Shown: in pieces, positions 1 through 36,509 of the stretch
Layout of the letters: each line of letters begins with the position of its first letter
Numbering within the stretch: the stretch's first letter is position 1
Source: an uncultured Lewinella sp.
Lineage (GTDB): Bacteria; Bacteroidota; Bacteroidia; Chitinophagales; Saprospiraceae
Length of the DNA stretch: 36,509 bases
Assembly: GCA_937949535.1 (NCBI GenBank)
Contig: CALEDI010000029.1
Coordinates: 1-36,509 of the forward strand
Direction: 5' to 3'
The notes under the pieces: generated by a model
The model's database searches: none
Told to the model about the DNA's origin: nothing
What the model saw: only the letters and a program-made list of their open reading frames with translations
Made by a program: the position numbers and the translations under genes

Positions 1-101
1 AAAGCGCAAGCCCCAATTGAAATTAAACGGTATTACTAAATGTTAAAAAATAAAAGCTAAAATTATTTACGTTAACTCAAACAAACACAATTACTACAAA
101 T

Positions 102-1076
102 ATGGCCCGAAGCCGCCTTTTTAATTGGTTTTTTTATGGGCATATCTGGATTGCGCTGGGGGCTACGGGGTTGTCTTGGTTGTCTTTGAGGATAGTTTAC
201 GGCTACCAAAACTGCATCTCAGAAAGCCCAGTGTTGTTGTTCATATTTTTCTCCACACTCGGCACATATACGCTGCACCGCTACCTTAGTTTTCAGCGGG
301 CGGGCGAGCGTCCTTCCACCGTTCGATACGGAATTGTTGCACAACATCCTCAAGCCAGCCTTTGGATTGGAGGCGCCAGCATTCTGATTGCAGGCTACTT
401 TGGCTTTTCGTTCATTACATCCATTTGGCCAGCACTTTTAGTGGCAGTTCCTATTACCATTTTTTACCTAACGCCTCCATTCCCTGACTGGCGACGGCTG
501 CGCGATCTTCCATATTTAAAAAACATATGGGTTGCGGCGGCGTGGGCGATTATGACGGTCGTTGTTCCGGTTATGGTAATTGAATCCCAAGCAGGAATAT
601 ACCGCCAAGATTTAAGCTTAGAACTATCAGGGTTAATAAGTATATTTACCTGTGGGTATGTTTCTCCAATCAACAATATCAACCTATATCTCGAACTTAC
701 CACACGGTTCCTTTTCACTGGTTGCATTGCACTACTTTTCGATCTCCGCGACCTTACGCTAGATCGCTCCCAGGGAGTTCGAACTATAGCCGAAGAGCTT
801 CCAAAGTTGCACCGCATATTGGTTTATGGAGGCTTGGGAGTATCAGCCTTTTTATCTTTATTTGTATATTATAATGCGTGCTTGTTCCCCGGTCACGAAA
901 CCGTTTTAGCAAGTATATATTTGTTGATGATCCCGATAGCCTACTACACCTATAAAAGGTCCGATGAAAATTGGTATGCGGCGGTTGTCAATGGTTTGTT
1001 ATTGTTACCGCCTTTGGCTTACTGCATAGCAAACATTTTCTTTGAGGGCGCTTACGCAGGTACAGGGTTGGGTTAA
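102..1076 (+). CDS. UbiA prenyltransferase-like integral membrane protein
   Basis: Multi-TM 324 aa ORF with a FDLRDLTLDRSQGVRTIAEELPK segment resembling the second Asp-rich motif of UbiA-family enzymes. Confidence 0.65.
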   Translation: MARSRLFNWFFYGHIWIALGATGLSWLSLRIVYGYQNCISESPVLLFIFFSTLGTYTLHRYLSFQRAGERPSTVRYGIVAQHPQASLWIGGASILIAGYFGFSFITSIWPALLVAVPITIFYLTPPFPDWRRLRDLPYLKNIWVAAAWAIMTVVVPVMVIESQAGIYRQDLSLELSGLISIFTCGYVSPINNINLYLELTTRFLFTGCIALLFDLRDLTLDRSQGVRTIAEELPKLHRILVYGGLGVSAFLSLFVYYNACLFPGHETVLASIYLLMIPIAYYTYKRSDENWYAAVVNGLLLLPPLAYCIANIFFEGAYAGTGLG

Positions 1077-1084
1077 GGCATTGC

Positions 1085-1130
1085 TCTTTCAGCCTGAAGG
1101 CTGAAGAACCCTCGCGGCCTCAAGGCCGAG
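1085..1130. terminator. Paired hairpins between convergent genes (TCAGCC-TGAA-GGCTGA and CGGCCT-CA-AGGCCG)
   Basis: Two perfect short palindromes between the + gene ending at 1076 and the - gene ending at 1120; the second spans the - gene stop codon. Confidence 0.45.
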
Positions 1131-2427
1131 CAACCAAGGTCGCGCCGTACGCACTCGCTTGGGTGGCATCTGCGATGACGACTTCGCGGCCAGATCGCTC
1201 AGCGATCAGGGCTACCCACTCCGGTGATTTGGTGAAGCCCCCACTGCCAAGGATACGCTTTGCGGGGCCAACGACTTCCTCCAAGTTCCGGAGGATGACG
1301 ACGAGGTTGTCGGTAACGCCTTCCAATACGGCGCGAGCGATGTGTGCGGGCTCGTGATGGCCGCGCAGGCCGGAGAGCGAAGCCGTAGCCGATGCATCCC
1401 ACAGCGGCGCGCGCTCGCCGTAGAGCCAGGGGCCAAACTTGGGGCAAAGTTCGGGATCTACCGACAGCGCGGCGGCGATGAAGGCTCCAACGTCCGTAAA
1501 ATGGGCGGAGAGGAGGTTTTGCCAGTAGGCCAACACCTTTCCGCCGTTGTTGGTGGGGCCTCCGATGACGTAGGTGCCGTCTTTCATTTTGTAGTTGAAG
1601 AGGCCGAGTGTGGGGTCTACGTAGGCTTTAGTGTGGGTGGTGCGTAGGGCACCGGAGGTGCCGATGCTGAGGGCGATTTCGTTGCTGTCCGTGATGCCGG
1701 AGCCGAGGTTGGCCAGTACGCCGTCGGAGCCGCCTAGGTAGAGGGGAACACCGGTTAATCCCAGTTCTTTAGCGACGGCGGGCCGCCATTTGAGCTTGGT
1801 GGCGGCGGGTTTGATGGTGGGGAGTTTGTTTGGAGAGATGCCTGCTTTGGTGAGGGCGGTCTCCGCCCATTGGCTGGTTGCGAGGTTCATCATCCCGGTG
1901 GCGGAGGCCAGTTGTTCGTCGAGCAAGAAGCCGCTCTCGCTCCAGCGGAGGACTAGGGCAGACTTGAGGTCAGAGACGTAAGTTGTAGCAGCCATCCGTT
2001 TGGGGTGTGCGCTGGCTAGCCAGCGGAGCTTTACGAGTGGTGACATGGGGTGGAGGGGCGTTCCGGTTAGTCCGTGCAGGTTATGGCGGTCCTCGCTTTT
2101 AAAACCCTCCATTGCATCCTGCGGCCGCGCATCCGCCCACGTAAGCACGTTGCCCAAGGGCGAATAATCCGCGCCAAGCAACAACAGGCTGTGCATAGGG
2201 CAACTGAGGCCAACGCTTTTGGGCTTTGCGCCCATACTCCTGATGAGCTCTGCCAACGCCGCCTCCGCAGCAGAGAAAACAGCCTCCGGCTCCTGTTCCG
2301 CCGCCCCTGGCTCAGGGTGCAACAGCTCGTAGCCCCGCTCAACGATGCCGATCATTTCTCCCGCGTCGTTGAAGGCGCAGGCTTTGGTGGCGGTAGTGCC
2401 GATGTCGAGGCCGATGGTGTAGTTCAT
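1120..2427 (-). CDS. gntK: FGGY-family carbohydrate kinase, probable gluconokinase
   Basis: MNYTIGLDIGTTATKACAFN start; GTPLHPMSPLVKLRWL and LSIGTSGALR motifs. The ORF-track start at 2526 adds a peptide translated from the heptamer repeat; ATG at 2427 preferred. Confidence 0.75.
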   Translation of the reverse strand: MNYTIGLDIGTTATKACAFNDAGEMIGIVERGYELLHPEPGAAEQEPEAVFSAAEAALAELIRSMGAKPKSVGLSCPMHSLLLLGADYSPLGNVLTWADARPQDAMEGFKSEDRHNLHGLTGTPLHPMSPLVKLRWLASAHPKRMAATTYVSDLKSALVLRWSESGFLLDEQLASATGMMNLATSQWAETALTKAGISPNKLPTIKPAATKLKWRPAVAKELGLTGVPLYLGGSDGVLANLGSGITDSNEIALSIGTSGALRTTHTKAYVDPTLGLFNYKMKDGTYVIGGPTNNGGKVLAYWQNLLSAHFTDVGAFIAAALSVDPELCPKFGPWLYGERAPLWDASATASLSGLRGHHEPAHIARAVLEGVTDNLVVILRNLEEVVGPAKRILGSGGFTKSPEWVALIAERSGREVVIADATQASAYGATLVARP

Positions 2428-2432
2428 GGTAC

Positions 2433-2473
2433 AGGTTGCAAGTTGCAGGTTGCAGGTTGCAGGTTGCAGGTTG
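2433..2473. repeat. Heptanucleotide tandem repeat, unit AGGTTGC (about 6 units)
   Basis: aggttgc aagttgc aggttgc aggttgc aggttgc aggttg, 5 bp upstream of the gluconokinase ATG. Confidence 0.9.
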
Positions 2474-2566
2474 AGGTCAAATTTACCCCAAGTTTCAGAA
2501 TAGCACGCCTCAGCCAGTGTTTTCATCGAGACCCACCGACTGCGGCGCGTACATTTTCAGTTCACC

Positions 2567-2598
2567 CTTGCACAAAAAGAAAAACCAGCTTATCTTTG
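2567..2598 (+). promoter_or_regulatory. Bacteroidota-type promoter for the tRNA-Met (-33 cTTG, 20-nt spacer, -7 TATCTTTG)
   Basis: TATCTTTG matches the TAnnTTTG consensus and lies about 18 bp upstream of the tRNA 5' end. Confidence 0.6.
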
Positions 2599-2615
2599 CA
2601 GCCGCTTAACCAAAT

Positions 2616-2689
2616 GGCGCGGTAGCTCAGCCGGTTAGAGCGCAGGATTCATAATCCTGAGGTCGGGTGTTCGAGTCACCCTCGCGCTA
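2616..2689 (+). tRNA. tRNA-Met(CAU)
   Basis: Acceptor GGCGCGG/UCGCGCU, D-arm GCUC/GAGC, anticodon arm CAGGA-UUCAUAA-UCCUG, T-arm GGGUG-UUCGAGU-CACCC; CCA not encoded. Confidence 0.95.
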
Positions 2690-2700
2690 CATTAAGAATC

Positions 2701-2739
2701 AAGGAGTTGCGGTGAAAACCGTGGCTCCTTTTTTCTTTT
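2701..2739 (+). terminator. Rho-independent terminator after tRNA-Met
   Basis: 13-bp stem AAGGAGTTGCGGT / ACCGTGGCTCCTT (3 G-U pairs), GAAA loop, then TTTTCTTTT. Confidence 0.8.
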
Positions 2740-2800
2740 GGGTACGGCTTATCCCCAAGCTTCTACACTATTCCGTAACTTCGCACCTTCAAACAACCCC

Positions 2801-3568
2801 ATGGGAAAAGTAATCGCCATAGCGAACCAAAAAGGAGGTGTTGGTAAAACGACCACCTCCATCAACCTAGCTGCTAGTCTAGCCATTCTGGAGCGGAAGG
2901 TACTACTCGTTGATGCGGACCCGCAGGGCAACGCATCCAGCGGCGTAGGCATACCCTCTGATGACTTGGAAGAGACCATTTACGACGTGCTGGTCAACGA
3001 TCTTGACGTGAACGAGGTCATCTTCGAGACCGAGACGCCCAATCTCCACCTCATCCCCGCCAGTATCAATTTGGCTGGTGCGGAGGTAGAACTCATCAAC
3101 CGTTTCCGCCGCGAAGACGTGATCAAGACCAACATCACCGAAAAAGTACGCGCAGACTACGACTACATCATCATTGATTGCCTACCGAGCCTCGGCCTGC
3201 TCACCATCAATGCCCTCACTGCTGCCGACACCGTACTCGTCCCCGTACAGTGTGAATACTTCGCCCTCGAAGGGCTCACCAAGCTTCAGGACACCATCGT
3301 GAAGGTACAGGAACACCTGAACCCACAACTGGAGATCGAAGGCATCCTGTTGAGTATGTACGACTCACGCCTCCGACTGGCCAATATGGTGGTAGAGAAG
3401 GTCCGCGAAATCTTCGGCGATCAGGTGTTTGATACCATCATCCACCGCAACGCCCGCATCAGTGAAGCCCCAAACATGCACTTGCCCGTCGTGATGATCA
3501 ACGCCGGTAGCCGAGGAGCGATCAACTTCCTGAACCTGGCGGAGGAGTTCCTCAAGAAAAACAGTTAG
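2801..3568 (+). CDS. parA: ParA/Soj-family chromosome partitioning ATPase
   Basis: [27 protein letters not shown] deviant Walker [31 protein letters not shown]; start refined to 2801. Confidence 0.93.
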
Positions 3569-3570
3569 GT

Positions 3571-3632
3571 AGGTTGCAGGTTACAACCTGCAACCTGCAA
3601 CCTGCAACTTGTAACCTGCAACCCGCAACCCG
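3571..3632. repeat. Heptanucleotide repeat in both orientations (AGGTTGC then GCAACCT)
   Basis: aggttgcaggtt-ac-aacctgcaacct palindrome followed by further aacctgc units; fills the gap between the parA stop and the next ATG. Confidence 0.9.
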
Positions 3633-3639
3633 TCCTCAA

Positions 3640-5139
3640 ATGCCAAAGAAGAACCGTAGCAAGAAGAAACCGACTTTAACGGAAGAAGCGCCAATATCCG
3701 CGCCAACCTCCTCCCGCTTCCAGTTCTTCACTTGGATGTGTGCTTTCTTTTTTCTGGCCGCGTTGCTGCTTCGGGCCGACGTAATTACCGTTTGGCCGGG
3801 AGCCGAAGGCTACGCGCTTGACCATGCACTGAGCAACCAGCGCGGCGGCTCTATGCTTTCTTTCCTTTACCACCAGCTCTTCCCGCTTGGGGAGGGCATC
3901 GATGCGGAGACCCAGGCCGTCTGGCTTTTTCCGCGTATGCTTTCCGCATTGGCGGTGTTGGCTACGGCGGTATTCACCTACCGGTTTGCGGGTAAGCTCT
4001 TTGGCAAATCGGCCATCAGTTTGGGCCTCGTTTGCGCAGGGGCCTCACTTTTTCTGCCTTTCTTCGGCAAGGTGGCTACCCCAGATGCCCTGGCCCTGCT
4101 GGGGCAAGCAGGCTTTTTCTGGACGATCTTGCTGGCGGGGGCCGACAAAGAGAAAAACCACCTCTTGCCCGCAGGGATTTTCCTGCTGCTGGGCGGCATT
4201 GCCGCGCCTTTGTCTACCTTGGTTTTCGGGCTGGCCACCATCCTTACTGGTCGCCTCCTGATGGGCGGCGGCAAGCAATGGATGCTACTGCTGACGCTGT
4301 TGGCGCTGCCGCTGATCGTGCTTATGCTGCAAGGCAACCAAGGGATAAGAAGTTACTGGTTCTGGGGTGGGCAGCCATTGGCATACGGGAAGTTTATTGG
4401 CTATACCCTATTCGGTATGGCGCCGCTTTCAGGCTGGCTACTGGGCGGCATCCGAGACTTGGTGTATAAGGTTAAGCGCGGCGAGCAAACGAGTCGATTA
4501 CTAGCTGCGGGCTTAGGTATCGGCCTTCTGACCCAATCATTGGTGTTCCCGCTCATTCTGGCACTGGTAGCGGGCAAACAGATGCAACTCTACTTCCGAG
4601 AAGGCAACTACCCCTGGAAAGACTGGGTGCGCTCTGGCGCTACGGTCCACCTCATATTTGCCTTCATTGCTACGGTGGTGCTTTTGTCTCAGGTTTCTAT
4701 TTCGTTTCCCGGCCCGGGCTTCCGAGCGGCCTTGGGGATGGGCGCGGCTTACTGGATATTTTCTTTATTCGGGGTACTTGGGTTGTACGGAGACCGAAGA
4801 GACTTTGCCCTTGGCGGCAGCGTTCTTTCGGGGCTGCTGGTTACGCTCTTCTTCTGGGTGCAGGTGTACCCCTACTACGAAGCTACGCGCAACTGGCCCA
4901 CCCGCATTGCGCAGCAGATGGAAGTAAAACTGCCTACCTACGTGCCGCCTACCGCAGATTACAGCAACGCCCTACCCTACTTTCGGCGGGCGGGCATTCC
5001 TGTTGACCCAGACTCTACTACCGCAGATCTACGGCTGACCAGTTGGTCTCCGGCAGACACGCTTAACACGGCAGGGATCGAGCTTACCGGGCGGGTGCTT
5101 TGGGAGCGGCGCGTGTTTGGGGTCCGAGTGATGGAGTGA
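3640..5139 (+). CDS. Polytopic membrane protein, GT39/ArnT-like glycosyltransferase candidate
   Basis: Multi-TM with FPRMLSALAVLATAVFTYRFAGKLFG and GKVATPDALALLGQAGFF; start refined past the repeat-encoded NLQPATC peptide. Confidence 0.6.
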   Translation: MPKKNRSKKKPTLTEEAPISAPTSSRFQFFTWMCAFFFLAALLLRADVITVWPGAEGYALDHALSNQRGGSMLSFLYHQLFPLGEGIDAETQAVWLFPRMLSALAVLATAVFTYRFAGKLFGKSAISLGLVCAGASLFLPFFGKVATPDALALLGQAGFFWTILLAGADKEKNHLLPAGIFLLLGGIAAPLSTLVFGLATILTGRLLMGGGKQWMLLLTLLALPLIVLMLQGNQGIRSYWFWGGQPLAYGKFIGYTLFGMAPLSGWLLGGIRDLVYKVKRGEQTSRLLAAGLGIGLLTQSLVFPLILALVAGKQMQLYFREGNYPWKDWVRSGATVHLIFAFIATVVLLSQVSISFPGPGFRAALGMGAAYWIFSLFGVLGLYGDRRDFALGGSVLSGLLVTLFFWVQVYPYYEATRNWPTRIAQQMEVKLPTYVPPTADYSNALPYFRRAGIPVDPDSTTADLRLTSWSPADTLNTAGIELTGRVLWERRVFGVRVME

Positions 5140-5151
5140 TGGGGGCTAGGG

Positions 5152-5296
5152 CTAGGGTGTGTAATCTGTAATGTATTCTCTCCGCGCGCAAACCCCCTCC
5201 CCAAACCCCTCCCCACGGGGGGGAGGGGCTTATAAAAACGCTGCGCGTTTTGATAATAGTCAGCGGACTAATTTATAGGCAGATTACACACCCTAG
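5152..5296. repeat. Inverted-repeat element with 17-bp perfect terminal arms and internal palindromes
   Basis: ctagggtgtgtaatctg (5152-5168) and cagattacacaccctag (5280-5296); inside are CCCCTCCCC-AC-GGGGGGGAGGGG and AAAACGC-TGC-GCGTTTT. Confidence 0.85.
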
Positions 5297-5320
5297 GGCT
5301 AGAGCTAGTGGGCAGCGAGA

Positions 5321-6604
5321 TCATTTTTGTGCCGCGTCGGTCATCACCTGCTCCATGATCTTGACGCCTCGTTTGGCCATTGAGGCGAAGTCGTCCATGC
5401 CGTCGTTGGGGAAGTTCTGGCGGGTTCGGTGGATCCAGAACTTATCCGATAGTTCGTGGCCGAAGGTTTGTTCTACGCCTTTTCGGCCCAGCGTCATGCC
5501 CAACATTCCGGCCCACGTGGCGGTTGGGTTGTCTGAATCCCAGCCGCAGAGCGCACCGATTTTGATGGTTTCTTTTAGGTCTCCCTCGCCGTAGAACAGG
5601 CTAATTAGGGAGGCGGCGAAGTTGATTCCGCTGGCGAAGCAGCCATTGCAGTAGAGTTTTTGGGCGGTGATGTTGTAGCCGTCTTGCCCCGCTATTTGGT
5701 AGCGTTGGTACACTTCGTCTCGGCATTGTTCCCACGGTATTCCGGCTTGGTGGCGGGCCTTTACGAAGTCGTACATTTTAGCAGGGTAGCGGTCTTTGCG
5801 GAGGTGGAGTCTTGCTTCGTTAGCCCAGTTTTGCACCTGCGTGCGCGCCACAGCACCCATATTTGCAGCAGCCAATGAATACATTATCACGTAAAACTCA
5901 GCAATTTCAGCCGCTTCTTCCCGCGCCGTAACCCGGATGGGGAGGTGGGCCAGTTCTAGCGCAAGTTTCGGGTTTCCGGGAGCAAAGAGCCCGAAAATCT
6001 CCGTCGTCAACTGAGCATCAATCATGGCGTAGTGCGCGTTGAAGCGCGGGTCTGAGGTGAGGGGTGGCAGGGTATCTGCCCGCATCATATCGAAGGCGCG
6101 TTGGTTGCTCACCCACAGGTAGTTCTCCTCCTCCGGCCGGATGTGTTTAAGCCACCCGTTACGGATTTGTTCGGCAGAAAGGCGCGGGCCGTGTTGCTCC
6201 ATCAGGTGCTGATACATATACTCGATGTCGGTATCGTCATCAGCGCCCCAAACGGTGTCTGGGCCAAGCAGAACGAAGTCGATTATAGGCGAAATGTTGC
6301 TGACCGAGTCTCCGCTCCAGATGTTTGGCAGGTCTGGCCCGCCCCAGTTTTCGCGGGTGTAGAACGCTCCTGTTCGGATGTTTCCGACATCGCCAATCTT
6401 GTCCATTTCCGTAATCAAGCCCGTCCAGTTGGCAATGCACTGCGCAAGCCAAAAGCCTTCAAGTTGGTCTTGGTAAACGGCCCTGTCTGGCGTTGTTTTG
6501 TGTCCCTGTTCATCTAGTGATGTAGCAGTAGATGAGGGCGACTGCGCGCAGGATGCAAGGTGGAGGATGAAGGAGCAGAGTAAGGCGACCGGCAAGCGTT
6601 TCAT
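5321..6604 (-). CDS. ADP-ribosylglycohydrolase family protein with lipoprotein-like signal peptide
   Basis: MKRLPVALLCSFILHLASCAQS signal/lipobox; GDVGNIRTGAFYTRENWG, CGWDSDNPTATWAGMLG motifs. Confidence 0.75.
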   Translation of the reverse strand: MKRLPVALLCSFILHLASCAQSPSSTATSLDEQGHKTTPDRAVYQDQLEGFWLAQCIANWTGLITEMDKIGDVGNIRTGAFYTRENWGGPDLPNIWSGDSVSNISPIIDFVLLGPDTVWGADDDTDIEYMYQHLMEQHGPRLSAEQIRNGWLKHIRPEEENYLWVSNQRAFDMMRADTLPPLTSDPRFNAHYAMIDAQLTTEIFGLFAPGNPKLALELAHLPIRVTAREEAAEIAEFYVIMYSLAAANMGAVARTQVQNWANEARLHLRKDRYPAKMYDFVKARHQAGIPWEQCRDEVYQRYQIAGQDGYNITAQKLYCNGCFASGINFAASLISLFYGEGDLKETIKIGALCGWDSDNPTATWAGMLGMTLGRKGVEQTFGHELSDKFWIHRTRQNFPNDGMDDFASMAKRGVKIMEQVMTDAAQK

Positions 6605-6638
6605 GCCTGTAAGGTAGTGCTTTTGGTGTGCCTCAACC

Positions 6639-8309
6639 TTACTTCCCTCCAAATCGGTACCGGCTCCCCATTCTAAGGCCACCAAGGTTGATCCGGTCTC
6701 GGTAAGGGCCAACGCCTTCTCCGTCGCGGAAGTAAATCACCCTTCCAATTGAAGGCGATAGGTACAGGCTCCAGCGTGGGTTCATGATGCGCTCCACGGT
6801 GAGTCCTCCCTGGAGGTAGAAGCTTGAGTTCACCAACATAGAGCCTCCTTCCAGCCATCCTTTCGGCAGCTCTTTCAGTTCGCGCTCGCTAGTGTGATCT
6901 CCTTGTGGTGGGCGTTGGCCACTCGGTATTCCGTTGGGGAAGAAACTACTTGGCCCCGAATACCCATCGGCGGCAATTTCTTCCTCGAAGGCTTCAAATT
7001 TAGCAACTATTTCGTCGTGGTCTTTGATGACGGGTTTAGCGATTACACTCAGGCTCATGCCTACACGAGCCGCGACGCGCCAGCGGTCGTTTTCCGAAAG
7101 GGTATGCTTATAGTTGAAGGGGAATTCGATAGCGTGATAGATGAATTCGCTGTAGCCCTTTACTGGGTTGCGAGGCGTGAAGTATTCCTGATAACGCCAT
7201 TCCAAAGAAGCTGGCAAGTAAGCCCTACGGGAATAAATGACCCCAATCTGTAGGGTATTCCGTCCTTTATTGATGTCTAGCAGCCCGCCAGCGGTAAAGC
7301 CCGTCGTGTAGCGGCGTTCGCTGTTGATGTCGAACTCTCCGGCCAAATGCCCTGGGGTTATCACTTGGTTTACATCCATCGGAGACACGAAGCCGTTGGC
7401 GTAGTAGTACACGGGGGCGGAGTTGTCGATCTCGGCGAGGTTAAGCATCGGGCTCGGAATCACGACCCTCTTTTGTAGCGGCCGGATTTCGAGGCTAGCA
7501 ATAGTTTCGGGCAGGTACACATTCTTGCCGGTAGCCTTCGAGCCTCTGGTTGTGGCTGGTGTTTGCGCTGTCGCAATTATTCCCTCGGTGGGTAACACCA
7601 ACGGCATTTTGCTTGCCCTCAGTTTGCTTTCCTGTATTACGGAGGTAGCCATCTTGGTTACTTTCCCCGTGCTTTCGGTTTGCGAGTTGTCGTTTTCTTG
7701 GTTAGCTGTAACGTCGTATTCGGTTGTTTCCCCTACGGCGACTGAGGTCATTGGTAGCGGGAAGCCGTTGTCCAGTTCTGCTACTGGCCCGAGGCCATTG
7801 CCTTGCTCGGGGCCGAAGCGGAAGAGGAGCAGAATTAGGCTCATGAGCAGTGCGCTTTCCGTCACCTTCCAAGCCGCAACGGTGCTGCGGCGCCAACCGA
7901 TCAGTTCGAGGCGGGCGGCGAGTGCGGCCCAGCCGGAAGAGCCCGACGGAGCCGAACGGGCCAGCCCGTCGGTAACGATGGCGTCTACGGCATCGTCGTT
8001 TTCTTGGTTCATTTTAGCCGCGAGCGTTTCCCAGCTTCCTGCGGCTACCGCAGGCCTTAGCGTGTTTAGCTTTTCGGCGAGTACGGTTTCTGCTGCCGAG
8101 CGGTGGCCTAGTTTGCTTTCCAGTGCGTACCATCCTGTGGCGGCTTCGGTAGCGGCCAAGCCGGTAAGGGCGTTGCGCAAGTGCGCATCGTCTGGTGCAT
8201 CTAGGGTGCGCTCCATCGCTTCCCACCCGGCGGCGGAAGGTGCTTCCAGCGGAAGCTGGCGCAGTTGGTCTCGGACCAATTCGTCAATGTTCGTGTAAGT
8301 TTCCTTCAT
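6639..8309 (-). CDS. Putative anti-sigma/outer-membrane-barrel fusion protein with N-terminal ~33-aa repeats
   Basis: Four N-terminal repeats with GW..L...L pattern, one TM segment (ALLMSLILLLFRFG), C-terminal beta-barrel-like region; 5 bp after the sigma gene. Confidence 0.55.
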   Translation of the reverse strand: MKETYTNIDELVRDQLRQLPLEAPSAAGWEAMERTLDAPDDAHLRNALTGLAATEAATGWYALESKLGHRSAAETVLAEKLNTLRPAVAAGSWETLAAKMNQENDDAVDAIVTDGLARSAPSGSSGWAALAARLELIGWRRSTVAAWKVTESALLMSLILLLFRFGPEQGNGLGPVAELDNGFPLPMTSVAVGETTEYDVTANQENDNSQTESTGKVTKMATSVIQESKLRASKMPLVLPTEGIIATAQTPATTRGSKATGKNVYLPETIASLEIRPLQKRVVIPSPMLNLAEIDNSAPVYYYANGFVSPMDVNQVITPGHLAGEFDINSERRYTTGFTAGGLLDINKGRNTLQIGVIYSRRAYLPASLEWRYQEYFTPRNPVKGYSEFIYHAIEFPFNYKHTLSENDRWRVAARVGMSLSVIAKPVIKDHDEIVAKFEAFEEEIAADGYSGPSSFFPNGIPSGQRPPQGDHTSERELKELPKGWLEGGSMLVNSSFYLQGGLTVERIMNPRWSLYLSPSIGRVIYFRDGEGVGPYRDRINLGGLRMGSRYRFGGK

Positions 8310-8314
8310 TATTA

Positions 8315-8866
8315 CTAGCGGCCGGGGGCAGTTAATACTTTTTGCAGTTTACCCCGGGCTTTTACCAGGTTAGAGCGGCTTGTGCTTTCGGTTATCGTCA
8401 GGCGTTCCCCAATTTCTCGGTGGCTGTAGCCTTCAACGACGTAGAGGTTAAAGATGGTACGGTAGGTGGGTGGTAGTTTTTGTACTGCAGCCAAGATTTC
8501 ACGCGCACCGAATTGGGCAAAAACATCTGGCGCATCGCTGCTTAGGGAATAGGCTTGGTCTATGTCTTCTGTGCGCCGACGAGCGTTGCGGCGGTATTGG
8601 TCTATGGCTGTATTTACGGTAATGCGGCGCATCCAAGCGAGCAGTGCCGTACCAGACTCGTACTTACCGATTTTTTTGAAAATCTTGATGAAACTTTCAT
8701 GCAGTAGGTCCATCGCTTCGTCTTCGCTGCCGGCGTAGCGTTGGCAAACGGACATCAGTTGGCCGTAGTAGGTTTCGTAAAGTACTTTTTGGGCCGCTCG
8801 GTCACCTTTCATCAGGGCGGCGATGAATTGTTGCTCGTCGTTATGTAAATCAAGCGTTAGATCCAT
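8315..8866 (-). CDS. RNA polymerase sigma-70 factor, ECF subfamily
   Basis: DLLHESFIKIFKKIGKYESGTALLAWMRRITVNTAIDQYRR (region 2) and LPPTYRTIFNLYVVEGYSHREIGERLTITESTSRSNLVKARGKL (region 4). Confidence 0.92.
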   Translation of the reverse strand: MDLTLDLHNDEQQFIAALMKGDRAAQKVLYETYYGQLMSVCQRYAGSEDEAMDLLHESFIKIFKKIGKYESGTALLAWMRRITVNTAIDQYRRNARRRTEDIDQAYSLSSDAPDVFAQFGAREILAAVQKLPPTYRTIFNLYVVEGYSHREIGERLTITESTSRSNLVKARGKLQKVLTAPGR

Positions 8867-9054
8867 AGGGGGTAAGGATAAGGTATTTTCGGCTTAAAAA
8901 GTCGACTAATTATCCGTAAGATATACGTTTTCAAGCAATGATTCGCTGCCTTGCCCACATATTTAACGCTTTGGCGGCTGGCTTACAGTGCTAACGATTC
9001 AGTTCAACAGAAGATCATGCGGTTGTGAGGGCGCGCACGCAGGATGCAAGGCGG

Positions 9055-9101
9055 GTTGAAAAGCAAAGCGGGCACCCCTACATTTCGTAGAGGTGCCCGC
9101 T
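9055..9101 (-). terminator. Rho-independent terminator of the lipoprotein gene
   Basis: On - strand: AGCGGGCACCTCTAC-GAAAT-GTAGGGGTGCCCGCT then TTGCTTTTC. Confidence 0.75.
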
Positions 9102-9151
9102 GCCGTCTTGCCTTCGGGCTTTTAGCCCAAGGCGAGATGCAAAAGCATTGC

Positions 9152-10477
9152 TTAGTACTTGATGGATACGGTATAGCTATCGTTGTTGCTGCTGCCAACA
9201 AAGTTGATCGCATCGATACGAACGAGGTAAGAGCGGTCTCCTTTACGAACTACGAGTACGTCGCCTTCCTGAAGCGCTTGGGTTACGATCTCGTTACGGC
9301 TCACGTCTCCGTCGGCGTCTGGGAAGTCGTCCGAACCATCGGGCATTGTACCATTCTCAAACAGCGTAGCGATCTCTTCCTGCGTGCCGATGCTGGCGAA
9401 GGTAACGCCGTCGCCCAAGCCGGCGAGGTTCGCGATGAGGAGTACTGCGTCATTGGTAGCACTTACTTGTGTACGCCAGTTTTCTCCTGCTACGTTGAGG
9501 TTGATGCCTTCGTCTTCAATCTCCGCATCGGGGCTATTGAAGGCTACAGCCTCACCTGTGTCAAGATCAAGACCGCCCTCCATGCCGCCACTGGCGTTGA
9601 AGAATACGCCCGTTGTATCGAAAGTGATGGCTGTTCCTGCGGGGATGTCGTAGGTAATGGTTACTGTTTGTTCGGCGGTGATGCCGTTTACATCTGTAAC
9701 GATGAAGGTGTAGCTCCGGCTGGTGTTCATGTCAACGGTAGGGCGGATGTTGATGTCGTAGGTTACGCCCATATTTTCCGCATCAATCAGGTTGAGCGGG
9801 TTCGCGGCGTTGAACGCTCCTCCGTTGAAGGTTAGGGCGCTAGCATCCATGGTTAGGCCATCTTCCAGAATGGTAAGAGAAGCCAAAGGGTTTTCGGTGT
9901 CGTCTAGGCGCAATTTCACGTCGAACGAGGGGTTACGGCTAGTGATCGTAAGGTCTCCACTAACGAAGCCGTCTTCCACCAGCAGGTCTACGGTTGGGGC
10001 AGATACGGTGTAAGTAACAACTACTTGGGTAGAGCCTACTTCATTGTCGTCATCTATGAGTTCGAACGAGAAGGTTACCGGCCCAGCGATTGTGTTGCTT
10101 GGCGTAATTGCAATTTCGTAGGTAAAGCCTAGCGCATCGCCATCGGGGATGATGATGGGGTTGTTGGCGGTCTGGCCGGTCCGGAAGTCTAGTTGGGAAA
10201 ACGGAATCAAGGTTCCGTTTTCCAGAATACGGAGGTTGTTCAGCTCTGCATCGCCGTCTTGTCCGGAAACATTGACGATGAAAGCAGGAGAAGACAAGGG
10301 CAACTCTTGGTTGAAGCTCACCAGTCCGGTTCCGCTATTGAGGGTTATGACGGGGTTCAAAACAACGCCGCCGCCGCCGCCGCCGACACCGCCGCCGGTA
10401 TCTGGGTCACAGCTAGCAGAGAACATTACGATGAAGGCAGCCGAGAGGATTACGGCAAAACGATAAAATAAACGCAT
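9152..10477 (-). CDS. Putative secreted lipoprotein with repeated beta-sandwich-like domains
   Basis: MRLFYRFAVILSAAFIVMFSASCDPDTGGGVGGGGGG lipobox; repeated TVDLLVEDG/TSRNPSFDVKLRLDD-type segments; start refined to 10477. Confidence 0.6.
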   Translation of the reverse strand: MRLFYRFAVILSAAFIVMFSASCDPDTGGGVGGGGGGVVLNPVITLNSGTGLVSFNQELPLSSPAFIVNVSGQDGDAELNNLRILENGTLIPFSQLDFRTGQTANNPIIIPDGDALGFTYEIAITPSNTIAGPVTFSFELIDDDNEVGSTQVVVTYTVSAPTVDLLVEDGFVSGDLTITSRNPSFDVKLRLDDTENPLASLTILEDGLTMDASALTFNGGAFNAANPLNLIDAENMGVTYDINIRPTVDMNTSRSYTFIVTDVNGITAEQTVTITYDIPAGTAITFDTTGVFFNASGGMEGGLDLDTGEAVAFNSPDAEIEDEGINLNVAGENWRTQVSATNDAVLLIANLAGLGDGVTFASIGTQEEIATLFENGTMPDGSDDFPDADGDVSRNEIVTQALQEGDVLVVRKGDRSYLVRIDAINFVGSSNNDSYTVSIKY

Positions 10478-10621
10478 AGAAATTGGTTTATGGGGGGTTA
10501 AGTATTGGTTAGAATCTTCCTTTATAACGTCTGTTCTAGAGAAAGTAACCAAATGAAAGTTTAAAAAATGATTTTATTTGGCGTGAGGTTTCCCCGTAAA
10601 GCGGCAACTTGGTTTACTGAC

Positions 10622-10660
10622 CATCAAAAAGGCCATGACTTCCGGAGAAGCCATGGCCTG
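10622..10660 (-). terminator. Rho-independent terminator of the AT-hook/HhH gene
   Basis: On - strand: AGGCCATGGCTTC-TCCG-GAAGTCATGGCCTTTTTG. Confidence 0.75.
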
Positions 10661-10690
10661 AACGTTTTGAGTGAATTTGTCGGTAGCCGA

Positions 10691-11353
10691 CTATTTTGCA
10701 GCAGTAGCTGCGTCTCGGTAGGTTTGCATCTTAGCACTATCCGCATTGCGGTAGCGCGGGCCACACTTAGCGAGGATAGCGGCCATCTTTACGTTAGACA
10801 GCTTTGCCATCGCAGCGGGGGTTTTAACACCAGCTGCTTCGAACTGTTTGGCCATAGCGGGGCCTACGCCAGCAATTGCGACTAGCGGGCTAGCAGGAAC
10901 GGCAGGTGTTTTGCGTGGGCGGCCTGGGCCTTTCTTCGCACCACCGGCTGCGGGTTTAGCCGTCGTTGCTTTTTTCGGGCGGCCTGGGCCTTTCTTCGCA
11001 CCACCAGCTGCTGGTTTAGCAGTTGTCGCTTTTTTCGGACGGCCGGGGCCGCGCTTGGCAGCAGGTTTAGCGGCAGGCTTCGCAGCAGCAGTTGTCGCTT
11101 TTTTCGGGCGGCCGGGGCTACGCTTGGCTTTGGTAGCCTTCTTGGCCGGAGCACCTGCACGCAAGATGGCAAGCTCGGCCTTCAGGGCTTCCACCTCGAT
11201 GCGAGCAGCCTTTGCTTCAGCGTTCGCTTTTTTGAGCTCTTTCTTGTGTTTCTTTCGCATTTCTTTCAACTCTGCCGAGTTTGCGGAGAATGCCTCCTGT
11301 GCCGCATCAAAGCGACTGATGAGGCTCATCACCTCTTTTTTTAAATTAGCCAT
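10691..11353 (-). CDS. Histone-H1-like nucleoid protein: coiled coil, four AT-hook-like GRPKK/GRPRK motifs, C-terminal helix-hairpin-helix domain
   Basis: SPGRPKKATT, GPGRPKKATT (x2), GPGRPRKT repeats; SPLVAIAGVGPAMAKQFEAAGVKTPAAMAKL HhH-like. Confidence 0.7.
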   Translation of the reverse strand: MANLKKEVMSLISRFDAAQEAFSANSAELKEMRKKHKKELKKANAEAKAARIEVEALKAELAILRAGAPAKKATKAKRSPGRPKKATTAAAKPAAKPAAKRGPGRPKKATTAKPAAGGAKKGPGRPKKATTAKPAAGGAKKGPGRPRKTPAVPASPLVAIAGVGPAMAKQFEAAGVKTPAAMAKLSNVKMAAILAKCGPRYRNADSAKMQTYRDAATAAK

Positions 11354-11679
11354 GTATCTGTTTTGAGTAAATAAGGAACGCTAAATTTAGACTCTTTGAA
11401 AAGTCGTTCCGTTAGTAATTAGTAAAATCTCAGCAAGTAATCCTTACTGGCGTGTTGTTTAAGCAGTACAAATATACGTGCAAAAAAAACAACTACACTT
11501 TCCAAAAAACTAACCACGTGTATATCAAACTTATAGCAGAAACCACACTACTGGACGTTTTTAAAAATTTCCCGAAGAGAGAACTTCCAGCATTTCTGTA
11601 AACATTGATGTATTTAAGGAGCGCCAACCCAAAGCTGTTCAATACTTTTACTCGCCCGTACATAACATATTCCTCTATA

Positions 11680-12564
11680 TCAATGATTTCTACGGTCTTC
11701 TCCCCAGTTCAATTTAGACCGCAGGGTATCCATAAAACTAATCCCAGGCAGCTTGACCAATTGAATGCCAAAATCATTCTTCCTTACCGCAAGGCTGTGA
11801 ACGGAAGTAATTGTTTCAAAGCGCGAATCTAGGGTACACAGAAAATTCTCTGCCCTACCCTCTATTTCAAAACTGATTACAGAATCATCACTCAATACAA
11901 TAGGGCGAACATTAAGGTTATGTGGCGCAACGGGCGTTACCACAAAATTACCCGATCCGGGGAATACAATCGGCCCTCCGCAGCTAAGGCTGTAGCCCGT
12001 TGAGCCCGTTGGGGTAGCAACGATAAGCCCATCGGCCCAGTAACTATTTAGATAAGCTCCGTTAACAAAAGTATGAATGGTTATCATCGAAGATGTATCC
12101 CGTTTCAACAATGTAAAATCATTGAGGGCAAAAGGTGTATCACCAAATATAGGTAAGCTTGATTCCAAGTAGAGCATATCCCTAGTTTCGGTAGCAAACC
12201 GCCCAAGCGCCAGCAAACGCAGGGTCTCACGCAGCTTGGTTTTCTCTACCCTAGCCAAAAAACCCAACCGACCTAGGTTAATGCCCAATATCGGAATACC
12301 ATAATCCCTGACCAACGTAGCAGCCTTTAATATCGTTCCATCTCCGCCCAAAGTAATGATCATATCAAAACGCTTGATTTTGAAGTCGAGGTGGCCCTCT
12401 ATTTGGCCAACATCTTTCTTAAAATCAATATGCGGTCTAAGTTCTTCAAGGTAAGGGCCGTACACGTAGGTAGAGAAATTTTCTTCGGCCAATAGGTCGA
12501 ATAGTTCTTGCACCCGAGGAATGTCTTTCTCCTTTAGCAACTGACTGTAAATAACTACCTGCAT
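11680..12564 (-). CDS. nadK: NAD kinase
   Basis: IITLGGDGTILKAATL (GGDGT) and WADGLIVATPTGSTGYSLSCGGPIV signature. Confidence 0.95.
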   Translation of the reverse strand: MQVVIYSQLLKEKDIPRVQELFDLLAEENFSTYVYGPYLEELRPHIDFKKDVGQIEGHLDFKIKRFDMIITLGGDGTILKAATLVRDYGIPILGINLGRLGFLARVEKTKLRETLRLLALGRFATETRDMLYLESSLPIFGDTPFALNDFTLLKRDTSSMITIHTFVNGAYLNSYWADGLIVATPTGSTGYSLSCGGPIVFPGSGNFVVTPVAPHNLNVRPIVLSDDSVISFEIEGRAENFLCTLDSRFETITSVHSLAVRKNDFGIQLVKLPGISFMDTLRSKLNWGEDRRNH

Positions 12565-12574
12565 ACTATTTTTT

Positions 12575-14014
12575 TTAAAAATTCAGGCTGAGAGCCAAGA
12601 GTATGTTTCCTTCGCCCAAGTGATTGCGGTTGTACTGCAAGCTACCAACCATGTCGTAAAACAATACCACATCGAGCCCCAAGCTGGCTCCGGTAAGCAA
12701 GGTATTGTTTAATTCGTTGCTCTGCCCCGCGAAGGGCGCGTTCGCGATACCCTGGTTAAACTGAAAAGCGAGTAAAACCCTCACCGGTATGTACCGAAAC
12801 GCATCAATGAATACCAACTTCCCAAGGTCAAGGTTTGTTTTAAATAGTTGCCGCCGCACCCCAAACCTCCAGATGGCCATATCCAACCCATCCACCACAT
12901 AGAACTGGTAGCCTACCAAACCGTTGTTCCCAAACCCAATCGCTCTGTTCTCCAAGAATGGTTGCTGGCTGCGGATGAGGCTGTACTTTCCGGCCAGGCC
13001 AGCGTTGATGGAAAGGTATTCGCTCAGGGGCCAAAATTTCCGAGCGGATAGGCCCACCGTTAAACCGTCGCGCTCCCCAGTAAGGCCCAAACCGTCCTTA
13101 ATCAAATTCAAGGACAAGAAATGACCGCTCCAGGGGTAATTCCGAACGTCTCGTTGGTCGTTTTTGTATTCATAGCCCAACTGGTAGAACCGCTGGCTGT
13201 TCCGCCCTCCGCCGAAAAACTCAGGGTTTAGCACGTTGGCGATCGTGTCGGCAATCCTTGTAGAGCGGTATCCCGTTCGGAGCGTGTGGGTAACGTAGAG
13301 GCGTTTGCGGTAATTAAAAGCAACATCAATTTTGGTCTCTTTGAATACAAACTGGTCGGGGTCTTGGTAAAATTCCTGTTGGTTGGCAACCGTCTGGTAG
13401 TTTTGCTCTCGCCGCTGCGAGAAGCTGTAATTGAGGTCTACCCCAATGTTTTTGGCCTTATTCAAATATGGCAAGCGGTAGCCCGCTTCGTATTTTCGGG
13501 TATACCCGGTGGTGTAACCAATTTTAAACCGGTCTCGGCGGCCGGTAAAGTTGTAGTAAGACAGTTTTGCGCCAAGGTTTACCCGGTCTAGGGAGTGGTT
13601 TTCGTCTCGCCACCAAACGTTGAAGTTTCGGTCTGCCAAACTGAAGACGGGTACGGGGTAGATGTACCAAGTTTCCCGCATATCAATAAAAAATTGCAGT
13701 TGCCCGGGGCCAAGCAGGCTGTCTGAATACGCAATATCTACGCTTGCGAATAGGCCCGTATTCATCAGGGCGGCGTAAGTAAGGGCGACTTCTTCTTCCA
13801 ATTTATTCTCTGCAATGCGTGCACCTTTGCCGAAGGTCATCTCCCGAAACACCACCCCATCTCGGGTGCGCTTGTGGCCACGGAGGAAGATATCAACGAT
13901 GGTCACCGTGTCTGGCGGAGCGAAGGAGGAGGTCTGACCAGTATCGGGGTAGCCCGCTCCCTGTACTCCACAAAAGCAATGGAAGACCAATAGTATTACG
14001 AAAATGCACTTCAT
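12575..14014 (-). CDS. Omp85/BamA-TamA-like outer membrane protein with POTRA-like N-terminus
   Basis: VTIVDIFLRGHKRTRDGVVFREM POTRA-like segment, long amphipathic beta region ending NILLALSLNF; start refined to MKCIFVILLVFHCFCGVQG. Confidence 0.75.
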   Translation of the reverse strand: MKCIFVILLVFHCFCGVQGAGYPDTGQTSSFAPPDTVTIVDIFLRGHKRTRDGVVFREMTFGKGARIAENKLEEEVALTYAALMNTGLFASVDIAYSDSLLGPGQLQFFIDMRETWYIYPVPVFSLADRNFNVWWRDENHSLDRVNLGAKLSYYNFTGRRDRFKIGYTTGYTRKYEAGYRLPYLNKAKNIGVDLNYSFSQRREQNYQTVANQQEFYQDPDQFVFKETKIDVAFNYRKRLYVTHTLRTGYRSTRIADTIANVLNPEFFGGGRNSQRFYQLGYEYKNDQRDVRNYPWSGHFLSLNLIKDGLGLTGERDGLTVGLSARKFWPLSEYLSINAGLAGKYSLIRSQQPFLENRAIGFGNNGLVGYQFYVVDGLDMAIWRFGVRRQLFKTNLDLGKLVFIDAFRYIPVRVLLAFQFNQGIANAPFAGQSNELNNTLLTGASLGLDVVLFYDMVGSLQYNRNHLGEGNILLALSLNF

Positions 14015-14042
14015 TGGCCCCAATAACGGCATTTCGGTTGAA

Positions 14043-14942
14043 TTACTTGCCCCTACTGAGCGCAACACCTGCCAAGACGAGGACAATTGCGGGTATTTGT
14101 AGCGCAGCAAAGCCTTCCCCATCAAACAACCCCCACAAGAGCGCAACCAGCGGGATGATGTAGCTCACCGTACTGCTAAACACTGGGCCAGTCCGTTGTA
14201 CCATCCTAAAGAAAATGATGCTAGCGAGGACCGTACTACCAATAGCGAGGCCAGTAACACAAGCCAACGCCCACCACCCCTCGTTGGCGGGCGCGGCGGT
14301 TATTGTACCCACCACTGCACCTGCGGTCAGCGCCCAAATAAGCGCAGGTACGCCAACGATGAAAAAGCTGCAAACCGTGATGGTGAGCGAAGAGACATCG
14401 TTGAAGTAGGCCGCCACCAAATTGGAACTCGTAGCATAGCAAAAGCAAGCAAACAACACCAAGCCCGCGTAAGCAAACTGCGTCGTTTGCCCCGCCTCTC
14501 CCGGTGCGGCCCAAGCCAACATAACAGCCCCCAACAGCCCCAACAAAACACCAATAAACTGCCGCCGCCCCGCACTTTTATCGGCAAAAAACAACCACGC
14601 GAGCAAGAAGGTGCAAAGCGGGTTGAGGGCGCTCAACATCCCCGTCAGGCTACTACTCAAATGAACCTGAGCATAAGGAAAAAGAAACGACGGTAAGCCC
14701 GTGCCCGTAATGCCGATAACAACGAGCAGCGGCACTTGGCCCCAACTGATTTTACGCAAATGCACGTACGCCAAGGGCGCCAACGCCACCGCCGAAATGC
14801 CCAGCCGCAAAGTTGCAACCTGCAATGGCGTAAAAACATCTAATCCTCTTTTTATAAGGATATAACTCGTACCCCAAACAACCGCGAGGCCAATGAGGTA
14901 AAAGTAATCTTTCGTTTCTGGGCTGTTCGGGGTTGTTTCCAT
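14043..14942 (-). CDS. EamA/DMT-family transporter
   Basis: 10-TM pattern, GLAVVWGTSYILIKRGLDVFTPLQVATLR and SSTVSYIIPLVALLWGLFDGE. Confidence 0.88.
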   Translation of the reverse strand: METTPNSPETKDYFYLIGLAVVWGTSYILIKRGLDVFTPLQVATLRLGISAVALAPLAYVHLRKISWGQVPLLVVIGITGTGLPSFLFPYAQVHLSSSLTGMLSALNPLCTFLLAWLFFADKSAGRRQFIGVLLGLLGAVMLAWAAPGEAGQTTQFAYAGLVLFACFCYATSSNLVAAYFNDVSSLTITVCSFFIVGVPALIWALTAGAVVGTITAAPANEGWWALACVTGLAIGSTVLASIIFFRMVQRTGPVFSSTVSYIIPLVALLWGLFDGEGFAALQIPAIVLVLAGVALSRGK

Positions 14943-14960
14943 TGGCGGCGAAGGTAGTTA

Positions 14961-15073
14961 GTAGGTTGCAAGTTCCAAGTTGCAGGTTGCAAGTTGCAGG
15001 ATGCAGGTTGCCGTGTAGCATGTGTTGCAAGTGTTGCAAGTTGCAGCAGGTTGCTCGGCTCAACCTGCAACCT
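14961..15073. repeat. Heptanucleotide AGGTTGC-type repeat tract with inverted copy at far end
   Basis: gtaggttgcaagttccaagttgcaggttgcaagttgcaggatgcaggttg ... caacctgcaacctcctac; ends at the apbE stop codon. Confidence 0.85.
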
Positions 15074-15074
15074 C

Positions 15075-16115
15075 CTACTCTACCAAGCCCGAAGACTTCA
15101 CCGTTTCCAGCCCGCCGTCTTCGCCGCGCACCAAGAAATAACCTTCTAGGTCTGGGTTGGCCTCCACCAGTTCGAGGGCGCGCTCGGGGCCAACCACCAT
15201 GCAGGCCGTCGCGTACGCATCGGCCGTAGCGCAGTTGGGGGCGAGTACGCTGGCGCTGAGTAGGCGGTTGCGTTCTACCAGGCCGGTTTTGGGGTTTATG
15301 GTGTGGCTGAAGGTTGCGCCATCGACTTTATAGTAAGACAGGTAATTGCCGGAAGTTGCGATGGCACGGCCGCCGCTGAGAGGCAAGACGCCGGCGCGGG
15401 CGATTTTAGATTTGTCTTCGTCTGGTAGCCGGATTCCCACGTTCCAAGGCTGGCCGTTTTTGGTGCCGCTGCCGCGCATCTCGCCGCCTACGTCGATCAG
15501 GTGATCGGGCCGCCCTGCGGCGGCGAGCAGTTCGGAGATGAGGTCTACGCCGTAGCCCTTGGCGCTGGCGTTGAGGTCGAGCGCTACGCCAGGGAGCGTC
15601 TTTTTGAGCGTTGTTCCTTCCAACTTCACCTTATCTAAACCAACGAGGCCCAACAGGGCATTTACTTCGTCCATATTGATGCTGGCGGTTTGCCTCTTTT
15701 CGCCCGTACCGAAGCCCCAGTATTTCACTAGTGGCGCTACGGTGGGGTCGTAGGTTCCGTCGGTGGCCAAGCTTACCCGCTGGGCTATTCTTAGGTTGGG
15801 GATAAAGTGGTCTGTATCGCCAATGTCTACCCCAACTTCGCTTTGGTTAAACGCATTCAGCTTGCTGTCTGGCACCCAAGCGGAGAGCTCTAGGTTGTAG
15901 GCATCCAGCAGGCTGTCTACGCGGTTTTGCAGGCCAGGAATAGCGTCTCCTAGGTATGTAACCCGGTAGTAACTCCCCATTGCTTCCCCTTGAAAGCGGA
16001 CGACTTCGGCGATGTGCTCGGGGTCTGTAGCGGCCTTTTGGGGGGCGCGGTCGCAGGTGCAAAGCAAGGGTAAAAGGAGTAAGGATAGAAAGGAGATGGG
16101 GATGGTCTTGCGCAT
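15075..16115 (-). CDS. apbE: FAD:protein FMN transferase (ApbE), lipoprotein
   Basis: MGSYYRVTYLGD, LDLNASAKGYGVDLI, GRAIATSGNYLSYYKVDGATFSHTINPKTG; start refined to 16115. Confidence 0.93.
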   Translation of the reverse strand: MRKTIPISFLSLLLLPLLCTCDRAPQKAATDPEHIAEVVRFQGEAMGSYYRVTYLGDAIPGLQNRVDSLLDAYNLELSAWVPDSKLNAFNQSEVGVDIGDTDHFIPNLRIAQRVSLATDGTYDPTVAPLVKYWGFGTGEKRQTASINMDEVNALLGLVGLDKVKLEGTTLKKTLPGVALDLNASAKGYGVDLISELLAAAGRPDHLIDVGGEMRGSGTKNGQPWNVGIRLPDEDKSKIARAGVLPLSGGRAIATSGNYLSYYKVDGATFSHTINPKTGLVERNRLLSASVLAPNCATADAYATACMVVGPERALELVEANPDLEGYFLVRGEDGGLETVKSSGLVE

Positions 16116-16309
16116 AGTTTTGCAAAGATAAAGCGAGACTGGAAAGTGTGTTACCTTCGCCGTATTGGCCAACAGCGAAGTGGCAAAGGTTTTCTCCAAC
16201 ATTCTTATCACCCTACTCCGGACCATCCGGAGTACGACGCCCCTCCCTCCCCGAGCCAGTCGTTCATCCTTCTTATCCGGAGTACAACTCCTCAACCGCA
16301 AAGCCGTTT

Positions 16310-16807
16310 ATGCTCCTAGCCTTCGACGCCCACTACACCGACACCACCACCCGCCTGGCGGCCGCCGTCTTTGAAGACTGGACGGATGCGGAGGCGCAGG
16401 AAATCCGTACTTGGCACGGCGGCCCAGCCGCCGCCTACCAACCCGGAGAGTTCTACAAACGAGAACTCCCCCTCATCCTGACCGCCCTGGAAGACTTCGA
16501 CCTCAGTACCCTAGACGCCATCATTATTGATGGTTACGTTTACCTCAACGACCAAGGGCGGCTTGGTTTGGGCGGCCACCTCTACCACGAACTCGGGGCG
16601 CACATCCCGGTGGTTGGCGTAGCCAAGTCTTACTTCCGAGACACGAACGCCCTACCCGTCCTCCGGGGCGAAAGCAGCAAGCCGCTCTACGTAACAGCAA
16701 TGGGGATACCACCCGAAGACGCCGCAAACCACCTCCGCACCATGGCCGGCGCGTACCGAATGCCCGATGTTTTGGCTGCCGTAGATCGGGCTACGAAGGA
16801 AGAATAA
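16310..16807 (+). CDS. nfi: Endonuclease V family protein
   Basis: MLLAFDAHYTDTTTRLAAAVF, LDAIIIDGYVYLND, GLGGHLYHELGAHIPVVGVAKSYF. Confidence 0.78.
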   Translation: MLLAFDAHYTDTTTRLAAAVFEDWTDAEAQEIRTWHGGPAAAYQPGEFYKRELPLILTALEDFDLSTLDAIIIDGYVYLNDQGRLGLGGHLYHELGAHIPVVGVAKSYFRDTNALPVLRGESSKPLYVTAMGIPPEDAANHLRTMAGAYRMPDVLAAVDRATKEE

Positions 16808-16808
16808 A

Positions 16809-17498
16809 TTACCGCGCCGCCTCAACTTCAGGGATGACTTCCTCCAACAAGTTTATGTAACGATCTAGGTGAAAAGCCCGCAGTTCTGAATGCCGACGTA
16901 GCGCAATGAGGTCTTTCACGCCGTTTTCTCGTAACCCCTCAAGACTGGTTATGCAAAGGCCGAAGTCTTCCGGTTTCTTCCCTTGGAGGCAGTAAATGTT
17001 TAGGTAGTTGGAAATGTTTGCGAGGCCCTCTAAGGCCAGTTGATCGTGTCGCATCAAATCAGCCTTCACGTAGTCGTTGCGGAAGGTAGCTATTGAGGAG
17101 AGTTGCTGCCGCAGCTCTATGTCTTCCAGCAATAGTCCATCTCCGGAGCTGTTCATGAGCTCAAAGTTCATCGGGGGGAAAGTTCGGAATACTCCACGGG
17201 CCATCACCATTCCCGTGCGGCCTACAGCTTCTGGTAGGCGGGCGGGCTCCATTGTAGCGAATGCTTCGTTCGCGAAAACCATATCATCAATATCGCTCTC
17301 GCTGTCCGCAAGGTTGGTCTTGGTAGACTCCAACTCTTCTTTGAGCTCTTCGCTGATGGCCTCTAGGTAGGTGGCGAGCTTTTTACCGTCTTTAACGGAC
17401 TGGGCACAGCGGTCTACCCCAAAAGCGATAAACAAAGACAAGAGAATGAGGGAAACCTGAAGTAGGTAGTCTTTCCAGTTGAAAGTTGAGGCAGGCAT
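16809..17498 (-). CDS. Conserved hypothetical protein, N-terminal TM plus coiled coil
   Basis: 229 aa; WKDYLLQVSLILLSLFIAFGVDRCAQS TM helix, DUF6090-like architecture. Confidence 0.6.
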   Translation of the reverse strand: MPASTFNWKDYLLQVSLILLSLFIAFGVDRCAQSVKDGKKLATYLEAISEELKEELESTKTNLADSESDIDDMVFANEAFATMEPARLPEAVGRTGMVMARGVFRTFPPMNFELMNSSGDGLLLEDIELRQQLSSIATFRNDYVKADLMRHDQLALEGLANISNYLNIYCLQGKKPEDFGLCITSLEGLRENGVKDLIALRRHSELRAFHLDRYINLLEEVIPEVEAAR

Positions 17499-17572
17499 AG
17501 CGAAGGGTTAGTGCCTCAAGATAAACAATCTTGCTTAAGATTGCCGTATATTCAACCTCAAAACCTAGCCAA

Positions 17573-19996
17573 ATGAAAAACCTTTTTATCCTCCTGATGG
17601 TCTTTTGCGTTTTACCGCTCGTGGCCCAGCCCGTAGGCTACCAAAAGCCAGCTAAAGCCATCCTAGACCTCGTAGACGTGCCCCTTGCCCCCGGCGTCCT
17701 CATGGACGACGCCCGCGAGCACATGGTGCTCACCTACCGAGACGCCTACAAATCCATCGAAGACCTCAGCCGCCAAGAAATGCGGCTCGGTGGCCTTCGT
17801 ATCGACCCCGCCACTAATATCGGTAGCCGAACGACTTACTACAACAACGTTGCCGTCCGTCGTGTAACCGGAAAAACAGAACTCATGGAAGTGATGGGCC
17901 TACCAGACAAGCCCAAGCTCGCCAACTTCACCTGGAGCCCAGACCAAACAAAAGTTGCCATGACCCACACCACCCCCGACGGTGTGGAGGTTTGGTTCCT
18001 AGACGTTGCCGCCGCTTCCGCTAAGCGCATCACCGACGCTACCACCAGCCCCGTAAACGCCAACCTCGGAGACGTCATCAATTGGTTCAAAGACAGCCAG
18101 AGCATGCTCTTGAAAATGCTCCCCGATAGCCGCAAAGCGCTCATTGATGGCGCTACCGCCGTGCCCACCGGCCCCACCATCTCTACCGCCGATGGCAAAA
18201 AAGCCCAAAACCGAACCTACCAAGACCTCCTCAAGAACCCCAACGACGAGCAAAACTTCGAACAACTCGCCCGCTCTACCATCATGAAGGTCAACCTCGA
18301 TGGCTCCAGCGAAGAGTTCTTGCCAACAAATATGTACCGGGGCGTAAGCATGAGCCCCGACGGGGAATACGTGATGGTGACCGCCCTAGAACGCCCCTTC
18401 TCTTACCTCGTGCCTTACTACCGCTTCCCTTCCGTAACAACGGTCTACACCAAAGACGGCAAAAAGATCAACGACGTCAACATCATCCCCCTCATCGAGG
18501 ACCTACCTAAGGGCTTCATGGCTACCCAACCCGGACGCCGCAGCGTCGGGTGGCGCGCAGACCGCCCTTCAATGCTCACCTACGTCAAAGCTCTAGACGG
18601 CGGAGACCCCGCAGAAGAAGTTGAGTTCCGAGACCAAGTCTTCACCCTATCCGCCCCCTTCGCCGGAGAAGGCAAACCTCTCGTAAAAACCATCAACCGT
18701 TACGCTGGCATCCGGTGGGGCAACGACAAAACGGCCGTCCTATATGACCGTTGGTGGAATACCCGAAACTCCAAAACCTACGTATTCAACCCCTCCGACC
18801 CTGAGCAAGCACCCCGCATTATCGCCGACCGGAACTACCAAGACCGCTACAGCGACCCCGGCAACTTCGTCTCTACCCGCAACAAATGGGGCCGCTCCGT
18901 ACTCGCCCTCCAAGATGGCGCGGCGTACCTCCTCGGAGCAGGCTATTCAGACAAAGGCCAGTTTCCTTTCCTAGACCGCATGAACCTAGAGACCGCTAAA
19001 ACCGAGCGCATCTACCAATCTAAATACACCGACAGGGTGGAAAGCCTCCGAGACTACGACGTAAAAGAGCACCGCCTCATGGTCCGTGTTGAATCCCCGA
19101 CGGAGTACCCCAACTACGCCTTCCGCAACGTGCGCTCCGGCAAAGTGACCCCCATCACGGAGTTCGAGAACCCCTTTGCGGCCCTCGGCAAAGTCCATAA
19201 AGAAGTCATCAATTATAAGCGAGACGACGGGCTAGACCTCTCCGGCACGCTCTACCTACCCGTAGGTTACGAAAAAGGCAAGAAGTACCCCATGATCCTC
19301 TGGGCTTACCCGCGTGAGTATAAAGACAAAGCCAGCGCGGCCCAAACGACCAGCAACCCGAACAGCTTCATTTACCCCTACTACGGCAGCCCCGTCTACT
19401 GGGTTACGCGGGGCTACGTGGTGCTCGACGCGGCGGCCTTCCCCATCGTTGGCGAGGGTGATACGGAGCCAAACGACTCCTTCCGCAAGCAACTCGTCAG
19501 CAACGCCAAAGCCGCCATCGACGCGGTAGATGAGTTGGGCCACATCGACCGCGACCGCGTTGCCGTCGGGGGCCACAGTTACGGCGCGTTCATGGTCGCG
19601 AACCTACTGAGCCATTCCGATCTTTTTGCGGCGGGCATTGCCCGCAGTGGCGCTTACAACCGGACGCTAACGCCCTTCGGCTTCCAGTCTGAACAGCGTT
19701 CTTACTGGGATGCGCCGGAGGTGTACAACACCATGTCTCCCTTCATGCACGCCGAAAAAATGAAGACGCCGCTCTTGCTCGTCCATGGCGAAGCGGACAA
19801 CAATTCGGGTACTTACCCGCTGCAATCCGAGCGTTATTTCAATGCGCTGAAGGGCCTCGGCGCTACCGTCCGCCTCGTGATGCTGCCGAAGGAGAGCCAC
19901 GGCTACCGGGCCAAGGAATCCATCTTGCACCTACTCTGGGAGCAGGACCAGTGGATGGAGAAGCACGTTAAGAACAAGGGCGTGATTAAGCCGTAG
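17573..19996 (+). CDS. S9-family (prolyl oligopeptidase-like) peptidase, secreted
   Basis: Signal peptide MKNLFILLMVFCVLPLVAQP; VAVGGHSYGAFMVANLLSHS nucleophile elbow; LLLVHGEADNN; ESHGYR. Confidence 0.93.
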   Translation: MKNLFILLMVFCVLPLVAQPVGYQKPAKAILDLVDVPLAPGVLMDDAREHMVLTYRDAYKSIEDLSRQEMRLGGLRIDPATNIGSRTTYYNNVAVRRVTGKTELMEVMGLPDKPKLANFTWSPDQTKVAMTHTTPDGVEVWFLDVAAASAKRITDATTSPVNANLGDVINWFKDSQSMLLKMLPDSRKALIDGATAVPTGPTISTADGKKAQNRTYQDLLKNPNDEQNFEQLARSTIMKVNLDGSSEEFLPTNMYRGVSMSPDGEYVMVTALERPFSYLVPYYRFPSVTTVYTKDGKKINDVNIIPLIEDLPKGFMATQPGRRSVGWRADRPSMLTYVKALDGGDPAEEVEFRDQVFTLSAPFAGEGKPLVKTINRYAGIRWGNDKTAVLYDRWWNTRNSKTYVFNPSDPEQAPRIIADRNYQDRYSDPGNFVSTRNKWGRSVLALQDGAAYLLGAGYSDKGQFPFLDRMNLETAKTERIYQSKYTDRVESLRDYDVKEHRLMVRVESPTEYPNYAFRNVRSGKVTPITEFENPFAALGKVHKEVINYKRDDGLDLSGTLYLPVGYEKGKKYPMILWAYPREYKDKASAAQTTSNPNSFIYPYYGSPVYWVTRGYVVLDAAAFPIVGEGDTEPNDSFRKQLVSNAKAAIDAVDELGHIDRDRVAVGGHSYGAFMVANLLSHSDLFAAGIARSGAYNRTLTPFGFQSEQRSYWDAPEVYNTMSPFMHAEKMKTPLLLVHGEADNNSGTYPLQSERYFNALKGLGATVRLVMLPKESHGYRAKESILHLLWEQDQWMEKHVKNKGVIKP

Positions 19997-19998
19997 GC

Positions 19999-20023
19999 AA
20001 GTTGCAGGTTGCGGGTTGCGGGT
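19999..20023. repeat. Heptanucleotide AAGTTGC/AGGTTGC/GGGTTGC repeat
   Basis: caagttgcaggttgcgggttgcgggt immediately after the S9 peptidase stop codon. Confidence 0.8.
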
Positions 20024-20226
20024 GGGCGCGGACGCGGGTGCCATGAGCGTTCCCGACGAGCAGAGGTAAATTCGTCTGTGTAGGCCTCCGTGGGAAGAAG
20101 GGTTTCACGTCTCAGGTGTAGTACCGGCTTCGGGCCTTGAAGTGTTCGTTTGCTACCATGCCTTAGCCCTACCCCACCCACCAGCAGCAACATTTCTGGC
20201 ATCTGTTCACAACCAAACCCTCCGTC

Positions 20227-21408
20227 GTGAACGTTACCACTACCGTAGCCCGCATTCCGAACCTGCATAAAGTACTATCCGGCATCTCCTACTCTTGGCG
20301 CATTGGCAAAATTTTCGGCGTTCCGACTGATCTGCACTGGACTTTCGTCTTCGTGCCTACTGCCATTTTGTATTTTGCTTATACCCCCGGCTACGGGATG
20401 AACTGGCAGTCTGCTGCTTGGTGGAGTACTATTGCCCTGCTGTTGTTCACCTTCATTCTGGTGCATGAACTGGGCCACGCGCTGGTGGCGCGTGATCGGG
20501 GCGTGCGGGCAGATCGGATCATCCTCTTCCCGCTTGGTGGCGGGGCGTATTTGCCCGACCAGCCCAAGCAGCTTTGGGCCGAAGTGTTGGTTTACGCTGC
20601 GGGGCCGTTGGCAAATATTTTCTTAGCCATCCTTGCTTGGATTGCGCTGCTGCTGCGGCCAGACGGGGAGTTGCTCATCGCTTATTTCCTACGGCTTTCG
20701 GGCAACATCGTTCTTCGCCCTGCGATTTTAGACCAGATATTGGGCATTACGCTTGGGGTCAATTTGTTGTTGGCCTTCGGCAATCTTTTACCAGCTTATC
20801 CATTAGACGGCGGGCGGATTCTGCGGGCGTTGCTGCGCAAGCCGCTCGGGGCGCGGACATCGACCATCGTGGTGACGGCGCTTGGGGTGCTGATTGGCAT
20901 CCCCTTGGTTTGGTTGGGTTTCAAGTTGGGCGATCCTTTGCTGGCTTGTGGTGCGGTGTTCATCATCCTGCTTTCGGGTATGGAATACCGCAACGGTTGG
21001 CAACGGCGGCGACTAGCGAAGACTGCGCCTAAGGCCGTCTTGCGGGTTTCGGAGGGCGAAGGCTGGCGGGTGTTCACTTCCGAGACCGTTGGGGCGGTGC
21101 GGCAGCGTTTCCGGGCTTCTGGCTGGCCGGTGTTGCCTGTTTTCAACCAGTGGAACGAGCAGATTGGCTTCGTTGAAACCAGTGTTTTGGAAGAAGAAGC
21201 TGACTCCGACGAAGAAGCCGTTGCACCCTACTGCGAAGCCGAATTCATTACTGCTCCGCCGGAAGAGGATTTGCTTTCAGTTACGGAGCGGATCGTGACA
21301 GCTAACGTTTACGGCGCTACCATCTTAGGCAAGGGCGGAAAACTGATCGGGTATGTTTTTACCGAAGACGTGATGGGGGTGCTGAAACGTAGATGGTGGG
21401 TGAGGTAG
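20227..21408 (+). CDS. Site-2 protease (M50) family metalloprotease with CBS-like C-terminus
   Basis: HELGHALVARDRGV and NLLPAYPLDGGRILRALL motifs; GTG start. Confidence 0.9.
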   Translation: MNVTTTVARIPNLHKVLSGISYSWRIGKIFGVPTDLHWTFVFVPTAILYFAYTPGYGMNWQSAAWWSTIALLLFTFILVHELGHALVARDRGVRADRIILFPLGGGAYLPDQPKQLWAEVLVYAAGPLANIFLAILAWIALLLRPDGELLIAYFLRLSGNIVLRPAILDQILGITLGVNLLLAFGNLLPAYPLDGGRILRALLRKPLGARTSTIVVTALGVLIGIPLVWLGFKLGDPLLACGAVFIILLSGMEYRNGWQRRRLAKTAPKAVLRVSEGEGWRVFTSETVGAVRQRFRASGWPVLPVFNQWNEQIGFVETSVLEEEADSDEEAVAPYCEAEFITAPPEEDLLSVTERIVTANVYGATILGKGGKLIGYVFTEDVMGVLKRRWWVR

Positions 21409-21543
21409 GGGAATATACTTGGCGGGGCGCCCAAATCCATACCCTCCCCTGCACCTGCGGCCGCGCCCTAAAAAACCTCGGGGCAGCCACAATATGCGGC
21501 TGGCCCAAGCACTTCAAAAGTGTCAAACGTCTCTCTAAAGTTA

Positions 21544-24018
21544 TTATCGTGCCACGACAAAGCGCCTACTGCCTTTAGTAGATTTACCGGCGTAACGGAA
21601 GAAATAGGAGCCATTCGGGAGGTCTTCTACCGAGAGTTTGGCCCTTCCGTTGGTGAAGGTTCCTTGCTTTAAGCTACGCCCGGTAAGGTCGATCACTTCG
21701 TAAGTTGCGGAGCCCTTTATTTCGGGCAGGTCAACGGTAATTTCGCGGTCGGCGGGGTTGGGCGAAAGCCGGACGCCGAAGCCTTCTACCGGCACGATCT
21801 CCGACGTGGGCGGTAGCGCAGCAGGCCCACACGGCTCCCCTTCGGAGATGACTACATCACGGAAGTAGCTGTTGCCATCGCGGGAACCTACGTCGTGGTC
21901 GGCGGTAAAGAAGAGGTACGCCGCCTGTAGGGTATAGTACTGGCCGAGGGGAATCTGGAAGTGCTGCCAAGTTCCATTTCCTGAGTAGTTGTCAAAATCT
22001 CCTTGCCCCCAACCTTGGGTTCCGTAGATTTTGAAGGTTCGGTTAGAAGACAGGACTTCGTTGTTGTCCATCCCGATGCCGTGTACTTCCCCGATTTTGG
22101 TAGAGCGGAACCAGAAAGAGACCCAAGTTTCCGGCGTCATCTCGTAATCGATTTGGATGCCTTTCCAAGCGTTGTTTTCCAGCAATATTTCGTTTCCTCC
22201 GTTGAGGACGGTGACCGTTCCAGCGTCTTGGTTCATGCCGTACGTAACGACCGGGTTTTCGATGAAGTCGATGACTTCACAACCGTCGGTATCGGGTTCT
22301 TCTTCCATTTCGGGGAGGCAGAAGTCTATCACGTCGAGGGTATCAAACAGGCTGCCGAAGCCGATTACGTTGCCGATGGTATCCTTCAACATGTAGCTTC
22401 CTTGGCCGTAGTCGCAGCAGAGGCCATCTCCGTCGGCATCGCTGATCTCGAAGACATAGCACCCGTCGATGACGCATACGGTATCTCGTATTGTACGGCC
22501 TTTCTGTTTCTTGGGGTAAGGGCCTCCTGTGGCGACAACGGTTCCTGTGTCGGTTTTGATCATCCAGGTTGTTTCCATGCCGAAATCATCTAGGGTAAGG
22601 TAGACGAAGACGGTCTGTTGGTCGCAGCTGATGGGCTCTTGTACGGGGTCATCGTTGTCGTTGTTGTCGTCATCGTTGTTGTTGTCGTCACCGCCACTAT
22701 TGTCATCGCCACCGCCGGGTGGGGAAGAACAGGCTGCCTGCACGCAACTCTGCGCCGCCGCCACCCGGTTTGCGATAACGGCTGAAGGCTGAGGGCCAAA
22801 GCCAAAGTTGAAGTTGATTCCCTGCGGGCGCAGGTGACAATAAGACATGATCGTTCCGCCTTGTTCAGGGATGCCGGGCGTACCGCACTCGCCTTCCGTG
22901 ATGCCGGCGCAGCCGTCGATGGCGGTATTGTCTCCGTTCCAGACGCAGGCGTGGGTATGTTGGCTACCGAGTAAGTGGCCGAGTTCGTGCGCAATGACCA
23001 TCGTTGACCAACTGTATACGGGTACTGCGGCAAAGCTGGAAGCGATGCTGGAGAAGCTCATCCGGGCGGCTACCCACGGGTGGCAGAGCCCATCTAGCAC
23101 GGCAATACCGCCGCTGGCTTGGTAGCTCACGAGCTGGGCAACGTCGCCGTTGAAGCTGCTGCGGGTAGACTGGAACTGCGTCAGCAGCGCACTGCTACTG
23201 GTGCCGCTGTAAGGGCTTTGTTTGTCCCAGACCAAGATTTCGCTGATGCGTAGGTTGACGCCTATTTCGGCGTACAGTACGGCTACTTCGTTGAAGTTGG
23301 CCGTTAGGTGCTGCGCTGCGGCATCGATGGACCCCTTGTCGAAGAAGATGTCGAAGTCAACTTCAAAGTAAACATCTACGCAGCCAACATCGGTTTTTTC
23401 CGACGCGGGGTAGCTGAGCTCTTTGGCGGAGTAGGGCATTCCGCTATCGGCGGTAGCGCAATCAAACGTTTGTTTATCTGCCAGTTGCGCGTCGGGGAAA
23501 AGGAGATAGGTTGTTTTCGCGTTTTTCGCGTCTTGGTTCTGCACTTTTCCGAGGGCTAGGCGGGAGCCATCGGCTCGGGAGATGGTAGCCGTCAGTTCTC
23601 CGTCTAGCAACGAGAGTGCTACGCGGCTGTCGGGCTCTCCGGCGATGACGCCGGTATAGTGGAGGCCGAGGCTGGCGTTGGGCACCACGCGGCCGTCTGA
23701 GGCACGGCGAAGAATGAAATCGTCGCGGAGGAAGTTGTTGCGCTGAAGTACGAGTTTAAACTTAGCGTTTAGGCCCAGCACAGCGGGGATTTCGAGTTCC
23801 CAGTTCTCCGGTGCATCGGCGATTAGCTGGGAGTAGTCTTCGGCATCAACTTCAAGCAAGCCGTAGTCTTGGAGCTCTTGCCCCACGAGGTTTTCAGCCT
23901 GGGTTTTGTTCACCGCTGGGCGGAGCAGGTCCGTTTTTTGGGCGAAGACTGAAAATGAGGTGAATAAGAAGAGGAGCGGCAAAAGCGCGCCGCAGGTTTG
24001 GTTTAGAAAGGTTTTCAT
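21544..24018 (-). CDS. Secreted M12B-like metalloprotease with T9SS C-terminal sorting domain
   Basis: VIAHELGHLLGSQHTHACVW zinc motif; C-terminal RLSPNPADREITVDLP...GSYFFRYAGKSTKGSRRFVV type A sorting domain; signal peptide at 24018. Confidence 0.9.
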   Translation of the reverse strand: MKTFLNQTCGALLPLLFLFTSFSVFAQKTDLLRPAVNKTQAENLVGQELQDYGLLEVDAEDYSQLIADAPENWELEIPAVLGLNAKFKLVLQRNNFLRDDFILRRASDGRVVPNASLGLHYTGVIAGEPDSRVALSLLDGELTATISRADGSRLALGKVQNQDAKNAKTTYLLFPDAQLADKQTFDCATADSGMPYSAKELSYPASEKTDVGCVDVYFEVDFDIFFDKGSIDAAAQHLTANFNEVAVLYAEIGVNLRISEILVWDKQSPYSGTSSSALLTQFQSTRSSFNGDVAQLVSYQASGGIAVLDGLCHPWVAARMSFSSIASSFAAVPVYSWSTMVIAHELGHLLGSQHTHACVWNGDNTAIDGCAGITEGECGTPGIPEQGGTIMSYCHLRPQGINFNFGFGPQPSAVIANRVAAAQSCVQAACSSPPGGGDDNSGGDDNNNDDDNNDNDDPVQEPISCDQQTVFVYLTLDDFGMETTWMIKTDTGTVVATGGPYPKKQKGRTIRDTVCVIDGCYVFEISDADGDGLCCDYGQGSYMLKDTIGNVIGFGSLFDTLDVIDFCLPEMEEEPDTDGCEVIDFIENPVVTYGMNQDAGTVTVLNGGNEILLENNAWKGIQIDYEMTPETWVSFWFRSTKIGEVHGIGMDNNEVLSSNRTFKIYGTQGWGQGDFDNYSGNGTWQHFQIPLGQYYTLQAAYLFFTADHDVGSRDGNSYFRDVVISEGEPCGPAALPPTSEIVPVEGFGVRLSPNPADREITVDLPEIKGSATYEVIDLTGRSLKQGTFTNGRAKLSVEDLPNGSYFFRYAGKSTKGSRRFVVAR

Positions 24019-24556
24019 ACGGGTAAAAAATGTGGCGTTTGGGTGTGGCCGAGAGAGGCCCATCCATCCTAAATGAATAAAAACTGGTAATCAAAAACAT
24101 ACCCGAGAGTGTGCAGGCTCTTTGTTTTTTCATATCAAAAAAAACATGAAAAAGCATAGGTTGTTAGTCATTACCAGCAATGTGATAATGTATTGGGCGG
24201 CAGGGTAAAGTGCCTAATTACTACTACGGGGAAGGGTGTAGCAATGACCAAAATGTTCAGCGGGGAAATGTAGCGCGCTTTATTTATTTAATCTCAAAGC
24301 TCTTTTGCGTCGCGTATTTTCTATAATTACTAAAAACTTAAAAGAAGGTCCTCTTTTCTGTACACTACAAATGTAACACCAATAGACCCGAGAAGATTTG
24401 CCTTAACAGTAGGTGTTTATCAAACGGTAGGGAAGTAGCGGGCAACGGGAGGGCGGGGGCATCAAACCATCGTCTGATCCCCCCTTGCGTTCGTCGAACA
24501 GCTAACAAACGGCACGATCTACGGCCTATATTTGGGTCAAATTTAGAGTAGCAACT

Positions 24557-26113
24557 ATGCTAAGTACAGAAGATACCCCCAAGGAAAACAAGCTCGACTT
24601 CCTACAGCGCCAAAGCTGGCAGTTGGAGCTCATCATCACCGGTTTTGCGCTGGCGGGGATGATCTCTGGGGCTAGTAAGTTTCATGAGCTGATCCTCTAC
24701 CTTCAGGATATTAGCCAGCAGTTTGACTACATCGGCCCTGCGGCGGTGTTCATTTTGTGGGGCATAAATTTGGCTTACTTCCTTACCATCCTCCATTTTT
24801 TCATGAATGTAGTGCTTCGTTGCCTCTGGATCGGGGGGCTGGCGCTGCGGGGCACGATGAACAAAAAAGCCTACCTCAACGATGATTACGCGCCCAACTT
24901 TGCGCGCTACCTCCACCGCCGACACGGCAGTTTTGACCGTTATGTGGAGCGGCTCGACAAAGCAGCGAGCCTAGTATTTGCCTTCACCTTTCTACTTGTA
25001 GCGATTCTGTTTGGCATCATTTTTTACCTGCTCGTTTATATGGGGTTCTTTGCTGTTCTAGCCACTGCTTTTGATACGATAGGAGCACAAATTGCCAGTG
25101 CATTGTTCTTGCTTTATATACTGGTAGGATTTCTTTACCTCTCCGACTTCTTAACCGCCGGAGCCTTCAAGCGCGGAGGAGAGGCCTTTTATTTCCCTAT
25201 TTACCGCGCAATGGGTTGGCTAACGCTCGCGCGTTTGTACCGCCCGCTCTACTACGCCGTAATCAGCAACAAATGGGGCAAACGGCTCATACTCGCAATG
25301 GTGCCTTACATTTTGTTGCTGGTCTTAATCCCGCGCCAAACCCTCGACCCCATCCCCTACATTAGCCGCGTAGACTTCATCAGTAATAACGACATGAAGA
25401 CGGTTCGTAAAGCTCGGTTATACGCCGATGCGGAAGGGTTTCGCCCAACAGCCACCTCCATATATATTGACACCGATGTGGTTACAGACAAAGTCCTCCG
25501 CGTACACCTTCCCCTACGGGAGAGCTATGCCGAAGAAATAGCCCTGATGGCGGAACAAAACCAGCCAAAACCAGCAATAAAAGACACAAGCTCAGCCAAT
25601 TTGTATGCCGCCCAAGACACCGTCCTGAGCCCACAAGACAGTGCCGCACAGGTTGCGTCTCGGAAAGAAGCTAGAAGATTAAAGCTAGAAGCTAGCAGTA
25701 GGAGAACAGGCATGAATGCCCGCCGTTGGATATCTGGCGATCTCCCCCTTTCTGAATTAGAAGGCAACGCAGACAGTTTGCTCATCGCAAACTTCTTCAG
25801 CATCATGGAACTGCGCTTAGATGGTAAGCCCGTAGACCTAGACAACGTACTCCTGTCCGTTAGTTACCGAGGCAGCCCCATCTCTGAGTTGGTGGCCTAC
25901 TTTCCGCTCCACGAAAAAGCCCCCGGCATGCATCGGCTAGAGTTCAAGGTATTCAGCCTCGATACAAGAGGAGAGAACAAAGGCAGTATTAACCTGCGGG
26001 ATACCTACTGGGTCCCCTTCTTCTACGCCCCCGAAGACGGGAGTGCGGCGCCTACCCCAGCAAGTCCTCCAATGCCCCTTCCAGCTCCGGATGAGCAAAC
26101 GCAAAGCCAGTAG
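24557..26113 (+). CDS. Polytopic membrane protein of unknown function
   Basis: 518 aa, several TM helices in the N-terminal half, soluble C-terminal domain; preceded by TATATTTG at 24527-24534. Confidence 0.6.
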   Translation: MLSTEDTPKENKLDFLQRQSWQLELIITGFALAGMISGASKFHELILYLQDISQQFDYIGPAAVFILWGINLAYFLTILHFFMNVVLRCLWIGGLALRGTMNKKAYLNDDYAPNFARYLHRRHGSFDRYVERLDKAASLVFAFTFLLVAILFGIIFYLLVYMGFFAVLATAFDTIGAQIASALFLLYILVGFLYLSDFLTAGAFKRGGEAFYFPIYRAMGWLTLARLYRPLYYAVISNKWGKRLILAMVPYILLLVLIPRQTLDPIPYISRVDFISNNDMKTVRKARLYADAEGFRPTATSIYIDTDVVTDKVLRVHLPLRESYAEEIALMAEQNQPKPAIKDTSSANLYAAQDTVLSPQDSAAQVASRKEARRLKLEASSRRTGMNARRWISGDLPLSELEGNADSLLIANFFSIMELRLDGKPVDLDNVLLSVSYRGSPISELVAYFPLHEKAPGMHRLEFKVFSLDTRGENKGSINLRDTYWVPFFYAPEDGSAAPTPASPPMPLPAPDEQTQSQ

Positions 26114-26951
26114 CCAGTAGTTTTTCCGCTGAGCAACGAACGGAATCCAATACGGTATGGCTCATCTCCCCCATCGCTAGTTTCATGGCGGCAGCGGGGG
26201 CGGGCATCACTACCGCAGACTTGCCCATCGCTGGGCCGATGGCGGCGGCCAAGGCTTTGTTGGTAGCGGGGTTGGGTGCGGTGCCGTTGTAGACCCCGGT
26301 CAGGTTGTGTTCGATGGCGAAGCGGTAGATGCCTACCATATCGTCGATGTGGATCCAGGAGTAGTACTGGCTGCCATCTCCGAAGTAGTTAGACATCCAG
26401 AAGTTTAGGGGGAGGAGCATTTTCTCCAGTGCGCCTTCGTCGGGGTGCAGTACGATGCCGGTGCGGATGATGCAGGTCGGGATGCCGAGCCGATCGACTT
26501 CATCGACGCTTTCCTCCCAGAGGACGCAGCTTTTGCTGAGGAAGCCGGAGCCGGGCTCGGAGGTTTCGGTCATCAGGTCGTTGCCCCGGTCGCCGTAGTA
26601 GCCGATGGCGGAAGCGGAGAGGTAGAGCTTTGGCTTTAAGCCAAGGCGGGCCATGCTGGTGGCGAGCAGGAGCGTGCTGTCGGTCCGGCTAGAGATGATG
26701 AGTTGTTTGCGGGCTTCCGTCCAGCGCGCGCCGACGATGCCGGCGCCGGCGAGGTTGATGACGTAATCTACGCCCTCGAAGGCCGCATCGTCGATGGTTT
26801 GCGCGGCTACATCCCAGACGAAGGTTTTGTACTTCGCGCCCGGCTTAGCGGAACGGCTTAGGATGCGGACTTCGTGGCCGTCTGCTGCAAGTTTGTGGCA
26901 AAGGTGTTGGCCGATGAAGCCGGTGCCGCCGCCGATCAGGATTGTAGGCAT
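26052..26951 (-). CDS. TIGR01777-type NAD-dependent epimerase/dehydratase
   Basis: MPTILIGGGTGFIGQHLCHKLAADGHEVRILSR Rossmann start; SASAIGYYGDRG; SWIHIDDMVGIYRFAI. Confidence 0.9.
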   Translation of the reverse strand: MPTILIGGGTGFIGQHLCHKLAADGHEVRILSRSAKPGAKYKTFVWDVAAQTIDDAAFEGVDYVINLAGAGIVGARWTEARKQLIISSRTDSTLLLATSMARLGLKPKLYLSASAIGYYGDRGNDLMTETSEPGSGFLSKSCVLWEESVDEVDRLGIPTCIIRTGIVLHPDEGALEKMLLPLNFWMSNYFGDGSQYYSWIHIDDMVGIYRFAIEHNLTGVYNGTAPNPATNKALAAAIGPAMGKSAVVMPAPAAAMKLAMGEMSHTVLDSVRCSAEKLLATGFAFAHPELEGALEDLLG

Positions 26952-26999
26952 GGTGTGGGGGGGGATCTAATTCTAGTACAGTTGGTTCTCCTCCGTAAC

Positions 27000-27090
27000 A
27001 ACCTCACCCCAACCCTTCTCCAACAAGCCTCGCCTCCGGCTCGGCGGAGAGGGGCTTTCAAAAGGAAACGCTTCGCGTTTCTGTGGTGAA
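27000..27090. repeat. Palindromic intergenic element related to the 5152-5296 core
   Basis: GAGAGGGGCTTTCAAAAG then GAAACGC-TTC-GCGTTTC, compared with GGAGGGGCTTATAAA then AACGC-TGC-GCGTT near 5222-5251. Confidence 0.65.
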
Positions 27091-27158
27091 AACTGCTACA
27101 ATAGAAGCATGACTCATGTTTTTAATGCGTGTGCCTTAAAAAGGTTGTGGCGGCGGAG

Positions 27159-27234
27159 CGCAGGTGCAGGGGGGGGGTGGAGAGTTTTGTTAACCAAGCC
27201 CCAAAACCTCCCCCCGCACCTGCGGCCGCGCCCC
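27159..27234. repeat. Inverted pair of the GCACCTGCG motif
   Basis: cgcaggtgcaggggggggtggagagttttg ... ccaaaacctccccccgcacctgcggccgcgcc. Confidence 0.7.
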
Positions 27235-27294
27235 AAACAACATTTTCCGCAACCATCTTCCGTTTTCTCCGTTACGTGTGAAAACCACATAACT

Positions 27295-27465
27295 ATGTTC
27301 GGACTGTTCAAGAAGAACCCCACCAAAGAGCTGGAAAAACAGCACAAAAGGCTGATGGAAGAAGCCGTTGCAGTTCAGCGATCGGGCGACCTGAGAGCCT
27401 ACGCCGAAAAGATAAGCGAAGCCGAAAAACTGATGGATAAGATTGTAGAATTGAATAAGAAATAA
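27295..27465 (+). CDS. Lacal_2735-family small protein
   Basis: MFGLFKKNPTKELEKQHKRLMEEAVAVQRSGDLRAYAEKISEAEKLMDKIVELNKK. Confidence 0.75.
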   Translation: MFGLFKKNPTKELEKQHKRLMEEAVAVQRSGDLRAYAEKISEAEKLMDKIVELNKK

Positions 27466-27534
27466 GCTTATATCCGTAAGATGAAATTTGAATTGCATTA
27501 GTAAACTATCTCAAGTATTTAGACACTGTTTTTA

Positions 27535-27678
27535 ATGAAGAAATCAGACTTACCCACCAAAGTATGTCCGGTCTGTCAGCGGCCTTTTACTTGGCGTAAA
27601 AAGTGGGAGAAAGTCTGGCACGAGGTCAAATACTGTTCCGAGCGTTGCCGCAGAAACAAAGGCAAATCGGAGCAGTAA
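27535..27678 (+). CDS. DUF2256-type zinc-ribbon-like small protein (47 aa)
   Basis: Read directly: [47 protein letters not shown]; below the ORF-track length cutoff. Confidence 0.85.
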
Positions 27679-27727
27679 CAGCTTTGCGGCCCTACCGCCA
27701 ACTTTCACTAACATACACACATCATTT

Positions 27728-28378
27728 ATGAAGGATCGCCCACACGAACTTCCCAACATCGCCGAAGCTGAGCAAGACGGCGATTTTTCCTTTCACCCCC
27801 GTAACGTGGTGCTCACGCTACTGCTGTTCAGCCTCACGATGCTGTTCTTGGCGATGTCGGCAGCCTTCGTTTACACCCGCATACAGAGCGACCTGCCGCC
27901 CATAAAGCTGCCTGTTTTGTTCATCATCAACACTGCCATCCTCATCGCGGGGAGTTACACCATGATCTTGGCCAAGCGGGCGTATTTGGCCGACGATACC
28001 CAGCGGTACATCAAAATGCTCTGGTACACGATGGGGCTATCCGTGTTTTTTCTCGGTATGCAGTGCATCGCGTGGTACTTGCTCTTTAACCAACAGATTT
28101 ACATCACCTCAGACAACTCTGCGGGCTACCTCTACGTCATCAGTGGTCTACACTTCGCCCACGTTATTGGCGGTATTCCATTCTTAGGTTACTTCCTCTA
28201 CCAGGCCCGGAAATACATGAAAGAGCCCGTCTCCGTACTGGTTTACTTCTCCGACCCTTCCAAGCGGCTCAACCTTCGGCTCCTGACCATGTACTGGCAC
28301 TTTCTGGATGCACTCTGGATTTACCTGGTGCTGTTCTTTTTTGTCAATCAGCTCATTTGGCAATTCTTTCCTGGGTGA
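27728..28378 (+). CDS. Cytochrome c oxidase subunit III family protein
   Basis: Multi-TM, SGLHFAHVIGGIPFLGYFLYQARK and MYWHFLDALWIYLVLFFFV. Confidence 0.88.
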   Translation: MKDRPHELPNIAEAEQDGDFSFHPRNVVLTLLLFSLTMLFLAMSAAFVYTRIQSDLPPIKLPVLFIINTAILIAGSYTMILAKRAYLADDTQRYIKMLWYTMGLSVFFLGMQCIAWYLLFNQQIYITSDNSAGYLYVISGLHFAHVIGGIPFLGYFLYQARKYMKEPVSVLVYFSDPSKRLNLRLLTMYWHFLDALWIYLVLFFFVNQLIWQFFPG

Positions 28379-28446
28379 GGTTCTTTGCGGTATTGCTTAC
28401 GGCTGAAGCCCTACGGGCTATATGGGGAAGATTGTTAAATTGCACC

Positions 28447-29823
28447 ATGAATCAACTCCTCCTCCTCCCCTTCTTCCTGTTATCCTTTACGGCCTTATTT
28501 GGCCAGACGCCGCCAGCCGCAGATGCGCGCCTCTACGACATCGCCGAAGCGCCTTCGGCAGATCGGTTGGAAGCCGACATCACCAAGTTGGCCGGTTTCG
28601 GTACGCGCCACACCCTGAGCGATACGACCTCGGCTACGCGGGGCATCGGAGCGGCTAGGCGTTGGATCTTCGACGAGTTCAACCGCATTAGCAAAGACTG
28701 TGGTGGCTGCTTGGAGGTCTTCTTTCAGCGCAACCTCGTACCGGCGGGCGAGAGCCGCCGCATCCCCGAGCCTACTTGGGTAGTCAACGTGATCGCCATA
28801 CAGCGCGGCACGGCCGACCCCAACCGGATGGTGATGATGAGCGGCGACATCGACAGCCGCATCAGCGACCCGCTGAACGGTATAGATGATAGCCCCGGCG
28901 CCAACGACAACGCCTCCGGCATGGCAGGCGTATTGGAAGCAGCGCGGGTACTGACGAAGTATAAGTTTGCGGGCTCGGTAGTATATGCAGGGCTGAGCGG
29001 CGAGGAGCAAGGTTTGTTTGGCGGCAAAGGCTTAGCACAGCACGCCAAAGACAACGGCTGGAACCTCCTCGGCGTCCTCAACAACGACATGATCGGCAAC
29101 ATCACCGGCGTTGATGGCGTAACGGACAACCAGTCTTTCCGCATCTTCAGCGAGCCCTACTACCCCGATGATGCGAACGACGAGCGCAAGAACATCTACC
29201 GCCGCTTCTTCGGCGGCGAAGTAGACGGCCCCAGCCGCCAGTTGGCCCGCTACGTCCACCGCGTCACGGAGCAATACACCACCAACCTGAAACCAATGCT
29301 TATTTACCGGCTAGATCGGTTTGGGCGCGGTGGTCACCACCGCCCCTTCAACGACGCCAACATGCCCGGCATCCGCATCATGGAAACCCACGAAAACTAT
29401 ACCCAACAACACCAAGACCTCCGCACCGAAGACGGCATCGAGTACGGAGACCGCCTCAAGCACGTCAACTTCCCCTACGCCGCCAAGCTCACCGGCGTCA
29501 ATGCTATTTCCCTCGCCGGTCTGGCCGCCGCGCCTCCTCCCCCACCCCTCGTCATGATCGGCGGAACGGTACAGCCCAGCGCCCGACTAAAATGGGACAA
29601 ACCCGAAACCAAAACCGAAATAGCGGGCTACTACGTCCATTATCGCCTAACCACTGCGCCACAGTGGACCCACAAACGCTTCGTACCCGCAGACAAACTG
29701 ACGTACACCTTCACCAACATCGTGGTAGACAACTACTTCTTCGGCGTTTCCTCGGTCGGGAAGGACGGTAACGAGAGTTACGTGGTGTTTCCGAGTACGC
29801 TTATTCCGAGGGGGACTAAGTAG
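28447..29823 (+). CDS. M28-family metallopeptidase, secreted, with FnIII-like C-terminus
   Basis: SGDIDSRI, SPGANDNASGMAGVLEAARVL, AGLSGEEQGLFGGKGLA; start refined to MNQLLLLPFFLLSFTALFGQ. Confidence 0.9.
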   Translation: MNQLLLLPFFLLSFTALFGQTPPAADARLYDIAEAPSADRLEADITKLAGFGTRHTLSDTTSATRGIGAARRWIFDEFNRISKDCGGCLEVFFQRNLVPAGESRRIPEPTWVVNVIAIQRGTADPNRMVMMSGDIDSRISDPLNGIDDSPGANDNASGMAGVLEAARVLTKYKFAGSVVYAGLSGEEQGLFGGKGLAQHAKDNGWNLLGVLNNDMIGNITGVDGVTDNQSFRIFSEPYYPDDANDERKNIYRRFFGGEVDGPSRQLARYVHRVTEQYTTNLKPMLIYRLDRFGRGGHHRPFNDANMPGIRIMETHENYTQQHQDLRTEDGIEYGDRLKHVNFPYAAKLTGVNAISLAGLAAAPPPPPLVMIGGTVQPSARLKWDKPETKTEIAGYYVHYRLTTAPQWTHKRFVPADKLTYTFTNIVVDNYFFGVSSVGKDGNESYVVFPSTLIPRGTK

Positions 29824-29827
29824 GCGT

Positions 29828-29922
29828 TAGCAATCAGGATTCAGGGTTCAGAGTTCAGCAATCAGTTAGCAACGGTAGCCAGCCTGAATGCTGAATACTG
29901 AACGCTAAATCCTGAATGCTAC
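29828..29922. repeat. Inverted repeat built from heptamer-like CTGAATN units between convergent genes
   Basis: CAGGATT CAGGGTT CAGAGTT CAGCAAT CAG facing CTGAATG CTGAATA CTGAACG CTAAATC CTGAATG CT; arms of about 40 bp pair with few mismatches. Confidence 0.85.
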
Positions 29923-29931
29923 CCTTTGGGC

Positions 29932-31011
29932 TTACTTCCCCATGCTCCGGAAGCTGTCCGCTTCTCCGCCCGAGGGGATCATCTCTGCCACGCCGTCTCG
30001 TAGTTGGTCGTAGAGTAGGGCAGCTTCGTTGCGGTTCATTTGGTTTAGCTCCTTGAAGAAGCGAGCTGCGAAACGTTGTACGATGGTACGGTCTTCGGTG
30101 GGTAGGTACTGAAAGTTGGCGATCAGGTCGATCACTTGGCGGCGCTTGTCTTTGAAGCGGTCTGCGACTTTGCGCATCACGTCGTCAGACTGGGCGTAGC
30201 CTTGGTAGATGCGGTGGTAGATGCTCTGCTGCCCGATTTCGGAAGTTGGGCTGGCGTAGGGTGCGCCGACCCAGCCGCTGAAGTCGAAATCATAACCTAC
30301 GGGAACGAGTTCACCGGTAGGCATTTCAACGACCTTCATGTTGCGAGCCATCGGCATGCTGAAGTCTCCGTTGCTGAACAGGTACTGCGTCAGGGCGTGG
30401 GTGGCTTCGGCGGTAGGGTTGTAAGCGTCGGCGGGTAGGCCGAGGGCGTTGTCTACTTCCTTGCCGCCTAGGCGGGCGGCCATTTCGTCGGTATTTTCGA
30501 TGATGAAGCCTTCCTCGGTACGGTCTGGGTAGTTGCCGTTGGCATCGGCGTAGGTGATCATGACGCGCTGAACGCGGAAGCTTTGCGGCGTCAGGGTGTT
30601 GTAGACGCGGTAGGCGAGGTACTCTTTCAGTACGAGGTTCTTCGCATCGGGGTCAGAGGAACAGGTAGAGACGAGTTTGTACTTGTCCCAGTTTTGCAAA
30701 CCAGCTGCTTTGAGGTCTTTCTTGCCGAAGTCCAGCTTTAGCGGTGCGAACTCGCAACGCTGGCGGCGGAACTTACCTCGGATACTGACGTTTAGGTCCC
30801 AGTTTTGGGCGGTGCCGTTCACGTCTGTAAACGCCAGTTTGGCGTCTTGCTTGGTGCGCACCTTTGCCAACACACTGTCTACCGGCACCTCCAAGCGGAT
30901 CGCGAGGGGCGTATCATCATCGCTGTACACCAAATCAAAAATCGACTGGGCAGAGAGGGATTGTAGGAAGAGGAAGAAAGCGAGGGCTACGAATGTCCGG
31001 GCGTACATCAT
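29932..31011 (-). CDS. Conserved secreted hypothetical protein
   Basis: Signal peptide ARTFVALAFFLFLQSLSAQ; 359 aa. Confidence 0.6.
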   Translation of the reverse strand: MMYARTFVALAFFLFLQSLSAQSIFDLVYSDDDTPLAIRLEVPVDSVLAKVRTKQDAKLAFTDVNGTAQNWDLNVSIRGKFRRQRCEFAPLKLDFGKKDLKAAGLQNWDKYKLVSTCSSDPDAKNLVLKEYLAYRVYNTLTPQSFRVQRVMITYADANGNYPDRTEEGFIIENTDEMAARLGGKEVDNALGLPADAYNPTAEATHALTQYLFSNGDFSMPMARNMKVVEMPTGELVPVGYDFDFSGWVGAPYASPTSEIGQQSIYHRIYQGYAQSDDVMRKVADRFKDKRRQVIDLIANFQYLPTEDRTIVQRFAARFFKELNQMNRNEAALLYDQLRDGVAEMIPSGGEADSFRSMGK

Positions 31012-31584
31012 GGTTAGGGAATTTTACTGTTGCTCGGGGAAGGAGAGGGAGAGTAAGTAGGTAAGGGATTAAGGTTGGCGCGATCGCGGGTGCAAGGAGG
31101 GGGTTATAAGAGCACCGTTGCGTACCACAAAGGTCTGCCTTTTAAACAGTACAAAGCAAGCCTTGTTGGGTCTTCAAAGCCATCGTATTGCAGAATTAAT
31201 ACTGGTTTTACACATGCACCGCTCATCCATAAAGAATAAAAATCTGCCATTTCTCGTAAATCCGTACAATTTGCCGTAAACGTTCATATCGAGCGTTTTA
31301 CCTAGGCTTAAGTCAATCCCAGACCAAACCGCCCCGTTTCAGAGCTTTTTTTGCGGTGCTGAAAAAAAGATGAAAGTTTAACATTTTAAAAGGCTGGAAG
31401 CTTGCTTTAAAACCTGCTTTTGCACCTGCGTCCGCGCCTCTTGAATCGTTTTGTTGTTCGGTCGGTGGTGGCTTATGCTTGGTTTGGAACCACGGCAAAC
31501 GTGTCAAACACTAAAGTACTCCCCTAACCCCTCCGAAGAAAAAGGGCGGGCGCAAACCAAATTGTTCTGTATTAGTGGTTCGTC

Positions 31585-31799
31585 AAGTTTGACTTTAGCA
31601 CCAACGAAGTTTCCCCGTCCGGACGCCCGCAGGTCCCTTGCCCTTATTCGCTGCTTCGCAGCTCGGGCAAGGGACGCTACGGGGTCCTCGCCCACCCTCG
31701 TAGCAGGACCCCGTAGCGTCCAGTGAATCCTGAAGCGAAGCGCAAGGATTTACTGGACCTGCGGGCGTCCGGTTGGTGATTGGTACTAGAATCAAACTT
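31585..31799. repeat. Nested inverted-repeat element predicted to fold as a four-way (cloverleaf) structure
   Basis: 18-bp outer arms CCGGACGCCCGCAGGTCC (31619-31636)/GGACCTGCGGGCGTCCGG (31755-31772) enclosing three further hairpins; flanked by caccaac/gttggtg and aagtttga/tcaaactt. Confidence 0.85.
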
Positions 31800-31808
31800 T
31801 AAAGACCA

Positions 31809-34800
31809 CTAGTTCGCAACGGCCCTTGGTGTCGCCCCCGAAAAGAGCCGGTAAAGTAGCGGCACAACATAAAGGCTGCCCAACGTGCCGACCAGCAAAC
31901 CGCCGATCACGGTAATCGCCAATGGCTGCTGCAACTCCGCCCCGAGGCCGCTCGTGAAAAGCACCGGCGCGAGGGCCAAAATGGTGGTGAGCGATGTCAT
32001 CACGATAGCCCGTAAACGACGGCGGCTGGCTTCCTTGATGGCTGCCGAAAGCGACATCCCCGCCGCCCGCGCCCGCTCAATCATATCTACTTTTATGATC
32101 GCATCATTGACCACGATGCCACCCGTAACCACCATGCCGATGAGGCTGAGGAGGTTCAAACTGCCGCCCGTAAGCCAGAGCGCCAACAACGAACCGACGA
32201 GGCTAACCGGAACCACCAACAGCACCACCAGCGGCAGTCTCACACCCTCGAACTGGGCCGCAAGAATGAGGTAAAGCAGCAGTAAACTGACGAGCAAAAC
32301 ACCGCCCAACTCACCAATCCGGGATTGATCGGTGAGGAACCGCCCCGCCAATTGGCTCGTGAATTCTGGATAGTCGGTTACGATGGTTTCGAGTTGGGCG
32401 ATGTCTTCGGCGGTCGGTGCTCCGGCGAAGACGAGGGCCAAGTATTCGCCCGCACGGTCTGCGGTCAGGACGCGGTAATCGGGCTGTTTGCGGAGGTGGA
32501 GGAGCTGGCGAAGCGGGATTTCATTGCCGTCTTCGTTGGTGACGGTGGCGGCCAGCAGGCGGTCGGTAGACAAGCCGTCGGCACCGGCCAGCAACACCGG
32601 CAGGGCACGGTCGTTGGCGCGCAAACTGGTGACTTCGTTCTCGCTGAAGAGCGTCAGCATCCGGTCGCGCAAACGCGCGGACGCGACGCGGGATGTAGCG
32701 AGCGCAGGATAGTTTATTTGTAGGGAAATCGCCTCATTGCGAGCGGGCGGCGCGGGGAAGAAGCCCTCTTTTTGTAGGCGATCTAGGAGCGGTTGCACGC
32801 GCTCCCAGTCCGGTGTTTCGCGGCCACCAGCGGCCCGAAGGCGAAGTTCGAGGTAGGGCGCGTCGTTGAGGAAAATACGGTCGAAAAGGTTCGCTACGGG
32901 CCGCATCGAAAAGGTAGCGGCGGGATGCTTTTTGCGCTGGTTGGCCAGCCACTCATCGGCAAAACCGGATGCTGGCGCGGCGGGCAGAAAAAACTGCACT
33001 TCGGAGGCGTTGGTCGCTTGGTTTTCCTCGGCTAGGAGGAACTGGTTTTCGCCAATCAGGGCACTGGCTTCTCCTCCAAATTGCGCTTGCCAGTCGTTCA
33101 TCAGGGCGCGGACGCGGGTGCGGTGAACGCTGAGGGGCAGGGCTTCTGACCAGTCGATGTTCAGTTGGTAATCCGAGCGAGAGAGATCCGGGAAGCCTTG
33201 GGTAGGGAGGGCTTTTAAGCTTAGGTAACCCACGGCCAGCCAGGGGAGGAGGAAGAGGAGGAGGTAGAGGGACCGGGGGCGGCGCGGGACCTGGACCTGG
33301 ACCCCGGACCGGCCACGGCCCCCGGCCCGGACCGGCCCCCGCCCCCGGACTTCGTCCGGGGATATCCGAGGGATCGTCGCTACGCGACGGCTCGTGTGGG
33401 AGGCGTCGGAGCCAGATAAGAGCACGCTCAGCATCGGGAGGAGGAAGTAGGCGACGAGTAGGGACGCCGCCAAGGCGAGCGTGACGGCAATGGCCTGGTC
33501 GCGAAAGAGGGCTCCGGCGATGCCACTGAGCAAGACCAAGGGGAGGAAGACGGCAATGGTCGTTAGGGCACTGGAGATCAGGGGGCGGATGACTTCGTTG
33601 GCGGCGGCAGCGGTTTGGGGTACGTTGCCCTCTCCCCCGGCCCTACGCCCCCCAGCCCCCAAGGGGGGAGACATGTTGGAAGTGTTGGAAAGCCCCCCAA
33701 CCCCCAAGGGGGGAGAAACGTTGGAGGTGTCGGCGTATTGGGGTGTTTCTCGGTAACTGGCAATATTGTCGAGCACAATGATCGAGTTGTCGATCATGAG
33801 GCCGAGGCCGAGGATTAGCCCGGCGAGGGAGATGACGTTGATGGATAGGCCCGCTAGGTAGAAGCCGAGAAGGGCTATGAGTAGGGCAATAGGTACGGCT
33901 AGGCCGATGAGTAGTGGCCGCCGCCACTCGCGGAAGAAGGCGAAGAGGACGAGGATAGCGAAGCCCGCTCCGTAGAGAAGGCCGCCGGAGAGGTTGTCTA
34001 TGCTGGCGCGGAGGACGGCCGTTTGGTCGTTGTTGAGCTTGAAGCGGAGTTCGGGGTACTCGCCTTCGAGGTCAGCGATGAGGGTTTGGAGGTTTTCGCG
34101 GAGGTCGAACAGTCTGGCGTCGGCGCGCTTGCGGATGGTGAAGATTACGCCGGGGGCACCGTCGTGGAGGAAGAGACCACGGGGCGGTTCGGCTTCGTAG
34201 GTGACGGTGGCTAGGTCGGAGAGGGGGACGGTGCGCTCGCTACCAGTAAGCCCCCCCCCGGCCCCTTCCCGAGGTGGAGGGGAGACATCTCCGATCCGGA
34301 GATACAAGTTTTCGAGGTCTTCGACGGTGCGGAGGTCTCCGGTGAAGCGAACGGCGTACTGGTAGTGGCCGTCGGCCAACAGGAGGCCGCCGAGCTCTAC
34401 ATTGGCGGCGCGGAGGAGGTTGGCGAGGTCGGCTTCGGTTTTGCCCAAGGCCCGCAGCGCGGCCTGCTTTGGCCGGACGACGATGCGGGGTGTCGCCTGG
34501 CCGGAAAGGTCGGCGAAGGCGACTTCGTTTAGCTGTTCTAGGCGGCGGCGTAGGACGTTTTGGGCTAGGGCGGAGAGGGGAAGAAGGTCCCCGGACTGCG
34601 TCCGGGGAGATCCGAAGGGTAATCGCTCCGCGATAGCTGGCGTTGGAGGCGAGGCAGGAGGGGCAGATGTTGGAGGAGGGGATGCTCGCTGCGCTCGTGA
34701 CCCCACCCCCGGCCCCTCCCCGGGGGGGAGGGGAGGCGTGGGAGGCGTTGGAGACGTTGGAGACGAAGTAGATGTTGGAGATGTGACACCTCCCCCGGCC

Positions 34801-35408
34801 TTGCTCCCCCTTTGGGGGCTGGGGGGCGTAGGGCCGGGGGAGAGGGTACGCAACGTAACACTCAACTGTACCACCGGAATATCACTAACATCAGTCGCCA
34901 GCACCCGGGGCCGTTCTACCTCGCGCGGTAGGCGGTTCATGGCTTGGTCGATCTTTTCGTTTACTTCGATGAAGGCGAGGTCGGGATCGGTGCCGAAGGG
35001 GAAGTCTAGGTAGAGCACGGCGGCTTCCTCGCGGGCGCGGGAGCGGATACCGCTCAGGTTGTTGACTTGGAGGAGGGTATTGCGCAAAGGCGCTACTACG
35101 GCATCTTCCACCGTCCGTGCCGCAGCGTTGGGGTAGCTGACTTGTACGCTTACGCGGGGGATACCCACTTCGGGGAGCAACGACACCGGTAGCTGGCCTG
35201 CGGCCAGCAGGCCGAGGACGATGGCCGCCAAAGTGGTTAGAAGGACGGCGACGGGGCGGTTGAGGAGGTTGGTCAGGATGGCAGCCGAGGGTTTGAAGGA
35301 GTGTTTTTGCTTGAGGCGCAATATACTTTGGGTTTCATCAAAATGCCCAATCCTGCAGAAGTTGCCCGGTGTTCCCGTACTTAATTCAGCACCGAATACT
35401 TTGAGCAT
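31809..35408 (-). CDS. RND-family efflux transporter permease subunit with repeat-derived insertions
   Basis: RPVAVLLTTLAAIVLGLLAAGQLPVSLLPEVGIPRVSVQVSYPNAAARTVEDAV, LIGLAVPIALLIALLGFYLAGLSINVISLAGLILGLGLMIDNSIIVLDNI, GMVVTGGIVVNDAIIKVD. 1199 aa; start codon uncertain. Confidence 0.9.
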   Translation of the reverse strand: MLKVFGAELSTGTPGNFCRIGHFDETQSILRLKQKHSFKPSAAILTNLLNRPVAVLLTTLAAIVLGLLAAGQLPVSLLPEVGIPRVSVQVSYPNAAARTVEDAVVAPLRNTLLQVNNLSGIRSRAREEAAVLYLDFPFGTDPDLAFIEVNEKIDQAMNRLPREVERPRVLATDVSDIPVVQLSVTLRTLSPGPTPPSPQRGSKAGGGVTSPTSTSSPTSPTPPTPPLPPGEGPGVGSRAQRASPPPTSAPPASPPTPAIAERLPFGSPRTQSGDLLPLSALAQNVLRRRLEQLNEVAFADLSGQATPRIVVRPKQAALRALGKTEADLANLLRAANVELGGLLLADGHYQYAVRFTGDLRTVEDLENLYLRIGDVSPPPREGAGGGLTGSERTVPLSDLATVTYEAEPPRGLFLHDGAPGVIFTIRKRADARLFDLRENLQTLIADLEGEYPELRFKLNNDQTAVLRASIDNLSGGLLYGAGFAILVLFAFFREWRRPLLIGLAVPIALLIALLGFYLAGLSINVISLAGLILGLGLMIDNSIIVLDNIASYRETPQYADTSNVSPPLGVGGLSNTSNMSPPLGAGGRRAGGEGNVPQTAAAANEVIRPLISSALTTIAVFLPLVLLSGIAGALFRDQAIAVTLALAASLLVAYFLLPMLSVLLSGSDASHTSRRVATIPRISPDEVRGRGPVRAGGRGRSGVQVQVPRRPRSLYLLLFLLPWLAVGYLSLKALPTQGFPDLSRSDYQLNIDWSEALPLSVHRTRVRALMNDWQAQFGGEASALIGENQFLLAEENQATNASEVQFFLPAAPASGFADEWLANQRKKHPAATFSMRPVANLFDRIFLNDAPYLELRLRAAGGRETPDWERVQPLLDRLQKEGFFPAPPARNEAISLQINYPALATSRVASARLRDRMLTLFSENEVTSLRANDRALPVLLAGADGLSTDRLLAATVTNEDGNEIPLRQLLHLRKQPDYRVLTADRAGEYLALVFAGAPTAEDIAQLETIVTDYPEFTSQLAGRFLTDQSRIGELGGVLLVSLLLLYLILAAQFEGVRLPLVVLLVVPVSLVGSLLALWLTGGSLNLLSLIGMVVTGGIVVNDAIIKVDMIERARAAGMSLSAAIKEASRRRLRAIVMTSLTTILALAPVLFTSGLGAELQQPLAITVIGGLLVGTLGSLYVVPLLYRLFSGATPRAVAN
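33285..33404. repeat. Insertion block D within the RND ORF
   Basis: CCCCGGAC-TTC-GTCCGGGG and CGTCGC-TAC-GCGACG hairpins plus 12-bp direct repeat CCCGGACCGGCC (33303-33314, 33326-33337). Confidence 0.75.
33615..33740. repeat. Insertion block C within the RND ORF (45-bp tandem units plus 41-bp element)
   Basis: gccccccagcccccaaggggggagacatgttgga (33647-33680) and gccccccaacccccaaggggggagaaacgttgga (33692-33725). Confidence 0.8.
34249..34289. repeat. Insertion block B within the RND ORF
   Basis: cccccggccccttcccgaggtggaggggag, about 27/30 matches to 34706-34735. Confidence 0.7.
34588..34846. repeat. Insertion block A within the RND ORF (composite of several modules)
   Basis: Hairpin module, 9-mer-like cgttggaga repeats, CCCCTCCCC/GGGGAGGGG module and 41-bp element in series. 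Confidence 0.8.
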
Positions 35409-35467
35409 TTGTTTGGTGCGAAGTGCAGAGATAAACTGGAACGTTGATATAAATTTACAACGTATAT

Positions 35468-36436
35468 TTATTCAAAAAATGGAGAACTTGAGAATTCGAG
35501 TTTGTAAATACTTGCTCCTTCTCGATCAAAATTTTGATCTACTAAATAAATGACTTCTTTTCCACAATCTATAGCTCCGTAGTTCCATCTCAAAGCAGGC
35601 TCTATGATCAATCGAGATGTAAACTTTTCTTCTAAATGATCAAAGATTAGTAACGAACTAGATTGATAATATTGTTTATGTTTTGAATCTCTGTGCTCGC
35701 CTGAGTAGCTTACAATAGCTTTTTCATCACAGAATCGTAAAGGCCTTCCAAAAGCTCGGAATTTATTGACAGGTTTGAATGACTTTCCATCAGAAAAGTC
35801 AGGACGATAATCTGTTAGGCCACTTAAAAGACCAATCCTCTTACCGTTAGAAAAAATTTGTAATACATCAGTGTTCATGGAGAATAAGTACACGTCGCTT
35901 TCCCTAGAATATTTCAACGCATAACCTTTGAAGAAATCCATTTCACCACCCTGTGGAAGTTCCGGATAAAACGATTCAGGGAAAGTATAAAGGTTACTTG
36001 AATCAACCCACCTTCCAGATGTTAATTCAATTTCTCTAGCTTGAGTATTGGAGTTCACATAGCCTAACATTATATTATTGTCATTAATCCGACTTGCGAA
36101 CCTTGGGTATCCATCTCCTGGGATAGAATACTGCCTGACAAATACACTATCTACATAAACAAAAATAGCTCGCTTATCAAATTCGATTACATAAGTTGAA
36201 TCATTACCATTTGCTGGGGCTATAATATCTCTTATCGACCCTATTTGGCCTGGTCCATTTCCTCTCTCCCCAAACCTATACATTAATAGACCTTCTTTAC
36301 TTATCACTGATATGGGTTTCTTGTAGCCCATATCCACTAAGAGAATATCTCCGTTATCAGCGATACTTAGGAACGCCTCATAAATAACTGTCCGATTTGC
36401 TACCTTGCGAATCCCCAACCCAAAAGTAATGTCCAA
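35468..36436 (-). CDS. 6-bladed beta-propeller-like protein
   Basis: Repeated blade-like segments (SIADNGDILLVDMGYKKPISVISKEG, RFGERGNGPGQIGSIRDI); AT-rich relative to neighbours. Confidence 0.6.
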   Translation of the reverse strand: MDITFGLGIRKVANRTVIYEAFLSIADNGDILLVDMGYKKPISVISKEGLLMYRFGERGNGPGQIGSIRDIIAPANGNDSTYVIEFDKRAIFVYVDSVFVRQYSIPGDGYPRFASRINDNNIMLGYVNSNTQAREIELTSGRWVDSSNLYTFPESFYPELPQGGEMDFFKGYALKYSRESDVYLFSMNTDVLQIFSNGKRIGLLSGLTDYRPDFSDGKSFKPVNKFRAFGRPLRFCDEKAIVSYSGEHRDSKHKQYYQSSSLLIFDHLEEKFTSRLIIEPALRWNYGAIDCGKEVIYLVDQNFDREGASIYKLEFSSSPFFE

Positions 36437-36509
36437 GATAGAAACTCCATACGATGAGGAAGTAACTGATTATATGCTTCTCTTCTACGAAAACCTCAGC
36501 GAGAAGGAT

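Follow-up and report, generated by a model that had tools for sequence, protein, structure and literature searches.

Likely in-frame uptake of dispersed palindromic repeats at four loops of an RND permease gene in Neolewinella

The window analyzed here, a stretch of 36,509 nucleotides from a Neolewinella sp. MAG (335 contigs, 88% complete; the host is a marine bacterium), raises the question of how four extra, repeat-like segments came to lie within a drug-efflux pump gene that encodes an RND permease. The open reading frame (ORF) concerned encodes 1199 aa at 31809..35408 on the minus strand. Based on the Pfam search, the ACR_tran profile matches its product in three separate stretches, and the solved structures that this product resembles are RND pumps; Foldseek matched AcrD, AcrB and CusA chains. 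Both the profile and the fold place it among the RND permeases. RND orthologues of ~1000-1030 aa occur across the family. Approximately 42 aa at the N-terminus of the ORF are also unconserved, and the true start may be located up to ~42 codons downstream, in which case this extra part would be a start-site artefact.

In order to map the additional segments, the ORF was aligned to 13 family-level and five same-genus orthologues. Extra segments were found at aa 189-275, 373-389, 555-598 and 664-714 (together 199 aa), and all four are absent from 13/13 family-level orthologues. These positions agree within a few residues with the four segments that a sequence-only reading of the window had proposed for this 1199-aa ORF, and one outcome that would have refuted it, distant orthologues with the same segments, was not found. 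Residues P, G, S, T and R make up 67% of the blocks and hydrophobic residues 14%, compared to 30% and 39%, respectively, in the RND core; the GC content of the block DNA ranges between 65 and 77%.

Block 1 (34584..34844, minus strand) falls in a loop of the periplasmic porter region and combines an A-type palindrome with tandem 9-nt units of CTCCAACNN and with C2, E and B elements. Its element A core, detected by pattern search (34806..34826, minus), is surrounded by a long palindrome (34784..34848, minus) that folds at -39.8 kcal/mol (z -3.6). Element E (CGAGCGCAGCGAGCATCCCC; 34678..34697, minus) was assigned by repeat comparison and is also present in blocks 1 and 4 of relative G121, while a first copy of element B, identified by its DNA pattern (34589..34634, minus), is read as IAERLPFGSPRTQSGD. 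Block 2 (34242..34292, minus), delimited by the orthologue alignment, is a short C-type palindrome and represents the weakest of the four, because it spans only 17 aa and lies where a few additional residues also occur in orthologues of the genus. Block 3 (33615..33746, minus) contains CTCCAAC units and two A elements, whose cores are antisense to the RND gene (33648..33668, plus, found by pattern search, and 33693..33713, plus, its 88% identical tandem partner). Block 4 (33267..33419, minus) consists of a GGACC/GGCC-rich tandem and a second copy of element B, again found by DNA pattern (33343..33388, minus) and read as RRVATIPRISPDEVRG. For neither B copy was the pattern matched in G121. We take blocks 3 and 4 to occupy the equivalents of the TM4-TM5 and TM6-TM7 loops, an assignment inferred from the order of helices in the model and from what is generally known about AcrB.

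AlphaFold, supplied with an alignment of 19 sequences, predicted an RND fold for this ORF. Values of pLDDT below 50 were obtained at aa 190-273, 384-388, 557-593 and 667-711 as well as at the termini and two short stretches; apart from the latter, the low confidence of the model sits almost exactly over the blocks.

The repeats themselves are dispersed multi-copy DNA. Element B is ~49 bp in length and forms two hairpins, GCTATCGCGTAGCGATTACCCCTCGGATAACCCCGGACGNAGTCCGGGG: a first stem of 5 bp and a second of 8 bp, each closed by a loop of 3 nt, are separated by a linker. Each position of stem 1 pairs in 59 or 60 of 60 copies, and the stem exists in compensatory versions (ATCGC/GCGAT, TCCGC/GCGGA, GTCGC/GCGAC, TTCGC/GCGAA), which indicates that the hairpin is kept beyond sequence alone. 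Searching the whole genome of the window yielded 41 copies of B (reversed-pattern control: 0), 28 copies of B2, a variant with a longer second loop, and 71 copies of element A. In sampled stretches, B copies were located between genes as well as within them. The sequence-only reading, which saw repeats of an otherwise intergenic type in the block DNA, would have failed had the blocks no other copies in the genome; such copies exist, both genic and intergenic.

Distribution across the genus differs between the elements (names of relatives are inferred: G121, N. aurantiaca; G116, N. agarilytica; G124, N. marina; G122, probably N. lacunae). The B pattern had no copies in 19/20 other genus genomes and a single weak copy with three mismatches in G133, which also holds three weaker matches to B2; the exact B pattern was not found in the viral collection searched. 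Element A was detected with 22 copies in N. aurantiaca, 74 in G122, 20 in G132 and 0-4 in each other genome. Since counts come from genome-wide pattern searches and sampled stretches, and part of the sample was picked for holding elements, we do not claim an unbiased rate per genome.

The RND gene is one of many hosts. Based on coding sequence on both sides, hexamer score and a Pfam check, in-frame B or B2 copies were identified in at least 12 genes of the sampled stretches, most of them with Pfam domains. They include genes for D-Ala-D-Ala ligase (L134), a MutS domain V ATPase (L137), SbcD (L106), methylmalonyl-CoA mutase (L136), prolyl oligopeptidase (L104), a UvrD-type helicase/nuclease (L252), FG-GAP/UnbV proteins (L249, L250) and an alpha-2-macroglobulin-like protein (L254), whereas A-type copies occur in MutS (L153) and isoleucyl-tRNA synthetase (L101). 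The inserts lie in a genome of at least 4 Mb, and D-Ala-D-Ala ligase and isoleucyl-tRNA synthetase genes are among their hosts. The reading frame was retained in every decorated gene examined.

Six in-frame B/B2 sites are empty or near-empty in a sister species. In N. aurantiaca, ~9 aa stand at the MutS-like site (~68 aa here), ~10 aa in D-Ala-D-Ala ligase (~84), ~11 aa in SbcD (~93), ~1 aa in methylmalonyl-CoA mutase (~97) and ~10 aa in prolyl oligopeptidase (~44), while the site of the L157 protein comprises 3 aa in N. agarilytica and 89 aa here. Judged from these alignments, the near-empty counterparts, which exist in named sister strains, mark recent in-frame gains. Comparing the sampled genes with two relative contigs yielded no more than 18 orthologue pairs, which did not suffice for estimating a rate.

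Further peculiarities were observed in decorated genes of this genome. The isoleucyl-tRNA synthetase ORF (L101:541-4359, minus) contains a DUF559 endonuclease-like domain at aa 632-739, a whole-domain insertion, and the corresponding ORF of N. aurantiaca is also long (1307 aa). At L134:67-4209 (minus), a 1381-aa ORF combines PASTA domains with two modules of D-Ala-D-Ala ligase. Among the most decorated genes in the sample is a 1294-aa DEAD-box helicase-like ORF (L161:1878-5759, plus), which holds several PPLGAGG-coding A elements and C-type copies.

Beyond what the sequence-only reading had suggested, different elements occupy the same loops in different species. The RND orthologues of N. aurantiaca and N. 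agarilytica (84% and 75% identical to the RND protein of the window) have inserts at blocks 1, 3 and 4 whose sequence is largely different from that of the window; inserts are shorter in G134, and there is little in G122 and N. marina. In block 3 of N. aurantiaca, a CCCCTCTCCCGAGGAGAGGGG palindrome stands at the position of the window's two A elements, and its block 1 has E and C2 in common with the window but lacks B. Blocks 3 and 4 of N. agarilytica contain element D in opposite orientations. We had considered element D as specific to N. agarilytica, which was ruled out by its presence in G000, G121, G126 and G135. Since these loops hold other repeats in the sister species, they are permissive sites, as the sequence-only reading had supposed for loops of the transporter, and they were hit repeatedly; the orthologue comparison shows that these RND loops were used more than once and independently. 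Because the elements at one and the same loop vary between species, each decorated gene maps the insertion tolerance of its protein, and such genes make it possible to follow how disordered stretches of protein emerge from non-coding repeats.

Taken together, we consider it highly probable that the gene of an intact RND permease acquired palindromic repeats of dispersed type at four loops without loss of frame, and that they are tolerated there as translated linkers. Two of these loops would be located in the periplasmic porter region and two, by analogy with AcrB, between TM4 and TM5 and between TM6 and TM7. The elements would have spread within Neolewinella genomes, some of them only in this species, and copies would survive where the frame stays open and where they land in surface loops without ordered structure; insertions at other places within genes would presumably disappear. 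Most likely, the additional residues are translated and form a disordered linker that the protein tolerates, although translation, actual transposition and a near-neutral effect on transport are inferred in the absence of expression data. Of the coding-tolerated mobile repeat system proposed by the sequence-only reading, the coding-tolerated and multi-copy nature is supported by our results, whereas mobility is still only inferred: we identified no enzyme that would mobilise the repeats, and the Y1_Tnp genes of this genome are unlinked to the elements.

A strong strand bias, likewise beyond the sequence-only reading, accompanies the insertions. B and B2 are co-oriented with the host gene in 13/13 in-gene clusters, in 11/12 cases between co-directional genes and in 5/5 cases at contig ends, resulting in an overall ratio of 29:1 in the direction of transcription (p about 6e-8). 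Orientation flips with gene direction inside one contig (L136, L137), so that it follows transcription and not a contig-wide strand. Intergenic B copies mostly have a co-directed gene on their 3' side, with one convergent case, while element A inside genes (14 vs 5) obeys no such strict orientation rule. Stop codons are not the cause of the bias in B2, as far as its consensus can tell: all three antisense frames are open, compared to one open sense frame and another open in some copies. Sense B tandem arrays were also observed directly upstream of or into gene starts (L130:7096-8184, minus; L135:13095-13542; L136:97-569), and these could serve as leader RNA or N-terminal extensions.

This orientation, together with the placement inside or upstream of genes and the conserved stems, could indicate that inserts are kept for a function, either as useful linker peptides or as sense RNA hairpins regulating the mRNA. 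We regard this as improbable, however, because the host proteins are unrelated, sister species lack the same inserts or have others, and the frame of B is not fixed. With regard to insertion of dispersed repeats, the strand bias offers a direct way of studying their movement. One speculative option, to which we give only limited credence, is that mobilisation of B depends on a strand-specific process linked to transcription, e.g. insertion into the displaced strand of transcribed genes or via an RNA copy, unlike REP/RAYT transposition. If true, this would explain the near-universal co-orientation with genes and would make coding genes a regular habitat of B rather than an accident.

Local growth of repeats has to be weighed as well. 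B forms tandem arrays with periods of 63-104 bp, in-gene spacings are constant within an array, and the block tandems (9-nt CTCCAAC units, the GGACC/GGCC stretch of block 4) could have grown by slippage. An origin of the blocks by slippage and local recombination alone, with seed repeats expanding in place and no transposition between loci, is nevertheless very unlikely, since it cannot put one 49-bp two-hairpin element at dozens of unlinked loci where sister species have none. Spacing within arrays also bears on the frame. Multiples of three within an open ORF are partly circular as evidence; the B2 test escapes this circularity, because its copies were found by DNA pattern alone. All 12 B2 neighbour spacings are multiples of three (p about 2e-6 if independent), although only nine arrays contribute, whereas B neighbour spacings are mixed and not all multiples of three.

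Even less support remains for the blocks being old intrinsic low-complexity loops that drift fast and resemble repeats by composition only. Same-genus orthologues are indeed variable at these loops, but family-level orthologues have no such segments, and exact multi-copy elements are recovered by pattern with zero control matches. In addition, IAERLPFGSPRTQSGD and RRVATIPRISPDEVRG are two frames of one B DNA in equal orientation within the RND gene, and the species-restricted B copies already largely refute this explanation.

The assembly comprises 335 contigs, several of which begin in element arrays, and misjoined repeats or a decaying pseudogene might therefore be suspected. Such an artefact or pseudogene is scarcely credible given the frame kept in every decorated gene and the comparable inserts at the same loops in the strain genomes of N. 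aurantiaca and N. agarilytica. Divergence is also dominated by third positions: outside the blocks, the RND core differs from N. aurantiaca by 0.10/0.04/0.39 at codon positions 1/2/3, which indicates purifying selection on the protein despite its inserts. Removal of the inserts at the RNA or protein level, conceivable in view of strong hairpins and the important enzymes hit, can practically be dismissed, as inserts keep frame without stops, which would be unneeded if they were removed, and the Rfam search of the window returned tRNA only, with no intron or ribozyme match.

The best-known palindromic inserts in frame are those of the obligate intracellular lineage Rickettsia, whose Rickettsia palindromic elements (RPE) were reportedly described by Ogata et al. 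in 2000. Such repeats lie in frame within protein genes and, like the elements studied here, are dispersed, lineage-restricted palindromes found between genes and in conserved genes, to which they add extra peptides (PMC2229807). Both insertion in frame into phylogenetically conserved genes and additional copies between genes were observed in our data. RPE are, however, 105-146 bp long and pair both ends by terminal inverted repeats, whereas B has ~49 bp and two adjacent hairpins without end-to-end pairing in folding; B does not form an RPE-length stem-loop with terminal inverted repeats, and only the block 1 A palindrome is a long stem. RPE-4 and RPE-6 bear a CGTC tag (PMC3733652), which B lacks. 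Furthermore, the present host is related to the Saprospirales, and in its genome of at least 4 Mb several families are merged into composite blocks. B works like an RPE without being shown to be one.

Intragenic REPs with GTAG/CGTC tags are known, the CGTC type also from Bacteroidetes (PMC3733652), and B resembles REPs and RAYT-mobilised REPINs as a short multi-copy hairpin occurring in clusters and partly within genes. Among 45 B copies, CGTC was found in three and GTAG in five upstream flanks, and in two and none downstream, respectively; neither tag is conserved in B. GTAG-type REPs flank a RAYT gene, but none of the five Y1_Tnp genes in the genome has B within 1.5 kb, although a RAYT gene could have been missed at 88% completeness. 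REPs are also mostly located downstream of coding regions, whereas B lies upstream of or inside genes in sense direction. Bacterial MITEs with open frames, namely NEMIS/Correia, ERIC and YPAL (PMC2229807), are likewise small non-autonomous repeats forming in-frame ORF fusions. B differs from these by its shorter length and the lack of terminal inverted repeats joining its ends. A target-site duplication is not recognisable, because the junction loops are too diverged to align. Searches of the open-access literature returned no publication that describes elements of this sort from Neolewinella or Lewinella; the kind of insertion is already known, while the elements, the reuse of sites and the strand bias appear to be new.

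Other repeats share the window with these elements. The most abundant repeat in the sample is the dispersed family TTTGCACCTGCGGCCGCGCCCAAA, with 118 matches in 0.79 Mb at up to four mismatches, part of them by chance; it is located at 5829, 14307, 21441, 27206 and 31412 in the window and also in sampled G000 stretches. Degenerate 7-bp tandem repeats (CAGGTTG/CAACCTG) at 2418-2487, 3570-3630 and 14955-15046 are mostly intergenic or at ORF starts and recur across the genome. Directly 3' of the RND gene, a large intergenic inverted repeat spans 31617-31772 (TCCGGACGCCCGCAGGTCC ... GGACCTGCGGGCGTCCGG), and its arm GACCTGCGGGCGTCCGG occurs 13 times in the sample, always between genes.
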